DNA of 59,627 bases from a virus (IMGVR_UViG_3300009370_000034:1-59627), one strand, 5' to 3'; counted from the first letter of the stretch, positions 1-59,627 are shown. Notes: generated by a model not told the origin, from the letters alone. Translations and numbers: made by a program.

Positions 1-286
1 ACCCCCGACGCATATGGTATAAAAAGGCTAACGGAGGGGGGGTCTTTAGGGGGGTAAAAGTGGTCCCCGTGGGCCCCCGAATAGGGTCATTCTTTTGGCA
101 CGCCCGGGGGCCCCATAAGGGGATACTTTCGGCGCACCAATAGGGCATAGAATCCTGCACGCTTAGGGAATACTTTCGTGCCGTTTCACGAGGACCCCCG
201 GTGCCCCTCGCCGTGGCCCACGAGCAGGAGCGAGGCTGGCCGGGACCATGGATTCTCGAGGCGGATGTCCGAGGGGGGCCCTCGCA

Positions 287-298
287 GGGGGGGGGGGG
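287..298 (+). repeat. 12-G homopolymer
   Basis: Twelve consecutive G residues, preceded by a short GC hairpin. Runs like this slip during replication and are a common place for sequencing or assembly length errors. No recognisable gene crosses it, so its length has no obvious coding effect. Confidence 0.9.
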
Positions 299-540
299 TG
301 CCATAGGCGTGGGCCAACCCCGCCCCCCGGGAGGCCGAGGGCGGGGTAGGGGTAGGCACACGCACCCGGCCCCGGGCCCGGTCCCTGCCATCGCACCGGC
401 ACGGGCACCACCGCCACGCCCACCACCTCGCCCCCCTCCTCCCTCTCTCCCCCCTCACTGGTCTGGAGCCTCACGGTCTGGGCCGGGCCGGGCGGCCCCC
501 GACCTCCCGGGGGGCCCTGAACCGCACGTAGGGGTGAGAG

Positions 541-665
541 ATCGGAATCCTCTCAGAGAGCCGCACAGAGCGTCTGAGGGCCTCCAAGACCCTCCAATGG
601 GTTGGGGTAGCCCAGCGACCCTCGGAGGCCGCCAGAGGGGCTGTACGGCGGTCTGAGAGGATCGG
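541..665. repeat. Long imperfect palindrome, copy A
   Basis: The left arm is about 545-585 and the right arm about 624-663. Both begin from the outside with GATCCTCTCAGA-like sequence and end inside with GGCCTCC, separated by a spacer of about 38 bases. The arms are imperfect reverse complements over about 40 bases. Two further copies of the same design lie at 7627-7742 and 7844-7962. It would fold as a cruciform or long hairpin. Its role is unknown. Confidence 0.75.
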
Positions 666-1089
666 CCCCCCGAGGCCCCCCTCCCCGAGGCCCCCGGGGG
701 CTCCGAGAGCCTGAGCCCTGTCAGGCCCGAGTTGCGCCTGACCACTCGCCCGGCATAGGATCGGGGGCGTCCCCCTCCGGGGGGACCGGCCCGGCCCCAT
801 AGCCGCCGGGACGGCGAGCCCCCAGCGGGGCTGGCGAGGCCGACGAGGGTGGCGAGCCCTCCGAGACCGGACCGGCTCCCCCGGGCGGCGAGCAGAGGAG
901 GCAGGGACCAGCCTCCCGCAGGGGACCAGCCCACCGGGCCCCCCGAGTCCTCCGAGGTTGAGCGCACCGCCCAGCGGGTCAGCCCCTCCTCCTCGGTAGC
1001 CCGGCACCGTCGGGCAGGGCGAGGTCTGACGCACAGACTGCAAACTCTCCGGTAAGGCTCACCCGGACGTGCGAACCTCGGACTCTGCG

Positions 1090-1197
1090 CCCGGCTGGCA
1101 ACCGGGAGGGGACACCGACACTGTCGAAACGCCGACCCGCCCGTTCTTTCCGGGCACCACGGTCGGCGTCGCCCGGGGGCACGTGCTCTCCCCGGGC
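1090..1197 (+). promoter_or_regulatory. Structured 5' leader of the left operon
   Basis: Three hairpins lie before the first gene of the plus-strand operon. CCCGG/CCGGG is at 1090-1094/1102-1106 with a 7-nt loop. A perfect 9-bp stem is at 1129-1137/1161-1169, and a perfect 8-bp stem is at 1171-1178/1190-1197. A purine leader with GAGGAGG (1221-1227) follows, ahead of the ATG at 1233. The first hairpin is followed by AGGGGACA, which recalls the intergenic elements further down the operon, so this may be a degenerate relative. No promoter could be assigned with confidence. Confidence 0.5.
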
Positions 1198-1232
1198 CTG
1201 AAGATGACAGAGCACAAACAGAGGAGGTCACC

Positions 1233-1583
1233 ATGACCACCACCACCACCCCGACCACGTTCACGGTCACCGACCGACGGCGGAACGCCCTCGGCTGCCG
1301 GAATCGGACCCTCCAGTTCCCCGACCACTCCAACGTGGCCGTCGTGGACTGGTCCGAGAACGCCCTCCGGGGCCCGTTCGGGGCCGTGTACATCCACCCG
1401 GCCTCGGACGCCGACCTCGATGCGCAGCGCTTCCCGGCGTCCCCGGGCAAGCACCGGGAGTTCGTCACGCTCAACTTGGGCGACGACTACGACATCACCG
1501 TCTACTGCTCGCCCGAGCAGGCCCGGGCGCTGGCCGACAGCATCCTCCGGGCGCTGCGGCCCGAGGAGTACGACGCCGTCTGA
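1233..1583 (+). CDS. Hypothetical phage protein (116 aa)
   Basis: First gene of the plus-strand operon. The ATG is placed by a strong GAGGAGG site five bases upstream. The product starts with a Thr-rich tail (MTTTTTPTTF) and then has a compact mixed alpha/beta-like sequence with no cysteine cluster, signal peptide or membrane segment. The last third looks helical (EQARALADSILRAL). I do not recognise the family. Its place at the head of a high-GC phage left operon suggests an early host-takeover or accessory role, which is inference only. Confidence 0.75.
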   Translation: MTTTTTPTTFTVTDRRRNALGCRNRTLQFPDHSNVAVVDWSENALRGPFGAVYIHPASDADLDAQRFPASPGKHREFVTLNLGDDYDITVYCSPEQARALADSILRALRPEEYDAV

Positions 1584-1590
1584 CCCACAC

Positions 1591-1661
1591 CCCCCGAGCC
1601 AGCCCGCTGGCCTCCGAGGCTCACGACCTCGGCGGGGACGATGGTCGCCACCGGGGCGGCC
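1591..1661 (+). ncRNA. tRNA-like intergenic element 1
   Basis: First of eight related elements. The closing stem P1 is CCCCG/CGGGG (1592-1596/1633-1637). P2 is CCAG/CTGG (1599-1602/1607-1610). P3 is CCGAGG/CCTCGG (1614-1619/1627-1632) with the 7-nt loop CTCACGA and sits directly against the 3' strand of P1, as a T-arm does in tRNA. ACGAT follows, then hairpin P4 GGTCGCC/GGCGGCC (1643-1649/1655-1661) and the leader ACAGACAGGGAGGAGG before the next gene. The fold was deduced by eye. Confidence 0.7.
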
Positions 1662-1682
1662 ACAGACAGGGAGGAGGCTCTC

Positions 1683-1859
1683 GTGGAGAGCACCACCAAC
1701 ATCCGGCCCACCAAGGGCTGGCGTGCCGACCACCTCGCTTGGGATCGCATCGACCGCTCGTACAAGGGCCGGTGGGAGTACGAGCCGGGCTGCGAGTGCG
1801 CCAAGTGCGAGAACTTCTGGAACAGCCTCGCTGCCTGTGTGGGCGACTTCCCCATCTAA
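1683..1859 (+). CDS. Small Cys-motif protein (58 aa)
   Basis: The GTG start at 1683 is chosen because GGAGGCTCTC precedes it exactly as it precedes the ATG at 7101, and both proteins begin with Met-Glu-Ser-Thr. An upstream in-frame ATG at 1641 lies inside the RNA element and has no ribosome-binding site. The 58-aa product has a CECAKC motif (C-x-C-x2-C) after an aromatic, charged segment, so it may bind one metal ion or an iron-sulphur centre. The family is not recognised. It lies between RNA elements 1 and 2. Confidence 0.65.
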   Translation: MESTTNIRPTKGWRADHLAWDRIDRSYKGRWEYEPGCECAKCENFWNSLAACVGDFPI

Positions 1860-1868
1860 CCAACCACC

Positions 1869-1937
1869 CCCTGAGCGGGACCGCCCGCCTCCCCGGCTCA
1901 CGACCGGGGCAGGGACGATCCTCGGCACCAGCCGAGG
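1869..1937 (+). ncRNA. tRNA-like intergenic element 2
   Basis: P1 is CCCTG/CAGGG (1869-1873/1910-1914). P2 is GCGGG/CCCGC (1875-1879/1884-1888). P3 is CCCCGG/CCGGGG (1891-1896/1904-1909) with the 7-nt loop CTCACGA and no gap to P1. ACGAT follows, then P4 CCTCGG/CCGAGG (1920-1925/1932-1937) with the loop CACCAG. The leader ACAGACAGAGAGAGGAGG then leads into the helicase gene at 1961. Confidence 0.75.
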
Positions 1938-1960
1938 ACAGACAGAGAGAGGAGGTCGCC

Positions 1961-3475
1961 ATGAGCGACATCTTCGACGGGGTCACCCTTCACCGGGAGC
2001 CCCGACCGGCGGACGAGCCGGTGCGGCCCATGGCCTGCCCCGACCTCGCCCTGCCGTTCCTGCCGCATCAGCGGTCGGGCATCCAGCAGGCTCTGGACTT
2101 CCGCCGGGCGATCCTCGGATGGGAGATGGGCCTCGGCAAGACCGCCGCTGGGTGCGCCGTCACCGAGGCGGCCCTCGTGGACGGCCTGCGTCCCGTGCTC
2201 TGGGTCGTGCCGCCGCACCTGCGGACGAACACCCTGCGGGAACTGCGGCGGTTCCTCCCCGAGCGCTCCGTGGCGCTGCTGACGGGCCTGACTCCGACGG
2301 ACCTCCCCGAGGCCGACGTGCTGGTCTGCGGCGACTCCACGGTCTCGGCGTGGGCCGACGACCTGACCGGCCACGTGCAGGCGCTCGTCGTGGACGAGGC
2401 CCACCGGCTCAAGAACGGAAGGTCCCGACGTAGCAGCGGCGTTCGCCAGATCGCCGCCTCGCTGCCCGAGGAGGCCCCGAGCCTCCTCATGTCGGGCACG
2501 CCGATCCTGAACCACCCCGCCGAACTGGTGAGCCTCTTGATGATCCTCGGGAGGATCGGCCAATGGGGCGGGCCCAAGAACATGCTCAACAGGTACTGCC
2601 CGGTGACCAACCGCTGGGGCGGTCGTGGCATCGACTGGGACCTCCTGCCCGAGTTGCACGAGCGGCTCACGACCAAGGCCCCGACGGCCTGCATGGTCAG
2701 GCTCCGCTCGGCCGACGTGCTGGAGGACCTGCCCGAGCGAGCGACCATCTCGGTGGCGCTGGACATGGACGCCAAGACCGAGCGGCTCTACCGGGCCGCC
2801 GAGGCCGACCTCATCCAGTTCCTCGCTGAGCACCGTGGCTACGGGCGTCAGCGGCTCGCCGGGGTGGCCCGGGCCGAGGCCCTCGTCAAGTTGACGACGA
2901 TGCGTGGTCTGGCCGGTGAGTCCATCGTGGCCTCGGCCACCGACTACGTGGTCGGCCTGACCGAGACCCGGATGGAGGGCGAGCCTCCCGAGAAGGTGAT
3001 CGTCTTCACCGAGCACCGTGCGCCCGCCGAGGGTCTCCACGAGGCCCTGAGCGAGCGCCTTGGCGAGGCCGCCGTCGTGAAGGTCGTCGGGGGCATGACC
3101 GCCGAGGCCAAGCAGGCGTCGGTGGACCGGCTCCAGACCGAGGACGAGTGCCTCGTGCTGGTGGCGAACTCTCAGGCCGGGGGCACCGGCCTCAACATGC
3201 AGGCCGCCCGTCACGTGGTTGCCGCAGAGGTCGGGTACACCCCGGCTGGGCTCCAGCAATCCATCGCCAGAGCGTGGCGCCACGGACAGACGAGGGACGT
3301 GCTCGCCCACGTCATCCTCCCGACCATGTCCACGGGAGGCGAGACGGTCACCGAGAGGGTCTGGGCCCTTCTGGAGGCCAAGGCCGATGCGGTCGGCCAG
3401 ACCATCGACGGGGAGGGCGACCACTCCCTCCTCTCGGACGACGACATCGCCTCGGCGGTGCTGGCGTCCTACTGA
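1961..3475 (+). CDS. SNF2/DEAH-type DNA helicase or translocase
   Basis: A 504-aa superfamily 2 ATPase. The N-terminal lobe has a Q-like start (LPHQRSGIQQAL), Walker A GWEMGLGKTA, Walker B VVDEAH, and motif III LMSGTP. The C-terminal lobe has EKVIVFTEH, the motif V region ANSQAGGTGLNMQ and the motif VI region QSIARAWRHGQ. These are the signatures of Snf2-like translocases, which use ATP to move along double-stranded DNA and remodel protein-DNA complexes. The ATG at 1961 follows GGAGGTCGCC. The upstream in-frame start at 1739 would run through the RNA element and the previous gene, so it is rejected. A second SF2 helicase is encoded at 30357-31898. Confidence 0.9.
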   Translation: MSDIFDGVTLHREPRPADEPVRPMACPDLALPFLPHQRSGIQQALDFRRAILGWEMGLGKTAAGCAVTEAALVDGLRPVLWVVPPHLRTNTLRELRRFLPERSVALLTGLTPTDLPEADVLVCGDSTVSAWADDLTGHVQALVVDEAHRLKNGRSRRSSGVRQIAASLPEEAPSLLMSGTPILNHPAELVSLLMILGRIGQWGGPKNMLNRYCPVTNRWGGRGIDWDLLPELHERLTTKAPTACMVRLRSADVLEDLPERATISVALDMDAKTERLYRAAEADLIQFLAEHRGYGRQRLAGVARAEALVKLTTMRGLAGESIVASATDYVVGLTETRMEGEPPEKVIVFTEHRAPAEGLHEALSERLGEAAVVKVVGGMTAEAKQASVDRLQTEDECLVLVANSQAGGTGLNMQAARHVVAAEVGYTPAGLQQSIARAWRHGQTRDVLAHVILPTMSTGGETVTERVWALLEAKADAVGQTIDGEGDHSLLSDDDIASAVLASY

Positions 3476-3483
3476 CCCAGACC

Positions 3484-3553
3484 CCCAGCCCGCAGGCTCG
3501 GCCTGCCGCCGGTTCACGACCGAGGCTGGGACGATCCTCCGCACCAGCGGGGG
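3484..3553 (+). ncRNA. tRNA-like intergenic element 3
   Basis: P1 is CCCAG/CTGGG (3484-3488/3526-3530), changed from the usual CCCCTG/CAGGGG but still paired, so the two sides vary together. P2 is a perfect GCAGGC/GCCTGC (3492-3497/3501-3506). P3 is short (CGG/CCG around the loop TTCACGA at 3513-3519). P4 is CCTCCG/CGGGGG (3536-3541/3548-3553) with the loop CACCAG. The leader CGACAGAGAGGAGG follows. Confidence 0.7.
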
Positions 3554-3574
3554 GCCGACAGAGAGGAGGTCGCC

Positions 3575-3937
3575 ATGAGCGACACCAACACCACCGACCC
3601 GGACACCAAGACCCTCGTGGTCGGCCCGTGGGCCGACGCCCCCATCGGCGGCGCCTGGAACGTCCACGACATCGGGATCAAGGGCTCCGTGACCGACACC
3701 GAGGTCCGCACGATGGTGGACCCCCGGGGCATGGACTCCACGCAGGTCGTCGTCTGGCTGAACTACGACGAGTGCCTGCTGATCGACACGTGGGTCGGAC
3801 GGGACACCGGATGCCTCAGCATCGGAGCCCTCGGCCAGACCGAGGACATGCAGGTCTGGGGCGGCCCTGAGCACCTGCGCCAGATCGGCGTGGCGCTCAT
3901 CGGGCTTGCTGCCCGGGTGGACGCCGCCAAGGGCTGA
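3575..3937 (+). CDS. Hypothetical protein (120 aa)
   Basis: The ATG at 3575 follows GAGGAGGTCGCC, the same leader used by the helicase gene. The product is soluble and mixed alpha/beta, with a Thr/Asp-rich start, a strand-rich middle (TQVVVWLNYDECLLIDTWVG) and a helical end (LRQIGVALIGLAARVDAAKG). It has two separated cysteines and no metal motif. I do not recognise it. It is a stand-alone cistron between RNA elements 3 and 4. Confidence 0.75.
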   Translation: MSDTNTTDPDTKTLVVGPWADAPIGGAWNVHDIGIKGSVTDTEVRTMVDPRGMDSTQVVVWLNYDECLLIDTWVGRDTGCLSIGALGQTEDMQVWGGPEHLRQIGVALIGLAARVDAAKG

Positions 3938-3949
3938 CCAGCCCGACAC

Positions 3950-4019
3950 CCCCTGAGCCAGCACGGCTGGCCGCCCGGAGCGAGCCCGGGCAGGGGACGA
4001 TCCCCGGCTCCCGCCGGGG
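3950..4019 (+). ncRNA. tRNA-like intergenic element 4
   Basis: P1 is CCCCTG/CAGGGG (3950-3955/3991-3996). P2 is GCCAG/CTGGC (3957-3961/3967-3971). P3 is CCCGG/CCGGG (3974-3978/3986-3990) with the 7-nt loop AGCGAGC, abutting P1. P4 is CCCCGG/CCGGGG (4002-4007/4014-4019). The leader here differs (ACTGATCCATGAGGAGACAG), placing GAGGAG before the ATG at 4042. Confidence 0.75.
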
Positions 4020-4041
4020 ACTGATCCATGAGGAGACAGTC

Positions 4042-4524
4042 ATGGAGACCAACAGCCCCGAGACGGAGATGGGCACCGTCACCAACCTGCTGCGGACGCT
4101 GGCCGAGGCGCTGGCCCCGTACATCACCACCAGCACCAACGACGAGGTCGACTTCAACGACCAGATGGTCGACTGGTGCAGCAACGAGGGCGTGATCACC
4201 GAGAGCACGTTCGACCCGTCGGACTACGACCTCCTGACCGAGGGCACGTTCGACCCGTCCGACTACGGACTCGTCACGGATGACAAGTTCGACCACAAGG
4301 TCGAACAGGCCATCGACGAGATGTTCACCAACAACAGCATCGTCATTGACGACCTCGTCACCCGTGACGACATCGGTGACATCGTCAGCGTCGAGGTCAG
4401 CGAGGCCGTCAACGAGGCCGTCGTCGGGGAGGTCACCGGACTCCTCGGCAGCGAGGCGTTCCGGGTCGCCGTGGGCGAGGCCCTCGCCCACATCCTCACC
4501 AACTGGGGGGCCGTGCGGGACTGA
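4042..4524 (+). CDS. Acidic protein with internal repeat (160 aa)
   Basis: The start at 4042 follows GAGGAGACAGTC. The protein is strongly acidic (many Asp, Glu and Thr, few Lys or Arg). It contains a tandem 15-residue repeat built on TFDPSDY (about residues 54-83), which is also visible as near-identical DNA at about 4205-4290. The C-terminal third is helical and hydrophobic (VTGLLGSEAFRVAVGEALAH). Acidic early phage proteins often act as DNA mimics or inhibitors, but nothing here proves that. No known domain was recognised. Confidence 0.75.
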   Translation: METNSPETEMGTVTNLLRTLAEALAPYITTSTNDEVDFNDQMVDWCSNEGVITESTFDPSDYDLLTEGTFDPSDYGLVTDDKFDHKVEQAIDEMFTNNSIVIDDLVTRDDIGDIVSVEVSEAVNEAVVGEVTGLLGSEAFRVAVGEALAHILTNWGAVRD

Positions 4525-4569
4525 CCCCGCCGACCTGGAGTCGGTGATATCAGAGAGAGAGAGGAGGTG

Positions 4570-4731
4570 ATGCCAGCCAACCACTGGCCCCCTGAACGGT
4601 TCGCCGCTGTCTCGGTTGCGTCAGCAGCGGCGCTCGGGTTCGAATCCCGAGCAGGGGACGACGGGCCGCACCAGCGGTCCGCAGAAACAGAGAGGAGGTC
4701 CCGGCATGGCCGGAACCGATCTCATCAGTGA
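4570..4731 (+). CDS. Possible small ORF over RNA element 5 (53 aa)
   Basis: A hairpin CCGAC/GTCGG (4530-4534/4540-4544) and a leader CAGAGAGAGAGAGGAGG precede an ATG at 4570, just as at the other genes of this operon. The 53-codon frame runs through RNA element 5 and stops inside the next gene. The product begins MPANHWPPERFAAVS and becomes Arg/Ser-rich where it overlaps the RNA element. It may be a real small gene, a leader peptide controlling the next gene, or the remnant of a lost gene. Confidence 0.35.
   Translation: MPANHWPPERFAAVSVASAAALGFESRAGDDGPHQRSAETERRSRHGRNRSHQ
4589..4680 (+). ncRNA. tRNA-like intergenic element 5 (canonical T-loop)
   Basis: The most tRNA-like copy. P1 is CCCCTG/CAGGGG (4589-4594/4652-4657). 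P2 is a perfect 7-bp GCCGCTG/CAGCGGC (4603-4609/4625-4631) with a 15-nt loop. P3 is CTCGGG/CCCGAG (4633-4638/4646-4651) with the loop TTCGAAT, a full match to the tRNA T-loop consensus. P4 is GGGCCG/CGGTCC (4663-4668/4675-4680) with the loop CACCAG. It lacks a 7-nt anticodon loop and CCA, so it is not a working tRNA. The leader AAACAGAGAGGAGG precedes the ATG at 4706. Confidence 0.75.
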
Positions 4732-5566
4732 GAAGCAGGTCGCTCTCATCCGGCGCTTGGCGCTGGAGCGGACGACCGCCCTCGCCCTTCTGGGCGACGA
4801 CCCCGCACAGGCGGTGGCCGAGTGGATGGAGGCCAACGAGGTCGCCCGCTTGGACCGCCGGTCTGCGAGCAGGGTCATCGACCGCCTCAAGGCGGTCGGA
4901 GTCAGCGACACCCCGCCGCCGCCCTCGGGCTGGGCCGGGCCCGCCGACATGGACTGGATCGGCCCCAGCCGGTGCCGGGCCAAGTGCGCCAAGTGCGGCC
5001 AGTGGGCCGACACGGGCACGGCCCTCTCGGGCGTCAAGGGCGGCCAGTGGACGACCCTCCACCGGCCCGACGACCCGGCCTGCCGTGCGCCCGAGCCGAC
5101 CGGCATCGACCTGTCGGCGCTGGAGCCCTTCCTGAGCGAGACCGGTCAGGGGAACCTGACCGCCCGCTTCGCCCACCCGGACCACGCCGAGGGCCCGGTG
5201 GACGGCCTGACCCGTTGCAAGGTCAGGGTCGTCCTCTCCTCCTCGGGGTGGTTCAGCGTCTACGACGCCGCCGTGTACGGGGCCGGGGCCCGGTACGGGG
5301 GGCAGCGGCCCGGGAGCGGCGACTACGCCGGGGTCGTTCAGGTCGCCGATCACGACCGTCGCACCCTCGGTGGCGAAGCGGACGACCACCTCTACGTCGG
5401 CAACGTGGCCGACCTCCTGCGGGAGATCGTGGCCCGGCCCGCCGACGCTATGAGGGCCTTCGGCCACCTGACCGGGCGGTGCAGTGCCTGCTACCGGGTA
5501 CTGGAGCAGGCCGAGAGCATCGCCGCCGGGATCGGGCCTGTCTGCGCCGAGAGGCTGGGCCTCTGA
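4706..5566 (+). CDS. DUF6011-like zinc protein (286 aa)
   Basis: The ATG at 4706 is set by AGAGGAGGTCCCGGC. The longer in-frame start at 4616 lies in the RNA element. The protein has a helical N-terminus, a central CAKCGQW motif (C-x2-C), and a C-terminal segment with GRCSACYRVL followed by GIGPVCAERLGL. That tail matches the DUF6011 zinc-finger pattern (C-x2-C, then Ser-x5-G-x-GP-x-C), which is common in actinobacteriophage proteins of unknown function. It is probably a nucleic-acid or protein-binding zinc protein. The next gene overlaps its stop by one base (TGATG), so the two are translationally coupled. Confidence 0.8.
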   Translation: MAGTDLISEKQVALIRRLALERTTALALLGDDPAQAVAEWMEANEVARLDRRSASRVIDRLKAVGVSDTPPPPSGWAGPADMDWIGPSRCRAKCAKCGQWADTGTALSGVKGGQWTTLHRPDDPACRAPEPTGIDLSALEPFLSETGQGNLTARFAHPDHAEGPVDGLTRCKVRVVLSSSGWFSVYDAAVYGAGARYGGQRPGSGDYAGVVQVADHDRRTLGGEADDHLYVGNVADLLREIVARPADAMRAFGHLTGRCSACYRVLEQAESIAAGIGPVCAERLGL

Positions 5567-5814
5567 TGACCGCCGTGGCCGAGAACACGCAGGGCGTCTG
5601 GCTGGAGCACCGTGGAGGGCAGTTGTTCCCGCACCTCACGAAGGTGGACATGCTGTGGTCGTTCGACCCGGCCCAGACCACGACCGTTGATGAGTACGTC
5701 GGCGGGGGAGCGTGGCTGTGCGTCTTCAACGACGAGTGGTGGGTGAAGTGCGACTGCGGAACCACCTACCTCAGCCACGGGCGCTCCTGCGGCCAGCAGG
5801 TGTCCCACGATTGA
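5566..5814 (+). CDS. Hypothetical protein (82 aa)
   Basis: Starts within the stop codon of the previous gene (TGATG), which implies coupled translation. The 82-aa product is rich in Trp and aromatic residues, with WWVKCDCGTTYLS carrying a C-x-C pair and a third cysteine (SCGQQ) further on, so a small metal site is possible. The family is not recognised. Confidence 0.7.
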   Translation: MTAVAENTQGVWLEHRGGQLFPHLTKVDMLWSFDPAQTTTVDEYVGGGAWLCVFNDEWWVKCDCGTTYLSHGRSCGQQVSHD

Positions 5815-5819
5815 ACTAC

Positions 5820-5889
5820 CCCCCTCGCTCTGCCTCGGGCAGCGCCGGTTCACGACCGGGCGGGGGACGATCACCGGCACCGGCCGGTG
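5820..5889 (+). ncRNA. tRNA-like intergenic element 6
   Basis: P1 is CCCCC/GGGGG (5820-5824/5862-5866). P2 is CTGCC/GGCAG (5830-5834/5838-5842). P3 is CCGG/CCGG (5845-5848/5856-5859) with the 7-nt loop TTCACGA. P4 is CACCGG/CCGGTG (5872-5877/5884-5889) with the loop CACCGG. The leader is CAGACAGAGAGAGAG without a GGAGG core. Confidence 0.7.
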
Positions 5890-5905
5890 GCAGACAGAGA
5901 GAGAG

Positions 5906-6031
5906 ATGGAGATGGAGAACTATCCCGTCCACCGCATCGTGGCCTTCGGCTGCGCCGAGTGTGGCGACACGTTCCACCAGCCCGACGACTCGGAGAACCG
6001 CCTCTGCCTGAACTGTGAGGAGGAGGACTGA
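5906..6031 (+). CDS. Small zinc-finger-like protein (41 aa)
   Basis: A 41-aa protein with two C-x2-C pairs, GCAECGD and LCLNCEE, spaced like a treble-clef or zinc-ribbon knuckle. The start at 5906 follows GAGAGAG; a second ATG at 5912 is also possible. Its stop overlaps the next ATG (TGATG). The function is unknown. Similar two-knuckle miniproteins recur on the minus strand of this genome (for example at 15514-15672). Confidence 0.65.
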   Translation: MEMENYPVHRIVAFGCAECGDTFHQPDDSENRLCLNCEEED

Positions 6032-6390
6032 TGGACGCCTACGACAGGCACCACGCCCCCAACACGGTCAGGAAGGGCTGGCGTCGCACCCGGTCCCGCC
6101 GAACGGACCGGCTCCCTAGGTTCCCTCACGGCAAAGCGCCGGACGGGTGGTGGTGGTTCCGACCCTCGGAGACCGACAGCGTCCTGTTCGACACCCCCGA
6201 GGACTGCCTCTTCGATCAAGACACCGACGACGAGACTCCCGGGCACCGGGGGACCAAGCCCGAGCCCGAGGTCACCGGCACCGCCATCCGTTCTCGTGTG
6301 GGGACCCCGGCGGGCCCACGCCTCGGGCCCGGACGGCGCGAGATGCGTGAGGTGCTCTGGAGGCGCAGGCGCAGCCAGCAGCCCTCCTGA
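6031..6390 (+). CDS. Hypothetical basic protein (119 aa)
   Basis: Overlaps the upstream stop by one base. The N-terminal 35 residues and the C-terminus are rich in Arg and Lys (GWRRTRSRRTDR, REVLWRRRRSQQ), while the centre is acidic and aromatic (DTDDETP). The basic ends suggest nucleic-acid binding. No domain was recognised. Confidence 0.7.
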   Translation: MDAYDRHHAPNTVRKGWRRTRSRRTDRLPRFPHGKAPDGWWWFRPSETDSVLFDTPEDCLFDQDTDDETPGHRGTKPEPEVTGTAIRSRVGTPAGPRLGPGRREMREVLWRRRRSQQPS

Positions 6391-6398
6391 CCAAGAGA

Positions 6399-6466
6399 CC
6401 CCTGACCCGGACCGCCGGGCGTCGGCCTTCGTGAGGCCGCAGGGGACGATCCCGGCGCAGGCCGGG
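6399..6466 (+). ncRNA. tRNA-like intergenic element 7
   Basis: P1 is CCCCTG/CAGGGG (6399-6404/6440-6445). P2 is CCCGG/CCGGG (6406-6410/6415-6419). P3 is CGGCC/GGCCG (6423-6427/6435-6439) with the 7-nt loop TTCGTGA. P4 is CCCGGC/GCCGGG (6451-6456/6461-6466). The leader is ACAGACAGAGAGAGACAGACAG and carries no GGAGG before the ATG at 6489. Confidence 0.75.
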
Positions 6467-6488
6467 ACAGACAGAGAGAGACAGACAG

Positions 6489-7007
6489 ATGTGCAATCTG
6501 ATGAGAGACGGCTGGCCCACCTATCTGGTGACGACCTGCTGCTACGAGGGTGGCAAGGCCACCCACCGGGAGTTCATCCCGCACAGCCCCGCCCGGTTCG
6601 TGGCCCTGTGCCGTCGGCACGCCCGGCAGCGGCGGGCGCTGGGCCACGAGGTCGTGGCCTACACGACCCTCGCCCGCAGGGCGCTGGCCGCCGAGCACAA
6701 GGCGTGGATGGCCGGGTGCCGAGTGGAGGGTGCCTTCCGAGGCGACTCGGAGTGGACCATGATGCGGAACTGGTCCGAGGCGCAGATCGAGCGCCACTAC
6801 CAGCGGGCGTACGCCCGTGCGCTCGGCCTCGTCGTCCGTGAGTACGACCGGGCCGACGGCCTGATGAGTTGGAGGCTCACGGGCACCGGCACCTCGGTGG
6901 GCCCGGAGGAGACGACGCTGCCGCAGTTGTGGTTCTGGGAGATCGCCCAGTCCTACGGCATCGACCAGTTGCCGTGGCACCTGACCGGGAACGCCGACTA
7001 CGCCTGA
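6489..7007 (+). CDS. Hypothetical protein (172 aa)
   Basis: The start at 6489 directly follows a repeated ACAGACAG leader with no classic Shine-Dalgarno core, which is unusual for this operon. The N-terminal half has several Cys and His residues (TTCCYEG, CRRHARQRR) and is basic. The second half is helical and aromatic (WSEAQIERHYQRAYARAL). The mix could bind nucleic acid or a metal ion. The family is not recognised. Confidence 0.75.
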   Translation: MCNLMRDGWPTYLVTTCCYEGGKATHREFIPHSPARFVALCRRHARQRRALGHEVVAYTTLARRALAAEHKAWMAGCRVEGAFRGDSEWTMMRNWSEAQIERHYQRAYARALGLVVREYDRADGLMSWRLTGTGTSVGPEETTLPQLWFWEIAQSYGIDQLPWHLTGNADYA

Positions 7008-7016
7008 CCACGAGAC

Positions 7017-7080
7017 CCCTGACCAGCAGGCACCCGGGTGCGAGCCCCGGGCAGGGACGACGGCCACCGCCCGGTGGCCG
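7017..7080 (+). ncRNA. tRNA-like intergenic element 8
   Basis: P1 is CCCTG/CAGGG (7017-7021/7052-7056). P2 is minimal here. P3 is a perfect CCCGGG/CCCGGG (7033-7038/7046-7051) with the 7-nt loop TGCGAGC, abutting P1. P4 is CGGCCACC/GGTGGCCG (7061-7068/7073-7080). The leader CAGACAGAGAGGAGG precedes the ATG at 7101. Confidence 0.7.
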
Positions 7081-7100
7081 CAGACAGAGAGGAGGCTCTC

Positions 7101-7277
7101 ATGGAGAGCACCCACGTCGTGGAGTACCGGTCCCGTGAGGTCTACGGGCGAACGCTCCACTACCCGGTCAGCACCGCCGCCTTGGTGCTGGCCGACCTCA
7201 TCCGGGCCAAGACCCTGAACGAGCGAGCCCTGCGGGCCGCCCGCCACCTCGGTCTTGAGGTCAGGGAGGTCAAGTGA
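7101..7277 (+). CDS. Hypothetical protein (58 aa)
   Basis: The ATG follows GGAGGCTCTC. The first residues (MEST) and the leader match those of the gene at 1683, although the rest differs. The product is a short helical protein with basic patches (AALVLADLIRAKTL, ALRAARHLGLEV). Its last codons overlap the next start (ATGA). Confidence 0.65.
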   Translation: MESTHVVEYRSREVYGRTLHYPVSTAALVLADLIRAKTLNERALRAARHLGLEVREVK

Positions 7278-7483
7278 TGGCCGAGGTCACGAGCACCCCG
7301 GACGGGACGACCGTCATCGTGCTGGACGAGGCCGAGGCCGAGTCCCTCGTCACCGTCCTGAACGACCGGGTCGTCTGGTTTCCTGCCCGGGGGGCCGATC
7401 AGCAGGAGTGGATCGAGATGGCCCGCCTCCTGTCGAACCTCCACGGCCTCTTCGACGCCCTCGGCGTGGAGGTCGTGACCTGA
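7274..7483 (+). CDS. Hypothetical protein (69 aa)
   Basis: Last gene of the plus-strand operon, overlapping the previous stop by four bases. A small, acidic, alpha/beta-like protein (TTVIVLDEAEAESLVTVL, then a helix MARLLSNLHGLFDAL). No domain was recognised. A strong terminator begins 13 bases after its stop codon. Confidence 0.7.
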   Translation: MMAEVTSTPDGTTVIVLDEAEAESLVTVLNDRVVWFPARGADQQEWIEMARLLSNLHGLFDALGVEVVT

Positions 7484-7496
7484 CACCCACAGACGT

Positions 7497-7538
7497 AGCC
7501 CCCATCGCCCCAGCGGCGGTGGGGGCTGTCGTCGTTTT
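7497..7538 (+). terminator. Rho-independent terminator of the left operon
   Basis: A 13-bp stem (7497-7509 with 7515-7527, one G-T wobble) closes a 5-nt loop and is followed by GTCGTCGTTTT. It lies directly after the last plus-strand gene and before the convergent minus-strand unit. Confidence 0.85.
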
Positions 7539-7626
7539 GGGGTCTGGAGCCTGCCCACGGAGAGTGGCCGAATCCGCTCAGAATCTCACACCGTTGTGGT
7601 GAGTGCTGGCAGGGCTCAGGGACCAC

Positions 7627-7742
7627 GATCCCCTGAGACGGCCACAGGGGCCCCCTGAGGGCCACAGGGGGCCGGTCTGGGCCCGGGTACCGGACAGGGG
7701 CCCGAGGCCCTCAGGAAGGCTGTGCGGCGCTCTCAGGGGATC
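7627..7742. repeat. Long imperfect palindrome, copy B
   Basis: The arms at 7627-7663 and 7706-7742 are both 37 bases. The outer ends are exact complements (GATCCCCTGAGA with its reverse complement) and the inner ends are GAGGGCC/GGCCCTC. The spacer is 42 bases. It has the same plan and outer motif as copies A (541-665) and C (7844-7962), but the inner sequences have diverged. Confidence 0.75.
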
Positions 7743-7843
7743 GGAACAGAAGTAATGACAGGGGACTGTAATAGCACGAGATGGAACGAAAGGGAACAGG
7801 ATGACACAGGATGCACGCCCTCCCCCGGGGGGCCGAGGAGGGC

Positions 7844-7962
7844 GAATCCTCTCAGACGGCCACACAGCCCGTCTGACGGCCTCCACCCCCGTTCTGGGGG
7901 TAACCCCCCGGAGCACCCCCCGGAGGCCGCCAGAGAGGCTCTGTGGCGGTCTCAGGGGGTTC
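7844..7962. repeat. Long imperfect palindrome, copy C
   Basis: The arms at 7844-7884 and 7922-7962 are both 41 bases with a 37-base spacer. The inner ends GGCCTCC/GGAGGCC and the phrase GGAGGCCGCCAGAG are shared with copy A. Mismatches between the arms are scattered, as expected for an old structure kept by selection or drift. Confidence 0.75.
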
Positions 7963-8006
7963 TGGGCCCACGGGGGCAGGCCCCGGGGCCGCTGCCGACG
8001 GCCAAT

Positions 8007-8073
8007 CGAACATACGTTCGCCCCGAACATACGTTCGATGATCGAACACCTGTTCGCCCCGAACACCTGTTCG
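8007..8073. promoter_or_regulatory. Array of four LexA/SOS-box-like palindromes
   Basis: Four copies of CGAAC-N4-GTTCG stand in a row at 8007-8020, 8024-8037, 8043-8056 and 8060-8073. The first two share the core CGAACATACGTTCG and the last two CGAACACCTGTTCG. Start-to-start spacing is 17, 19 and 17 bases. The half-site GAAC/GTTC with a 4-base spacer is the actinobacterial and Bacillus LexA operator pattern. No gene starts near here; the array lies between two convergent units. Confidence 0.7.
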
Positions 8074-8161
8074 CCCCTCCCGCGCACGCGGGCGCAGGCG
8101 CACGTGCGCGCACGCAGGAGCGTGCGGGTGCAGGCGCGCAGGGCGTGCGTACACGTATAAA

Positions 8162-8194
8162 GCGCCCCATAAAGCGGCTTGCTTCACGGGGCGC
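8162..8194 (-). terminator. Terminator of the minus-strand unit
   Basis: GCGCCCC (8162-8168) pairs with GGGGCGC (8188-8194), with a nested AAGC/GCTT inside. Read on the minus strand the stem is followed by TTTAT, 33 bases beyond the last minus-strand stop codon at 8227. Confidence 0.7.
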
Positions 8195-8226
8195 CTCATA
8201 CGGACGTATGGCAGATGAGAGTACTC

Positions 8227-8586
8227 CTACTTGCGGGTCACCCTCACCTGACGGTACGTGGCGGTCCGGCTCACGGCCTCAGCGACCGACCCGTCGATGG
8301 TCCCCGACATGACCGCCGCACGGAACAGGTCAAGGTCCACCTTTCGGACACGGATTTCCGAGACGGATTCTGGAGCGAGATTCTCCAGAGCGTCATAGTC
8401 AACGCTCAGGCGCTCGCCGTTCACGAGGGTGACCGTGGCCTTGCCCGAGGTCGTCACGACCTTGTCCACGTCGGCCTCGTCCATGGCGGCGATCATCTTC
8501 TCCTTGGCCTGCTTGAGGTTGGCCTCGGCGGTCTTGGCGGCACGGTCCAGCCGGGCCACCTCGGCAGCGAGGTCGTGGAGGCTCAC
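8227..8586 (-). CDS. Coiled-coil phage protein (119 aa)
   Basis: Last gene of the long minus-strand series. The start is GTG inside the stop of the upstream gene (GTGA overlap). The N-terminal half is a heptad-rich helix (LAAEVARLDRAAKTAEANLKQAKEKM). The C-terminal half is strand-rich and ends in basic residues (YRQVRVTRK). The layout recalls the protein at 29971-30354, an N-terminal coiled coil followed by a small globular part. The function is unknown. Confidence 0.75.
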   Translation of the reverse strand: MSLHDLAAEVARLDRAAKTAEANLKQAKEKMIAAMDEADVDKVVTTSGKATVTLVNGERLSVDYDALENLAPESVSEIRVRKVDLDLFRAAVMSGTIDGSVAEAVSRTATYRQVRVTRK

Positions 8587-9122
8587 GGGGTCACCCCGGC
8601 CTCGGCGGCACGCCGCACGAAGGAGTTGATCCTACGGAAGTCCTCCAGCCGGAGGATGACCTCGCACTCGGGGTGGGAGTAGCGCACCGAGGGGTACGGC
8701 GGCATCCCGCCCAGCAGCGCCTTCGTGGTGTCGGAGAGGTTGTCGATCTCCTCCTTCAGGGCCTCACGGGCGGACGTAAGGGTCAGACGGCGGGCCTCAA
8801 CCTGCTCAAGGCGCTCACGCTCACGCTCGGCGTCGTCGGCCCTGAGTTGCATCAGACCAGCGAGGTCGGTGACGGTCTGCTCGCCGTTCCTCACGGTCTG
8901 GACCGTGCGGAGGTAGTAGTGACGAACTTGGTTCTCGCTGACCTTGTAGACCTGCTCGTCCCAGTTCCAGCGGACGGGCAGGGCCCGGATGCCGTTCTTC
9001 GCCCCGCCGTAGCCCAAGCGCACAGCGGAGATGTCGTCGGTCGTCAGGAGGTACTCCTCCCTCCTCCAGTTGCCGGAGACCATCTGGTAGATGGTGTTCG
9101 GCTGGATGTCTTTGTGCTTCAT
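8583..9122 (-). CDS. Hypothetical coiled-coil protein (179 aa)
   Basis: The ATG at 9122 follows AAGGAAACGAATAACG; a longer frame upstream overlaps the neighbouring gene and lacks a binding site. The N-terminal 75 residues look like a small beta-rich domain. Residues of about 95-135 form a charged coiled coil (ERERERLEQVEARRLTLTS). A Pro/Tyr-rich segment and a basic helix end the protein. No family was recognised. Confidence 0.75.
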   Translation of the reverse strand: MKHKDIQPNTIYQMVSGNWRREEYLLTTDDISAVRLGYGGAKNGIRALPVRWNWDEQVYKVSENQVRHYYLRTVQTVRNGEQTVTDLAGLMQLRADDAERERERLEQVEARRLTLTSAREALKEEIDNLSDTTKALLGGMPPYPSVRYSHPECEVILRLEDFRRINSFVRRAAEAGVTP

Positions 9123-9124
9123 CG

Positions 9125-9370
9125 TTATTCGTTTCCTTTGTTGTTGGTGTTGTGCCAGTCCCAGTGCTCCTCCAAGAAGGTCCACACGTGGGGCCGGATG
9201 TGCTGATGATAGAACGGATCACGCCGAGTTCCACGCACGATCTCAGCGAGATCGGGTCGGCGCTCCAGCAGCATGTTGAACAGGGTCTGGCCCGGTCGCC
9301 AGCCGTACCTGTCGTTGTCGATGCCGATGCGCTGGTGGTAGTCGGTCACGAAGTCACCGAAGGTGTCCAT
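9125..9370 (-). CDS. Hypothetical protein (81 aa)
   Basis: The ATG at 9370 is set by GGAGGGGGCCTG and lies in the stop of the upstream gene (TGATG). The product is a small globular protein rich in aromatic residues and His (DPFYHQHIRPHVWTFLEEHWDW), with the helical segment TLFNMLLERRPDLAEIVRG. The family is not recognised. Confidence 0.7.
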   Translation of the reverse strand: MDTFGDFVTDYHQRIGIDNDRYGWRPGQTLFNMLLERRPDLAEIVRGTRRDPFYHQHIRPHVWTFLEEHWDWHNTNNKGNE

Positions 9371-9612
9371 CAGGCCCCCTCCACCATCTGGAACCCGGTC
9401 AGGATGTAGATGTCCCGCCACTGGGCCCCGCAGTCAAGACACGTGATCTCCTGCCAGACCTGCAACGGGTCGCCACCGCCGCCGCCCTCCAGATCAGGCG
9501 TCGCACTGATGCGGCCGCTGTCGCACTTCGGGCAGTGCTCCGGGTGCTTGACGTACTTCTCTTGCTCTCGCTGGGCGGCCCATCGCTGGACCGCATCGTC
9601 GTCGTACTTCAT
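9370..9612 (-). CDS. Zinc-ribbon protein (80 aa)
   Basis: The ATG at 9612 follows GGAGAACTACAAACG. Two knuckles, CPKCDSG and CLDCGAQW, are about 33 residues apart and joined by a Gly-rich loop, forming a typical zinc ribbon. These domains bind nucleic acids or proteins. It is one of a series of small Cys-rich proteins in this operon. Confidence 0.75.
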   Translation of the reverse strand: MKYDDDAVQRWAAQREQEKYVKHPEHCPKCDSGRISATPDLEGGGGGDPLQVWQEITCLDCGAQWRDIYILTGFQMVEGA

Positions 9613-9770
9613 CGTTTGTAGTTCTCCTGCTTGGTCATGTCGTGGTCGCAGACGCAGCACTGCCCCTCGGTGCGTCGGAGCATGTTCCGACCGATGTACC
9701 AGCCGCATTCCTCGCAGCGGACCATCCCTCGGAGCCGGGTCTTGGGCTTCTCTTCGTTGTCAGTACTCAT
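9609..9770 (-). CDS. Small zinc-ribbon protein (53 aa)
   Basis: The ATG at 9770 gives a 53-aa protein with CEECGWY and CCVCDHD (two C-x2-C type knuckles) and basic flanks. No clear ribosome-binding site precedes it, so the start could also be the internal Met at MVRCEEC. It overlaps the downstream start by four bases. The role is unknown. Confidence 0.65.
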   Translation of the reverse strand: MSTDNEEKPKTRLRGMVRCEECGWYIGRNMLRRTEGQCCVCDHDMTKQENYKR

Positions 9771-9875
9771 AGGTAGGGTGAGCAGTTTATCGTCGTGCTC
9801 AGGACGGATGCGACAGAGGCCACGACTCTGGGACCTCTCCCAGTTGTGTTGTGTGGTACCCGAGGGCACCGGGAA

Positions 9876-9901
9876 GGCCCGGGGTGGGGGAGCCCCGGGC
9901 C
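9876..9901 (-). terminator. Strong hairpin after the DUF932 gene
   Basis: A perfect 9-bp stem GGCCCGGGG/CCCCGGGCC (9876-9884/9893-9901) starts 13 bases after the stop at 9914. It has no clear T-tract, so it may be a weak terminator or an RNA-stability element. A second small hairpin, CTGGGA/TCCCAG, lies at 9828-9843. The rest of 9771-9913 holds nothing recognisable. Confidence 0.5.
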
Positions 9902-9913
9902 AACCCGCTGCTA

Positions 9914-10978
9914 TCAGGCGGCGACGATGTCCGTCAGGAGCGACATGACCATCTCGTCGTTCTTCTGGGTCTTGCCGTTGAGGGCGTTGAGCATGTTCCG
10001 CTCGGCCCGGCTCTTGTCGGTGCCGACGTAGTGGTGGTTGAAGGTGTTGATGGCCTGCAACACGCCGAGGGCGGTGCCCTTCCACGGGACCACCCGCTCG
10101 TCCTCCAGCCAGAGGGTGTTGAGCCGGGACTGCTTGTTCTTGGCCCGGGTCACCCCGGCGTCGTTGGAGGTCTCCAGCGAGGGCACCGGGTAGATGGTCT
10201 TGACGAGCCGGGTGTACTGGGCGTCGCTGACCTTGATGTTCGACAAGCGCTCAATCTCTTCTATGACATCACCCCCGGCGACGTGGACGATGTCCAGAGC
10301 CTCACGGGCGGTCTGGAGGCGGAAGCCCGAGTGCTTGCTGTGGCGGGCCTTGAACATCTGGCCCTTCCCCGACAGGCCCCACTGGAGCGTGTTGTCGCAG
10401 ACGACGGCGGTGGCCGTCTGCTTGAACGTGGTCGCCAGCGTGCCGTTGTGGCTCGTGGTGGCGAGCAACTGGGGCCGCACGTCGAACCCCTGAGGGGTCT
10501 GGATGCTCTCGGGCATCTCGATGGACACCCACGCCACGCCACCGTTCTGGAGGAGCCCGGCGCTGGCGATGGCGATGTCGTCGTCATCGACCAAGTTCGC
10601 CACCGTCTCCAGCAGCCACTCGTCGTACTGGTGGATGCGGTAGCCGGACTTGAACACCTTGAACACCTCGTTGGTGTCGTCACGGCCGATGGCCTGCCAG
10701 TCGTCCAGCGTGACGTGCTTGACCGGGAGGCCGGTCTCGTCGTCCAGCCCGTCGATGTTCGGGTCCTCCACCGTGGTCTCCACGGTGATGGTCACGGGGT
10801 AGGAGCGGGCGCTCCAGTGGAACAGGCGCCGCTCCACGTCATCGACGGGGATGGCACCGTTGTAGTGGTTGGGCTCGTCGCCCTGCTCGGACAGGCGGTA
10901 GTGCCACGCCGTGCCCCTCTTCTCGGTGAAGCCGACCAGCACGTTGCGGTTCAGCCATTCCATGGTCTCTCGGCTCAT
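9914..10978 (-). CDS. DUF932 family protein (354 aa)
   Basis: The sequence matches the phage/plasmid DUF932 family. It starts with SRETMEWLNRNVLVGFTEKRG, has the middle section IHQYDEWLLETVANLVDD followed by GLLQNGGVAWVSIEMPE, and the strong phrases TTSHNGTLATTF, DNTLQWGL and KARHSKHSGF. Family members are 300-400 aa and of unknown biochemical role, often next to replication or host-takeover genes. Here it is preceded by its own promoter-like region (11021-11083), and the ATG at 10978 follows AAGGAGACGAACGA. A hairpin ends it, so it may be a separate transcription unit. Confidence 0.85.
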   Translation of the reverse strand: MSRETMEWLNRNVLVGFTEKRGTAWHYRLSEQGDEPNHYNGAIPVDDVERRLFHWSARSYPVTITVETTVEDPNIDGLDDETGLPVKHVTLDDWQAIGRDDTNEVFKVFKSGYRIHQYDEWLLETVANLVDDDDIAIASAGLLQNGGVAWVSIEMPESIQTPQGFDVRPQLLATTSHNGTLATTFKQTATAVVCDNTLQWGLSGKGQMFKARHSKHSGFRLQTAREALDIVHVAGGDVIEEIERLSNIKVSDAQYTRLVKTIYPVPSLETSNDAGVTRAKNKQSRLNTLWLEDERVVPWKGTALGVLQAINTFNHHYVGTDKSRAERNMLNALNGKTQKNDEMVMSLLTDIVAA

Positions 10979-11020
10979 TCGTTCGTCTCCTTGTAGGTAG
11001 CCGATGTTCTGACAGTGAAT

Positions 11021-11083
11021 GTTTTACCACCGTGGGTTCGGCGGCGCAACCCCCAACTTCAGATTTCTTCTCGGGGCCTAGAA
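11021..11083 (-). promoter_or_regulatory. Promoter-like element P1 with conserved upstream block
   Basis: On the minus strand TTGCGC (11049-11044) is followed 17 bases later by TAAAAC (11026-11021), about 35 bases before the Shine-Dalgarno of the DUF932 gene. Just upstream the block GAGAAGAAATC is shared with the element at 13259-13323, where the same TTGCGC follows. The conservation upstream of two separate genes suggests a phage promoter class or an activator site. Confidence 0.5.
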
Positions 11084-11356
11084 CGGCCCGTCCGGGCCAC
11101 GCTCCACGACCGTCCGGTTCAGGGAGACCCAGCCCCCGTCCACGGCCATCTCCCAGCCCCCGATGTCGATGGACCCCTGATCCACGAAGAAGCCCACCAG
11201 TTCCATGGCTCGCAGGATCGCCTCGTCATGGAAGGGCCGGGGCGAGGTCTCGTGCTCCTCCCACTCCCGGTGCAGTTCCTCCTCCCGTCCGAGGTCCACG
11301 CTCAGCGTGAGCGTGAGGGTCATCGGGTCGGCGTGCGTGTGTATGGTATTCGGCAT
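11078..11356 (-). CDS. Hypothetical protein (92 aa)
   Basis: The ATG at 11356 follows AAGGAGCACTAGACAC. The product starts MPNTIHTHADP and has alternating hydrophobic residues (MTLTLTLSVDLG), then an acidic helix. The second half is beta-like with Trp residues (IGGWEMAVDGGWVSLNRTVV). It is small and soluble; the family is not recognised. The 90 bases before it (11357-11446) hold only a weak GC hairpin. Confidence 0.7.
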   Translation of the reverse strand: MPNTIHTHADPMTLTLTLSVDLGREEELHREWEEHETSPRPFHDEAILRAMELVGFFVDQGSIDIGGWEMAVDGGWVSLNRTVVERGPDGPF

Positions 11357-11446
11357 GTGTCTAGTGCTCCTTTAAGCGCCTCTGAATGTACGTGTGATGT
11401 TTGTTCTCTGTTTAGGGTCGGCCGGGGGGTCCCTGTCCGACGGGGT

Positions 11447-11701
11447 TCAGGAGGCCCGGCGGTACTTGCGCTTGGACTGGACCTTCCGGGGAGGGGGCGT
11501 GTCCGTGCGGGGGAAGGTGCGACTCTGGCCCGCCTTGCCCTTGACTCCCCTAGGGTCCTCGCCGTCGATCTTCCAGACGCTTTTGTAGCCGAACGGCGTG
11601 CGGTAGGTGTCGGCGGCCTCGTTGGTGGCGACCATCATCGTGGTGGTAACCACAGCACCGCCCCAGTACAGCGAGGAGAGGTCGTCCCGCTCACAACTCA
11701 T
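11447..11701 (-). CDS. Hypothetical basic-tailed protein (84 aa)
   Basis: The ATG at 11701 is set by GGAGGACCCCC. The N-terminal part includes a hydrophobic run (LYWGGAVVTTTMMVATN), too short and polar to call a membrane segment with confidence. The last 35 residues are basic and Pro-rich (FPRTDTPPPRKVQSKRKYRR), so binding to nucleic acid is possible. Confidence 0.7.
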   Translation of the reverse strand: MSCERDDLSSLYWGGAVVTTTMMVATNEAADTYRTPFGYKSVWKIDGEDPRGVKGKAGQSRTFPRTDTPPPRKVQSKRKYRRAS

Positions 11702-12077
11702 GGGGGTCCTCCGGCGGGACGGTCCCCTCGGTCTGTCCCTGATCGAAGGTGTCGGTCTCGTGGCGGGGGTGCGAGCCCGGGGCGGGACGACGGTAGGGAG
11801 TCCGGTAGTGCCCTCCGTAGTCATCGAAGTAGGGCACCCACTCGTGGCTGGAACGCTGGGTCCGATAGGGCGTGCGGAACTGGCGCTGGCGGTCGTCCTG
11901 CTGCTCAACGATCCGATTCAGCAGACCGTTGATCCTCAGGAGGGCCTCCTCAATCTTGCTGAGAGCCTCCATCGTCTCCCGGTGGTCGGCCCCGGCCGTG
12001 TACTTGTGCAGGTGCTCCTGCTCCTTGTACCTCTTCTGTCGCTCGTTGAACTCTCGTGCTTCTTCGCTTAGGGTCAT
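11691..12077 (-). CDS. Hypothetical coiled-coil protein (128 aa)
   Basis: The ATG at 12077 follows GAGGAGCGTGAC. The first 70 residues form a charged helix/coiled coil (EEAREFNERQKRYKEQEHLHK, then MEALSKIEEALLRI). The last 55 residues are Tyr/Pro/Arg-rich and probably disordered (GHYRTPYRRPAPGSHPRHE). This resembles small phage scaffolding or adaptor proteins, but no match is certain. Confidence 0.7.
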   Translation of the reverse strand: MTLSEEAREFNERQKRYKEQEHLHKYTAGADHRETMEALSKIEEALLRINGLLNRIVEQQDDRQRQFRTPYRTQRSSHEWVPYFDDYGGHYRTPYRRPAPGSHPRHETDTFDQGQTEGTVPPEDPHEL

Positions 12078-12078
12078 G

Positions 12079-12348
12079 TCACGCTCCTCGCATGATGATA
12101 GGTGTATGGGGACCAGCCCAGAGGCCGACCACGTTGAAGTCAACGTGCTCTACGGCCTCCTCGTAGGTCAGGTTGTCGTTGAAGAGAAAGTGTTCGATCA
12201 TCAGGTCGTAGTCGTAGACCAAGACCGGGTCCATGGAGAACTGGCCACCGAGCCCGAGGACGCAGTGGTCCAGCCCGTCGAACCGGACGGCGTCGGGGTT
12301 GAGAATACCCAACTCCTCCCAGAAGTGCTCGCTCGGCCCGTCACGCAT
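12079..12348 (-). CDS. Hypothetical acidic protein (89 aa)
   Basis: The start is the ATG at 12348 because GAGGAGGCTCCAG precedes it and it overlaps the upstream stop (ATGCGTGA). The longer frame from 12435 would overlap the upstream gene by 95 bases. The product is acidic and aromatic, with a helix DYDLMIEHFLFNDNLTYEEAVEHV and a Gly/Trp end. The function is unknown. Confidence 0.7.
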   Translation of the reverse strand: MRDGPSEHFWEELGILNPDAVRFDGLDHCVLGLGGQFSMDPVLVYDYDLMIEHFLFNDNLTYEEAVEHVDFNVVGLWAGPHTPIIMRGA

Positions 12349-12679
12349 CTGGAGCCTCCTCAGGGTCTCTCTGAATCCAGTGATAAGCCTCGACCATGTC
12401 AAGGAGTCCATCATTCCGTTCTTGGTCTTTGACATAAAGCACCCACTCGCTTCCGTACCGGGCCACGTGCCCGACCCAGTTCTTGTGTGTCACCGTGAAC
12501 TCTAGCGCCGAGTCCATCAGCCTTCCAACATCGTCGTTCAGGTCCCACTCGTCAACCGTATAAACGTCAGGTAGGCTGCGGACATGGTCAAGGAAGATGT
12601 CCCGGTCCATCAGGTTCATCCAGAGGTCCTCATCTTTCATCCAGAGGTCCTCCGTCTCGGGGGGGTTGATCTCATCCAT
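12341..12679 (-). CDS. Hypothetical acidic protein (112 aa)
   Basis: The ATG at 12679 follows AGGTGGCCCGGCG. The N-terminus carries a short duplication (EDLWMKDEDLWMNL) that is also visible in the DNA at about 12615-12655. The protein is rich in Asp, Glu and Trp with no known domain. It overlaps both neighbours by a few bases, as in a tight operon. Confidence 0.7.
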   Translation of the reverse strand: MDEINPPETEDLWMKDEDLWMNLMDRDIFLDHVRSLPDVYTVDEWDLNDDVGRLMDSALEFTVTHKNWVGHVARYGSEWVLYVKDQERNDGLLDMVEAYHWIQRDPEEAPDA

Positions 12680-12968
12680 CGCCGGGCCACCTGTAGGCGT
12701 ACTCACAGCACCAGCCGTCGTCGGGGTGCGGGTGGCCGCCCTTGACGAACTCAGCCACGGGCGCAATCTCCTTTGCCAGCCAGACGCAGCAGGCGTGGCA
12801 GAGCACCACCCTCAGGGGAACCTCGTCAGGGAGCGTGTCCGTGAACCCCCCGTAGTAGCCCTCCACGAAGATGTTGAGTCCGTCCACAACCTGATAGGGG
12901 CCCATGTCCAGATCGACCCGCTCTTCGCAACGATCACAGAACGAGTGTTTACTCGTGTCATAGTCCAC
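12672..12968 (-). CDS. Cys-rich small protein (98 aa)
   Basis: Starts at 12968 and carries CDRCEERV near the N-terminus, CHACCVW in the centre and CCEYAYRW near the end, a likely zinc-binding set of knuckles. The middle is aromatic and Gly-rich. It belongs to the zinc-ribbon series of this operon. The family is not recognised. Confidence 0.7.
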   Translation of the reverse strand: MDYDTSKHSFCDRCEERVDLDMGPYQVVDGLNIFVEGYYGGFTDTLPDEVPLRVVLCHACCVWLAKEIAPVAEFVKGGHPHPDDGWCCEYAYRWPGDG

Positions 12969-12971
12969 GGA

Positions 12972-13220
12972 CTAGACCCTTTCGCCCCAGCGGTCGTAGT
13001 CGTCCCGCCCGGCGTCGGGGTCGATGTACTCGTCCAACTCAGCGGCGATGTCGTGTCCGCACTCTCCGCACGACCCGTCGATGGTGCGGCGGTAGCGTCC
13101 CATGAGGAAGGTGGTCTCCTCGTCGCACTGCTCGCAGTACCGGTCCTCCTCCCACTCTCTGTCGTAGCCAGCGATGTGGAACTCGTTGCCGGTCACGCCC
13201 GGCGGGTAGTTGGAGGGCAT
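12972..13220 (-). CDS. Zinc-ribbon protein (82 aa)
   Basis: The ATG at 13220 gives a protein with CEQCDEET and CGECGHDI, two C-x2-C knuckles about 26 residues apart, and an acidic C-terminus. It is a typical zinc ribbon. A promoter-like element lies just upstream at 13259-13323, so this may be the first gene of the sub-operon running down to 11078. Confidence 0.7.
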   Translation of the reverse strand: MPSNYPPGVTGNEFHIAGYDREWEEDRYCEQCDEETTFLMGRYRRTIDGSCGECGHDIAAELDEYIDPDAGRDDYDRWGERV

Positions 13221-13258
13221 GTCGTCTCCTAGTCGTGGTCGTCAGGTCTCAGAGGGGA

Positions 13259-13323
13259 AACCTACTACCACCAGAGGCGAGAGCGCAACCCCTAATCCCT
13301 GATTTCTTCTCCGGGCGCTCGGA
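13259..13323 (-). promoter_or_regulatory. Promoter-like element P2 with conserved upstream block
   Basis: On the minus strand TTGCGC (13288-13283) lies 18 bases before TAGGTT (13264-13259). The upstream block GAGAAGAAATC and the G-run next to TTGCGC are shared with the element at 11021-11083. It sits between two minus-strand genes that do not overlap, an exception in this densely packed genome. Confidence 0.5.
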
Positions 13324-13744
13324 ACAGGTTCCTGATGCCCCGCACGGGATGGGCCCCCTGCCGAATGCGCTGTCGCAAGGGCACGTCGCTGGGCGGGCCG
13401 CCGGTCCACGTACCGGTGCTCTCCTTGTTCTCTGCGAGCCACTCCACGCCCTTGCGTGCGTACGGGAGTCCCGGGGCCACGACGGTGGTGAGCGGTACAG
13501 CGTTGACGAGAGAGATGTCCCCGGTCACGGCCCCGACCACGCCGGTCGCCGCCGTGACGGCGCTCGCCGCCTTCACACTGGCGGGGGCCTCACGGAAGGT
13601 CTGCCTCAGGTTGTCCTTGGCGGCAGGAATGATCTCCTCTTCGGAGAACTCTCGTAAGGAAGCGAGCAACGGGAGGGGCCTCTCCTCGGGCGAGAAGTCC
13701 GACCACTGAGCGCTCCCCAGATGGCGGTGCTTACCTCTCCTCAC
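13292..13744 (-). CDS. Hypothetical protein with hydrophobic segment (150 aa)
   Basis: The GTG at 13744 follows AAGGAGAACGGTC and is preferred over the ATG at 13762, which overlaps the upstream gene by 32 bases. The centre has an Ala/Val/Gly-rich hydrophobic stretch (SAVTAATGVVGAVTGDISLV) that could be a membrane segment. The ends are basic. The style resembles the small proteins at 20824-21578. The function is unknown. Confidence 0.65.
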   Translation of the reverse strand: MRRGKHRHLGSAQWSDFSPEERPLPLLASLREFSEEEIIPAAKDNLRQTFREAPASVKAASAVTAATGVVGAVTGDISLVNAVPLTTVVAPGLPYARKGVEWLAENKESTGTWTGGPPSDVPLRQRIRQGAHPVRGIRNLFRAPGEEIRD

Positions 13745-13916
13745 GACCGTTCTCCTTAGCATGGCGCTCGTCCCAGTACTCGCCCCACGAGTGGTACCCC
13801 TCGGGGATGTCGTCCCTCACCGAACGACTAGCGCTCCGCTCAGCCTTACGTGGCTGCACGGACTCGGGCTGGGCGGAGGGACGAAAGAACCAACGGGGCA
13901 CAAAGCGGGACGGCAT
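13731..13916 (-). CDS. Hypothetical protein (61 aa)
   Basis: Starts at 13916. A short, Arg- and Ser-rich N-terminal half (PRKAERSASRSVRDD) is followed by an aromatic, charged C-terminal half (GYHSWGEYWDERHAKENG). It is probably part of the tightly packed operon, and its end overlaps the next gene. No family was recognised. Confidence 0.6.
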   Translation of the reverse strand: MPSRFVPRWFFRPSAQPESVQPRKAERSASRSVRDDIPEGYHSWGEYWDERHAKENGREER

Positions 13917-13918
13917 GT

Positions 13919-14455
13919 TCAGGAGGTCCTGTTCCCGAGGTCCCGCCAGAACCGTTCGTGCTTTTCGATGTCCTCGTCGGAGACATCCTTAAAGGAGACA
14001 CTTTGAGAATCCCTCCAGTTGTCTTCCGGGGGAACAACAGGTTCGTCACGGGCGAAGTATGCGTCAGGGTCAAGTTCAGCCTCAAACATCTCACGCCGGG
14101 CCTCGTACTCGTCGCTGTCGATGTCGAATCCGAACTCTGCGCGCTCGGCCTCGCCGTGGCCTTGGCAGTAGTCGATGACCTCACCGCAGTACCCGCACCG
14201 ACTCATACTTTCCCCCAACTCCGGGGGCTCTTGCTGCTCCCTGTAGGGATTCATTATGCGGTCCCAGACAGCGTTCTGTACGGGGTCGTCAACCACGGTG
14301 AACGGGGACGGTGGGCGGTCATCTTCTGGCTCGTCTACCGCCTCCGGCACGTGCCGCTCCAACTCCTCGTCGGAGGTCGCATCAAGATTGGCAAACGCAT
14401 CGTCCATGGCGGACTGCCATAGATTCTGAAACTGTGGACCATCTGGTTCTGGCAT
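13919..14455 (-). CDS. Acidic protein with a Cys/His knuckle (178 aa)
   Basis: A very acidic protein with one metal-binding-like motif, CGYCGEVIDYCQGHGE, at about residues 87-102. The rest is Glu/Asp-rich helix and probable linker. No good ribosome-binding site precedes the ATG at 14455, and the next upstream gene ends only 16 bases away, so it may depend on coupled translation. The function is unknown. Confidence 0.7.
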   Translation of the reverse strand: MPEPDGPQFQNLWQSAMDDAFANLDATSDEELERHVPEAVDEPEDDRPPSPFTVVDDPVQNAVWDRIMNPYREQQEPPELGESMSRCGYCGEVIDYCQGHGEAERAEFGFDIDSDEYEARREMFEAELDPDAYFARDEPVVPPEDNWRDSQSVSFKDVSDEDIEKHERFWRDLGNRTS

Positions 14456-14470
14456 TCGTCTAGTTTACCA

Positions 14471-15097
14471 TCATCCCCAGCAGTGTTCGGACGGGTACCA
14501 GTGGCCTTTACCTTGCGGCGTTTGGTAAAGGAGATACGCCGCCACCTCCACGTTGGCGACCGGGTCCATGATGTCGGCCCCGGGGATTCCCGCCGCCTCG
14601 GTGCGATACTCCCAGAACTTGGGGAGGTGCTGGAACCAGCCCGACGCTCCCGACCGCTTGTGTACCGCTTTCGATACCACGTCCTCGGGCTGTGCGGAAG
14701 ACTCACAGAAAGCCACTTTAAGCGCCCACGCCCAGTCCTCCATCTCGAAGTTCTGTCCGATCAGTTCCGCCAGTGTAGGCGGCTCGGGAGGGAGCGTCGT
14801 GGTGGTCGTGGGAGGGACCGTGGAGGTCGTGGTGGTAGGCACAGGCCGGTGGAAGACCACCGTCAGCACCGGGGGGTCCTCAGGGACGACCGAGGGGACC
14901 TTCTGAGAGCGCGGGTTCCTGTTCAGGTTCTCAGAGAAGGCACTTGGTTCCTCGGTCGCCCCTTGGTGGAGGTGCGGGGAATCGAACCCCGGTCCGCTGA
15001 TGCTCCGCATGCGGCTTTCACCAGCGTCGATACCAAACTCACCCCCGCACGAAGCGAAGACTAGCAGGCTAGACAGGACAATACCAATAGAGCGCAT
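14471..15097 (-). CDS. Lytic transglycosylase-like lipoprotein ORF (208 aa)
   Basis: The C-terminal 90 residues look like a soluble lytic transglycosylase fold: AFCESSAQPEDVV with the probable catalytic Glu, GASGWFQHLP, then DPVANVEVAAYLLY and GHWYPSEHCW. Such enzymes cleave peptidoglycan. A Thr/Pro-rich linker (PTTTTSTVPPTTTTT) precedes the domain. The first 19 residues (MRSIGIVLSSLLVFASCGG) look like a lipoprotein signal with a lipobox Cys. Two oddities cast doubt on the N-terminus. The ATG at 15097 has no Shine-Dalgarno, and codons of about 18-45 coincide with a tmRNA-like RNA (14964-15046). A shorter product from a GTG near 14877, preceded by GAGG, is an alternative. Confidence 0.7.
   Translation of the reverse strand: MRSIGIVLSSLLVFASCGGEFGIDAGESRMRSISGPGFDSPHLHQGATEEPSAFSENLNRNPRSQKVPSVVPEDPPVLTVVFHRPVPTTTTSTVPPTTTTTLPPEPPTLAELIGQNFEMEDWAWALKVAFCESSAQPEDVVSKAVHKRSGASGWFQHLPKFWEYRTEAAGIPGADIMDPVANVEVAAYLLYQTPQGKGHWYPSEHCWG
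14964..15046 (-). ncRNA. tmRNA tRNA-like domain without mRNA-like region
   Basis: Read on the minus strand this 83-nt stretch starts GGGGGTGA and ends CACCTCCACCA, giving a 7-bp acceptor stem with a G3-U70 wobble, discriminator A and an encoded CCA. The 5' part matches the tmRNA D-like region (TTTGGTATCGAC). The T-arm is CGGGG/CCCCG with the loop TTCGATT. In place of the long tmRNA middle there is only one arm, CGCTGGTG/CATCAGCG, capped by CCGC/GCGG. There is no tag reading frame and no pseudoknot. It lies inside an open reading frame. G3-U70 is the alanyl-tRNA synthetase identity signal. Confidence 0.65.
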
Positions 15098-15118
15098 AGG
15101 AGAGAGCAGGTGTCGGGG

Positions 15119-15511
15119 TCAAGACGTGATGTCGTACAGGAGCCTGCTCGGATCACCATACACCGGAACGGTCTGGTCAGGCAACAGGTCCGGGTCAATC
15201 GGTTCCTCAGCCATCTGATCATCGTGCGCTGCAAAGCATACCGGGCACCTGCAACCACGCCTGAAGTCAATCCACGAGCCGTGCGTCGTGGAGGGCTTCT
15301 TACGCTCCTTGGGGGTCAGGCCGCCCCACATGCCCCAGCGTTCGCCCTGCCCGTACTCTAGACAGTCCTCCCAGACCGGACAGGTGGAGCACATGACCCG
15401 TCCCATCTCGTACCAAGCGTTGGGGTCCTTGGACTCCATCGGCGGGTACCACAGGAAGTGCGCCCGACCACGACAGGGGGCCTTACCGTTCCATTCTGGG
15501 GTCCCGGGCAT
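15119..15511 (-). CDS. WhiB-like regulator with extra Cys motif (130 aa)
   Basis: Carries the four WhiB cysteines (C13, C41, C44, C50) that hold a 4Fe-4S cluster and the G-[VM]-W-G-G turn (residues about 60-64), then a basic segment KERKKP. WhiB proteins occur in Actinobacteria and their phages and bind the main sigma factor to change promoter choice. This one has an extra C-terminal part with CRCPVCF (C87, C89, C92), which is unusual and may bind a second metal. The family is usually 80-120 aa. It probably reprograms host transcription. A second WhiB is encoded at 24512-24772. Confidence 0.88.
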   Translation of the reverse strand: MPGTPEWNGKAPCRGRAHFLWYPPMESKDPNAWYEMGRVMCSTCPVWEDCLEYGQGERWGMWGGLTPKERKKPSTTHGSWIDFRRGCRCPVCFAAHDDQMAEEPIDPDLLPDQTVPVYGDPSRLLYDITS

Positions 15512-15513
15512 AC

Positions 15514-15672
15514 CTACTGCTCTTCAGCGCATTCAACGCACAGGCCGTCCCACGACAGATCGGTGAGGGGAGTGTACTCCTCACAGTAGTAGCAGTAATC
15601 TCCCTCCACGCCAAAGGCGTCGAAGAGGATGGGGTCGTCCTCGTCATTCTCGAAGTACTCCCGAACGGTCAT
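15514..15672 (-). CDS. Small zinc-knuckle protein (52 aa)
   Basis: A 52-aa acidic protein with CYYCEEYTP and CVECAEEQ at its end, a two-knuckle zinc module. The ATG at 15672 overlaps the stop of the upstream gene (ATGA), and its stop lies just before the WhiB start, so it is part of the operon. It resembles the 41-aa protein at 5906-6031 in plan, though not in sequence. Confidence 0.65.
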   Translation of the reverse strand: MTVREYFENDEDDPILFDAFGVEGDYCYYCEEYTPLTDLSWDGLCVECAEEQ

Positions 15673-17096
15673 CTGTCAAGCACCGTCCCGTCTATGATGT
15701 CCCCGTACAACTGGTCTGTCTCCTCGGCGTCCAGACCACCGCCCGGCAGTTGGCGAGCGGTCTCTCCAGCCTTGGACCCGAAGAGACGGGACAGGACCCC
15801 GCTGCTGCCCCGGGACTCCATGGAGATGGAGAGCACCTCACGGGACTCGTTCACGGTCTTCATCTTGTCGATGAGCGTGAAGAGACGGTCCATCTCGGCC
15901 GAGAGTGCCGGGTCCAGACCCTGCCCCTCCAACTCCTCAGCGAACCGGCCGAACAGGACACGGCTCGCCTGCATCTCCAGCATGACCCGCATGACGGCGT
16001 TCAACTGGTCCTTGGTCCTTATCTCCACGGGCAACTTGAAGCCACATTCTGAATGTTCCTTGAATGCAGGACATCGGGAGGCCAGATAACAATTATTGCA
16101 TTGTCTTAGGAGGCCCCCGGTACTGGCCACAGTGGTGACCTCTGTAGGGCCCAGTTCTAGGTGTTCCCCCTGCTCAGAGGTGGTTTGCTCCCCTATGGAG
16201 GTGACCGTTTCCAGACCCAGACCCGGTAGCAATACCTTCTCGTCTTCGTGCCGCTCTAGAACGGTACCGATAACAATATCAGGGAGGTTGGAAGACCCTG
16301 AACCCCCGTCGTGCTCATCGGGGGGTATAGCAATCATTTGATCGCTACTAGGCCCAAACTCATCCTCACCCGATGAGGTCCCCGAGGGGTCATAGGCCCC
16401 GGCCCACGCCAACCACGAACGGATGGCGAGCAGGCCCAGAGACGACACTGAATCGTCTATTACCTCGTCGTAGTCCACTCCCAGACGGACGATGTCGGCC
16501 CGGTGCTTCTTACGGGCCGACTCCTTCTGCTGGGCTGGGTACCGACGGAGGCCATGGCCGTCCCAGACCTGAGTCTCGCCGTAGCGGATGACCGAGGTCC
16601 ACGAGCCCACTACCACAGCGTCCCACGGGCCTGCCTCGATGGAGTCCACCTTCGACGTGAGGGCCGTCATGTGGCACCCCCAGCGCTGCTTGAGTTGGTT
16701 GATGCGCGGGAGTGTCTTGCTGTTGATTGCACGATCACTGATGGCCACACGACCGTACTTCTCGCAGAGCCAAGCGAGCCTCTCCATGTCCTCCTTGTCG
16801 TTCCAGACAGGAGAATACTTCTGGCCCAGCCATGCCCCGTCGTAGTCAGGGGGGCCGATGACGACTGCAATGTCGTCTAGGTGCTGGCGCACGAAGGCAT
16901 CGAAGCGGTCAATGTCCTCGTCTGCCTCTGAGGCGTAGACCAGAACGTCACCCCCGCCGAACTTCTCTTGGAGGTCCAGAGCCTTGCGCTTGGGGATGGG
17001 GAACTGTGTGAGGTTGACAGCGAACGAGGTGACCCCGGCGGACAGAAGGATAGAACGGTACGTTCCCTTCTCCGCCCCACCGAAGTAGACCTTCAC
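15669..17096 (-). CDS. Conserved phage protein, possibly TGT/DpdA-like (475 aa)
   Basis: The start is GTG at 17096 in a GTGA overlap. The N-terminus MKVYFGGAEKGTYRS and the later phrases DAVVVGSWTSVIRYGE, DGHGLRRYPAQQK and ARKKHRADIVRLG fit, from memory, a large actinophage family sometimes labelled as queuine tRNA-ribosyltransferase-like. I cannot confirm the active-site residues. After a low-complexity linker (about residues 235-310) there is a Cys cluster (CNNCYLASRCPAF, then ECGF) like a metal or Fe-S site, and a helical C-terminus. If the relation to DpdA is right it could insert 7-deazaguanine into DNA, but no deazaguanine synthesis gene is seen in this window. Confidence 0.6.
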   Translation of the reverse strand: MKVYFGGAEKGTYRSILLSAGVTSFAVNLTQFPIPKRKALDLQEKFGGGDVLVYASEADEDIDRFDAFVRQHLDDIAVVIGPPDYDGAWLGQKYSPVWNDKEDMERLAWLCEKYGRVAISDRAINSKTLPRINQLKQRWGCHMTALTSKVDSIEAGPWDAVVVGSWTSVIRYGETQVWDGHGLRRYPAQQKESARKKHRADIVRLGVDYDEVIDDSVSSLGLLAIRSWLAWAGAYDPSGTSSGEDEFGPSSDQMIAIPPDEHDGGSGSSNLPDIVIGTVLERHEDEKVLLPGLGLETVTSIGEQTTSEQGEHLELGPTEVTTVASTGGLLRQCNNCYLASRCPAFKEHSECGFKLPVEIRTKDQLNAVMRVMLEMQASRVLFGRFAEELEGQGLDPALSAEMDRLFTLIDKMKTVNESREVLSISMESRGSSGVLSRLFGSKAGETARQLPGGGLDAEETDQLYGDIIDGTVLDR

Positions 17097-17575
17097 TCCC
17101 GCTCACCCCAGTTCGCCTCGGCACGCATGATCTTCTGCCGGTCGATCTCCTCCACGAGGGAGTCCCACGGTTTCTTCTTGTCTGGCCGGTCGTCCCTCCA
17201 CTCGGACCGTGGCACGGCCGGAGTGACCGTGATGAGGGTAGGGAGTCCGTCCTCCAGAGCCAACTGTGCGCTGTAGGGGTCCACGTCCACGAACCAGTGG
17301 ACGCTCCCGAAGGCGTTCCTCAACTGCGTGGCACGGAGCACCTTGGACCGAGGGCTGTTGTCGGAGGCGTAGTCGATCATGCTGGGCTTGAAGTTGCCCG
17401 CTTTAAGCCAGTGTTCAAGATGGTCCCTGTCGTCCCTTGCATCCGCAATGAGGATGATACTTCCATTGTACTGTTGGAACAGGAGGTTCCAGAGGCGCCG
17501 TCCCTCAATGCTCGGGAGCCTCTCGCCCACCGTATCCCCGGGGTGGGCCAGAGTGTCCATCGTGATGAGGATCAT
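17093..17575 (-). CDS. Conserved phage protein, possible HAD-like fold (160 aa)
   Basis: The ATG at 17575 follows GGGGCTGATCCC just after the upstream stop; the longer frame overlaps that gene. The protein begins MILITMDTLAHPGDTVG and has alternating strands and helices (GSIILIADARDD, then HWFVDVDPYSA). The pattern of a hydrophobic strand ending in Asp suggests a HAD-like or nucleotidase-like Rossmann fold, but the full DxDx(T/V) signature is not clear. It is coupled to the downstream gene by a GTGA overlap. Confidence 0.6.
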   Translation of the reverse strand: MILITMDTLAHPGDTVGERLPSIEGRRLWNLLFQQYNGSIILIADARDDRDHLEHWLKAGNFKPSMIDYASDNSPRSKVLRATQLRNAFGSVHWFVDVDPYSAQLALEDGLPTLITVTPAVPRSEWRDDRPDKKKPWDSLVEEIDRQKIMRAEANWGERE

Positions 17576-17579
17576 GGGA

Positions 17580-18110
17580 TCAGCCCCGTGGGGTCCAGAG
17601 TTTCTTGCCGTTTGTCCTGCTGGTCGGCTTGATCCTGTCCACAGTGTCGTGCTTCGTGGAATACAGTCCCTTGTCCTTGCGGATGTGGTACTGGTAGTGC
17701 TCCTGAACCGGGCAGAACATGCAGAGGTACATGCGCTTGCTCTTCGGCACGCCAACCTTGCGCCCGATGGTCTTGGAGTCGTCGCAGTAATCGACACAGT
17801 CGGCCTTGGGGCGGCCGTGCTTGGAGAAGCACTTGAGAGCGTCCTCCTTGAGATCGTTGCGAATCTCCCGCACCTCGATCTCGTTCTTCAGGAGTTCCTG
17901 TTTGACCTCTGTCTCCATGTCCAACTTGGAGGCGGTCTCTTCGTCGCACCGGAAGATCATAGAAGTGTGGGACTCGGGACGGTGGTCCGCAGACTGCGAC
18001 AGGTGCCGGTCGATAACGTCCAAGAGTTCCATGTCGTACTCCGGGGGACCGTCGTAATCCCGCATGTTGTAGAGTACGCCGCAGGGCTTACACACCAGAA
18101 GGCGTGGCAT
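17580..18110 (-). CDS. Cys-rich conserved phage protein (176 aa)
   Basis: The N-terminus reads VCKPCGVLYNMRDYDGPPEYD, a C-x2-C knuckle followed by a motif I associate with many actinophage proteins of unknown role. A helical middle part (KQELLKNEIEVREIRNDLKE) leads to further cysteines (CVDYCDD, CMFCPVQEHY), so it is probably a zinc or Fe-S protein. The function is unknown. It lies upstream of the possible HAD-like protein, and the pair may work together. Confidence 0.7.
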   Translation of the reverse strand: MPRLLVCKPCGVLYNMRDYDGPPEYDMELLDVIDRHLSQSADHRPESHTSMIFRCDEETASKLDMETEVKQELLKNEIEVREIRNDLKEDALKCFSKHGRPKADCVDYCDDSKTIGRKVGVPKSKRMYLCMFCPVQEHYQYHIRKDKGLYSTKHDTVDRIKPTSRTNGKKLWTPRG

Positions 18111-18146
18111 AGGTTGTGCTCCAGAAGTTGTAGACGAGTGTTGTTT

Positions 18147-18356
18147 CTATTTGGGGGGTTCGACAGGCTCGGAAAGAACCTTCACGGGGAACCCTCCCGT
18201 GTCCAGACCATAGTGCCACGGAAGTTCCCGCGCCCGGCGGGTGATGTTGGTGAAGTCCACCTCACCTCCCCGGTCAGGGGACAGCCACTTGTACTTGCCG
18301 TCGTTCTTACCCTGCGACATGTCTTGGTTCATTGAGCGGGATTCGTTAACTGCCAT
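18147..18356 (-). CDS. Hypothetical protein (69 aa)
   Basis: Starts at 18356. A hydrophilic N-terminal 30 residues (SMNQDMSQGKNDGKYK) is followed by a more ordered segment (ITRRARELPWHYGLDTGGF). No domain was recognised. The gaps on either side (18111-18146 and 18357-18394) hold no visible signal. Confidence 0.6.
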   Translation of the reverse strand: MAVNESRSMNQDMSQGKNDGKYKWLSPDRGGEVDFTNITRRARELPWHYGLDTGGFPVKVLSEPVEPPK

Positions 18357-18394
18357 GGCTATATCCTATCAGATACGGAGTAGTGAGTGGTGGA

Positions 18395-19306
18395 TTACCT
18401 AAACCTAGAGTGCGCTCGGGAAGCGGGCTGATGAGCGTAGGCTCCCCACATGCCCTTCACCGCAGCGTCGAAGTACCCGGACTCGTCGTCCCCGGACTCG
18501 TCGCGGAGCGAAGACGCGACGCCCTTCATGGCCCAAAGTGCATCAGTAGCGGGCATGTAGGCCCCACTCTTCACGCCCTTACCTAAGTCAACTAGTTCTC
18601 TAGTCTCCGACCGCTTAGCGCGGTCACGCTCATTGCGAGCGTCCATCTTCGCTCGGGTATCGGCCGTCCATCTGGGAAGCGACAGTGTGGGCCTGCTGGC
18701 GGTCCGTGTAGCGGTACCGCCCATGGACTCCGTAGCAGGGGCTGGGAGGGCACGCATTGGAGCGATGGCGGGGCGAGACCCGATGCGCGTGGACGACTGG
18801 CTACCCCCACGGTCAGTATCCCACCACTCAACGTCGATTATGTCATCGTCATCGTCAACGCCACCTCCGAAGAAGCCTCCGAAACTAAATCCGTCATCAG
18901 GGGGGGTTCCGTTATCAGGGGGGGTTCCGCCATCGGGAGGAGTCTGGCCACCGTTGGACTGCCCGTTACCCTTACGCAGTTGCTTCAGCGCCTCCGGACC
19001 CGTCCGTGATTTGTCACGGAGGCCCTCTGCCTCTCCATGGGGTAGTGCTTTGATAGCCTCAACAATGCGGTCGGTGTCGCTCTTGGCCTGACCAATGCGG
19101 ATACCGATGGGGCTGTACGCCCATGCCCGCCCAGCGTCAGAGCCGGTGCGGTCTGCTCCGATACCCGCCGATCCACCGGAGCCAGCGCCGTATACGTTTC
19201 TCTGGGCACCACCACCACCACTGCCGTACTCTGCGGGGTGCAGGCCGGTATAGAACGACTGGCCCTGTGCGGCCACGTTCTCGGGGTTTACATAACGTGC
19301 TGCCAT
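18395..19306 (-). CDS. Low-complexity orphan protein (303 aa)
   Basis: Begins AARYVNPENVAAQ and contains Gly-rich (EYGSGGGGAQ, GAGSGGSAG) and Pro-rich parts. It has a tandem TPPDxG repeat (about residues 126-140, DNA about 18893-18950), an Asp run (DDDDDIIDV) and a basic helical part (MDARNERDRAKRSETR). It is probably largely disordered. This and the next six genes share this composition and match no family I know. They may be virion-internal, scaffolding or phase-separating proteins, but that is a guess. Confidence 0.65.
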   Translation of the reverse strand: MAARYVNPENVAAQGQSFYTGLHPAEYGSGGGGAQRNVYGAGSGGSAGIGADRTGSDAGRAWAYSPIGIRIGQAKSDTDRIVEAIKALPHGEAEGLRDKSRTGPEALKQLRKGNGQSNGGQTPPDGGTPPDNGTPPDDGFSFGGFFGGGVDDDDDIIDVEWWDTDRGGSQSSTRIGSRPAIAPMRALPAPATESMGGTATRTASRPTLSLPRWTADTRAKMDARNERDRAKRSETRELVDLGKGVKSGAYMPATDALWAMKGVASSLRDESGDDESGYFDAAVKGMWGAYAHQPASRAHSRFR

Positions 19307-19349
19307 GCCTCTATTCTACCACTCTCCTACCAAGCCAGCAGGGCACCGG

Positions 19350-19718
19350 TTACGCCCACAGTGGCGACATCGAGTACCGCCCCGAGCCGGAGAACGTGTC
19401 GTCCACGAGTGAACCGTTGTGAAGCATCACGGGAGCGCCCGAAACCCACGAGCGGTACGACGGTACTGCTCGTGACGTGTTCAGAACGCTCATAATGTTG
19501 TGCTCGTGCTTCACGTATCCCCGGTAGTCGGGCATCAACTCCATAGGAACCACGGGCCTAGTAGCGCGAATCGTCTCGGGATCTGAGATGGCCGCCTCAA
19601 GGGCCTGATCCACGAGGAACTCCTGCCTCGTCTGCCACGGCCTCTTGTTCTGCCGGTACTGCTGGATAGGGAAGGACTGGGCGATGGGGCTCCCGCCCCG
19701 CTCCGTCTTCTCTGCCAT
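19350..19718 (-). CDS. Orphan protein (122 aa)
   Basis: Starts at 19718. A hydrophilic N-terminus (MAEKTERGGSPIAQSFPIQQ) leads into a helical region (EFLVDQALEAAISDPETI) and a Ser/Gly-rich end (DDTFSGSGRYSMSPLWA). It is part of the block of Gly/Pro/Ser-rich genes from 18395 to 21578. No domain was recognised. Confidence 0.65.
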   Translation of the reverse strand: MAEKTERGGSPIAQSFPIQQYRQNKRPWQTRQEFLVDQALEAAISDPETIRATRPVVPMELMPDYRGYVKHEHNIMSVLNTSRAVPSYRSWVSGAPVMLHNGSLVDDTFSGSGRYSMSPLWA

Positions 19719-19724
19719 GGTGGC

Positions 19725-20054
19725 CTACCCGAACGGCAGGCGCGGTGAGAACAGGGGGTCCAGCACCGAAGGACTTCCCAGAGTATCCCCGGGGGTCTCC
19801 TCCATCAGCAGGCGCCACTGTTCCTGTTCAACCGACTCCCTGACCGTGAAGGTGTGGTCGGGCGGAGCCTGTGTGGGGACCGGGGCGTCACGGTCCAAAG
19901 GACGGCCACCGACAAACCTGCTGTCACCGTTTAACCGACGGTTCTCGTGGGACGTGCGCCCTCCGTATACCTCCTGAGCCTGTCCCTTGTGATGGGACAT
20001 GCAGTTACCACGGTCATGCTCACACGAATGCCCGTTCCCCTCACCGCTGTTCAC
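19725..20054 (-). CDS. Orphan protein with His/Cys start (109 aa)
   Basis: The first 25 residues contain HSCEHDRGNCMSHH, a possible metal-binding patch, followed by a basic stretch (GGRTSHENRRLNGDSRFVGGR) and an acidic helical end. It overlaps its upstream neighbour by four bases. The family is not recognised. Confidence 0.6.
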   Translation of the reverse strand: MNSGEGNGHSCEHDRGNCMSHHKGQAQEVYGGRTSHENRRLNGDSRFVGGRPLDRDAPVPTQAPPDHTFTVRESVEQEQWRLLMEETPGDTLGSPSVLDPLFSPRLPFG

Positions 20055-20305
20055 TGGGGGGGACTCCGGTGCCTACTGGACTCGTAACCTCGTGCAACGG
20101 GACCAACATTGGGGCCGGATAGGGCAGCGAACTCAATGTCACTACGCTCCTCGGAGGACTCCTGAACCGCCAAGCGCTCCCAGTACAGGTACGTCCGTAC
20201 CCGAGCCTGTGTGACCGGATCGACATCCCAGAGAGTGGCCCGTCCCTCACGGGAGGCTTCCGTCTTGGTGCGGTCGTCGTTGTGCTGGTTGCGGTGGTTA
20301 ATCAT
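20051..20305 (-). CDS. Orphan protein (84 aa)
   Basis: A hydrophilic start (NHRNQHNDDRTKTEASREG), then an amphipathic centre (DPVTQARVRTYLYWERLAV) and a polar tail. ATGA-type overlaps at both ends show it belongs to the same cotranscribed block. The function is unknown. Confidence 0.6.
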   Translation of the reverse strand: MINHRNQHNDDRTKTEASREGRATLWDVDPVTQARVRTYLYWERLAVQESSEERSDIEFAALSGPNVGPVARGYESSRHRSPPQ

Positions 20306-20814
20306 CGGTACAATGGCATCAGGTGCCTTAGTCGGGACTGCCTCTCGGGATTGACCGGTATCTTCTCTGCCCCCGGCTGTGCTCTGGTCATGGATTCCTT
20401 GGCACTAATCTTACCATCATTGGTGAGGCGCTGTGGCTCCATCCCGGGCGGGGCGTACTTCAGTCCGGCGTCCATCATCTGCAATCCGGTGAACTTGTTG
20501 AACTCATCAGGCCAGATGTAGTCGGTGGGGTTGATACGCTCGCCCTTGTGAACGCCCCGGCTGTACTGCCGGAGGTTCATTCGTTCAATGTGGCCCAGAA
20601 TCTTGTCGGCCCGTCGGTTCCCCTCCATGGGGCCGAGGTAGCCATCGGGGAACTGCGTCTCCACGCCCGTGCGGTACCCGGACAGGAGGTAGTCCTTAGT
20701 ACTCCTGAAGTTGGGGGCTGGTCCTAGGGCAGCAGTGGTCGCAGCCCCCGGTGGTTCAGAGGGGCTGTTCCAGTTAGCGAAGACCGCTGCGTTGGGTGTG
20801 GTTCCCTGTGGCAA
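20302..20814 (-). CDS. Orphan protein (170 aa)
   Basis: Starts at 20814. An Ala/Pro-rich N-terminus (GAATTAALGPAPN) is followed by a more ordered part with aromatic and Gly residues (PDGYLGPMEGNRRADKILGHIERM) and a basic C-terminal tail. It is found in the orphan block. No domain was recognised. Confidence 0.65.
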   Translation of the reverse strand: MPQGTTPNAAVFANWNSPSEPPGAATTAALGPAPNFRSTKDYLLSGYRTGVETQFPDGYLGPMEGNRRADKILGHIERMNLRQYSRGVHKGERINPTDYIWPDEFNKFTGLQMMDAGLKYAPPGMEPQRLTNDGKISAKESMTRAQPGAEKIPVNPERQSRLRHLMPLYR

Positions 20815-20823
20815 GACTAATCC

Positions 20824-21369
20824 TTACAAGAGCGGATCATCACGTCTAGGCGGCTCAGGCGGCTTACGGCGCTGAAGCGGCCCCTTCAGCGGCGGATCAC
20901 GTCTAGGCGGCGTAGTATCACGGGGCCGAAGCGATCCCCTCGTCGGTCCCCCTCTGTCAGGGCGGCTGGGCGTCGGAAAGTCACCACCGCCGCCGCTGTC
21001 GCCCTCGTTGCCACCATCGTTGCCACCCTTACCACGTCGGAGGGAGCCCAGACCCCTCTTGGCTGCGTAGTACCCAGCAGCGGCACCGATGGTAAGGGGG
21101 TGCAGGGCCATGTCTACAGAGCCACCGATGATATTACCCACGCCTTCGACAATCTGGCCAAGCCCCTGACCGTGGGTGCCGTCCTCCACGTATGTCCCGT
21201 TCTGGGGGTCCACGAGGTCGCCAAGATCATCCATCGGCGGAGAGTCACCGTACAGCCTGCCCTCGTCCACGGGGTCAACGTCGTGCTCTTCTTCGGCACC
21301 GAAGTCGTGCAGAGTGCTGCGGTCCCAGCGTGGGGCCCCATCACGGTGTGAGTCTGGTCCTATTGGCAC
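20824..21369 (-). CDS. Orphan protein with Gly zipper and Pro/Arg tail (181 aa)
   Basis: The acidic first half ends in a Gly/Ala/Ile-rich stretch (VEGVGNIIGGSVDMALHPLTIGAAAGYYAAK, about residues 79-109) that could insert in a membrane. The last 70 residues are Gly, Arg and Pro repeats (RRDPPLKGP, RRKPPEPPRR) and likely disordered. It is coupled to the next gene. Confidence 0.65.
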   Translation of the reverse strand: MPIGPDSHRDGAPRWDRSTLHDFGAEEEHDVDPVDEGRLYGDSPPMDDLGDLVDPQNGTYVEDGTHGQGLGQIVEGVGNIIGGSVDMALHPLTIGAAAGYYAAKRGLGSLRRGKGGNDGGNEGDSGGGGDFPTPSRPDRGGPTRGSLRPRDTTPPRRDPPLKGPLQRRKPPEPPRRDDPLL

Positions 21370-21578
21370 TACGCCCCCATTCCTTGTGAGCCCACGGCTC
21401 CTACAGACGTGAGTGCGCCGCTGGCGGCGTAGCCAGCAGGAGTGATAGGCCGCTTGAACCGGGCAGCACGTCGCTTGACCTTTCCGCCCGAGGAAGGCGC
21501 CTCGGTGGGCCAGACACGGGTGTTCTCGTCCTCCCCACGGAGGGCCTCTAGGGCCTGCTTCTGGTTGGGAATCTTCAA
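21369..21578 (-). CDS. Orphan protein (69 aa)
   Basis: Shares its first base with the last base of the SpoVS-gene overlap region and ends at the start of the next gene. A basic middle (GGKVKRRAARFKRP) is followed by a small Ala/Gly-rich hydrophobic end (AGYAASGALTSVGAVGSQG) resembling that of the upstream-style protein at 13292. The function is unknown. Confidence 0.6.
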   Translation of the reverse strand: MKIPNQKQALEALRGEDENTRVWPTEAPSSGGKVKRRAARFKRPITPAGYAASGALTSVGAVGSQGMGA

Positions 21579-21871
21579 TTAACTACCGGCCTGAAGAACA
21601 TCGCTGATATGGAATCACCGTTGTCCCCAATAATATCATCAAATCCAATGATGTAGGAGACATCCAGACCCCTCGGGGCCACAAACCCTCGGGCAATGGC
21701 GCACGCCTTCACTGACTGGTTCACAGCGCTGGCGCCGATGGCCCGCATCTTGGGTGTGTGCCCAGCACTGATGGCCCTAGCAAGAATAGAACCCACGCTC
21801 TGTGGGTTGCTGGAGCCGGAGACCTTGATGATGGAGTCGTTGGAAACTACGGGCGTTGGCTCTTCTGACAT
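21575..21871 (-). CDS. SpoVS-like (Alba-type) nucleic-acid-binding protein
   Basis: A 98-aa protein whose central 80 residues match stage V sporulation protein S: IIKVSGSSNPQSV, AIGASAVNQSVKACAIARGFVAP and a strand-rich end. SpoVS is a small dimeric protein with an Alba-like fold, known from sporulating Firmicutes and some other bacteria, where it affects septation and coat assembly. Alba folds bind DNA or RNA. It lies at the edge of the orphan block, before the Hjc-like nuclease. It could act on phage DNA, RNA or host development. Confidence 0.88.
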   Translation of the reverse strand: MSEEPTPVVSNDSIIKVSGSSNPQSVGSILARAISAGHTPKMRAIGASAVNQSVKACAIARGFVAPRGLDVSYIIGFDDIIGDNGDSISAMFFRPVVN

Positions 21872-21914
21872 GTGACTACTCCCTTATGGAACGATTGCTG
21901 TGTCGCCCCATAGT

Positions 21915-22280
21915 TTAGGCGTAGCCAGCCTCCTCCAAGAGTGCGACCGCATCACACAACCGCATCACCGCATAGGTCTCATCGAGGCTCTGAGCGCCCT
22001 TCCCGGGACGCTTTACGACCAGCAGGGGGACGGCGTTGCCTAGTTTACCTGCTTGCTCAACAGTATCGTCCAACCATTCGCTGAGTTTGAAGGTCTTCTG
22101 GTTCTTGCACTGGACTGCCACCTCCCGTCCAGTTTCACGGTTGATGATCCCGTTGATGTCGCCCGTGTCGTTGATTCCAGATAGGGCTACTCGGTGAGCG
22201 GCTTTGAAGGGGCCCCTTTGGAAATACTCCTTGACGAGTACCTCAAAGGCCGTGCCCTTCCTCTTGGACGGATTACTCAT
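21915..22280 (-). CDS. PD-(D/E)XK nuclease, Hjc-like (121 aa)
   Basis: The ATG at 22280 overlaps the upstream stop region. The motif order fits a small PD-(D/E)XK nuclease: KRKGTAFEVLVKEYF at the start, GDINGI with the acidic residue, then EVAVQCKNQK where the E-x-Q-C-K resembles the E-x-K signature, and a helix following. This is the layout of Holliday-junction resolvases of the Hjc type and related RecB-like nucleases, which act on branched recombination intermediates. It is one of three candidate nucleases between 21915 and 24381. Confidence 0.7.
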   Translation of the reverse strand: MSNPSKRKGTAFEVLVKEYFQRGPFKAAHRVALSGINDTGDINGIINRETGREVAVQCKNQKTFKLSEWLDDTVEQAGKLGNAVPLLVVKRPGKGAQSLDETYAVMRLCDAVALLEEAGYA

Positions 22281-22524
22281 CGGAATCTCTGGCCTCCTTT
22301 GGCCGTAGATCAAGCGTCATGGTTAGTACCCCGCCCTTGAGGCTGAACTCACAATCAGCGATCATGGCGAAGTCTTGGTAGTCCGTTTGTGATTGAGCGA
22401 TAAAGGCTAGACGCTCCGCTCCAGCAATCGGGGGCATGGTGCGGGACTTGACAGCCTCAGCCCTGTCGCTGAACCGTTGGCGCATAGCCTCAGTATCTAA
22501 GGTGCCCACTAAGCGCCTGTCCAC
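22273..22524 (-). CDS. Hypothetical protein (83 aa)
   Basis: Starts with GTG at 22524 (or GTG at 22509); neither has a strong Shine-Dalgarno, so the start is uncertain. The product has a helical first half (AMRQRFSDRAEAVKS) and a strand-rich second half (CEFSLKGGVLTMTLDLRPKE). It overlaps its neighbours on both sides. It may be a partner of the adjacent Cas4-like and Hjc-like nucleases. Confidence 0.6.
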   Translation of the reverse strand: MDRRLVGTLDTEAMRQRFSDRAEAVKSRTMPPIAGAERLAFIAQSQTDYQDFAMIADCEFSLKGGVLTMTLDLRPKEARDSDE

Positions 22525-22985
22525 TGGAGGCGACGCTCGTTGGGAGCGAGGCTGATGCGTCGGCTGAGTTCCCGGGAGATGACGTTGGCATTCCTCTCCC
22601 CACGGTCGAACACGGTACTCACCATCTTGCGAAAGGCACGGGACTGCTGGTGGCGCTCGTGCTGGGCAACCACACGCTCGTCAATGTCCCGCCTCGCCTT
22701 GGCCATGGTGACCCGGTCGCCCTTGCCCACGGCCTCCCACTGGTCCAGCAGAACCTCGGCCTCAACCTGCCTTAAAGCGCTGAGCGCCGACTCCTCTAGA
22801 ATCTCGGCCTTGGTCAGTTCGGACTTGGCGTAGTTGACCCACGCAACCACCTCGCTGTACAGGGACATGAGGTCCGAATCGGGCATGTCGTCCAGCCCCA
22901 CCGGGAGCGTCGGCATGCTGTTGCCGGGCCTCTCGGGGGACGTGAACTTGAGGTCGAACCGGGCTTGGACTTCAGGGAGAGACAT
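22509..22985 (-). CDS. Helical conserved phage protein (158 aa)
   Basis: Starts at 22985, one base into the stop of the Cas4-like gene. It is almost entirely helical and charged, with heptad-like stretches (AKSELTKAEILEESALSALRQVEAEV, then VVAQHERHQQSRAFRKMV). It always-adjacent position to a nuclease suggests a regulatory or DNA-end-processing partner. No domain was recognised. Confidence 0.65.
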   Translation of the reverse strand: MSLPEVQARFDLKFTSPERPGNSMPTLPVGLDDMPDSDLMSLYSEVVAWVNYAKSELTKAEILEESALSALRQVEAEVLLDQWEAVGKGDRVTMAKARRDIDERVVAQHERHQQSRAFRKMVSTVFDRGERNANVISRELSRRISLAPNERRLQWTGA

Positions 22986-23860
22986 TAGGAACGATCCTTC
23001 CAGCAGGAATCACGGTAGGGGCAGTAGCGGCACGGGGCCTTGTCCTTCTCGGCCCACTCAGGTGCAGGTGGCAGGGTCCCCGTCTGTAGGTACTTGAGCC
23101 CGACCCGGCAGGCAGCGAGAACGTCAGCGATAACGTCCGGCTGGTACTTGACCGTGAACTCCTTCACCTCCTGACCGGCCTTCCACTCATAGACGAAGAT
23201 CATACGGTGGATGCCGGTGGCGTGCATGTACAGGCTGCCCTGCTTCAGGTGGGAGAGGAACGGCCGGTTCACCGAGCGCCACATCTCCTCAGCGGTGATC
23301 TCCTTGTGGGCGTACCTGTTGAACAGGCCCATGTCCTCGTACCGGAAGGTCCCGATGCCCACGCTCTTGACCTCCAGCAGGGCCTCGCCGTCGGGCAGGT
23401 CCAAGCGCCCGTCAGCGTGGCCCAGTAGGTGGTGTTCGTGGTCATGGACAGGGACCTCCCGGTAGGTCACGTCCCGGGACTTGCAGTAGGTGCAGGTATC
23501 GTCCCCGTCCCACGTGTTGTAACAGACGTTGCAGGACCACTTGCCGCGTAGGACCCCGGCCTGCCTGAGCCACTCCTGCCACTTGTGGTGGATGCGGTGG
23601 CCCTCGGCAAAGATGTTGAGCACCTGAAAGGACTTGGCCCGCTCGGGGTTGGTCTCCTTCTCCCCGAACATCCGGCACATGGTCTGTCGGATGCACCAGT
23701 CACGCTTGCACACCTCGCTGGGGTGGAAGTGCTCAGTGTCCCGCAGATCAGAGTTCTCCCGGTAGTCTCGCAGGAGCATAGGGTGTATCAGGGAGACCAG
23801 CGTGGACCGGTTCTTCATCGACGCCTTCATGGCTTCGATCTTCCAAGCGTCGTCGGTCAT
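22985..23860 (-). CDS. Cas4-like RecB-family exonuclease (291 aa)
   Basis: PD-(D/E)XK nuclease with the core GHADGRLDLPDGEALLEVKSVG (Asp and E-x-K). Four cysteines suit a Fe-S cluster: C51 or C56 near the N-terminus and CRYCPYRDSC at the C-terminus (C277, C280, C286). An inserted zinc knuckle (CNVCYNT, CTYCKS) lies between. Cas4-like proteins of phages cut single-stranded DNA ends in recombination or degradation of host DNA. No CRISPR array or other cas gene is present here, so a CRISPR role is unlikely. Confidence 0.85.
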   Translation of the reverse strand: MTDDAWKIEAMKASMKNRSTLVSLIHPMLLRDYRENSDLRDTEHFHPSEVCKRDWCIRQTMCRMFGEKETNPERAKSFQVLNIFAEGHRIHHKWQEWLRQAGVLRGKWSCNVCYNTWDGDDTCTYCKSRDVTYREVPVHDHEHHLLGHADGRLDLPDGEALLEVKSVGIGTFRYEDMGLFNRYAHKEITAEEMWRSVNRPFLSHLKQGSLYMHATGIHRMIFVYEWKAGQEVKEFTVKYQPDVIADVLAACRVGLKYLQTGTLPPAPEWAEKDKAPCRYCPYRDSCWKDRS

Positions 23861-24078
23861 GCCTCTACCTCCCAGTTGTCTGCCACGTGTGTCACGGGGG
23901 CCTCCGTTTCAATCCAGACACGCGCCCCGCAGCGGTCCGGTGTCAGAGAATGGATGATCTCACAGGGGCCATGAATCTGAAGCCGGGTGAGGTGCTTTGA
24001 TCCCTTGTAGGTCCGGTCGATGATCGCTGGTTCGCCCTTCTTGATCTTCTGTTGGTGGACGTGGATGACGTGTTTCAT
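23857..24078 (-). CDS. Conserved small phage protein (73 aa)
   Basis: The N-terminus MKHVIHVHQQKIKKG and the end CGARVWIETEAPV match a small conserved family I associate with actinophages, placed near recombination genes; its function is unknown. It is strand-rich and basic. It overlaps the Cas4-like gene and follows the next nuclease by no gap. Confidence 0.7.
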   Translation of the reverse strand: MKHVIHVHQQKIKKGEPAIIDRTYKGSKHLTRLQIHGPCEIIHSLTPDRCGARVWIETEAPVTHVADNWEVEA

Positions 24079-24381
24079 TTAGTCCTGCACCATACTCACG
24101 AAGTCATCTTCCAGCAACACTACATAGGCCCGTCCGCCCAAGTCAATCTGGAGGACGGGGATGCGGTCCTCCAAGATGGCCGTGCGGGCGAGTTTGACGA
24201 GTTCCTCGGACTTGAGGGAGAACGACTTCTTGTCCGTGAACTTGTTCTCGATCAGGAGGTCGGTGGCACGAACATCATTCTTGCGGACCCATCCGGCCCC
24301 GGACATGACGTTCCGGCTGCCCTTGTACGTATCGGCGCTGCGCTCCTCCTGCTTCTTGGAGCGCTTCTGGATGTCAGTCAT
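24079..24381 (-). CDS. Candidate Holliday-junction resolvase-like nuclease (100 aa)
   Basis: The ATG at 24381 is set by GGAGGTTCCC. The core AGWVRKNDVRATDLLIENKFTDKK carries an Asp followed by E-N-K, like the D...ExK of PD-(D/E)XK resolvases, then a helix and a strand PVLQIDLGGRAYVV. Many phages encode a 100-130 aa resolvase of this type. The N-terminus is basic. The call rests on pattern only. Confidence 0.6.
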   Translation of the reverse strand: MTDIQKRSKKQEERSADTYKGSRNVMSGAGWVRKNDVRATDLLIENKFTDKKSFSLKSEELVKLARTAILEDRIPVLQIDLGGRAYVVLLEDDFVSMVQD

Positions 24382-24511
24382 GGGAACCTCCGCTTAACCG
24401 TGTTCCGCTTCAGCAACTTGAGAAGTTTCTTACCGGGGGGGAGGCCCCTGTCCGGGGGCCTTCTCACAAACTGGGTAGTTCTACCCATGTTGCGGGGACC
24501 CTTGGGGGCCC
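24382..24511 (-). terminator. Intergenic hairpins after the WhiB gene
   Basis: A hairpin of the type GAGGCCCC/GGGGGCCTTC lies near 24440-24462 in reverse and a perfect GGGTAG/CTACCC hairpin at about 24472-24485, between the stop of the WhiB gene and the start of the nuclease gene. The first is a plausible terminator. The remaining bases hold the Shine-Dalgarno of the downstream gene and nothing else recognised. Confidence 0.5.
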
Positions 24512-24772
24512 TCACGGCCACTCCCCCTTCAGGTACCTCACACGATAGGGACGGCGCTGCTTAGCCGAAAGGCCGCCCCATACGCCCACCTCAATCAGCC
24601 CCCTCACAGCGTACTCCAGACAGGGCTGTCGCACAGTGCAGGACTCGCAGTACTCCTTGGCGAGGGCCTGAGTCTCGTGCATCCTGTGCCCCTTCGTGGG
24701 GTGAAACACGGCAACGTCAGCACCACGGCACGCCGCCTCGGTGACCCACTCACGGTCCATCAACGAATCCAT
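24512..24772 (-). CDS. WhiB-like transcriptional regulator (86 aa)
   Basis: The ATG at 24772 follows GGAGGCGTG and overlaps the RecA stop (TGATG). Cys15, Cys42, Cys45 and Cys51 are the four Fe-S ligands (CESCTVRQPC), followed by the turn GVWGG and a basic end (KQRRPYRVRYLKG). The length is normal for a WhiB protein. It is likely to bind the host primary sigma factor and act on transcription. Position directly behind recA suggests it is made with the replication genes. Confidence 0.92.
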   Translation of the reverse strand: MDSLMDREWVTEAACRGADVAVFHPTKGHRMHETQALAKEYCESCTVRQPCLEYAVRGLIEVGVWGGLSAKQRRPYRVRYLKGEWP

Positions 24773-25794
24773 CACGCCTCCAGTGTGCTCAACAGTTCTT
24801 TGCGGAGTCGGTCCTGCATGTCAAGGTCGGAACGCACCGCTGCTAACACCCTATCCTTTCCCTGCCACTTCTCCCCCCCATAGGAGTAGAAAGCCCCGGC
24901 CCTAGTCACCAACTCATTGGCAATGGCGATGTTGACCATGTCCTTGACGGTGTCAAAGTCACCGAGGTGAAAGTTGCCAGCATCAGCGAAGTAGAAATCC
25001 ACCACAGCCTGCTGCTGCGGACGATACGTCTTGTTCTTGATAGTACGACCCTTGATGGTCTGGCCCACGGCCACCTTGCCGTCCTTGAGCCACTCATCCT
25101 TCTTGACCTCCACACGGGTGAAGTAGTGGAAGTTCTTGGCCTTGCCGCCGGGCGTCGTACGGGGGTCGCCCCACATGACCCCGATCTTGTCGCGCCACTG
25201 GTTGATGATGAGGCCGGTACAGGCCCGGTCAGCCTCGATCAAGGACCGGCGCTGTGCAGTCGTGGACTTGCGGAAGAACTTGCCCGTCTGGCGGGCCCCT
25301 AGACCTACCGTGAACGCCTCCATGTCCTTCTCGTACTCGTCCCCCGGTACCAGTGCCGGGAGGGAGTCAAGGACCACGCAGTCCACGGACCGGTTGTCCT
25401 GCGCCCGGACGATGATGTCATAGGCGCTCTCCATGATGTTGGTCTCCACGACCCAGAGCCTGTCCAGATCGACCCCGATGGACTCGGCGTACTCGGGCAC
25501 GTACTCTTCGGCGGCCACCCACAGGGCCGTCCACTTGGGGTCCAGCGCTTGATTGGCGGCGATGGTCTTGTAGGCGATGGCGGTCTTGCCAGACGACTCG
25601 TCACCGATGATCTCGGACCACTGGTTGACGGGCCAGCCCCCGCCAAGCATCATGTCGTAGGCGAGGATTCCAGTGGTGATGCGGGGGAGCGGCTCAGTGA
25701 CCCGGTTCCCTCGCACGATGATGTCGTCGCCGTGGCTCTTGTTGACGGCCCGTACGATCTCGTCAATGGTTTCATACTTAGTGGTGCTACTCAT
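24772..25794 (-). CDS. RecA-like recombinase (340 aa)
   Basis: Homologous-recombination ATPase. Walker A is GDESSGKTA (about residues 63-71), followed by the catalytic AAEE region, Walker B DCVVLDSLPAL, and the DNA-binding loop region FRKSTTAQRRS. The conserved LIINQWRDKIG marks the RecA core. It lacks a long C-terminal acidic tail, like other phage RecA/UvsX-type proteins. It pairs single-stranded DNA with duplex during recombination-dependent replication or repair. The ATG at 25794 follows GGGAGAACTA. It is next to the polymerase and zinc-ribbon genes. Confidence 0.95.
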   Translation of the reverse strand: MSSTTKYETIDEIVRAVNKSHGDDIIVRGNRVTEPLPRITTGILAYDMMLGGGWPVNQWSEIIGDESSGKTAIAYKTIAANQALDPKWTALWVAAEEYVPEYAESIGVDLDRLWVVETNIMESAYDIIVRAQDNRSVDCVVLDSLPALVPGDEYEKDMEAFTVGLGARQTGKFFRKSTTAQRRSLIEADRACTGLIINQWRDKIGVMWGDPRTTPGGKAKNFHYFTRVEVKKDEWLKDGKVAVGQTIKGRTIKNKTYRPQQQAVVDFYFADAGNFHLGDFDTVKDMVNIAIANELVTRAGAFYSYGGEKWQGKDRVLAAVRSDLDMQDRLRKELLSTLEA

Positions 25795-25826
25795 TAGTTC
25801 TCCCTATAGTGGTGACGTGTAGTGCG

Positions 25827-26249
25827 TCAGGCGATCCAGTTGGCCTCGATCCCCTGATCGAACAAGCCGTTCCACCCGCACTCGAAGCACCGGGGCGCTG
25901 GGTTGGCTCCGTTGATGCTCGTTCCCGTACCGCGAGCGACCCGGGTGAACATGTTCTTGCTCCCGCACTCCGGGCAGACGAGGTTCCCTTCCTTGCGATG
26001 GGCCTCGCCACCCTTCCACATGCGGATGGCCTCTCCCATGGACATCTGCCCGCTGGGGTTAGCCTCGGGGTCCGTCATGGTCTGGGTAGCCATGTACTGC
26101 TCCTGAGGGGTGGGAGGAACAGCGGGCGTCTCAGGGGGAGCCTGCGTGGGCGTGAACCGGATAGGAGGAGTACTACCCACACGGACGCTGGGCTCCTCCT
26201 TGGGAGTGATCTCCTTACCAGAGAGCCTGTCGGACCACCAGTTACTCAT
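25827..26249 (-). CDS. Zinc-ribbon protein with Pro-rich linker (140 aa)
   Basis: The N-terminal 60 residues are Pro/Thr-rich and probably disordered. The C-terminal half has a zinc ribbon: CPECGSKNMF and CFECGWNGLF, about 32 residues apart. It lies between recA and the polymerase, so it may assist replication or recombination, for example as a DNA- or protein-binding adaptor. Confidence 0.75.
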   Translation of the reverse strand: MSNWWSDRLSGKEITPKEEPSVRVGSTPPIRFTPTQAPPETPAVPPTPQEQYMATQTMTDPEANPSGQMSMGEAIRMWKGGEAHRKEGNLVCPECGSKNMFTRVARGTGTSINGANPAPRCFECGWNGLFDQGIEANWIA

Positions 26250-26724
26250 TGGGCGGAATCTCCAGACCGGTCAGGTTGATCAGTTCCTCGTCCAGTAACT
26301 TGGACACGGACGACACGATACACCCCAGCACGGTGTTGTAGGTGGAGTCCTTGATCTGCTGGTGCATCCTCACGAGGGCCTCGTACGAGACCGGCTCTAC
26401 CTGAAAGTAGTTGTCCGAATCCTCGTCCGAGAAGTCGAAGGACATCTGGACCATCTGGTTCTCGTCCAAGTCCTTGGGGTCGGGCAGAGAACTGTCGCTC
26501 ACCATGAGGTCCGACATCCAGTCGGCCGCCTCGGAGAGGGAGTCCACGATCCCGGTCTGGGTCAGGATGGCCCAACTGCGAAGAACGTCCTTCTGCTCCT
26601 CCTCATACACCTCGTCGGACGAGGCATGGAAGCCCGTAGCCACGGCGATCTCCTGACCGTCCGGCGGGGATAGCATCAGATAGAAGTTTCTCTTAGACGT
26701 TTGAGTAGCCGACACTAGGGTCAT
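26242..26724 (-). CDS. Hypothetical replication-region protein (160 aa)
   Basis: The ATG at 26724 follows GGAGGCGAAAGG and overlaps the polymerase stop (ATGA). The protein is acidic with helical stretches (SEAADWMSDLMVSDS, then LGCIVSSVSKLLDEELINL). The location between the polymerase and the zinc-ribbon genes suggests a role in replication, but the sequence gives no function. Confidence 0.7.
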   Translation of the reverse strand: MTLVSATQTSKRNFYLMLSPPDGQEIAVATGFHASSDEVYEEEQKDVLRSWAILTQTGIVDSLSEAADWMSDLMVSDSSLPDPKDLDENQMVQMSFDFSDEDSDNYFQVEPVSYEALVRMHQQIKDSTYNTVLGCIVSSVSKLLDEELINLTGLEIPPNE

Positions 26725-28784
26725 CCTTTCGCCTCCGACCACGTTCTACCGGTGTGTGCCGAGACAATGAGTGGCACGTCTTTGAGAACCCTGCCGTGTC
26801 CCATGGCACCTTTAAGGATGTCTGCATAACAGTCTACTTCATCGTTGTCGGGCACGCTCACCACCAGTTCGTCGTGGACTTGTACGAGAATCCTACCACT
26901 GATCTTCCTAATCTCAGGGTAAGCCTTTATCATAGCCTTCTTGCAGATGTCGGAGGCGCTTCCCTGAACCACCGCATTGACGGCCTGTCTCTCAGCACGG
27001 GCACGGAGTTCTTCACGAGGGGAGTTGATGTAGGGGAGGCGACGACGGCGACCGGAGATGGTGGTGACGTACTCGTCCTGCCTCGCCTTCTCCACGATGC
27101 GGCGCTTCCACTTGGACAACCCAGCGAACTGTTCGTAGTACTGGTTGATAACGAACTTGGCGTGCGTCAATGCGATACCGGACGTGGCTGCCAGTTTGCC
27201 AGCGCCACCCCCGTAGGCGGTCAGGAAGTTGGCTGCCTTGCCGATCTGGCGCTCTTCGCTGGACACCTCCGCCACGGCCTTGTCGAAGATCAGCGCCGCA
27301 GCCCCGGCATGAATGTCACGCCCGGTCGTGAAGATGTCCATCATGTTAGGGTCCCGTGAGAACATGGCCATGACCCGCAGTTCGATCTGGTCGTAGTCAG
27401 CGACGAGGAGCGTGCAGCCCTCGTCGGCACAGAACAGACCACGTACGCTGGAGTCCCGGGGAATGTTCTGGAGGTTCGGCTCAGACGAGGATAGGCGCCC
27501 GGTGGACGTACGATGGAGATGGAAACTAGGGTGCAGCCTGCCCCGGTTCATCTTCTCCAGCAGGCCCTCAACGTACGTAGACTTCAACTTCTTGCACTCC
27601 GCCCAGTCCAAGAACAGGGGGATGACGGGGTGCTTAGAGGCGATGCTCTTCAGAGCGTCGTGGTCCACCGACGCCTGACCCTTCTCGGTCTGCTTCTTGG
27701 GCTCCAGACCCAGACCTCCGCTGGACTTGGGGCCGAACAGGAACTGTCGCTTGTCCTTGACCGAGTCCGGGTTGAAGCCGGGGTGGGTCAGACCAGCGAT
27801 GTCCGCACGAATGTCCACCATGCGTTCGTCCAATTCCTTGCCCAGAACCTCCATGCCTGCGTGGTCCACCCGCATGCCAGCCTGCTCCATGTCCATGAGC
27901 ACGCTCAGCACCTCGGTGTCCTGTACGAACACATTCATAAGCGAGTCGTTGGACGAGACAGAGGAGAGCAGGCGCTGGTAGAGAAGCCACGTCCAGCGGG
28001 CGTCCAGATGGACGTACTGGCACGCAAGAGAGAAGGGGACCTCGGTGATGATGGCGCCCAACTTGCCGTGGCGAGCGTACGGGTCGTGCTCATCGAACGT
28101 ACTGGAGAGGAGCGACGTGAGACGGAACGACGAGATGTTCTCGTCCAGCACGTGCTGAAGGAGCATAGTGTCATGGAACGGGCCGGACGGGAGTTCCCCG
28201 TAGTACTTAGCGATGGTGCGGGCGTCGAACTTGACGTTGTGGCCCACCTTGACGAGTTCCGTGTCGTAGAACAAAGGCTTGAGCGCAGCGAACACGTCAG
28301 CCCGGGACAACTGTGGGGGAGGGTCGGAGTACACGGCCGGTATGTAGTACCGGGCCTTGGCCATGGACTCCTGCCCGTTCTTGAGCATCTTCCGGTAGCC
28401 CGGAGGGGGCACAGTGGACCCGTCGCCCCGCTCCTCCGGCGTGATGACCTCCCCGTTGGGGTGCCCCAGAGGGATGGCCCACGACCGCCCACGGGTGGCT
28501 AGTCCCAGCCAGATCACCTCGTTGCGGTGAGGATCGAGAGCGATACTCTTCTGCATAGCCTGAGCCCGGGTGTCCCGGGCCCTGTCCGTGATGGCGTCGG
28601 AGGTGCTCTTCAAGGTCGCCACGTGCGACTCCGTCTGGCGGTCCACCATCTCCTCAAGGTCAGGGTGGTGGCTGAGGACGCCCATGGTCTCCACGTCGAA
28701 GGCGAAGGCTCCCACGGACTGGATGTCCGACACGATGTCGGACAGTTCCTCCACGGAGGAGACGAAGCGAGGGCCGGTATTCAA
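26721..28784 (-). CDS. Family A DNA polymerase with 3'-5' exonuclease (687 aa)
   Basis: The exonuclease part shows FAFDVETMG (Asp30, Glu32), GHNVKFDARTIA and YVHLDARWTW. The polymerase part shows motif A VADYDQIELRVMAMFS, motif B RQIGKAANFLTAYG with the key Arg, Lys, Phe and Tyr, and motif C VQVHDELVVS. Length and layout match phage PolA-type replicative polymerases without the 5' nuclease. The start is TTG at 28784, preceded by GGAAGGGG; the next Met lies 35 residues in and would delete the exonuclease aspartate region. It is likely the main phage replicase. Confidence 0.95.
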   Translation of the reverse strand: MNTGPRFVSSVEELSDIVSDIQSVGAFAFDVETMGVLSHHPDLEEMVDRQTESHVATLKSTSDAITDRARDTRAQAMQKSIALDPHRNEVIWLGLATRGRSWAIPLGHPNGEVITPEERGDGSTVPPPGYRKMLKNGQESMAKARYYIPAVYSDPPPQLSRADVFAALKPLFYDTELVKVGHNVKFDARTIAKYYGELPSGPFHDTMLLQHVLDENISSFRLTSLLSSTFDEHDPYARHGKLGAIITEVPFSLACQYVHLDARWTWLLYQRLLSSVSSNDSLMNVFVQDTEVLSVLMDMEQAGMRVDHAGMEVLGKELDERMVDIRADIAGLTHPGFNPDSVKDKRQFLFGPKSSGGLGLEPKKQTEKGQASVDHDALKSIASKHPVIPLFLDWAECKKLKSTYVEGLLEKMNRGRLHPSFHLHRTSTGRLSSSEPNLQNIPRDSSVRGLFCADEGCTLLVADYDQIELRVMAMFSRDPNMMDIFTTGRDIHAGAAALIFDKAVAEVSSEERQIGKAANFLTAYGGGAGKLAATSGIALTHAKFVINQYYEQFAGLSKWKRRIVEKARQDEYVTTISGRRRRLPYINSPREELRARAERQAVNAVVQGSASDICKKAMIKAYPEIRKISGRILVQVHDELVVSVPDNDEVDCYADILKGAMGHGRVLKDVPLIVSAHTGRTWSEAKG

Positions 28785-28817
28785 TGTGGAGACCCCTTCC
28801 GGCCCTCGCTCGTCCGA

Positions 28818-29471
28818 TCAGATGGCGCTGGTGTCCTCCGTGACAATGGCAGCCAGTTCCTCGTAGGTGTTGATGCGGATGATGTCGGAGTCGTACCGCT
28901 TGGAGAGGCTCGCATCAAGGGCCTCGGGGCTGAGGGGCGCAACGCTCCACTCCTCCTTGAGGTCCCGCTCCTTGATGAGGAGGTGGTTGTACTGGGTCTG
29001 CGGGCCGGTGCCGGAGCGGCTGACGGCCCAGTAGTGCTTCGACAGGGGGCCCTGACGCTCGTCCTCGTTGAAGTTCCTCAGGGTGGCGATGACCCGGGTC
29101 CCGGCCTCGTACGAGCGGAGAGCAGGCTCCTCGCCCCGCTCCAGCAGGACCACGTTGAAGGCGAACAGGGGACGGGGGCGGTTCCCCGAATCGCAAAGGG
29201 GGCAGCCGTTGGAGTCCATGCCGTCACGGCACACGAAGGACTTCTGCCCGGGCCGAGTGACCCAATGCTGCCGCCACGAGGCGTAGGGGGCGTCGTCAAG
29301 GAACTTGATGATGACCGGGTCGGGGCCGGTCTTGAGGCGGACCGCATAGTTGGAGTCCTCCTGCTTGATGCTGTCCACGGCACCCCAGCCGGAACGGATG
29401 ACCTTGCGGGCCGCAGGGGGGTCGTCGGTCATGGTCGTGCCCTCAGCGGGCTCGTTGTAGTCGATGGGCAT
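28818..29471 (-). CDS. Single-stranded-DNA-binding protein, gp32-like (217 aa)
   Basis: The ATG at 29471 is preferred to the GTG at 29495 because AGCAGG lies before it. The sequence VIIKFLDDAPYASWRQHWV, then SFVCRDGMDSNGCPLC, matches actinophage ssDNA-binding proteins with a zinc knuckle like that of T4 gp32. The core is OB-fold-like and the C-terminus acidic. It is next to the polymerase and the helicase and primase run. It coats single strands and recruits replication partners. Confidence 0.75.
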   Translation of the reverse strand: MPIDYNEPAEGTTMTDDPPAARKVIRSGWGAVDSIKQEDSNYAVRLKTGPDPVIIKFLDDAPYASWRQHWVTRPGQKSFVCRDGMDSNGCPLCDSGNRPRPLFAFNVVLLERGEEPALRSYEAGTRVIATLRNFNEDERQGPLSKHYWAVSRSGTGPQTQYNHLLIKERDLKEEWSVAPLSPEALDASLSKRYDSDIIRINTYEELAAIVTEDTSAI

Positions 29472-29491
29472 ATGCCTGCTCTCTTCTCTCG

Positions 29492-29974
29492 TCACAGCGG
29501 CCAGTTAGCCGCAGTGTGTTGCTTAAAGCCGACCCAGTCGGCCTTCCCTTGGTCGTTGAGGCTGTACTCCTCAACGGCCATGATCAGGAACCGGACCTGC
29601 ATGGGACTGTACAGGCGATTCCCCTTCGGCGCAACCCCGGGAATCTGAGAATCCCCTTTGGGCGGCGGCGTCCGGTAGTTGGCGTGGGGAATCCATCCCC
29701 GGCGCTCCCACATGCGGATCGTCACGGGCTTCCTGTTCAGGAGCCTCGCCAACTCTCCGATGGTGTAGAACTCACGCAGTTCCCCATTGACACGGTACCG
29801 TCGAACCTTGGCGGCAGCGATCACCTCGTCCAGTGGGGTGGTCGGAATAGGGCTATCTTCCCGGTTCCTAGGGGGGGTCCCCCCCGGATAGTCCTTCTCC
29901 TCAGTCTCGTCGTCCTCAAGCAGGTCAGCGTGGTCCCGGCTGAGGAGGTGCTGGAAGTAGTTACGATGGTTCAT
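29492..29974 (-). CDS. MerR-like DNA-binding protein (160 aa)
   Basis: The region FYTIGELARLLNRKPVTIRMWERRGWIP is a clear MerR-type winged helix-turn-helix (about residues 68-95), and the sequence that follows ends in PMQVRFLIMAVEE. An acidic Pro-rich N-terminus precedes it. Small MerR-like proteins of phages act as excisionase-like or regulatory factors. It sits within the replication operon, so it may regulate it. Confidence 0.85.
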   Translation of the reverse strand: MNHRNYFQHLLSRDHADLLEDDETEEKDYPGGTPPRNREDSPIPTTPLDEVIAAAKVRRYRVNGELREFYTIGELARLLNRKPVTIRMWERRGWIPHANYRTPPPKGDSQIPGVAPKGNRLYSPMQVRFLIMAVEEYSLNDQGKADWVGFKQHTAANWPL

Positions 29975-30354
29975 GCCTTGAACGCCCAGACCTCACGCTC
30001 CACGTAGAAGCCGTCCACCACGTCACGCACGTCGGGGTCGTCCCACGCCAGAGCGAGCACCTTGTCCTCGCTCAAGACCTCCACGACATCCATCACTTCT
30101 TCCCAACGACCAGCGGCCCGGGCCCACTCCTCGGCACGCTCACGGGAGAAGGTCTTGGACAGACGGCGCTCTCGCTTGAGCCTCTCGTCCCCGACCTCCA
30201 GCCACCTGTGGCCGTTGTGATCGGTGTACCCGTGCTCGTCCACGAGCCCGGCCAGTTCCTTCTTCAACTTGTCGGACCGCTCACGAGCGGCGTCTGCCAT
30301 GTCCTTGGCGCCCCGGTACTCCTGTACCAGCCGCTGCACGTACACCTCGTCCAC
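29971..30354 (-). CDS. Coiled-coil phage protein (127 aa)
   Basis: The start is GTG at 30354 with GGAGGTGTAGAC before it. The first 45 residues form a charged coiled coil (RGAKDMADAARERSDKLKKELAGL), followed by a small domain with HNGHRWLEVGDERL and an acidic, helical C-terminus. The layout resembles the protein at 8227-8586. The function is unknown. Confidence 0.7.
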   Translation of the reverse strand: MDEVYVQRLVQEYRGAKDMADAARERSDKLKKELAGLVDEHGYTDHNGHRWLEVGDERLKRERRLSKTFSRERAEEWARAAGRWEEVMDVVEVLSEDKVLALAWDDPDVRDVVDGFYVEREVWAFKA

Positions 30355-30356
30355 GT

Positions 30357-31898
30357 CTACACCTCCGAGATAGACAGGAAGTCCGAGAGGGAGCCTAGCG
30401 TGATCTCGTACTGCCCGTGGGCATCGTAGCCCTTGTCAATGAACGCCCGGTTGATGTGCCTCTTCTCCTGAAGCATGTCGTACTGGCGCTCCTCAATGCT
30501 GCCCTTCATCACGAACGAGGTCACCGTAACATGCGGGAACTCGGATGACAAGCGGATGATGCGAGATTCCCGCTGGTCCAACTTCCCGGCCGACCACGGC
30601 AGGTCGTAGGAGATCAGGTGGTTGGCCATGGGTAGGTCCACTCCGTAACCTCCGGCGTCGGAGGACAGGAACAACCTCACCCCAGAGTCGTTGGCGAAAC
30701 TCCTCTTGGCGTTGTCCTTCTGCTGGGCCGACATGTCTCCAGTGAAGAGAACACTGTCCACCTTACCCGTAAACGCTTCCTGTAGGAGGCGCAGGTTCTG
30801 CTTGAAGAACGAGAAGATGACGACCTTGTTTGACGGGTCCTCGTTGAGGATGTCCGTCACGTACTCCCCCACCGCCTCCAACTTGGGCCGCCGCGTGGTG
30901 GTGTCAAGCCATCCCGCATCCACGATCCTCTTGGCGTAAGCGCTCCCGCTGGAGGTGGAGTCCTCGTAGAGGGTGGCCGAGGCACGCACCAGTTCCGGGT
31001 TGTCGCACAGCATGCGGAGGACCGTCATGCGGGACATGATCTCGCCCTGCACGTCATCACCGCCAGCGGCGTTGTAGTGCCTCCACAGGTCGAAGCCCCG
31101 GCCCATCTTACCGATGGCAGCATTGATCTTCTTGAGCAGGTCGTCAGCGATCTGTCGGTACACCTTGGCCCCGGACACGTCGAAGGGGACCGGCACGACC
31201 TTGGTTATCAGATCAGGCAACTGGTCCTGAATGTCCTCCCGGGTCTTACGGATCATCACCTCGGACAGGCTGTCATGGAGCGTGTTGAGGTTGCGGTAGC
31301 GCACAGGCTTGCCCCAACGGTCACGGACGATGAACGTCCGGTCGAACCTGTCGAAGCGGCCCAGCACGTCGGGGTCCACGAACTCCATGATGGAGAACAG
31401 TTCCTCAGGGCGGTTCTCGATGGGCTGTCCGGTCAAGGCGAAACGATAGGGCACACTCTTGCCAAGGCGCTTCAAGAACTTGGAGCGCTTGGCAACACGG
31501 GACTTGATCATCGTGGCTTCATCAACGACCACGGCGTCCATGCGGAGGCGCTCAAGGAGGTGCCTGTCCTTCTGGAGCATCTCCACGTTGGTGATGACGT
31601 ACCGGCAGGACACGGCAGCCCGCCACAGAACCTCACGGGCCTTGGGGGGGCCGTCGATGACGATGGCACGAGACTTGGAGAACTTGTTGATCTCCGAGAG
31701 CCACTGGTACTTGAGTGAGGAGGGGACCACAACGAGGACCCTGCCGATGTCGTCCTGTTCGAACAGGGTCTCAAGGGTGGCGATGGTGGTGGGGGTCTTG
31801 CCAGCGCCCATGACCATGCAGAGCATCATGGTCCCACGCTCGGCCATAGCCTCGTGTGCCTCTTCCTGAAACGGATAGAGGGTTCCCGTGAAGCCCAT
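30357..31898 (-). CDS. SF2 helicase, Snf2/UvsW-like (513 aa)
   Basis: Walker A MGAGKTPTTIA, a Walker B-like VVVDEATMIKS, motif III ALTGQPI, then C-terminal FSFFKQNL, SSDAGGYGVDLPMA and the motif VI-like QRESRIIRLSS. It starts within the primase stop (TGATG at 31898). These proteins translocate along DNA and process forks or junctions; in T4 the UvsW helicase has this role. The placement just after primase supports a replication-fork function. It is the second SF2 helicase in the window. Confidence 0.9.
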   Translation of the reverse strand: MGFTGTLYPFQEEAHEAMAERGTMMLCMVMGAGKTPTTIATLETLFEQDDIGRVLVVVPSSLKYQWLSEINKFSKSRAIVIDGPPKAREVLWRAAVSCRYVITNVEMLQKDRHLLERLRMDAVVVDEATMIKSRVAKRSKFLKRLGKSVPYRFALTGQPIENRPEELFSIMEFVDPDVLGRFDRFDRTFIVRDRWGKPVRYRNLNTLHDSLSEVMIRKTREDIQDQLPDLITKVVPVPFDVSGAKVYRQIADDLLKKINAAIGKMGRGFDLWRHYNAAGGDDVQGEIMSRMTVLRMLCDNPELVRASATLYEDSTSSGSAYAKRIVDAGWLDTTTRRPKLEAVGEYVTDILNEDPSNKVVIFSFFKQNLRLLQEAFTGKVDSVLFTGDMSAQQKDNAKRSFANDSGVRLFLSSDAGGYGVDLPMANHLISYDLPWSAGKLDQRESRIIRLSSEFPHVTVTSFVMKGSIEERQYDMLQEKRHINRAFIDKGYDAHGQYEITLGSLSDFLSISEV

Positions 31899-32824
31899 CA
31901 CAGCCACCACGGAATGAGGGAGGCACCGGTCACGGCCTCCACGATCTCGTCGTACGTCATGTCGCCAATGTCCTTCGCTGTCGTATGTTCGTATCGCAGG
32001 AACTCGATGCCGTTGCGGGGCCTCGGGCAGTTCCGAGAGACCCGCTCAGCGCCACAGATTCCTGACTCGTCGTTGTCAAGCGCAATAACCAGTTTATCAG
32101 CCTTTTCGACCAACAACTTGAGTTGCTCCGCACTGACGTGGGACCCGTACGAGGCCACCGCACACATCTGATACCCGAGCCTCATGGAGGCAATACGAAT
32201 CACGTCCAGCGGGGACTCAACCAGCAGGACCGTGGGCGTGCGGCACTGCCCCAGTCCGAAGAGGGTGTGGGACTTGGTGACCCCGGTCGGGACGTTGCGG
32301 AAGTACCCCTTGGCCTTGGCCTGCCAGCCCCAGAGGTCCCCGTTGGGGGCGACGATGGGGATGATCCAGCGCCGCTCTTCGGCGTCCCACCTCACGCCGT
32401 ACCGGAACGTTGTGTCCGGGTCAAGGCCACGATGGCGCAGCAACTGTTCGGGAACCTCGGTGAACCGACGAAACGTGTCCATGTCCGGGGTGGGCCGGGT
32501 CGTGACATCTTCATCTGGCGTGATGGACTGCTGGAGCCGGTCCAGCCCGCTCTCCACGAGAAACGTCTGGACAGCGTTGATGGCGTCTGGGTCGTCGGTC
32601 ATCTGGGACACCAACTGGGGCAGGTTCCCACGGGCCCCGCACGAGTAGCAAATCCACAGACCCGTATCGAGGCTCATGGACCACGACGGGCTGCGGTCTT
32701 CACGTCCAGTCACCAGATGATGGACCGGGCACCTCCCCCCGGCCTCCGTCTCACTGACGGTCGTCACGTCCACGCCCAAGTGGCTCAGGACACCGACCAG
32801 ATCATCACCAATCATGGAAGTCAT
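31898..32824 (-). CDS. DNA primase (308 aa)
   Basis: The N-terminal CHC2-type zinc finger has C32, H35, C59 and C62 (RCPVHHL, CYSCGARGN). The Toprim domain shows TVLLVESPLDVIRIA with the conserved Glu and VIALDNDESG with the DxD-like site. It makes RNA primers for lagging-strand synthesis. The ATG at 32824 follows GAGGTGCCTG, overlapping the DnaB-like gene by 20 bases; the ATG at 32815 is an alternative. It lacks a helicase part, which is supplied by the separate adjacent gene. Confidence 0.93.
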   Translation of the reverse strand: MTSMIGDDLVGVLSHLGVDVTTVSETEAGGRCPVHHLVTGREDRSPSWSMSLDTGLWICYSCGARGNLPQLVSQMTDDPDAINAVQTFLVESGLDRLQQSITPDEDVTTRPTPDMDTFRRFTEVPEQLLRHRGLDPDTTFRYGVRWDAEERRWIIPIVAPNGDLWGWQAKAKGYFRNVPTGVTKSHTLFGLGQCRTPTVLLVESPLDVIRIASMRLGYQMCAVASYGSHVSAEQLKLLVEKADKLVIALDNDESGICGAERVSRNCPRPRNGIEFLRYEHTTAKDIGDMTYDEIVEAVTGASLIPWWL

Positions 32825-34076
32825 CAGGCACCTCGTCGTCGTCGTCGTCGTCGTCAGGACCAACCTCGGAGAAGTCCATGTTCTCCCAGTCCCACTTGAT
32901 CATAACCTCACCGTGGGGCGAGGTGCGGGACAGGATCACACGGACGATGGAACGATCATCGTAGTCGGGGTCCTTCTCCACGGACATCACGATGTCAGAA
33001 TCCTGCACGAAGGAGGAGGAGTATCCGATGGCGTCAGCCGTAACCCGGCGACTGGTGCGGCTGCTCAACTTGGACGCCAGCACCTGCGTCGTGACCACAA
33101 TGGGGGTCTTGAACTGCTGAGCCAAGCGCTTGAGGGAGCGGGTGATGTTGGTCAGGGCCTGCGGGCTACCCTTGGGCTCACCGTGCTCATCGTCCATCAT
33201 GTAGACGCCGTCCACGAAGACGATGCCGGGCTCGTGCTGCTTGATCTTGGCAGCGAGGCTGGAGACCGTGGTGGTGGACGAGATGTCCTCCACGATGATG
33301 AAATCCTTGCTGTTCTTCCGCATCCGCAGAGAACGGTCCAAACGCTTCACCTCGTCGGGCGTGGAGAGGCCACGCAGCAGGTTCGTGTGGGAGACCTTGG
33401 ACACGAACGCATCGTAGCGTGCGGCCTGCTCTTCCACGCTCATCTCGAAGGAGACCATAAGGGGCTTGACTCCGGCAGCGTTGGCAGTGATGGCCATGAC
33501 CAAGGCGAGCATGGACTTGCCCCGCTTGGCCTCGCCCACGAAGGTGATCAACTGCTGGGGCCGGATGCCAGCCGTCAGCCGATCCAGCCCCGGGAACCCG
33601 GTGGAGATGCCTACCAGTTCATCGGGCCGCTCCCGCATCTCGGCGTAGCGGGTCAACCGGTCCTCCCAGTCGTCTACCAGATTGATGTCCCGGGACTGGT
33701 TCGTGCTGCCGATGGTCTCCTGCAACCCAGAGGCGAGGCTGTTGATGGCGTCCATGGTCAGACCGGCGTTCATCTGGGACATCGTGCCGGTCAGGAGTTC
33801 CAGCATGGACGTGCGCCGGAAGCCCTCAATGACCTCCTCCACGAGCCGGGACAGGGACTCGGCCGACGCATCACCCAGCGTGACCGATGGGTACTCCGTG
33901 GCGAGGGCACGCTCCGTGGGCACCTCATTGTGGCTGTGCCAGAACCCTAGGACCCACTCCCAGATGGCCTTGTTGGCCTCAGAGAAGTGTCGTGGCTGGA
34001 CCCCCAGCGAGACAGCGTCCGACAGGGACCGGTCCCTGAGAACCTTGCTGATGAGGAGTTGCTCAGCGCTTGCCAT
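32805..34076 (-). CDS. Replicative DnaB-like helicase (423 aa)
   Basis: The N-terminal part SAEQLLISKVLRD and the all-helical sequence after it match the DnaB N-terminal domain. The RecA-like ATPase has Walker A GEAKRGKSM, the H1a-type ALVMAITANAAG, Walker B GIVFVDGVYM, and the motif SSRTSRRVTADAIGYSS. It forms a hexamer at the fork and unwinds DNA. The gene lies between the primase and a conserved unknown, with the loader nearby, which is a full helicase-loading module. Confidence 0.93.
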   Translation of the reverse strand: MASAEQLLISKVLRDRSLSDAVSLGVQPRHFSEANKAIWEWVLGFWHSHNEVPTERALATEYPSVTLGDASAESLSRLVEEVIEGFRRTSMLELLTGTMSQMNAGLTMDAINSLASGLQETIGSTNQSRDINLVDDWEDRLTRYAEMRERPDELVGISTGFPGLDRLTAGIRPQQLITFVGEAKRGKSMLALVMAITANAAGVKPLMVSFEMSVEEQAARYDAFVSKVSHTNLLRGLSTPDEVKRLDRSLRMRKNSKDFIIVEDISSTTTVSSLAAKIKQHEPGIVFVDGVYMMDDEHGEPKGSPQALTNITRSLKRLAQQFKTPIVVTTQVLASKLSSRTSRRVTADAIGYSSSFVQDSDIVMSVEKDPDYDDRSIVRVILSRTSPHGEVMIKWDWENMDFSEVGPDDDDDDDEVPDDFHDW

Positions 34077-34520
34077 CTACAGTACCCACGTCCCGTCCGG
34101 CCGCACCACGCGGGCCTTGACTCCGATCATACGGGCCTGATCCTCGTTCGCCACGTGTACGACCATAGACGGGTGGTGATACCTCAGATCGTCGGCAAGG
34201 ACGCTCAAGGAATCGTAGGGGAGCACGGCCACGGACACCCCCTTGCGAAAGAGCCAGCCCTCAATGGCGTCCGCCGCCCCGGGCGGGAGCAGGGTGTACA
34301 CCTCCACCCCGATCCTCCTGCGGTTGACCAGATCGACCAGAGACTTGATGGGCATCTCGTGGGGCACCCAGAGCCCGATGTAACGGTGCCACTCGTGCTG
34401 GCGGGAAGCCTTGGAGGCACGGTACTTGGCAACAGTGCCCGTGGGCGGGGAGGCGAGGACGCCCTCAAAGATGCACCCCTGCTGGATGGGAGCGAACGTA
34501 CTGATGTCGTTAGATTCCAC
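34077..34520 (-). CDS. Conserved replication-region protein (147 aa)
   Basis: The GTG at 34520 follows GGAAG and overlaps the loader's stop; the longer frame from 34652 runs inside the loader gene. The sequence has a basic, aromatic centre (HEWHRYIGLWVPHEMPIK) and alternating strands and helices (SVAVLPYDSLSVLADDL, MVVHVANEDQARMI). It might be a nucleotide-binding or Rossmann-type protein. Position between loader and helicase suggests a replication role. The family is not recognised. Confidence 0.7.
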   Translation of the reverse strand: MESNDISTFAPIQQGCIFEGVLASPPTGTVAKYRASKASRQHEWHRYIGLWVPHEMPIKSLVDLVNRRRIGVEVYTLLPPGAADAIEGWLFRKGVSVAVLPYDSLSVLADDLRYHHPSMVVHVANEDQARMIGVKARVVRPDGTWVL

Positions 34521-35145
34521 GCTTGTGCTTCCGGTAGTTGGATGACCTGATGTCCACCCCGATGTTCGTCTGCGATACCAGAGCGTTAAATCGACTGGTG
34601 AGAACATCGTCCAGACGCCCGGTGTTCGACGTATAGATGGTGACCAGCCCACGGTCGTATCGACTGGCAGCCAGTTCGGTGAGGGACTGTCGTGCGTAGT
34701 CCGTGTTCCGGGTCTGGTCCACCCCGTCCAGCACTACCACGTCGTACACCTGTTGCAGGTAGGACAGGAGGTGACCCTCAGCATACGAGTCGGGCATCAC
34801 ACCGTTGAAGTCACGATGATCGTCCAGAGCCCTCAGGTAGTCGGAGGCCGTGATGTAGTAGCCGCACTGGCGGTACGTCCTGATGGCCGCCCTCAGGGCC
34901 GAGACAGCGAGGTGGGACTTGCCAGAACCGCTCTTCCCAACCAGATAGAGCCCGGTCAGGCGCTCGCGGTGGGTCGGGAACTCCTCCAGCCACTGCTGGA
35001 CCTTGGCATGGGCGTGGGAGTCACCGACAGTAGTATCGTAGTTGCTCATACGGGCGTGCTCCAGCGCCGTCGGAATGCACGCACGCCGGGTCCGCTCGTC
35101 CTTGGGGCGGTGCCTCCAATAGTTGGTCCCGTGCCACTCAGTCAT
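34510..35145 (-). CDS. DnaC-like helicase loader ATPase (211 aa)
   Basis: AAA+ ATPase with Walker A LVGKSGSGKSHLA and Walker B DVVVLDGVDQ, then SLTELAASRYDRG and the sensor-like IYTSNT. The N-terminus is shorter than in E. coli DnaC, as in many phages. It loads the DnaB-like helicase onto DNA. The start at 35145 overlaps the previous gene by eight bases. Flanking initiator-like and helicase genes support the role. Confidence 0.88.
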   Translation of the reverse strand: MTEWHGTNYWRHRPKDERTRRACIPTALEHARMSNYDTTVGDSHAHAKVQQWLEEFPTHRERLTGLYLVGKSGSGKSHLAVSALRAAIRTYRQCGYYITASDYLRALDDHRDFNGVMPDSYAEGHLLSYLQQVYDVVVLDGVDQTRNTDYARQSLTELAASRYDRGLVTIYTSNTGRLDDVLTSRFNALVSQTNIGVDIRSSNYRKHKRGI

Positions 35146-35794
35146 CGTTAACGATGTCCGAGATGTAGACCACGTCCTCCGTAGCCTGACGTGCCCTCGT
35201 CAACAACTTCTGTCGGTCTGCCAAGAACGCCCGCCACGCCGGAACGTCCCTCAGGTTGCGTGCGTCCCGCTCAAGGTCACAAGCGAAGAGAGTGATCATC
35301 TTCTTGATCTCCCAGTCCCTGACCCCGTGCTGGTCCAGCATCTCCTTGAAGTGTCGCCCCAGCGCCTTGGCGTTGACGTGGGACTGGATGGACATGGGCG
35401 TGTGCCGCTCCACCTCAGTCGTGAAGTATTGGACCAACCGGGGGATGCGGCCCTTCTCGAAGGGTTCCCCCTCCGGCTTGTCCCCGTCCTCTCCCAGCGT
35501 TTCCCATTCGTCCCAGTCGGTCATGTCCGGCCCTTCCATGTTGACGGTGTACCTGTTGGCGGAGTGGAGCGTCTGCTCCCGGGATACTACCCCGACCTCC
35601 ACCAGAGTTTCAACCGCCCTTGCTGCGGTGCTGACGGAGCAGCCCATGCGTTGTGCCAGCCTCTGGTGACTGACACGCAGCGTGTTGTCCTTGGCCCCCA
35701 TGAGACAGACCATCTCCACCAGAGCGGTAATGGCAGAGAACTTGCCCGAAAGGTGCGGCCCCACCCACTTGGGATAGCGCCCAAAGAACGACAT
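35138..35794 (-). CDS. Winged-helix initiator-like protein (218 aa)
   Basis: Residues about 25-75 form a winged helix-turn-helix (LRVSHQRLAQRMGCSVSTAARAVETLVEVGVVSRE). The C-terminal part is helical (ALGRHFKEMLDQHGVRDWEIKKMITLF), resembling DnaD- or phage O-type initiation proteins. Being directly upstream of the loader and helicase, it probably recognises the origin. A palindrome (35798-35820) covering its ribosome-binding site suggests self-repression. Confidence 0.75.
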   Translation of the reverse strand: MSFFGRYPKWVGPHLSGKFSAITALVEMVCLMGAKDNTLRVSHQRLAQRMGCSVSTAARAVETLVEVGVVSREQTLHSANRYTVNMEGPDMTDWDEWETLGEDGDKPEGEPFEKGRIPRLVQYFTTEVERHTPMSIQSHVNAKALGRHFKEMLDQHGVRDWEIKKMITLFACDLERDARNLRDVPAWRAFLADRQKLLTRARQATEDVVYISDIVNDD

Positions 35795-35797
35795 TAC

Positions 35798-35820
35798 GAG
35801 TACCTCTAATACAGGTACTC
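35798..35820. promoter_or_regulatory. Palindromic operator-like site
   Basis: GAGTACCT (35798-35805) and AGGTACTC (35813-35820) are perfect arms around a 7-base spacer. The site covers the Shine-Dalgarno of the initiator-like gene and reaches the stop codon of the gene before it. This suggests repression of the initiator by a dimeric DNA-binding protein, perhaps itself, or a hairpin that hides the ribosome-binding site. Confidence 0.5.
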
Positions 35821-36574
35821 AGTCGGACCAGACAGTGGCCTTGAGGAGGTCCCAAACCTCCAGAATGGGAACGGCGGAAGTGAACGCCTTCCCGGTAGGA
35901 AGGACGACGACCAGCGTGGCGGTGAGGGTCTCGTCCGTCTCCTTCTCCCGGCGAACAAACTGGAGGACATTGTCCACGACCTCGTCATCATCCATTTCGT
36001 CAATATCCTCCGTCACCTCGCCCATCGAACGGTCCAACTGCTTGCGAATGGCCGGGGACAAACTGTCCATATCCTCGTCCGTGAGAGGCTCGATATTGTC
36101 CCCGTCTAGGGGCTCCACGGGGACGGGCCGGGTACCGTCAGTGGCCGGAGACTCCACCTCGATGGGGACCAGCCCGTTGGACAGGTCCAGCAGGGCGTGC
36201 CCACGGTCGAAGTACTCGCACACCAAGTGCTCGTTGTACTCCGGGGACTCATCGTCCCAGAGGATCAGGGCAGTGGCGTCCGGGGGGATGGGGCTGAAGT
36301 GCAGTTCGGGGGAGTCGGTACCGCTCTCCCTGATGTCGGCCGAGGCGGCGCTGACAGCGGGGTGGACGGCCTTGCGGTCCTTGGCGATCAGGGTGAAGGT
36401 GGCCCCGTTGTCCACGAGGAAGTCGTAGACCTTCATCATCCCCGGGGTGGGACGAGTGCCCGACCCCCCGACCCACGGGACATAGAAATGGCTGTCCGGG
36501 CCGAGGTCGGTGAGACCGGCGGTGATCACGTCCGCCGGGGCATCTCCCCGACCGGCAATGGCGTAGTTGGACAT
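35819..36574 (-). CDS. Acidic hypothetical protein (251 aa)
   Basis: Starts at 36574 behind AGGAGACACACAAC. The first 100 residues look like an alpha/beta domain (ADVITAGLTDLGPDSHFYVPWVGG, then VYDFLVDNGATFTLIAKD). The rest is very acidic (MDSLSPAIRKQ, EDIDEMDDDEVVDNV) and ends in strands. It could be a nucleotide-binding or DNA-mimic protein. The family is not recognised. It lies at the border of the replication and tail modules. Confidence 0.7.
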   Translation of the reverse strand: MSNYAIAGRGDAPADVITAGLTDLGPDSHFYVPWVGGSGTRPTPGMMKVYDFLVDNGATFTLIAKDRKAVHPAVSAASADIRESGTDSPELHFSPIPPDATALILWDDESPEYNEHLVCEYFDRGHALLDLSNGLVPIEVESPATDGTRPVPVEPLDGDNIEPLTDEDMDSLSPAIRKQLDRSMGEVTEDIDEMDDDEVVDNVLQFVRREKETDETLTATLVVVLPTGKAFTSAVPILEVWDLLKATVWSD

Positions 36575-36586
36575 GTTGTGTGTCTC

Positions 36587-36841
36587 CTATCGTAGGGTCC
36601 GTCGGAGGAACAGGTCCCCCGCCAGCGTCAGGCACCGTAGCGTAGCGTGACACAACGCCGCAAGTGCGGCGATGGCAAGGCCAGCAAGGGGCAGAGGGTG
36701 GGCGGGAGCGAGGATGGCTGCACCATACCCCAATGCGACGGCCGCCGCAACCTTGACCCACGGCATCACGGGTCGGGGCAGCACCAGTTCCAGCAGGTGG
36801 ACCGCCTTGTAGACAGCCAGTGCTCCGATCATGTACTCCAT
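36587..36841 (-). CDS. Holin-like membrane protein (84 aa)
   Basis: The ATG at 36841 follows GGGGACCAC. The sequence has two or three hydrophobic spans: about residues 3-20, 27-48 (VAAAVALGYGAAILAP) and 52-75 (PLAGLAIAALAALCHATL), with a basic C-terminus (LRRTLR). The size and charge fit a class II holin that would make membrane holes for lysis. It sits next to the tail genes and near the M15/peptidoglycan-binding enzyme (40940-41674), but no lysis cassette is certain, so this is a candidate only. Confidence 0.55.
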   Translation of the reverse strand: MEYMIGALAVYKAVHLLELVLPRPVMPWVKVAAAVALGYGAAILAPAHPLPLAGLAIAALAALCHATLRCLTLAGDLFLRRTLR

Positions 36842-36852
36842 GTGGTCCCCGG

Positions 36853-38988
36853 TCAATCGCTGTTGGTGCGGATGGTCCCCTCACTATACACGTCCGACAC
36901 CCAACTGTGCGGATCGAAGGCTAGTTCGTCCCCGGGGAGGGCGTCGAAGGTCAGGTAGTGCCCGTGGCTGGTGGACGTGAAGTAGTTCGTACCGGTCAAC
37001 TCCGTTGCCATAGTGACGGGCAGGTAGTGGAGCAGGGCCTTGCGGATGGCCGCACGGTTCCTGTGCCTCATGGGCGTGTACACGGACACGCTGTTGTTCG
37101 CTGTCCCAGTCCAGTAGTAGTCGCTGACCACAGAACTTCCTGAAACATAGGAGTTTCCCTCCAGTGAAGTTCCATCGAAATACGGCCCGTCACTGAACGG
37201 CTGAAACATCCATTCGTCCAACGTCACCGAAGCACTATTCCCCAAAGTCAGCACCAGCGTCGGGAACAACTGTTCCACGCCGGTCTGCCGAAACGTGAAC
37301 GTAGCCGTATCATCGGACGGAAGTTGTGTGGTAGAGGCGTAGGAAATGGTTGCCACCTTGTCGATCAACAGGGTGTAGGCAACGCCCCCGGTGGTCTGCG
37401 TCAACTTGGTAACTACAGCGTTGCTGTTGGCCTCATCTATAACCTCGCCAGACGTGTTGATCGTAAGATCATCGGCTGTCAATACATTGGACGTTCCGTT
37501 GTGTACTGCCAAGTCAAATCGGTCGAACCTACTACCACTGGAAGGGTTGGCGTCCACCCTCGTCAACTTGAGGCTGAACCCGTGGAAGTGCTGTCCGTCT
37601 CCACCATAGAGTCGGGCACGGAACAGGGTCCCGTGTTCGCTGCCCGTGAGATAGACAGCCGCAGTCTCCGTGTAGCCCGGGAGGACAGCGAAGCCGGGCC
37701 GCTGCTGGAAGGCGGTGGTGGCGTACCGTCCACCATCGGTCGCCTGTGTCAGGGTCTTGTAGTAAGCCGCCGAGGTGGAGTCGTCGCTCGTGAAGTACTT
37801 GGACTCGGTCGGAAGGGACGAGACGTTGGTAGGCTCTTCCCGGTAGAGCCTGACCTGCCCAGTGGTGTTGGTCATCGTGGCCCCGACCGAGGAGTAGTAG
37901 GGGACGCTCCGCTTGATCTGGACCGGGGTGCGGGGGAAGACGTAGACCGTGCCAGCACCCGTGGAGTTGGTGCTGAAGGTGACCCCGGTAGAGGCGCTGT
38001 GGTCCACCGTGATGCTCCCAGACGAGGCATTGGTGAGGTAGTTCCATGAGCCGGTGGACGAGGGCGTGCCGACGAACCGGGGATCGGCAATGAGGTTGGT
38101 ACGGCTGGCCGAGACGGTGAAGTGGGCCCGCCGATAGGGGGACGTGGTGCTGGAGCCGGTCGTGTTGAACTCCCTGACGCTGACCTCCGAGTCCGTGATG
38201 ACGGAGAGCATGTCGATGAGGGCGTCAGCCCGTCCACGCTGGGAGTAGTAACGTGCAGCGTCGTAGAGCAGTTCACGAATCTGGCTGGGCCGCAGTTCCT
38301 GAGCCGTGAACGGCAGGCCGGACACGTGGCAGAGTTGGTTCAGAGCGTCGTAGTGAACACGGTACGGGTCCTTCTGTGCCATGATCTCCTCGCACAGGGA
38401 GCGCATCTGGTCGGCCTCCCACCCGAAGACCCTGACGTACTTCTCCAGATGGCCCGCAGTGTCCAGACTCCGATAGTAACGTGGAATGCGCTTCCACATA
38501 CTGTCACCCAAGGCGTGGTACGTGGGGATCATCACAGAGGCGGTGGCGACACGGCGGGTGTAGACGTTGCCCGAGGAATCCACGTACTGGTAGAAGATGG
38601 CGTAGTAGAGCCAGTTACTCAGGGACTCGGTAGACGAGACCTGATGGGTAATCGGGAGGGGCATGTCCTTGGTGGGCGTACGGTAGTCCAGCAGTTCGCC
38701 GTCGCTCCAGAACTCCGGGTAGCCGTCCCATGCGTACCTGATCTGCACCTCTTTGATGTTGGTGCCGCTAGAGGGGGTGGAGGTGTCTGGGTCAGCGTCC
38801 ACCAGCCAGCCCACCTCCACGGACCACAGTTTGCGCTCCGTGTCGTAGTCAACGACCGAGGCGGTGACGAAAGCCTGCCGTGGGACGGGAACCGACTGGA
38901 CGAACCCGTCCTGCCGGAGGGCACCGGTACCGGAGGTGTCCCGTAGGCCAGCGCTGGTGGTGTCCCTGAGACGAAAGGACTCGGCCAC
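36853..38988 (-). CDS. gpI-like baseplate wedge and fibre protein (711 aa)
   Basis: The first 280 residues contain the tail-protein-I signature: RIPRYYRSLDTAGHLEKYVRVFGWEADQMRSLCEEIMAQKDPYRVHYDALNQL, as in P2 gpI family baseplate wedge proteins. The long Ser/Thr/Gly-rich part after residue 290 looks like a beta-rich fibre or carbohydrate-binding domain (TSSTGSWNYL, GFSLKLTR). It follows the J-like wedge, matching P2-type gene order J-I-fibre. It would link the wedge to receptor-binding fibres. Confidence 0.8.
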   Translation of the reverse strand: MAESFRLRDTTSAGLRDTSGTGALRQDGFVQSVPVPRQAFVTASVVDYDTERKLWSVEVGWLVDADPDTSTPSSGTNIKEVQIRYAWDGYPEFWSDGELLDYRTPTKDMPLPITHQVSSTESLSNWLYYAIFYQYVDSSGNVYTRRVATASVMIPTYHALGDSMWKRIPRYYRSLDTAGHLEKYVRVFGWEADQMRSLCEEIMAQKDPYRVHYDALNQLCHVSGLPFTAQELRPSQIRELLYDAARYYSQRGRADALIDMLSVITDSEVSVREFNTTGSSTTSPYRRAHFTVSASRTNLIADPRFVGTPSSTGSWNYLTNASSGSITVDHSASTGVTFSTNSTGAGTVYVFPRTPVQIKRSVPYYSSVGATMTNTTGQVRLYREEPTNVSSLPTESKYFTSDDSTSAAYYKTLTQATDGGRYATTAFQQRPGFAVLPGYTETAAVYLTGSEHGTLFRARLYGGDGQHFHGFSLKLTRVDANPSSGSRFDRFDLAVHNGTSNVLTADDLTINTSGEVIDEANSNAVVTKLTQTTGGVAYTLLIDKVATISYASTTQLPSDDTATFTFRQTGVEQLFPTLVLTLGNSASVTLDEWMFQPFSDGPYFDGTSLEGNSYVSGSSVVSDYYWTGTANNSVSVYTPMRHRNRAAIRKALLHYLPVTMATELTGTNYFTSTSHGHYLTFDALPGDELAFDPHSWVSDVYSEGTIRTNSD

Positions 38989-40505
38989 TAGGAGACGCCC
39001 CCGGTCATACCGCTGACGGCGACCCCACGTAGCGTGGGCAGGTACACCGCCGACGAGGTGGTGGCGGTGATGGCAAAGTCCGCAGCGGACGTGCCGCTGG
39101 AGGAGCCACTGATGTTGCTCACGGTGACCGAGAGGACCCCGGGCACGGCCAAGGCCGCCGACGTGATGTCAGCGAGCCGCACTGTCTGGTCGAACTTGAT
39201 ATTGTCCCAAGTGAACAGGGCCCGGACGGCGTCCTTGACGCCCTGCTGGACCTCGGTCTGCTGGTAGCCGTCCCTGATCTCGACCCTGCTGAACCCGACG
39301 TACACGTCCACCACGTTGACCGTGGTGCTGATCTGGTTCACCTGAACCCCGACCATGGACCGGTCCGACAGGTAGTCGCTGAGGTTGGAGTTGATGTCCG
39401 TACCGGCCGATCCGAAGTCGCTGGTCAGCGACAGGGCAGTTCCCAGATTGGAGCCACCCTCTGCGGTCGGAAGGCCACGCAGGTCGTAGTCGTCAAAGGA
39501 CGGCAGGGCGGTGTAGTTGATGGTCACGGCCCCCGAAGAGGTGGTGCTCAGCGCATGGGCCTTTGACACACCCGAGTAGCCCCGGATGACAGAGATGTAG
39601 TCGTTCAGTGTGACGGCCCGGTTCTGGGTACGGCGTAGGGTGGGAGCATTGAGTTTGATCGACGCCAGCGACTCAGGGTCGCCCCCGCCAGCGCCGGACG
39701 TGGAACTGGAGATGGATATGCCGGTGACCGGCGAGTCCATGAGCGTGATGGCGTTCGCTGACACGTTGCCGAGGGGCCCCTGACCGACACGGTAGGAGGC
39801 GGTGATGGTGACCCCGGTCGGCGGGACCAGTCCGTTCACTCCATTGCCCAGCACGACCACAGTATTGTCCGAACTGTCGGTCACGGTAGTGAACACCGGA
39901 GCGGACGCTGAGGCGTCAGGAAGGCGGGGGTGATAGTTGTAGGTGGCCGTGCCAACCTTCAAGGACAACGAGGCGGGCACCACCTTCTGCTCAGAGAGCA
40001 CGAAGGACGATGCGGCCCGCCCCGAGAAGTTCGTGGTCAGCGTCTCCGTGACCTGCCTCCCCTCCAAGAGACTGATCGTGGCCGACGATCCGGCAGAGAT
40101 GGTCGCTGCCGCAGTGGACGTGAAGTAGATGACCCCGGTAGAGGACGTGGCCGGGACGTTGAACATGGTCCCCTTGGGGAGGGTAATGTCGGCGGTTCCG
40201 CTGGCCGACCCGTTGGCTACGGTTACCGTGGCCGTGGCCGAGGTCCGGGGATTGGGGGTGTAGCCCATAGCCTGCGCCAGAGCGTGGACCGACGCACGCT
40301 GGGTGGCGGTGGCCATGAACGCCTCGTTGTGCGCTCGGTCAAGGTAGTAGTTCTGAATGTCAGCAACGTACGCCCACAGGTCGATGAGGGTCATGGCGAA
40401 GTCTGACGACTGGGCCCGTGACCATTCTGGGATGCTGGCCTTGGCCCGGGCCACGAGATCGGACTTGACCGAAGAGAAGTCCCGGCTGGTGTAGTTGGTG
40501 GGCAT
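38988..40505 (-). CDS. Baseplate J-like wedge protein (505 aa)
   Basis: The start NYTSRDFSSVKSDLVARAKASIPEWS and the sentence DLWAYVADIQNYYLDRAHNEAFMATATQRASVHALAQAMGY are typical of the baseplate J / gp47 family of contractile tails. The C-terminus GVLSVTVSNISG is also typical. J-like proteins form the baseplate wedge core and connect tube to fibres. It overlaps the gpI-like gene by one base and follows the gp25-like gene, the normal order. Confidence 0.93.
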   Translation of the reverse strand: MPTNYTSRDFSSVKSDLVARAKASIPEWSRAQSSDFAMTLIDLWAYVADIQNYYLDRAHNEAFMATATQRASVHALAQAMGYTPNPRTSATATVTVANGSASGTADITLPKGTMFNVPATSSTGVIYFTSTAAATISAGSSATISLLEGRQVTETLTTNFSGRAASSFVLSEQKVVPASLSLKVGTATYNYHPRLPDASASAPVFTTVTDSSDNTVVVLGNGVNGLVPPTGVTITASYRVGQGPLGNVSANAITLMDSPVTGISISSSTSGAGGGDPESLASIKLNAPTLRRTQNRAVTLNDYISVIRGYSGVSKAHALSTTSSGAVTINYTALPSFDDYDLRGLPTAEGGSNLGTALSLTSDFGSAGTDINSNLSDYLSDRSMVGVQVNQISTTVNVVDVYVGFSRVEIRDGYQQTEVQQGVKDAVRALFTWDNIKFDQTVRLADITSAALAVPGVLSVTVSNISGSSSGTSAADFAITATTSSAVYLPTLRGVAVSGMTGGVS

Positions 40506-40514
40506 GGCGAATCC

Positions 40515-40937
40515 TTAGAGTGGGGTGAACACGTTGACGGTGTTGGGGTTCACCAACGACATGGACAGGGTTGACGAGGTGAGAGAACTGTTCAATCGGT
40601 ACTGGGCGTTCACGTAGAGGGTGGCCTCCGGGTCGCCGGGGCCGGACCACGACCCGTCGGGCGGCTTGTCAGTGATGTTCAGCGCCGTGACCACGCAGTT
40701 GGACAGGTGCCTGTTCAGGTGGGCCAGAGTTTCTTCCTTGTAGTCGGCCACCACCAAGGAGTCCAGCGTCTGGAACAGTAGGCGGGCGGTCCCGGCCCCG
40801 TAGGACGGGTCCATGACACGCTCGTACTTCTCGGTCATCAGGATGTTGATGATCTCCTGACGAGCGATCTCGTCAGGGTCATCGGTGGTCGCAACGCCAG
40901 CGTCGGTGAACGTGAACGGTACAGAGATGGTGAGCAA
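40515..40937 (-). CDS. gp25-like baseplate wedge protein (140 aa)
   Basis: The sequence LTISVPFTFTDAGVATTDDPDEIARQEIINILMTEKYERVMDPSYGAGT matches the gpW/gp25 baseplate family. I chose TTG at 40937, placed just after the stop of the lysin (40942-40940) behind GAAGGGCTGAAG; an upstream TTG at 40964 would overlap that gene by 25 bases. In T4 gp25 is a small subunit that starts sheath assembly at the baseplate. The length of 140 aa is normal. Confidence 0.8.
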   Translation of the reverse strand: MLTISVPFTFTDAGVATTDDPDEIARQEIINILMTEKYERVMDPSYGAGTARLLFQTLDSLVVADYKEETLAHLNRHLSNCVVTALNITDKPPDGSWSGPGDPEATLYVNAQYRLNSSLTSSTLSMSLVNPNTVNVFTPL

Positions 40938-40939
40938 CT

Positions 40940-41674
40940 TCAGCCCTTCATAATCTTGGCCCAAGTGTTGGGACCAACAATTCCGTCTACCACGAGTTTG
41001 TTCGCCCGCTGGTACCGCTTGACTGCCCTAGTAGTCATTCTACCAAAGATGCCGTCCGGCGTTCCAGCATCGAAGCCAAGGTCACCCAACTTGCGCTGTA
41101 GGACACGAACCGCCTCGTGCCTGCTGCCCCTGCGGAGGGGGTTGGCACTAACGTAGGTCTCCAGATCCTTGACGAACTTTGCGATGGCTGCCCAGTCCAC
41201 CGTGGGCTCAACAGTGTCCTCGGGCTCGGGCTGGGACAACATCGCCGGGGCGTCGAACCACTCAGAGGAGCGGCGGGGCTGGTGGTGCCACCACTCTCCG
41301 TCAACAGTCGGATGGAGGCCGTACTCCTTGGCGATGTTGTTTATTTCCCACTTCTTGATGTCCCCCTTGAGACGATGGAAATCCACGGCGTAGCACCAGC
41401 CGTCCTCCTGCTGCATGTGCCAACTCCCCCGCCAGATGCCGCGACCGTCAAGGCCCTTCGGCCCGAAGCGCCGATCCGGGTTGGCAGCGAGGTTGCCCTT
41501 ACCAGCACGGTACTTCTTGTAGAAGTACATCTGTTGTGCGTAGGAGCGGCACCCAGAGGACACGGACACACGGCCCTTGATCCTCGGGTCCTCAAAGAAC
41601 GCTTCCAGACGCTTCTTAAAGCGCGGATGAAGTAGGGACAGGTCAACCCTGCTACTGGTTGTTGGAATACTCAC
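40940..41674 (-). CDS. M15 peptidase with peptidoglycan-binding domain (244 aa)
   Basis: The N-terminal M15 peptidase shows GSWHMQQEDGWCYAVDFH and DGEWWHHQ, giving zinc ligands near H86, D98 and H130. The C-terminal part is a peptidoglycan_binding_1 domain (LRRGSRHEAVRVLQRKLGDLGFDAGTPDG). It should cut the peptide stems of peptidoglycan. Located among baseplate genes, it may be a tail-associated lysin, but it has no signal peptide and could also serve as the endolysin with the holin-like protein at 36587. Confidence 0.85.
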   Translation of the reverse strand: MSIPTTSSRVDLSLLHPRFKKRLEAFFEDPRIKGRVSVSSGCRSYAQQMYFYKKYRAGKGNLAANPDRRFGPKGLDGRGIWRGSWHMQQEDGWCYAVDFHRLKGDIKKWEINNIAKEYGLHPTVDGEWWHHQPRRSSEWFDAPAMLSQPEPEDTVEPTVDWAAIAKFVKDLETYVSANPLRRGSRHEAVRVLQRKLGDLGFDAGTPDGIFGRMTTRAVKRYQRANKLVVDGIVGPNTWAKIMKG

Positions 41675-44508
41675 GATGCCTCCAATGTGGCTATCCTTGA
41701 TTCGGCTACTAACAGTCTAGTACGTAAATCCTTTACGGTGTTGATCAGCAGACTCGTCACAGCAGGCCAGTACACTGAATCGGGCAGTGGGTCACCATCG
41801 TTGTTGTCACACAGCACCAAATACGGACTGACTGCGTGTGCGTCCTCTGCGATAAGACCGACGTGCGGGAACTCAGGTGCCGCTTTATAGGCAAATACCT
41901 TCGGTTCAAGAGAATCAATCGTGTCAAGTGACATCTGACTAGCAACCGTTTCGCTAGCGAGGGTCTTGTACCGCAGCGACGAGGTGTCCTTTTGCATCAT
42001 GCCGAAGGATGCGTTGACGTTCAGGCCAGTACCGGCAGCAGCAGTCAGTGACTGTGGATAAATGTAACCGGACGAGTCAATGATAAGCCGTGCCGCAGCG
42101 TTAGTATACCCGTTTGTACTTCCGGTGGAGAATCGAATACCCCCACTAAGGGATACCGAGTTCATAAGTTCTAGGTAATTGTTCTGCTGGCAAATCGCTG
42201 ACTCTTGAATGCCTCCGTCCTGCTCAAAGATCAGACGAGGGTTGTCGTTTTCATTATTGTTGTCAGTGTCTGCCTCAATGATAACTTCGCAGTCGCCTGA
42301 AGTGCCTGAAGAGACATGCAGGTTGGCAGCCGGAGCATTACTCACACTGAATATGGAGCCCATGCCGATGTTGCCGCCGTTGTTGATACGCATCCGTTCA
42401 ATACCGCCCTGTTTGAACTGGACAACATTCACGTCTCCATCGCCCCTGCTGCCACCACCCAGCCTGATCTCCCCACCCATTCCGACACCATCTGGAATGC
42501 CGCCCACCACACTCATACTGTAACCATTGTGGTTGCTACCCATTGCCAGAACAGAAGGCTTGAACAGGAAGATACCGTCGCTGGAACCATCGGAGACAGA
42601 CAGCGAATAAGAACTACTAGCAGTGGTGCCGATGCCTAAACTGTTGGCGCTTGGGTTATATGTAAGTCCAGCGTCTGCTAAAGGTTGTAGATTTCCACTT
42701 GTCCCAGTCGCAAATATTGGGTATCTAGTGGCATTGGCACTATTTGCCGCTACGCCTATGTACGTGGCGTTGGTGGCGTTGGTTGCGGAAGAAGCATTGC
42801 CGACTACGCTGCCGACCCAGCCAGCGCTACTGAAGTACCCGCGCTCAGAACCCCCGGTGCTAACACCTATCTGGTCTTCGTTCTTACGGTATACGCCCGT
42901 GTCGTCGTCGCTGCTGAACGTCAACGACGGATCGCCAGCAGTGCCGTTGCCTAGCCGTACCTCATTGGAGACGCTCACTATGTCGATGTACGCATACTCC
43001 CAGTGTAAACTGGAGGAACCAAGGTTGTATGTGGAACCTTGATACGGAAGAAAGTCACCGCTAGCGTTGAAGTAAGCACGGTACACCCCGTTAGACATGA
43101 AGTACGTGATGTTGCTGGACCCTTGGAACAGCATCTGTTCACCTTCACCGTTACCAACAATGAAGTCCTGCGGCCCGTCAATGCTGCTCCCCAGCGTCAG
43201 TACTCCCGTGAAGCGGCCCGTTCCTTGTACGTCCAACTTGTACGACGGGTTGGAGTTACCGACACCAAAGTTTGCATTTGAGACATTGACACCAGCATCA
43301 TTAATGGTCAGACCTGCCCCATTCGGATGGTCAGCCAACTGAAAGTCGATGGAACTAGTAGCGTCTGCGTGACCATATATCACGATGCCCGGTGCCCACG
43401 TTCCGGTGTGCATCTTTGGTGACCTAAGCACCATGTAGGAACTGGTACCACTCAGAGTGGCATTCATATAGCCAGACGCATACCCGGAAGGTTCGCTGCT
43501 GACATCGAACTCAATCCGACCGCCAGCGCCATCCAAGGTGACCCTGTCACCAGAGGCGGCAGTCTGGAACAAACCACCCGTGATCGTCCCGGTGATAGCG
43601 AGATTCGAACCGTCCCACGTGAGTTTGTTACCACAGGAGAACCGTGAGGCTCCTCCAGACGTGCGCTCCATGACAACATCGCCGCCTGAACTGTTGTACG
43701 CCGGGGCGTTATCGGCATCAGCGTCGATCCCTATAGCCACACGACCACTGGACTCTGCGAGCATGACCGCACGGCCACCACCAGCGGAGATGCGCTTGTT
43801 GCCCTGATCCAGTTCTATCTTGTGGGAACTTGTACCACCGGTCAACAGGCCCGTGGTGATCACCCAGCCCCCGACAGTCCCATCTACCCAATCATGGTCA
43901 GGTTGTGCAGCCGTACCACCGGAGGCGGCACCACTTACCACCGTGGAGGCTGCGGTGCCCCCGATAACAGCAGTGCCGAGAATGGTTAGCGTAGAACCGT
44001 CCCACTGAAGGGAGCCGCTGGTACCACCAAGATAGAACTTACCGGTGTAGTCCATGTAGGTACGCCACCCGTCGGACCCGTTGGAGCCTGTGTGGTACCC
44101 CATGTAGGTGGAGCCCAAGTACAGGCCCGCAGATGTTGGGTGCCCTGCCCAGTCAGACAGGTCGAAGAGTGACTCCGATCCGCTGGGACCGAAGTTGTAG
44201 TTGGATGGGTTCACCTCGCCCACGTCAGCACGCACCGGGTTGTAGGTGGTGTTCAGCCAGTAGACACTGGTGTAGTCCTCGTCTTCCCGGCAGACCACGA
44301 TGGAGGACCCGACGTTGGGGACCACCCAGTCGTTCTCAAAGGGGTGCGCCTCACGACCGAAGTAGGAGACCGGGACCGTCGTGTCCAGACCCGTCACCGA
44401 CGGGATGATGACCTGAATCTCGCCCGTGGTGGTGCTGGAGTACTGGACGATGGCCCGGTGAATCTGGGACGTGGAGCCGTGTATCGAATCAGTTTGAGGA
44501 ATAGACAT
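41671..44508 (-). CDS. OB-fold spike with fibre stalk and S74 chaperone (945 aa)
   Basis: Residues about 10-90 (HRAIVQYSSTTTGEIQVIIPSV, then GSSIVVCREDEDYTSVYW) match the N-terminal OB domain of gpV/gp5-type central spikes. The middle 700 residues are Gly/Ser/Thr-rich repeats of fibre type. The C-terminus (SSLRYKTLASE, then FPHVGLIAEDAHAV) is an S74 intramolecular chaperone with Arg and the GLIAEDV-like core. Spikes usually end in a needle tip, so an OB spike joined to an S74 fibre is unusual. Codon use in the middle looks more AT-rich than in its neighbours. SD GAGGAGGGCAC precedes ATG 44508. Confidence 0.82.
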   Translation of the reverse strand: MSIPQTDSIHGSTSQIHRAIVQYSSTTTGEIQVIIPSVTGLDTTVPVSYFGREAHPFENDWVVPNVGSSIVVCREDEDYTSVYWLNTTYNPVRADVGEVNPSNYNFGPSGSESLFDLSDWAGHPTSAGLYLGSTYMGYHTGSNGSDGWRTYMDYTGKFYLGGTSGSLQWDGSTLTILGTAVIGGTAASTVVSGAASGGTAAQPDHDWVDGTVGGWVITTGLLTGGTSSHKIELDQGNKRISAGGGRAVMLAESSGRVAIGIDADADNAPAYNSSGGDVVMERTSGGASRFSCGNKLTWDGSNLAITGTITGGLFQTAASGDRVTLDGAGGRIEFDVSSEPSGYASGYMNATLSGTSSYMVLRSPKMHTGTWAPGIVIYGHADATSSIDFQLADHPNGAGLTINDAGVNVSNANFGVGNSNPSYKLDVQGTGRFTGVLTLGSSIDGPQDFIVGNGEGEQMLFQGSSNITYFMSNGVYRAYFNASGDFLPYQGSTYNLGSSSLHWEYAYIDIVSVSNEVRLGNGTAGDPSLTFSSDDDTGVYRKNEDQIGVSTGGSERGYFSSAGWVGSVVGNASSATNATNATYIGVAANSANATRYPIFATGTSGNLQPLADAGLTYNPSANSLGIGTTASSSYSLSVSDGSSDGIFLFKPSVLAMGSNHNGYSMSVVGGIPDGVGMGGEIRLGGGSRGDGDVNVVQFKQGGIERMRINNGGNIGMGSIFSVSNAPAANLHVSSGTSGDCEVIIEADTDNNNENDNPRLIFEQDGGIQESAICQQNNYLELMNSVSLSGGIRFSTGSTNGYTNAAARLIIDSSGYIYPQSLTAAAGTGLNVNASFGMMQKDTSSLRYKTLASETVASQMSLDTIDSLEPKVFAYKAAPEFPHVGLIAEDAHAVSPYLVLCDNNDGDPLPDSVYWPAVTSLLINTVKDLRTRLLVAESRIATLEAS

Positions 44509-45676
44509 GTGCCCTCCTCACCGAGGCTCGCCACTTTCCCGACCTGACCCTACCATCAGGGGGAGGGTCGTAGGAGTACATCTGGTCCTGCCCGAAGTAC
44601 TCGTCCCCCACCGTGCTCCGTCCGAGCCCGAACTCCGTGACGAAGTGGCCCCGGTTGAACTGCATGTTGACCTCACGGACCAGCCAGACCCCGTCGAACT
44701 CGGAGCCGAACCCGTCCACCCGCACAGCACTGCCGGGGATGGGGCCTGCCACTCCGGTAGTGGTGGCCTTGGCCACGTAGGCATCGGAGTAGGCTCTGGT
44801 GGCGGACAACTTGCGGCGGGCGTCCTTCAGGGACGTGGCCTCAATAGGGAGCACGTCCGTCAAGCCGGACGACACGGTCGTGCCGTACCGTGACGAGCCG
44901 CCCAGCAGGTCGCTGGTGGTGGCGGTCAGCAGGTTTCCGTCCTCGTCCAGCAGGCTCAACTGCTCGGCGTTGGACTCCCCGTAGGCGTGTGACGTGCCCA
45001 TGGCCCCCTCGAACTCCATGATACGGCCCGGGGAGGCGTTGACCCCCACAGCGTCCTTGACCGTGGAGAGGCGGGCCGAGGGGGCCCCGTAGCGCAGTGC
45101 CTGTAGGGGGTTGTGTACGTGAATCTCCGTGCCGTGTACGTTGACGGCCAGACCGGACTGCTTGCACGCACGGACCAGCGCCTCCCAGTCCGAGGTGCCC
45201 CGCTGGACCAAGCGGGGAAGGGTGGGAGTGTTGTCAGGACAAGAGTACGAGAAGTTGTGGGCAATCGACAGGTCGTCCACCATCTGGGCCACCCGGAACT
45301 CGTTCCAGACACGGTTCCGCTTGCCCCGCATGACCGAACTGGCCCCCAGACAGTACAGGTGGGCCTCCTGAAAGAGGCTCCCATTGGCCTGACCGCTGGT
45401 GACCTTGTGGGACGGCTTGACGTGGTTGACGTACCCGCAGAACGTGAAACCGTCACCGTACGGGACCCCGACCACGATACTGACCGGACGGTCGATGTAC
45501 TCCGTAATGGACAGGGGCGAGATGCCCGCCAGAACCAGCGTGGCGAGGTCGTGCTCGTTCTCCCGCAGGTCGATGTCCACCCGTTCGATGGTGGTGTAGT
45601 CCACACCAACACCGTCGATGGACACGTCAACCGTGTGGGGAGAAGACTCCTTCTGCGGCCTGTTGACTACCGGCAT
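44489..45676 (-). CDS. Baseplate hub protein, gpD/gp27-like (395 aa)
   Basis: Sequence features of the late control gene D family: DLRENEHDLATLVLAGI, then the strand-rich region VKPSHKVTSGQ, RVWNEFRVAQMVDDLS and YSCPDNTPTLPRLVQRGTSDWEALVRACKQSGLAV. Such hubs form the trimer that carries the spike. It lies directly before the spike gene, overlapping by 20 bases, and behind the LysM protein, the usual order. Confidence 0.87.
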   Translation of the reverse strand: MPVVNRPQKESSPHTVDVSIDGVGVDYTTIERVDIDLRENEHDLATLVLAGISPLSITEYIDRPVSIVVGVPYGDGFTFCGYVNHVKPSHKVTSGQANGSLFQEAHLYCLGASSVMRGKRNRVWNEFRVAQMVDDLSIAHNFSYSCPDNTPTLPRLVQRGTSDWEALVRACKQSGLAVNVHGTEIHVHNPLQALRYGAPSARLSTVKDAVGVNASPGRIMEFEGAMGTSHAYGESNAEQLSLLDEDGNLLTATTSDLLGGSSRYGTTVSSGLTDVLPIEATSLKDARRKLSATRAYSDAYVAKATTTGVAGPIPGSAVRVDGFGSEFDGVWLVREVNMQFNRGHFVTEFGLGRSTVGDEYFGQDQMYSYDPPPDGRVRSGKWRASVRRAHVYSSN

Positions 45677-45678
45677 GC

Positions 45679-45930
45679 CTACGCCTCAGGGAGCCGGAGG
45701 CGGGTGCCCGCAGGGACCTCATCGGGGTAGGCGACCTGAGGGTTGACATCGGCCAGACGCCAGTAGAGGGACGGGTCCCCCAGATGCTGGGCAGCGATCT
45801 CCTGCATGGTCTGCCCGTCCATAGCGATGACCGTGTAGTACCGGCTGGAAGGGCGGGACTTGCGCTTGGTGACCGCCCTACCGTTGTCGTCAGTGGACTG
45901 GGTGTATCTAGAAGAGGGTGAGAGTGCCAT
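45679..45930 (-). CDS. LysM-domain baseplate protein (83 aa)
   Basis: The C-terminal 55 residues form a LysM motif (YYTVIAMDGQTMQEIAAQHLGDPSLYWRLADVNPQV) like T4 gp53 / P2 gpX-type proteins of contractile tails. The N-terminal part is basic and disordered. ATG 45930 follows GGTAGGT. A LysM here probably docks the baseplate hub to the tube rather than the cell wall. Confidence 0.87.
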   Translation of the reverse strand: MALSPSSRYTQSTDDNGRAVTKRKSRPSSRYYTVIAMDGQTMQEIAAQHLGDPSLYWRLADVNPQVAYPDEVPAGTRLRLPEA

Positions 45931-45935
45931 GATAC

Positions 45936-48092
45936 CTACCACGGACCATACGTTGTTATGATGTCTCCGTCAGAGCCAATGCTGTGTATATCACCACCGG
46001 AGGCACGTAGCGTGTAGTACGACCAGTCGGTGGTTGACTCCCCGTTACTATCGAAGTGCAGCGCGGTTGACACACTGGTCAGCCACGGGTATTGCGCCGC
46101 TCGCCCAACCCCCTGCCCGGCCTCACTACCGCTAAACCCCGGTAGTACGATTATGTCTGCATCTGCAAGGGAAACAATGGTTTCTCGAACGATGTTCTCT
46201 GTACTGGACGATCTAGGGTAGACGTAACGAAGGCCGGTGTCGAAGACCTCAGACCCGGAATGCATCAGCCTAGCCCGTACCGTGAGCATCCACTGATACT
46301 GAACTTCGTACGTAACGTCCTGTGCGCTGGATACTTTGTGGCTAAGTGTCAGCGTGGTAGGACACGCATCGTAGGTGATGGGGTCATAGAAGCCCTGTGC
46401 CAACCAGAACTTCGTTTCGTCAGTCCTGATCACCCCCGAATCTGACCCCCACTTCACGCCTTCCGAACCCCCCTTGAAGGTGAGCCAACCGTATGTGCGG
46501 CTGCCGCTAACAGGGGGCCACAGTTCGATGTCTCCCGAGCCGAAGAAGAACTCCTTGGCGTAAGGGTTGTCCCCGTACTGTCCCTCATCCGAATCCCGTT
46601 CCATAACCGGGAAGGACTTCGTGTAGAACGTGCCGCTCTGACTCATCGTGTCCTCACCGTCATAGACGACACGTCTACCACGCACAGGCGGGTCCACCCC
46701 CACAATGAACAGGTTCGTACGAGCGGTTGTTGACCAATCACCAAAGAAGTGGTCGTCCGTGTCGTACGCCGACAGGTCCCCGCTCAGCAGATCGAAGTCC
46801 TCTGAAGACGTGGTCTTGAGACGGGCCCTCAGAGCCATGCCCACGTACATCTCAGCGCTCAGCCCGTCCCTAAGGGACGACCACTGGTCTGAATCATACA
46901 GTTCCAACAGCCTGTCTCCGAAGGCGCTATCAGACAGTTTAAAGAACGGGTGTAGCCGAATGCCGCCCTCTGGGGCTGCGATAATAGAACCAGTGGTGCG
47001 TACTGTAGAAGAGTCGGTCTTGATTTTGTTCAGTTTAGTACTGTCATCGTGGTCGATACCAAAGCGTGGCCGTGGCAGGGTTTCTCCAAGGTCAAACAGG
47101 TCTTTGACGATCCCGTCCTCCTCTGGGACGAGTTGGTCTGGACGTTCTTCCTTGCTGTAGTCCTCATTCGCTGCAAGTTCCAAGAGAGTGGTGAAGGTGG
47201 TGTTCTTACGAGCAAACCCCTGATAGATGGCGTGCATGGAGATGTCCACGATGGCTACCGTGGGGATCATCTCGGGCGAGAACTTCTGGTAAGAGACCGT
47301 CACGCTGTTGACGTAGCCGTCCACCATGAAGTTCTCGGAGAACACGGCCCGGATGGGATTCGGCACGAGGAAGGCCGAGTTGTTGGCGTTGAGGCTAGTG
47401 AGATCACTGTGATCCAACCCAATCCTCTCCAGAGAATCCTCCAACTCAGCCAGAGTCTCTGTCCCCACATTGGCCTCTTCCGCTGTGACCACTCCAGCCT
47501 TCTTCAAACGCTCGTAGCGATCACGTGAGTACTCCACGGCCTGCTGTGTGATGCGCTGCCCAGTGATCTGGTCCAGAACCATGATGTCTGCGATCACGCC
47601 CAAGCGCTCGGCCTTGGCGTCCTGAGACAGAGCGTCTAACGGCGTATCGTTACTTTCCAGTGCATTGGGTGACCGCTGTGCCGTGGGAATGTCAGAGTGG
47701 CGCTTCCGCACCTCCGCCTCACGATTGAACAGCATGGTCCACCCGAACGACATGTCGCCAATGCCGGGCTGGAGCAACTGCGTGGGCGACTGATTGATCC
47801 ACAACTGGGTGTCGGTACGAGCGGCAACAGAGCGGGTCAACTGGTTAGGGTTGAACTGGAAGTTCAGTTGGGCTCCAATGGAGTGCCGGTGTACCGACTC
47901 GTATGGAGTGCGGTGAGATGCGTTAGGGTTGTTATAGTCAAACACCTCGGTCAGCAGCCGGAGGTACCCCCGCTGAATCAGGTTGTCGTGAGACTGAACC
48001 TTGGGGAAGTGGTCAAAGGGTGGGTTCACAGAACCACGTGAGCGAGTAGCCTCTCCGGTGCCGCCAGTGATGGCCATTTCACCTTGGGGCAT
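45936..48092 (-). CDS. Large tail hub adaptor or baseplate protein (718 aa)
   Basis: ATG 48092 overlaps the tape-measure stop and follows AGGAGGTCGTG. The phrase LNFQFNPNQLTRSVAARTDTQLWIN (about residues 74-98) and YVNSVTVSYQKFSPEMIPTVAIVDISMHAIYQG (about 286-318) resemble the FNP motif and strand pattern of Afp7-like adaptor proteins of contractile injection systems, often fused to LysM. Here LysM is a separate gene next to it. The rest (about 330-718) is large, mixed and unrecognised. It probably joins tube, hub and spike. Confidence 0.65.
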   Translation of the reverse strand: MPQGEMAITGGTGEATRSRGSVNPPFDHFPKVQSHDNLIQRGYLRLLTEVFDYNNPNASHRTPYESVHRHSIGAQLNFQFNPNQLTRSVAARTDTQLWINQSPTQLLQPGIGDMSFGWTMLFNREAEVRKRHSDIPTAQRSPNALESNDTPLDALSQDAKAERLGVIADIMVLDQITGQRITQQAVEYSRDRYERLKKAGVVTAEEANVGTETLAELEDSLERIGLDHSDLTSLNANNSAFLVPNPIRAVFSENFMVDGYVNSVTVSYQKFSPEMIPTVAIVDISMHAIYQGFARKNTTFTTLLELAANEDYSKEERPDQLVPEEDGIVKDLFDLGETLPRPRFGIDHDDSTKLNKIKTDSSTVRTTGSIIAAPEGGIRLHPFFKLSDSAFGDRLLELYDSDQWSSLRDGLSAEMYVGMALRARLKTTSSEDFDLLSGDLSAYDTDDHFFGDWSTTARTNLFIVGVDPPVRGRRVVYDGEDTMSQSGTFYTKSFPVMERDSDEGQYGDNPYAKEFFFGSGDIELWPPVSGSRTYGWLTFKGGSEGVKWGSDSGVIRTDETKFWLAQGFYDPITYDACPTTLTLSHKVSSAQDVTYEVQYQWMLTVRARLMHSGSEVFDTGLRYVYPRSSSTENIVRETIVSLADADIIVLPGFSGSEAGQGVGRAAQYPWLTSVSTALHFDSNGESTTDWSYYTLRASGGDIHSIGSDGDIITTYGPW

Positions 48093-50299
48093 CACGACCT
48101 CCTAAGAGACCGCACGGCCTCGGACGTTTCGATCATTTGAATAACCTTCTGGGCCAACCTCTGTGCGTCGGCTGCGTCATTGCCCGTACCGTTCAGGTGG
48201 ATGACCGGTGCGATGGTCACGCTGGCACCGGTCCCGGGGCTCTCGTCCCCCACACCCGAACGTACACGAGCGGCGTTGGCCATCTCGTACGTGCGGATGG
48301 CCTCAGGGATGTGCATGTCTCGGGTCATGTGTACGTTGCTGGCCGACCGCTGGGGGGCACTGGAAAGAGCAGACCCACCAGTGGACTGGCTCGTGGGACG
48401 AGCGGCGGTGGTGCGGGAAGAGGTCTGTGAAGGCTTACCGTGTGTGGCGTTGTACTTCGCCCGGGTCATTCCAGCAGGCGCAACGTGCCAGTCCTCGTCG
48501 GGAGCAGTGCGGAGACCAAACCTCGCTGCGTTGGCCTTGATCCACGGCCACGCAGACTCAGGACCCAGATCAGCCGCCATGCCCACCTCGTGCAGTGACG
48601 AGCCGGGAGGAGCGGCGTAACCCTTCGCCTCGCCCACAGCGTTGAGGGTGTAGCGCTTGCCCTCAAACTCTCGCTCGCCGTTGGGGTCCTCGTCGTGCCT
48701 CTCAAGGAACAGTTCACGCTGTCTCTGCACATCCCGAACACCGCTCGTGAGGGTCAGGTTGTGTCCCTCATCAGCAGCAGCGGCGGCCATACTCCTGAGG
48801 CTGCTCTGGAAGGACGCATCCATGCCGGGCTCGGTGATGTCAGGGGCCGGGTCGCCAATGGCGCCCAGCAGGGAGCCAACACCGGCAATGACCGCCCCAG
48901 CCGGTGTCGCACCAGTCAAACCCATCAGCATGCCCGCAACACCAGCAGTGCCACCAAGTAACCTAGTAACAGGGTGACCAGTGACGTTGATCTGTCCACC
49001 CACAATACCACTAAGTCTGTCTTCCAGCAGGCCAAAGGTCTTGATCAGAGCCTGCGTGTTCCGCTCCAACTGAGCAAAGTTGTCCACCTGCCTGCGATAG
49101 AACCGCTCTGCCCTCTCCGCCTCCAGCACGCCGGTCTTCTCTCGCTCAATGGCGTACTCGTTGTCCAAACCCATGCGGTTACGGTGGGCCTCGTTGGAAG
49201 GGTCGTACATACCCTTCCCTCCGCGCTCACGGTACTCGATGTTCTGCATGGCGTACTGGAGGACCATGTCCTGCATGTCCATGGGCAGGCCGGTTCGTGC
49301 GAGGTTGGATCTGGTCATGGACCCGGGCTGGAAGGCCCCACGGACCATGGACTCGTTCGTGAGTCCCATTCGCTGAACCACGGTGCGGATAACGTCCATC
49401 GGGTCGCGGGCCTGACCGCCCGGGCCCCACAGGCCGGTGCCCAGCATGAGGGTCATCATGTTGGAGGAGCCGGGGGACCCCAGCGCCTCAATCATCCTCG
49501 TGGCGTCGGCCGTGGAATAGCCGAAGCCTGAAGCAACACGGATGCCCTCAACCCCAGACAGCATGGAGGCGGGGTCTATCCCCATGGTGGTCTGGAGTTT
49601 CAGCATGTCTTCGATGCCCTCAGGCCCGATCATGCGGCCCGTCAGGGGCTGACGCCACCGACTCTGGTACTGGAGTTGGGTGCCACCGAACATCTGACGG
49701 AACAGGAGACCGGTGCGGTCAGCAGTAAGGGTGTAGGGGGCCCTACCCTGAATGTTCTTGGCACTAGTTTGGAGTAGCCCAGTGAGAATGTCAGCGCCCG
49801 CAGAGATGGTGGCCGCCCCACCCCCTAGGTAGTTAATGAACTTCTTTACACGTCCTCCACCAGTGCTGTCACCAGTACCGTCACCAGAGGCTGGGGTCCC
49901 AGCGGGGGGCGTGCCAGCGGGCGTGGGGCCCGGGGGGAGGTACCCGCCGGGCTTGGAACCGGAACCCAGCATGTCCGGCATGGACTGGATGCCACCAGCA
50001 GCAGTGCTCCCGCCCGACGCCGTGAAGGTGCTCATCCCACCGCCAGCCTTGCCCAGTGCGCTGGAGAGGCCACCGACGGCCGTCTGGAACTGACGGGTGA
50101 CCGCCAGTGCGGACGTGATCTCCTTCTTGAAGACACTGACGTTACGGTTCAGGGAACCGAACGCCCGGTTGAGTTCAACGAGACCGTTGGCATCGACAGA
50201 GAAGCGCGCCTTGGCAGAAAGGAACGCTTCCTTGTTCTTTTCGATGCCCCCAGCGGTGAGTTCGTCGTCGGGGTTATCTGGGTTGATGATCTCTGGCAT
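48092..50299 (-). CDS. Tape measure protein with M15 peptidase domain (735 aa)
   Basis: Position after the assembly chaperone and before the hub genes, and a Gly/Ala-rich helical N-terminus with a short membrane-like segment (VTRLLGGTAGVAGMLMGLTGATPAG), mark the tape measure. At about residues 490-623 there is a VanY/M15-like peptidase: SGVRDVQRQRELF, SSLHEVGMAADLG and EDWHVAP with zinc ligands near H570, D577 and H605. It would digest peptidoglycan as the tube tip passes through. The tape is short for a contractile tail (735 aa), implying a short tail of roughly 100 nm by the usual 1.5 angstrom-per-residue rule. Confidence 0.85.
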   Translation of the reverse strand: MPEIINPDNPDDELTAGGIEKNKEAFLSAKARFSVDANGLVELNRAFGSLNRNVSVFKKEITSALAVTRQFQTAVGGLSSALGKAGGGMSTFTASGGSTAAGGIQSMPDMLGSGSKPGGYLPPGPTPAGTPPAGTPASGDGTGDSTGGGRVKKFINYLGGGAATISAGADILTGLLQTSAKNIQGRAPYTLTADRTGLLFRQMFGGTQLQYQSRWRQPLTGRMIGPEGIEDMLKLQTTMGIDPASMLSGVEGIRVASGFGYSTADATRMIEALGSPGSSNMMTLMLGTGLWGPGGQARDPMDVIRTVVQRMGLTNESMVRGAFQPGSMTRSNLARTGLPMDMQDMVLQYAMQNIEYRERGGKGMYDPSNEAHRNRMGLDNEYAIEREKTGVLEAERAERFYRRQVDNFAQLERNTQALIKTFGLLEDRLSGIVGGQINVTGHPVTRLLGGTAGVAGMLMGLTGATPAGAVIAGVGSLLGAIGDPAPDITEPGMDASFQSSLRSMAAAAADEGHNLTLTSGVRDVQRQRELFLERHDEDPNGEREFEGKRYTLNAVGEAKGYAAPPGSSLHEVGMAADLGPESAWPWIKANAARFGLRTAPDEDWHVAPAGMTRAKYNATHGKPSQTSSRTTAARPTSQSTGGSALSSAPQRSASNVHMTRDMHIPEAIRTYEMANAARVRSGVGDESPGTGASVTIAPVIHLNGTGNDAADAQRLAQKVIQMIETSEAVRSLRRS

Positions 50300-50302
50300 G
50301 GG

Positions 50303-50435
50303 CTATTGATTTCTCCATCTGGCCATCGCCCCCCAGAAGGAGCGGTGGCGGACAGACATTGAACGTATATCCTCTAGTGTGAACCCTGTATATACGCTGG
50401 CGATCAGATCGTAGTCCCAGTACACTGTTGTCAGG
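50303..50435 (-). CDS. Probable frameshift extension of the tail assembly chaperone
   Basis: Directly past the stop of the chaperone (50436) the +1 (equal to -2) frame is open to 50303 and ends a few bases before the tape measure. It encodes about 43 residues (LTTVYWDYDLIASVYTGF, then HRSFWGAMARWRNQ) with no good start codon or ribosome-binding site of its own. Lambda-like and T4-like phages make a longer chaperone by programmed frameshift at this point. The slip site could be at CTT or GGT just before TAA. Confidence 0.55.
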
Positions 50436-51239
50436 TTAACCGAATAAAAGGTAGGCCCAATCCAAGACCATGGTGACAGTCTCACCACAGTGCGCGCACG
50501 GGGCATCCACCTCCTCAAGCGTCGGGCCGGGCTGATTGTCCACAATGGCACTTACGATCAAGCGCCGGTCGGCCAGCGAAAGGGCCCGGGCCCACTGCTG
50601 CTTGACAATATCGGAACGGTCGTCGTCCCAGACCACGCACTGGCTGATGATGGCGGTGTTCTGAGCGGGCATGGTGTCTCCCGCTCCAGCGATGATCTGG
50701 GCGTCCTTGCCGGTCGGGTAGCGGACCTGAACCTCGTGCCCGTCCCTGAGAGTGACCGTGCGGGTCTTCCTAGGGTCGGACTGGGGCTTCGTCACGGGAA
50801 AGTCCTTGTCAAGGTTGACCATGACATCACTCTTGCCCGAGCATGACGGGCAGGTGACGACGAAGGTTCGCACGTTGCCGTAGGTGGCCTTCACCACCCC
50901 GAGGAACAGGAGGTCCCGGTCCCCGACGATGAGGTTGTCAAGGATCAGAGGATCGTCTTTGATCCTCAAGGTCCCGATCCGCTCCACCGCTCTGGTGAGC
51001 AGGACCGAGGTGTACTCAGCGTAGGACAGGTCGTCCTTGGTGCTGAGTCGGGCGAGTTCCTCCTCGTCCTCCCCGGTCATCTCCCTGACGGTGGCCGTGG
51101 TCTGCCACTCTCCGCTCTCGGCATCGACCACTCCACGGATGAGTTCCACCGTCGTGGGTGCGGCCTTCCCGACCTCGGGGGGTGGGTCCTGTAGTACTTC
51201 TTCTAGGGCCTCGGCCTGTGCGGCCAATTCAAGGCTCAT
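50436..51239 (-). CDS. Tail assembly chaperone (267 aa)
   Basis: Lies between the tail tube and the tape measure. It contains two cysteine knuckles, CPSCSGKSD (about residues 130-138) and CAHCGETV near the end, a zinc-binding set seen in several tail assembly chaperones of contractile-tailed phages. The central region (LTRAVERIGTLRIKDDPLILDNLIVGDRDLLFLG) is typical of the family. It guides the tape measure into the growing tube, and the longer form probably results from the frameshift above. Confidence 0.75.
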   Translation of the reverse strand: MSLELAAQAEALEEVLQDPPPEVGKAAPTTVELIRGVVDAESGEWQTTATVREMTGEDEEELARLSTKDDLSYAEYTSVLLTRAVERIGTLRIKDDPLILDNLIVGDRDLLFLGVVKATYGNVRTFVVTCPSCSGKSDVMVNLDKDFPVTKPQSDPRKTRTVTLRDGHEVQVRYPTGKDAQIIAGAGDTMPAQNTAIISQCVVWDDDRSDIVKQQWARALSLADRRLIVSAIVDNQPGPTLEEVDAPCAHCGETVTMVLDWAYLLFG

Positions 51240-51292
51240 GTATGGCTCCTTATGGGTTATCGTGTCAAGCGGTCAGTCATACTACCTTAAGT

Positions 51293-51970
51293 CTAGGTGC
51301 CGGGGGGGCCACCAGTGGTCGTGGGCGCTGCTTCACCGAAGCCTTCGTCTCCGTCCCAGAAGATTTGGAAACCCTCATGGTGCAACTGCAACTGCTGGAT
51401 CAGCAGTCCGTTGTCACCAGCGTTGAGGTCACTCACCGAGTAGGAGCCGGGCCACGCATTGTACAGCATGATCTTGAGCCGCTTGGGGAGCGTGGGGCTG
51501 GCCGAAGCGCTGGGGTCCGTATCGTACTGAAAGCCGCTGCTCGTAGTGGGGTGGTCGAACACACTGATCTCCACACTGCATCGGTAATCTGAACCGCTCT
51601 CAGAGGCTGCGGCGGTACCGTTCCCCTTTGAGCCGTTGGTGATGAGCCCACCCTGCCACGCATGGATGAACTGCTGCCAGCGGTACAACTGGGACTGGTT
51701 GGCGAACACGCCCCGTGCCAGAGACACGGGAGCGAAATCCGACTGTCCGACCATCTTGTGCGGGTGCGTGTTCATCCCGCCCTCACGGTACGGGATGACC
51801 TCGTTGGTGACGGCGATACCCGACATCTGGGCAAAGCCCAACTTGTCCAGCCCACCGCCCGAGGATGCCGAAGCCAAATCGGCCAGTTCCTGATCGTTGG
51901 GAGTGATCTGCACACGGAACTTGAAGTTCCGCAGAGGATCGGTTCGGAGTGTTTGGTTGACTACTGTCAT
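51293..51970 (-). CDS. Tail tube protein, gp19-like (225 aa)
   Basis: DPLRNFKFRVQITPNDQELADL followed by GFAQMSGIAVTNEVIPYREGGMNTHPHKMVGQSDFAPVSLARG is the typical T4-gp19-like tube signature (strand-turn-strand with RLR-type region). The C-terminus is Gly/Thr/Pro-rich. It forms the inner tube inside the sheath. Length is normal. It directly follows the sheath gene. Confidence 0.93.
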   Translation of the reverse strand: MTVVNQTLRTDPLRNFKFRVQITPNDQELADLASASSGGGLDKLGFAQMSGIAVTNEVIPYREGGMNTHPHKMVGQSDFAPVSLARGVFANQSQLYRWQQFIHAWQGGLITNGSKGNGTAAASESGSDYRCSVEISVFDHPTTSSGFQYDTDPSASASPTLPKRLKIMLYNAWPGSYSVSDLNAGDNGLLIQQLQLHHEGFQIFWDGDEGFGEAAPTTTGGPPGT

Positions 51971-51982
51971 CTATGGTCCTCC

Positions 51983-53896
51983 TTACAGGGCATCGACAGC
52001 GTTGGAACCGCCAGTCCACTGACTGACGTTGATGATCACGAACTCGGCCGGGTACTGGAGCGCCAGACCGACCTCCACGTGCAACTCACCGTTGGCCACG
52101 GTAGACGCCGTGTTGTTGGTGGTGTCGCAGGTGACGTAGAAGGCTTGGGCGGCGGTGCTGCCCTTGAGGCCCCTCCGTCCCCACAGGCCCCGCAGTTCCT
52201 GCTCCACAACCGCCACGACCCGCTGCCTGAGGTTGACATCGTTGGGCTCGAACGCAGCGAAGGCCGTGATGGCCTTCATGCGTGCCTTCACGAAGTTCAG
52301 AGTACGGCGGACCGGGATGTACTTGTCGGGCGAGACCCTAGCAAGGGTCCTCGTGCCGTTGACGATGGCCCCCGTGCCCGGAACGAGGCGGACCGGGTTG
52401 ATGTGGGCGTTGTACAGCGTCCCCTCGTCGGTCTCCGTGAAGTTGGCCGCCAGTGCGAAGACGTTGGCGAGGTCCAGACTCAGACCGGCCGGAGCCTTGG
52501 CCACCGAATGCAACCTCTCAGCCTTGCCGTAGACCGCCATGATGGCCCCACCGAGGGGAGCGGTCCGCAGAGCGGCCGGGCCCGTCTTGGTGGGATCAAT
52601 GGTGGTCGCTGCGGGGTAGTAGACCGCTCCGTAGCCACTGTTGGTGTAGCCACCGACGGTCGTCACGGCCGATGCGGCGGTGGTGACCGAGGTGTCGGGG
52701 TCGATGATCACGAAGCCCGTCCCACGGTTGGCAGCGTAGGAGAGGGCGTAGTTGACCTCAGCAGCGGCCGAGCGGCCCGGGAGGTTGATGACGAGGTCAC
52801 CCGTCACCTGATCCAGATAGGCCAAGGCCGTGCTGTAGTCCGCTGCAACCACAGCGGTACCATCGGAGCCACCGACCAAGTCGTACGTGCCTGCCGTGAT
52901 GGCCGTGCTGGTGGCCTTCGTGGGCGTGGCGACGCTGGACACGGTCAGGTAGTCCGAATAGTTGTTGAGGAGGGTGGCGACGTAGCGGCTGTTGTTCGGG
53001 TCGATACTGACCTCGGTCCAGCGCTCCTTCTCTGCCCCGTCCAACTTGACGACCATGGTGAAGGTGCCGTAGGTGGAAGCGGAGGCCGCTTCCGACCCGG
53101 CCGTGACCTCCACAGACAGGTCGCTGCTCCACGCTCCAGCGTTGTCGGCCGTGAGGAGGAAGTAATTGATAGTGGTACTCTCATCAGTACCACGAACGTA
53201 CCCGGTCGCCTTCTCGGCCTTGCCCGAGGTGGCGCCGCCCGCAAGGGTGTAGTCAACCTCAGAGGAGAAGGAGGAATTGAACTTGGCACCAGTGACGTTG
53301 GAGTCCGTGGGCTGTGCCGACACCGTAATGTACTTCGACCCCGTGACAGCATCATTGATAACCATCGTGGCTGAAGTTTCCCCGGTGTTGTTGGAGAAGG
53401 TGAGTCCGAGACCTCCTCTATTGAAGATTTCCTTGGTGACACCCTTGTACTTGACAACAACGTCAAGGAGACCTGAACCCCCGTTAGTGCTAGAGTCGGG
53501 GTTATTGGAGTTCTTGGTGCAATGAACTGACACGTTGTCCCCGTCTGCACCAGCCAACTTGGACGTGGCCGTGAACAGCGAATTGCTCCCGTGCGTCAGG
53601 GCAAGCGACGAATCGGTGTTGGCAGCGGTGCTGGCGGTGATCGTGCGGACCACGTAGCACTCAACGCCCCCGTTCGAGAAGTACTGGTACACGCTGTACC
53701 CGAGTTCGTACGAGGAATTGATGTCACCGAAGATACTCACGAAGGAGTTCCACGAGGTGACGAGGACCGGCTTCCCGACCGGTCCACGGGTGGACTGCCC
53801 CACAAACGAGGCGGTGGTTCGCCCGGAACGGTTCGTGACGACGGCCTTCAGAGGGCTCTCGTTCACGTACACACCGGGTCGTGCGTAGGCTGGCAT
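51983..53896 (-). CDS. Tail sheath protein (637 aa)
   Basis: Starts AYARPGVYVNESPLK and continues with TTASFVGQSTRGPVGKPVLVTSWNSFVSIFGDI, the hallmark of contractile sheath proteins. The C-terminal domain includes ITAFAAFEPNDVNLRQRVVAVVEQELRGLWGRRGLKGS and a strand VGLALQYPAEFVIINVSQW that hooks to neighbours. It forms the outer sleeve that drives the tube into the host. Middle region of about 280 residues is an insertion, common in large sheaths. Confidence 0.96.
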   Translation of the reverse strand: MPAYARPGVYVNESPLKAVVTNRSGRTTASFVGQSTRGPVGKPVLVTSWNSFVSIFGDINSSYELGYSVYQYFSNGGVECYVVRTITASTAANTDSSLALTHGSNSLFTATSKLAGADGDNVSVHCTKNSNNPDSSTNGGSGLLDVVVKYKGVTKEIFNRGGLGLTFSNNTGETSATMVINDAVTGSKYITVSAQPTDSNVTGAKFNSSFSSEVDYTLAGGATSGKAEKATGYVRGTDESTTINYFLLTADNAGAWSSDLSVEVTAGSEAASASTYGTFTMVVKLDGAEKERWTEVSIDPNNSRYVATLLNNYSDYLTVSSVATPTKATSTAITAGTYDLVGGSDGTAVVAADYSTALAYLDQVTGDLVINLPGRSAAAEVNYALSYAANRGTGFVIIDPDTSVTTAASAVTTVGGYTNSGYGAVYYPAATTIDPTKTGPAALRTAPLGGAIMAVYGKAERLHSVAKAPAGLSLDLANVFALAANFTETDEGTLYNAHINPVRLVPGTGAIVNGTRTLARVSPDKYIPVRRTLNFVKARMKAITAFAAFEPNDVNLRQRVVAVVEQELRGLWGRRGLKGSTAAQAFYVTCDTTNNTASTVANGELHVEVGLALQYPAEFVIINVSQWTGGSNAVDAL

Positions 53897-53928
53897 TACA
53901 ACTTCTCCTTAACGGTAGGTTACGGGTT

Positions 53929-54645
53929 TCACGACAGGACATCCGTAGTGATCTTGTCCTTGAAGATGACCTCAGCGTCAGACGTGACCTGACCGAGGCC
54001 CATGAGGTTGGAGGACGGAATCTCCGACGTTACAGAAAGGCTGTAGACCTTCCTGAAGATTCTCTTCTTGAATCCGGCTTCTTCATCGAGCATGTCTGCG
54101 CTTCTCCAGTCCAGCAGGTCCATGTGCCTGTGGGTCTTGTCGATGCCCACAGCGAGATAGCCCCTACGGAAGGGGGCCACCTTGGTCAGGATGTGGGACT
54201 GGAGAGCACGGTCGTGCAGCGCAGAGCGGGTGAACGTGGTGACCTGATACAACAGGTCCACGGGCGTGTGCTCCATGGCGCTGACAAAGGGCGAAGACGA
54301 TGACCCGCCGTGCGTGAGGGTCGTCACGTCGGTGGTCTCGTTGGGCCAGTAGGTGAAGGTCCCACTGGCAGACTCGGTGTAGTGGTTGGCAGGCTGACCA
54401 GAGGGGGCCGTCCCCACGAAGGCGTAGATGATGTTGTCGGAGTGCTGGCGGTTGGTGGCGTGATTGATGTCCAGCAGTTCAATGGTGATGAACGGGTACT
54501 TTCTCTCAGTCTCGCCCTCGGGATAGCGAAAGAACACCTGAACGTCACGGGTGGTGTCCCGGTCGTCCACGAGTTGGATGCCACTGAACTTGGTCTTGAT
54601 GGCCTGATCCTCGGCCAGAAGGAACCCGCTACGGTTAGTCGGCAC
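53929..54645 (-). CDS. Tail terminator or completion protein (238 aa)
   Basis: GTG at 54645 overlaps the neck gene stop and follows GGGGAGGTGG; the longer frame is not real. Strand-rich sequence (VQVFFRYPEGETERKYPFITIELLD, then PVDLLYQVTTFTRSALHDRALQSHIL) fits tail terminator-type folds, and its place just before the sheath gene matches. It would cap the tail tube and sheath. The assignment rests on position and secondary structure pattern. Confidence 0.6.
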   Translation of the reverse strand: MPTNRSGFLLAEDQAIKTKFSGIQLVDDRDTTRDVQVFFRYPEGETERKYPFITIELLDINHATNRQHSDNIIYAFVGTAPSGQPANHYTESASGTFTYWPNETTDVTTLTHGGSSSSPFVSAMEHTPVDLLYQVTTFTRSALHDRALQSHILTKVAPFRRGYLAVGIDKTHRHMDLLDWRSADMLDEEAGFKKRIFRKVYSLSVTSEIPSSNLMGLGQVTSDAEVIFKDKITTDVLS

Positions 54646-55072
54646 CGACGACCACCTCCCCCATGGCACGACGAGCGCCCTTGCCCACCTTCTTGGCGAT
54701 CTCCTCGCCCTCCTTGAACAGGGTCCTACGAACGAAGGCCCGGGGCGGGGTCTTGTCGTCCCCGTACTCCAGACGCTGGGCACGGTCCTTCAGGCGCTCC
54801 GGCACGTCGAAGAGACCGAACACCAGTTCGCCCTCCTCGTCCTCGTTCTCCACCACATCGTAGTAGCGGGCGAGTTGGCGGTAGTCGCCGTCCCGGTCCA
54901 GACGCTCTCGGGCATCATGGACGTGCTCCTCTAGAACATCATTCATGGAGTACTCCAGAATGGAAGGGAGCCGGGTCAGGAGGTAACTGGCGTACTCCAC
55001 GGCCGCAGGAATGCCAGAGATCATGGCACCAGAGGAAACAGGGACATCATCGAATGTAGGCGTTTCAGCCAT
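54635..55072 (-). CDS. Neck protein, HK97 gp10-like (145 aa)
   Basis: ATG at 55072 follows AGGAGAGCGT. A helical protein (VEYASYLLTRLPSILEYSMNDVLEEHVHDAREREL-type) with an acidic centre and a basic C-terminus (FKEGEEIAKKVGKGARRAMG). This helix-rich layout and its location between head-closure genes and the tail terminator fit gp10-like head-tail joining proteins. It overlaps the next gene by 11 bases. Confidence 0.5.
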   Translation of the reverse strand: MAETPTFDDVPVSSGAMISGIPAAVEYASYLLTRLPSILEYSMNDVLEEHVHDARERLDRDGDYRQLARYYDVVENEDEEGELVFGLFDVPERLKDRAQRLEYGDDKTPPRAFVRRTLFKEGEEIAKKVGKGARRAMGEVVVGAD

Positions 55073-55146
55073 ACGCTCTCCTAGCGTTCCTCTGGGCAGT
55101 TGAGAGGGACCGGCGCTCACCGGAACCTAGACTAATGATACACCAT

Positions 55147-56457
55147 TCAGGAGAAGTCTGGGTCGGGGTCGGGGTGATCGCCTCTGAGGATGCTTGCCCA
55201 ATCTTGCATCTGTCTTTGCCATGCACTGTGGGCGATGCGTACCATATCCGGTGCGAACTCAATGTTCCTTTTATTCGTATCCTCATCCGAGGCCCAGAGC
55301 CCGAGGCGATCCTCTCGTGGCTCCGAAACCAACTCCGAGTGCCGTCCCGTCCAAGCGTTTGGGTCTAAGCGCTCAGGCGGGTTGTCAAACTGGTGCATAC
55401 TTAGGTACCCGCCTCCAGCCAACTGTGCGTACTGGCCGTGCGTAGCCATCACGCCTCCGGGAGCATTGTGTGTGACCTGACCCTGCTCGCTGACGTGACC
55501 CCCGCCGGGCCATTCTCCAGCGTCCGTGAACGCCTCCTCTGGTATATATGACTTTACGAAGACATGGGCGTTACCGGTGGTTGCGTCTATTGCCTCGCCG
55601 GGAGTCGATATGTTTCTACGTAGGGGGGGACGAGAATGGTCCTCAGGGGGGCTGTCGTGCTCAAGTTCAACAAGGAACGATGGTCTAGCCAACCGGTACC
55701 CGGGAGTGAACAATGCTGAGGTTTCCTCTCCCTCCACGGGCCTGCCTATGTCCATATCCGGTGAGGCAAGAAACTTGTAATGGAAAGAGTCACGACCCAC
55801 GTCAGCCAAGTACTTTTCGTCAGTCTCATCCTCCTTCCACGTACCTCCCCATTTGTTCACCGGGTCCCCAGCACGTCGAGGTGGCCTGTGAAATGCTGGT
55901 CTTATCAAGCGCTGGCCTAAGACCGGGATGTTTATAGGGCCTGCTTTACTTGCCGAGTCTTCGTCTTTCATACGCAAGTCATAAACATCAGACGGCCTGA
56001 CACGCTGGTCTCTAGCGTATATATCCTCCCATCCCGGGCGGTCTGACCAAGGACTGGTGACCACTCTCAGAACGCCTCGTGCCTCAGAGAGCAGGCCGCC
56101 CCGCCCCTCTGACTCGGGGTGCTCGCCCGGTTGCCAGTCGTTGGCTGAAGGGGTCCCTAGGAAGCGGGAGGGCCTCAAGATCATGTGCTCCGTACGGGGC
56201 ACCTCCCAGTCCCCGAACTGATCAGAGGAGTATCTCCTGCTAACGCCTTCTAGGCTAGCCGGGGGGGTCTCCTCCCAGTCTGACGTGGGGTGGAAGGTTA
56301 TACCTATTTCCTCGCTCATCACCTCGTTTGCCATGGGCACATAATCTGGCCGAAGCACGTCCGGGTCTACGCCTAAGCGCTGTAGGTCCTCAATGTGGCT
56401 GACACCGAGGGAGAACCCCGGGAGGCCCGTCCCGTAATGCACTGGGCGCTGCGTCAT
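55147..56457 (-). CDS. Large unknown protein between neck genes (436 aa)
   Basis: The ATG at 56457 overlaps the upstream stop (ATGA). The protein has many Pro, Gly, Asp, His and aromatic residues and little predicted helix: GTGLPGFSLGVSHIEDLQRLG at the start, NAHVFVKSYIPEEAFTDAG near residue 310, and ASDEDTNKRNIEFAPDM near the end. The NAHVFVKSYIP segment could be an enzyme-like strand. It resembles no neck protein I know. The style (rare AGG/ATA codons and Gly/Pro) recalls the orphan block at 18395-21578. It may be an inserted accessory gene. Confidence 0.6.
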   Translation of the reverse strand: MTQRPVHYGTGLPGFSLGVSHIEDLQRLGVDPDVLRPDYVPMANEVMSEEIGITFHPTSDWEETPPASLEGVSRRYSSDQFGDWEVPRTEHMILRPSRFLGTPSANDWQPGEHPESEGRGGLLSEARGVLRVVTSPWSDRPGWEDIYARDQRVRPSDVYDLRMKDEDSASKAGPINIPVLGQRLIRPAFHRPPRRAGDPVNKWGGTWKEDETDEKYLADVGRDSFHYKFLASPDMDIGRPVEGEETSALFTPGYRLARPSFLVELEHDSPPEDHSRPPLRRNISTPGEAIDATTGNAHVFVKSYIPEEAFTDAGEWPGGGHVSEQGQVTHNAPGGVMATHGQYAQLAGGGYLSMHQFDNPPERLDPNAWTGRHSELVSEPREDRLGLWASDEDTNKRNIEFAPDMVRIAHSAWQRQMQDWASILRGDHPDPDPDFS

Positions 56458-56990
56458 GCCGGGAACGTCGCTGGCCAAGCGTAGTCGGTCGTAGCCAGTG
56501 TGGTGGGCCCGGGATCAAAGGCGAACTCTTGATCCACGTACTTCTCGATGCCCTCGAAGGCGATGATCACGTCGTCCCTGCCACGGCCACGGATACGGTA
56601 CATGGTGACCGAGTAGTACCGGCCATCATAGAAAAACATGTCGTTCAGGTGCTTACGGTACTCCGTGGCGTCACTGATACCAGCGTCACGCATGTCCTTG
56701 ACGGAAACGACCCCGTTGACGGTCTGGAGCGGGTGACGGCCATCGGGCATGGCCCGCTTGGTGTCCTCGTTCTCCTGAACCTGAATGACCGGAACGACAA
56801 CGCCGGTCTGGTACTGAAGACCGCCGGTAGACGACAGACCCTCGTCGTAAACATCGTCGTAGAGGCTGTCGGTTCCAGCGGTCGTACCGAAGGGTTGCAA
56901 CTCGTACCAGACGACGATCTCGCCAGTGTCCTTGTGGTACCGGCGGTAGTTGTCCCAGACGTGCTCGACCTCTCTACGCACGTCAACCAT
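56454..56990 (-). CDS. Head closure-like protein (178 aa)
   Basis: Begins VDVRREVEHVWDNYRRYHKDTGEIVVWYELQPFG and has later a strand-rich region (DMFFYDGRYYSVTMYRIRGRGRDDVIIAFEGIEKYVDQEF). This beta-rich layout following a connector-type protein fits a head-closure (stopper) protein. It starts within the stop of the connector-like gene (TAATG-type overlap). The assignment is by position. Confidence 0.5.
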   Translation of the reverse strand: MVDVRREVEHVWDNYRRYHKDTGEIVVWYELQPFGTTAGTDSLYDDVYDEGLSSTGGLQYQTGVVVPVIQVQENEDTKRAMPDGRHPLQTVNGVVSVKDMRDAGISDATEYRKHLNDMFFYDGRYYSVTMYRIRGRGRDDVIIAFEGIEKYVDQEFAFDPGPTTLATTDYAWPATFPA

Positions 56991-57787
56991 TACGGATACC
57001 TAAACGCCTGAACGTAACCCTCGGGAGGATCGCCGTCGATGAACACGTCGGTCCGCAGTTCGTCCTGCTCCTCAGCGATGGCGATCTGGCCGTCGTCAAT
57101 CGGGGACCAGATGCGCTCAATCGGGCCGTAATCGCCCAGTTCACGAGACTTCTGGACCGGGACCAGCCGGTTGGTGGTGCGGGAGGTCCGGCGCAGGTTG
57201 AAGACTTCGATACGATCCAGACCAATGTTGAGGGCCCGAGCCTTCTTCTCGTACTCGGTGGTCCAGTAGGTCAGCAACTGCTGTACCATGCGGAACCTCT
57301 GGCTGGCCGGGATGTGGACCGCCTCAGAGGTCGTAATGTCGATGTCCCGACTGTACTCCGTCATAAGTCCCCAGAGGGACTCAATCATAGCGTCAATACC
57401 GACAACGTCCTTGACCACAGCCGACAACTGCTCGGCGTCCATGTCCAAGTTGTGCAGGTGCTGGTTCAGGGCCAGTTTGGCGTAGAAGGTCAGGTCGGCA
57501 GGGAGTAGCCACTCAAAGTAGTACCCCTCTACCAGAACCTTGGTTCCTGACGCCTGAGACGAAGCCAGACGTAGAAGCCCGTTACGATCATCAAGAGAGT
57601 ACTGGCTACTAGACAGGGGTGTCGTCGTACCGCTAGCATAGGTTGCTACCCAGAGTTTAGTTGAATCCACATTGAGATGGCCGAGATCGAAGGTCCGGCC
57701 GACGGCGTCGAAGTCCAACTGGAAGAACCTCGGGAAGTCCCTGAGGTAGTTCCGGGCAACCGTCTCGATGTCTGTCAGCGCCGTCAT
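56990..57787 (-). CDS. Head-tail connector-like protein (265 aa)
   Basis: Starts TALTDIETVARNYLRDFPRFFQLDFDAVGRTFDLG. The N-terminal beta-rich part and helical middle (ADLTFYAKLALNQHLHNLDMDAEQLSAVVKDVVG, about residues 94-130) suit an adaptor of the portal, as is common upstream of head-closure genes. The C-terminal part is acidic and strand-rich. No strict match was identified. The start at 57787 has no strong Shine-Dalgarno. Confidence 0.55.
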   Translation of the reverse strand: MTALTDIETVARNYLRDFPRFFQLDFDAVGRTFDLGHLNVDSTKLWVATYASGTTTPLSSSQYSLDDRNGLLRLASSQASGTKVLVEGYYFEWLLPADLTFYAKLALNQHLHNLDMDAEQLSAVVKDVVGIDAMIESLWGLMTEYSRDIDITTSEAVHIPASQRFRMVQQLLTYWTTEYEKKARALNIGLDRIEVFNLRRTSRTTNRLVPVQKSRELGDYGPIERIWSPIDDGQIAIAEEQDELRTDVFIDGDPPEGYVQAFRYP

Positions 57788-57802
57788 AAGGCCAGTTTAC
57801 TA

Positions 57803-57952
57803 CTATTGAGCGGAGTCCGCTCCGGGGACCGAGTCCTGCCCGGGCTGGTTGATGGCCGGGTAGGTGTCACGTAGCCGGGCCGCCATGGTGTGTCTCACGA
57901 GGACAATGTGGGTAGGAGAATACGTGTTGTCTGGCTTGGGCAGGTCAGCCAT
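57803..57952 (-). CDS. Small neck-region protein (49 aa)
   Basis: ATG at 57952 lies within the end of the fibre gene. Sequence MADLPKPDNTYSPTHIVLVRH with a short basic helix (MAARLRDTYPAIN) and a polar tail. No family was recognised. It is coupled to the fibre gene by an 8-base overlap. Confidence 0.55.
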   Translation of the reverse strand: MADLPKPDNTYSPTHIVLVRHTMAARLRDTYPAINQPGQDSVPGADSAQ

Positions 57953-59378
57953 TCTCCAGCGCCTCCAGACGCTCGGTGATCTCCTGAATAGCCTTGACCA
58001 TGGGGGCGAGTAGTTCGGTGTAGGCGATGCCGTGAGGACCCTCATCAGAATAGTCCACGACAGCAGCGTCCGGGGCACACACCTTGGCGACATCCTGAGC
58101 CCCAAAGCCCCAGTGTTTCTTGTCAGGATCAGCCTTCAGGCGGTAGGACAGAGGCTTTAAACTGTTTACAAGACTTAGACCCGGTGACTCCGTGACCTCA
58201 CCTTTCAACCGAAGATCGGATGCTACGACTGGAGCGTTCGTGAGATGTACCGTATAATAACGGCGGGAGTACGTACCAAGGGTAAACTGGCCATCAGTGT
58301 GGGGCCACATGGTCTGCGTGACAAAGTCGCCCGACATAGGATAATTCATGCCCCCCGTCAAAGGCAGGTAGGAACCGGTGCTGGCGATGGTGAACGCCGC
58401 TCCACTACGGGTAACAGAGATACCAGTGCCTCCGTAGAGCACCATTAGATCACCATTGTTGATGGTATGCTGATTGCTGAACAGCGCCTCGGAGACCCTG
58501 AATGAGTAGGAACCCCCCGCAGCACCAGTGTCTCCCTTGTCCCCTTTGTCGCCCTTCTCGCCCTTCGCACCCTGCGGGCCCTGCGGTCCCTCGGGTCCTC
58601 TAGGCCCTTCTGCGCCAGCGCCACCGGCCGCTCCCGCTGCACCGGCCGCTCCGGCAGCGCCGGTCTCGCCCTTCTCACCCTGCGGGCCGGTTGTACCCTG
58701 TGGGCCCTGAGGTCCGGTAGGACCAGCGGGGCCGGTGGCTCCCGTGGCACCGGTAGCGCCGGGCGCCGATGCGGTGGACGAGTAGGCCCCGAGGTTGGTC
58801 CATGCCGTGGCGCTGGTCTTGATCCATACGATGGACTGGCCGTCGGCAGGGGTGAGGCTAGAATCAATCCTAATCTCACCGATGTTCCCCTCGGACGATC
58901 CGGGGGACGAGGAGACGGCCGTGGGATTGGCCTGAGGGAGGATGAAGGATCGCTTGTCCACGATCCCGCTGGACGTGATGTCCGTGGCACCACTGGGGTA
59001 GTAGGCGACCGCCAACAACAGTTCAGACGAGTCATCTAGGGCGGGGTAGACAGCGTTGGTTGCGCTCTCACCGCCCGTGGACCGGGTGGACACGCTGAAG
59101 GTACTCCCCGACTTCTGCACGACCACCAAGATGAACTTGGACGCCCCGGAGTTGGGCGGGATGATGTCAAGAGAAGTGTCAGTGGAAATACTAAAGTATT
59201 CCCCGTTCAGGTACCCCGAGACAGCCGCTGCCGACAGGGTGTTCGAGGCTGAGCGGGTTACCGCCCCGCCACTCAGAACACCGGCCTTGCGGTTACCTAG
59301 GGCCTGAAAGTCGCCCTTGTCGGGCTCTGCCAGATCGGCCGAAGTGGTGTCCGGCCGGTTGAGTACCGTGTAGGCCAT
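57945..59378 (-). CDS. Collagen-like fibre with S74 chaperone (477 aa)
   Basis: The N-terminal 200 residues are beta-rich (DKGDFQALGNRKAGVLSGG). Residues about 205-290 are Gly-X-Y collagen-like repeats (GPTGPQGPQG, GEKGDKGDKGD). The C-terminal 100 residues (SDLRLKGEV, then HWGFGAQDVAK) form an S74 intramolecular chaperone that cleaves itself off after trimer assembly. This is a trimeric fibre. Its position between head-side genes suggests a head or neck fibre rather than a tail tip fibre. It begins at 59378. Confidence 0.88.
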   Translation of the reverse strand: MAYTVLNRPDTTSADLAEPDKGDFQALGNRKAGVLSGGAVTRSASNTLSAAAVSGYLNGEYFSISTDTSLDIIPPNSGASKFILVVVQKSGSTFSVSTRSTGGESATNAVYPALDDSSELLLAVAYYPSGATDITSSGIVDKRSFILPQANPTAVSSSPGSSEGNIGEIRIDSSLTPADGQSIVWIKTSATAWTNLGAYSSTASAPGATGATGATGPAGPTGPQGPQGTTGPQGEKGETGAAGAAGAAGAAGGAGAEGPRGPEGPQGPQGAKGEKGDKGDKGDTGAAGGSYSFRVSEALFSNQHTINNGDLMVLYGGTGISVTRSGAAFTIASTGSYLPLTGGMNYPMSGDFVTQTMWPHTDGQFTLGTYSRRYYTVHLTNAPVVASDLRLKGEVTESPGLSLVNSLKPLSYRLKADPDKKHWGFGAQDVAKVCAPDAAVVDYSDEGPHGIAYTELLAPMVKAIQEITERLEALENG

Positions 59379-59387
59379 GCTACCTCA

Positions 59388-59627
59388 CTAGAGGGTGTCG
59401 TAGATGTTCTCGTGCCCTCTGAGGTACCGGTACAGGTCGGGTGGTAGATCGTAGTGCTGCCCGTCCACGAAGTCCCACGGCTGGCCGTTGAACGACATGC
59501 GCCACGTGCCCTTGACCCGGGCCCGGATGGTGTCCGGCGAGACCGTGATGGGCTCCTCGGCAACCTCCACCTCCTCCACGGGAGCGGGGGCGGGGGCCTT
59601 CTTCTTGGGGGCCGCCTTCTTGGGGGC
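59388..59627 (-). CDS. Partial structural-region protein, 5' end beyond the window
   Basis: The open frame runs off the right edge. The visible part begins with Ala/Pro/Lys repeats (APKKAAPKKKAPAPAP), then an acidic hinge and a small domain GTWRMSFNGQPWDFVDGQHYDLP ending in IYDTL. The last part resembles short phage proteins found between capsid and connector genes. The Lys/Pro/Ala linker is typical of proteins that bind DNA or join domains. No firm name is possible from the fragment. Confidence 0.5.
   Translation of the reverse strand, partial: APKKAAPKKKAPAPAPVEEVEVAEEPITVSPDTIRARVKGTWRMSFNGQPWDFVDGQHYDLPPDLYRYLRGHENIYDTL

Follow-up and report, generated by a model that had tools for sequence, protein, structure and literature searches.

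The window, i.e., the whole 59.6-kb stretch of DNA analysed, is a single IMG/VR virus record, and its tail sheath and baseplate genes mark it as a contractile-tailed phage whose sheath and DNA polymerase I are nearest to those of the BRock-type Streptomyces phages, at an identity of just 33-36%. A plus-strand operon occupies 1.2-7.5 kb, its genes largely of unknown kind, with a SNF2-type helicase and a DUF6011 protein as the exceptions. Within it lie eight related RNA elements (Table 1), one at each of the eight open (non-overlapping) gene junctions from the first operon gene to the last element at 7.1 kb, and none where genes overlap, at three junctions (near 5566, 6031 and 7277). Element 1 begins 8 nt past the stop of gene 1. 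A type II hammerhead ribozyme stands at the head of the operon, in a region with a fold z of -3.4. Its core (CGAAAC, GUC and CUGAAGA) agrees with the CUGANGA/GAAA/GUC consensus and has the open stem II, and its loop I (GUGCU, 1183-1187) pairs with a 3' tail (AGCAC, 1211-1215) in a pseudoknot of the kind described for type II hammerheads (PMC3088659).

Table 1. RNA features of the left operon, with their make-up and their scores against covariance models R1, R2 and R3 or Rfam
Feature	Position	Strand	Make-up	Model match
Type II hammerhead ribozyme	1121..1215	+	Operon head; predicted cleavage after C1170	RF02276, 32.7 bits (below the gathering score of 37), E 4e-5 on 301 bp
Element 1	1591..1662	+	P1 CCCCG/CGGGG, P2 hairpin, P3 loop CTCACGA, ACGAT, P4	R3 E 3.6e-9, out of sample; R2 76 bits
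Element 2	1868..1938	+	P1 CCCTG/CAGGG, P2, loop CTCACGA, ACGAT, P4 TCCTCGGC-ACCA-GCCGAGGA	R3 E 1.7e-8, out of sample
Element 3	3483..3554	+	P1 CCCAGCC/GGCTGGG, P2, short P3 with loop TTCACGA, ACGAT, P4	R3 E 2.8e-7, out of sample
Element 4	3949..4020	+	P1 CCCCTG/CAGGGG (6 bp), P2, 5-bp P3 with loop AGCGAGC, ACGAT, P4	R3 70 bits, training member; R2 E 1.6e-6, out of sample
Element 5	4588..4681	+	Long P2 (39-nt linker), P3 with canonical T-loop TTCGAAT, 12-nt 3' strand, ACGAC, P4	R3 E 5.7e-6, out of sample
Element 6	5820..5890	+	Loop TTCACGA, ACGAT, P4	R3 E 1.1e-8, out of sample
Element 7	6398..6467	+	P1 CCCCTG/CAGGGG, P2 CCCGG-ACCG-CCGGG, P3 CGGCC/GGCCG with loop TTCGTGA, ACGAT, P4	R3 62 bits, training member; R2 E 2.5e-9, out of sample
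Element 8	7016..7080	+	Short form, 11-nt linker ACCAGCAGGCA, P3 loop TGCGAGC, ACGAC, P4; R18:K55 = A:G, linker GC with loop GC	R3 E 3.6e-6, out of sample; R1 73 bits, training member

The eight folds, which the original prediction had placed at these positions, were borne out by covariance model R3, whose training set consisted of seven relatives and window copies 4 and 7. It recovered all eight in the 59.6 kb (E 2.4e-17 to 5.7e-6), six of them out of sample (E 3.6e-9 to 5.7e-6), and found no further element in the window, the next match having an E of 0.21. A second model, R2, trained on window copies 1 and 2 plus relatives, recovered seven of the eight. A strict descriptor (a 7-nt loop whose positions 3-4 are C-R, a 3' strand of 11-12 nt that is paired throughout, then ACGAY) produced seven matches in the 6.4-kb operon and none on either strand of the rest of the window; on Markov-shuffled versions of the operon, which ignore phylogeny, it averaged 0.009 matches, with a maximum of one in 1,000 shuffles. 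ARAGORN called no tRNA genes and Rfam gave no tRNA match, so the elements are not four-arm tRNAs.

Relatives were found via one T-arm DNA pattern, which brought chance matches alongside, and then via further patterns and model R1. The family has some 60 distinct copies, spread over about 20 IMG/VR contigs of uncultured phages, several of them near-duplicates, so that perhaps ten independent lineages are represented; a contig carries at most nine copies, and as a rule one at each gene junction. The contig G009 carries a divergent single copy with an ACGC tail, upstream of a phage antirepressor gene; in the annotation of Gordonia phages that share this antirepressor there is no gap at that place. 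Beyond IMG/VR, blastn of the operon and of single elements against the INPHARED phages returned short spurious matches only, with no copy recognised, and there is no element in the Streptomyces myoviruses of the BRock type, which are the isolates closest in tail sheath and DNA polymerase. The helicase protein, used as a query, led to no relatives. One pattern run over 84,980 GTDB genomes gave 105 matches; among the 80 loci listed R1 identified no element, and by eye none of the matches had a good P3/P1.

In the by-eye alignment the order is P1, then P2 or a short linker, P3 with its 7-nt loop, P1', ACGA[T/C] and P4. P1, P2, P3 and P4 all covary, and the two-sided base changes confirm that these are real RNA folds. 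Of the three observations that were to refute the prediction, two, a lack of covariation and a lack of relatives, were looked for, and both covariation and relatives were found. The dominant form among the relatives is a short one with an 11-nt linker, and its alignment (A2, 30 gap-free sequences) has a P1 of 5 bp, a P3 of 6 bp, the 7-nt loop and ACGA, with P1 and P3 paired in every sequence and many changes on both strands. P1, P2 and P3 also covary in the P2-bearing forms (alignments A5 and A6), and in the ten copies of A5 P2 is capped by an NCNG tetraloop. Several details of the prediction needed amending. A closing stem is present in every copy, but it is better written as CCCTG/CAGGG-like than as CCCCTG/CAGGGG, and it trades base pairs with P3 (5+6, 6+5 or about 7+4, copy 3 having a P1 of about 7 bp). 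The second hairpin is absent from copy 8, which has the 11-nt-linker form. The stack of P1 on P3, put at about 10-12 bp, is more uniform than that: from T-loop to ACGA the 3' strand measures 11 nt in 54 of 55 copies and 12 nt in copy 5, a tRNA having 12, and scans permitting 11 or 12 nt and 10 to 12 nt gave the same outcome for true copies. Such a trade-off at fixed length suggests selection on the span between elbow and end, as for enzymes that take the measure of a tRNA. The perfect T-loop of copy 5 is real, and is an exception within the window.

The phrase GACGAT/GACGAC likewise reduces to an invariant part, ACGA[T/C], after P1. The tail is ACGA, not CCA, nearly everywhere (the exceptions being ACTA at L225:3643 and the ACGC of G009), and the near-invariance of its G suggests that it does something specific, other than mimicking CCA. 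The further hairpin, P4, abuts ACGA in 48 of 55 copies and is missing in seven relatives, and the identity of its stem is fully interchangeable (TTGACAC/GTGTCAA, TTGACAG/CTGTCAA, CCTGGCC/GGCCAGG and others). The predicted ACAGACAGAGAG-GGAGG does not belong to the element: the purine-rich tract is a local Shine-Dalgarno leader, and relatives carry AACGAGGAGGAACC there.

In tRNA, residue 56 pairs with residue 19, and residue 18 contacts residue 55 (PMC4810234). In an unsupervised mutual information analysis of the elements, three elbow pairs (10-25, 15-30 and 16-29) rank alongside the helices. Linker 5 and T-loop 56, the equivalent of G19:C56, are an invariant G:C in all 30 aligned short copies and in five more, although C56 and R57 were built into some of the search patterns (they were absent from the 10-to-12-nt scan and from the covariance models). 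Linker 4 and T-loop 55 (R18:K55) are either A:G (26 copies) or G:U (nine) and never mixed in the 35 true short copies. Linker 9-10 is Watson-Crick paired with T-loop 59-60 in every case, with GC/GC, CC/GG, GG/CC and AG/CT swapping freely, and linker 2 forms a one-pair D-stem with linker 8 in 87%. Five of the 35 short copies lie outside A2, the alignment that suggested these rules, and all five obey them. The type at 18:55 and those of the 59-60 pairs assort independently, so that shared descent of one linked block is no explanation. Judged from these alignments, the linker/T-loop contacts correspond one to one with 18-55 and 19-56 of tRNA, although the 18:55 covariation shows contact and not geometry; the mimicry of tRNA is in this respect stronger than had been claimed. 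The T-loop residues U54 to A58 (TNCRA) occur in all short-form copies of A2 and are missing in the P2-bearing forms (YTCRYGA, AGCGAGA), where the elbow must therefore differ; the tetraloop G of the A5 P2 could provide the elbow partner there.

In most of about 54 copies P1 starts 6-10 nt past the upstream stop (mode 8), distances that rest on the longest open frame and are uncertain for a few copies. This is roughly the edge of the footprint of a terminating ribosome. The next start codon follows 22-50 nt past ACGA, with an open, A/C-rich Shine-Dalgarno leader between. On this sequence evidence it is likely that the elements act in cis and have a role at gene boundaries. Many relatives also have a tmRNA-like RNA, a mini-tmRNA, downstream of the punctuated region and on the same strand. 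Given this linked RNA and the hammerhead at the operon head, processing of such transcripts by tRNA enzymes is to be expected anyway, and RNA processing is a recurring theme of element-bearing transcripts.

Our tentative preference, whose chance of being right we put somewhat short of even, is that the elements are operon punctuation, in which elbow and ruler are read by a host tRNA-end enzyme or confer resistance to nucleases. The element would fold as the upper half of a tRNA, i.e., an 11-bp acceptor/T-arm stack of P1 on P3 with a 7-nt T-loop, onto which the D-loop-like linker (or the P2 hairpin) would dock to form the elbow. Positioned just outside the footprint of the terminating ribosome and just ahead of the next Shine-Dalgarno, it would present elbow and fixed distance to the enzyme, perhaps RNase P cutting 5' of P1, or would simply withstand ribonucleases. 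The polycistronic message may thereby be split into, or stabilised as, gene-sized units, each having a folded 5' end and, downstream of it, a ribosome-binding site that stays open. A more specific version, that host tRNA-end enzymes cut or cap the message at each gene as part of a phage kit of tRNA mimics to which a mini-tmRNA of alanine identity, lacking a message domain, also belongs, we consider rather doubtful.

The choice of enzyme is a guess at what would read the observed fold, elbow covariation, ruler and placement. RNase P, RNase Z and CCA-adding enzymes all bind the elbow or measure from it (PMC4810234), and the known substrates of RNase P include phage RNAs, mRNAs, tmRNA and viral tRNA-like pseudoknots (PMC11143913, PMC12710915). 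Of these enzymes RNase P is the foremost candidate, because it stacks on the elbow, gauges the distance to the acceptor end and also cleaves viral RNAs of tRNA-like shape (PMC4810234, PMC11143913, PMC12710915). Cleavage of a pseudoknot substrate was found to depend on RCCA (PMC12710915). Where an RNase P substrate has a 12-bp acceptor/T stack and a 3' RCCA, the elements have 11 bp and ACGA, a tail with which one of the three RCC:RNase P RNA contacts would be lost, and on paper they are therefore imperfect substrates. Processing by RNase P is plausible, with the ACGA and the 11 bp arguing somewhat against it.

The main rival is a stability barrier free of processing, in which no tRNA enzyme takes part and the compact pseudoknotted element, together with P4, behaves like a REP or an exonuclease-resistant RNA, shielding the 3' end of the upstream gene from 3'-to-5' exonucleases and the downstream gene from 5'-to-3' RNase J. 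The site directly past stop codons, the stable GC-rich stems with the linker/T-loop pseudoknot, and the freedom of P4 to change its stem would all suit such a barrier; simple hairpins would be enough for it, however, and it has no need of a tRNA-type elbow, an invariant ACGA or an 11-nt ruler, and we consider it improbable. We think it somewhat less probable still that the fold is a translation element that touches the ribosome (L1 stalk, L5) or offers a standby site, insulating termination from the next initiation. Ribosomal sites do recognise the 19-56 pair (PMC4810234), and every element is preceded by a stop codon and followed by an unstructured Shine-Dalgarno, but strong Shine-Dalgarno sites are already present and the spacing to the start codon varies. 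The invariant single-stranded ACGA exactly 3' of P1, with a stop codon close by, could instead be a 3'-end signal, cut by RNase Z or another nuclease past P1 so as to leave a tRNA-like mRNA 3' end as in plant viruses; access would be hindered by a P4 abutting ACGA in most copies, no aminoacylation identity is known, and we hold this to be very unlikely. Hardly any weight falls on an unrecognised self-cleaving ribozyme or metabolite aptamer, despite the hammerhead in the same operon and the conserved single-stranded ACGA, as the elbow accounts for the conserved positions, Rfam finds no known ribozyme core in the elements, and the unrelated downstream genes lead one to expect no common ligand, on which ground a riboswitch was also rejected.

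The elements allow a direct test of whether phages divide operons into gene-sized messages by means of host tRNA enzymes, and an element would serve synthetic operons as a portable boundary part. The element shrinks the tRNA elbow to 46 nt, and within the family the 18-55 and linker/T-loop contacts occur in many natural versions.

Mimicry of tRNA by viral RNAs is classical in plant viruses; for a phage in which a minimal tRNA elbow recurs at the gene junctions, we found no account in the literature. Plant-virus tRNA-like structures of the TYMV type share with the elements the mimicry of acceptor/T-arm and elbow and the stabilisation by a pseudoknot, and are RNase P substrates (PMC12710915, PMC4810234). 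They are, however, single, 3'-terminal and CCA-ending, whereas the phage elements are internal, repeated and ACGA-tailed. Mitochondrial transcripts are also punctuated by tRNA folds at gene junctions, but these are real tRNAs and the phage elements are mimics without an anticodon arm. REP elements are repeated intergenic RNA structures past stop codons, but are simple palindromes without tertiary contacts. Like the elements, tmRNA (RF00023) has a tRNA-like domain without a normal D-stem, and a mini version occurs in many of the same phages; the elements differ in having no RF00023 match, no G3:U70 and no CCA. The nearest family in Rfam, DUF2693-FD (RF02926), has a similar P1-P2-P3 three-way junction, a 7-nt loop (AGCGAGA) abutting P1', and a home in phage contigs. 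The elements score only 18-23 bits against it (best 23.4 in the window and 23.3 in L044), short of the gathering score of 44.5, and R3 in turn misses RF02926. Its members have 7+5 = 12 bp, a fixed linker (TGACGG..CGGCA) and no ACGA; they are present in viral contigs at one pattern match per contig, without a punctuation pattern, and there was no usable member in the sampled Bacteroidales and the class of G025. Convergence and remote kinship with RF02926 cannot be told apart. The elements have no Rfam family and no paper was found describing them; they are a new RNA family, to be filed under the viral tRNA-like structures.

Eleven contigs that bear the tRNA-elbow mimic RNAs (elements) also carry a mini-tmRNA, usually on the same strand as the elements and 0.7-1 kb downstream of the last of them. 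The matches to RF00023, the Rfam tmRNA family, score 54-74 bits (gathering 47), and the alanine identity pair G3:U70 together with A73 is present in all seven distinct sequences, among which the P2 arms differ. The window copy was not detected by ARAGORN.

Mini-tmRNAs, neighbouring genes of the window copy, and the hammerhead ribozyme
Feature	Position	Strand	Match
mini-tmRNA	window 14964-15046	-	RF00023
mini-tmRNA	L225:4985-5066	-	RF00023
mini-tmRNA	L229:7372-7448		RF00023
mini-tmRNA	L073:2724-2804		RF00023
mini-tmRNA	L074:4177-4267		RF00023
mini-tmRNA	L075:12636-12716		RF00023
mini-tmRNA	G012:10108-10188		RF00023
ORF, apparent lipoprotein signal at start (MRSIGIVLSSLLVFASCGG)	window 14471-15097	-	
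queuine tRNA-ribosyltransferase-like protein	window 15669-17096	-	phrog_887, E 5.7e-33
type II hammerhead ribozyme	window 1121-1215	+	Rfam, below gathering score

The ORF with the apparent lipoprotein signal overlaps the window mini-tmRNA; coding and RNA readings compete for the same bases. Near this mini-tmRNA lies the gene for the queuine tRNA-ribosyltransferase-like protein, which had no Pfam match and may be a TGT paralogue modifying DNA or RNA.

In the punctuated operon, the element-bearing left operon of the window, the hammerhead is placed 5' of the first gene and has a loop I/tail pseudoknot. Element 5 is the only one of all copies with a 12-nt stack and the only one in the window with the canonical T-loop TTCGAAT; it is preceded by a strong Shine-Dalgarno and an ATG (~4571) of its own, from which a small ORF reads through it, an arrangement located at window 4560-4662 (+). 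Elsewhere, the tail ACGA is replaced by ACTA in L225:3643-3694 and by ACGC in G009:5046-5098.

At 77-91 nt, the mini-tmRNAs cover the complete tRNA-like domain of tmRNA and have neither mRNA-like domain nor tag; they could block or divert trans-translation.
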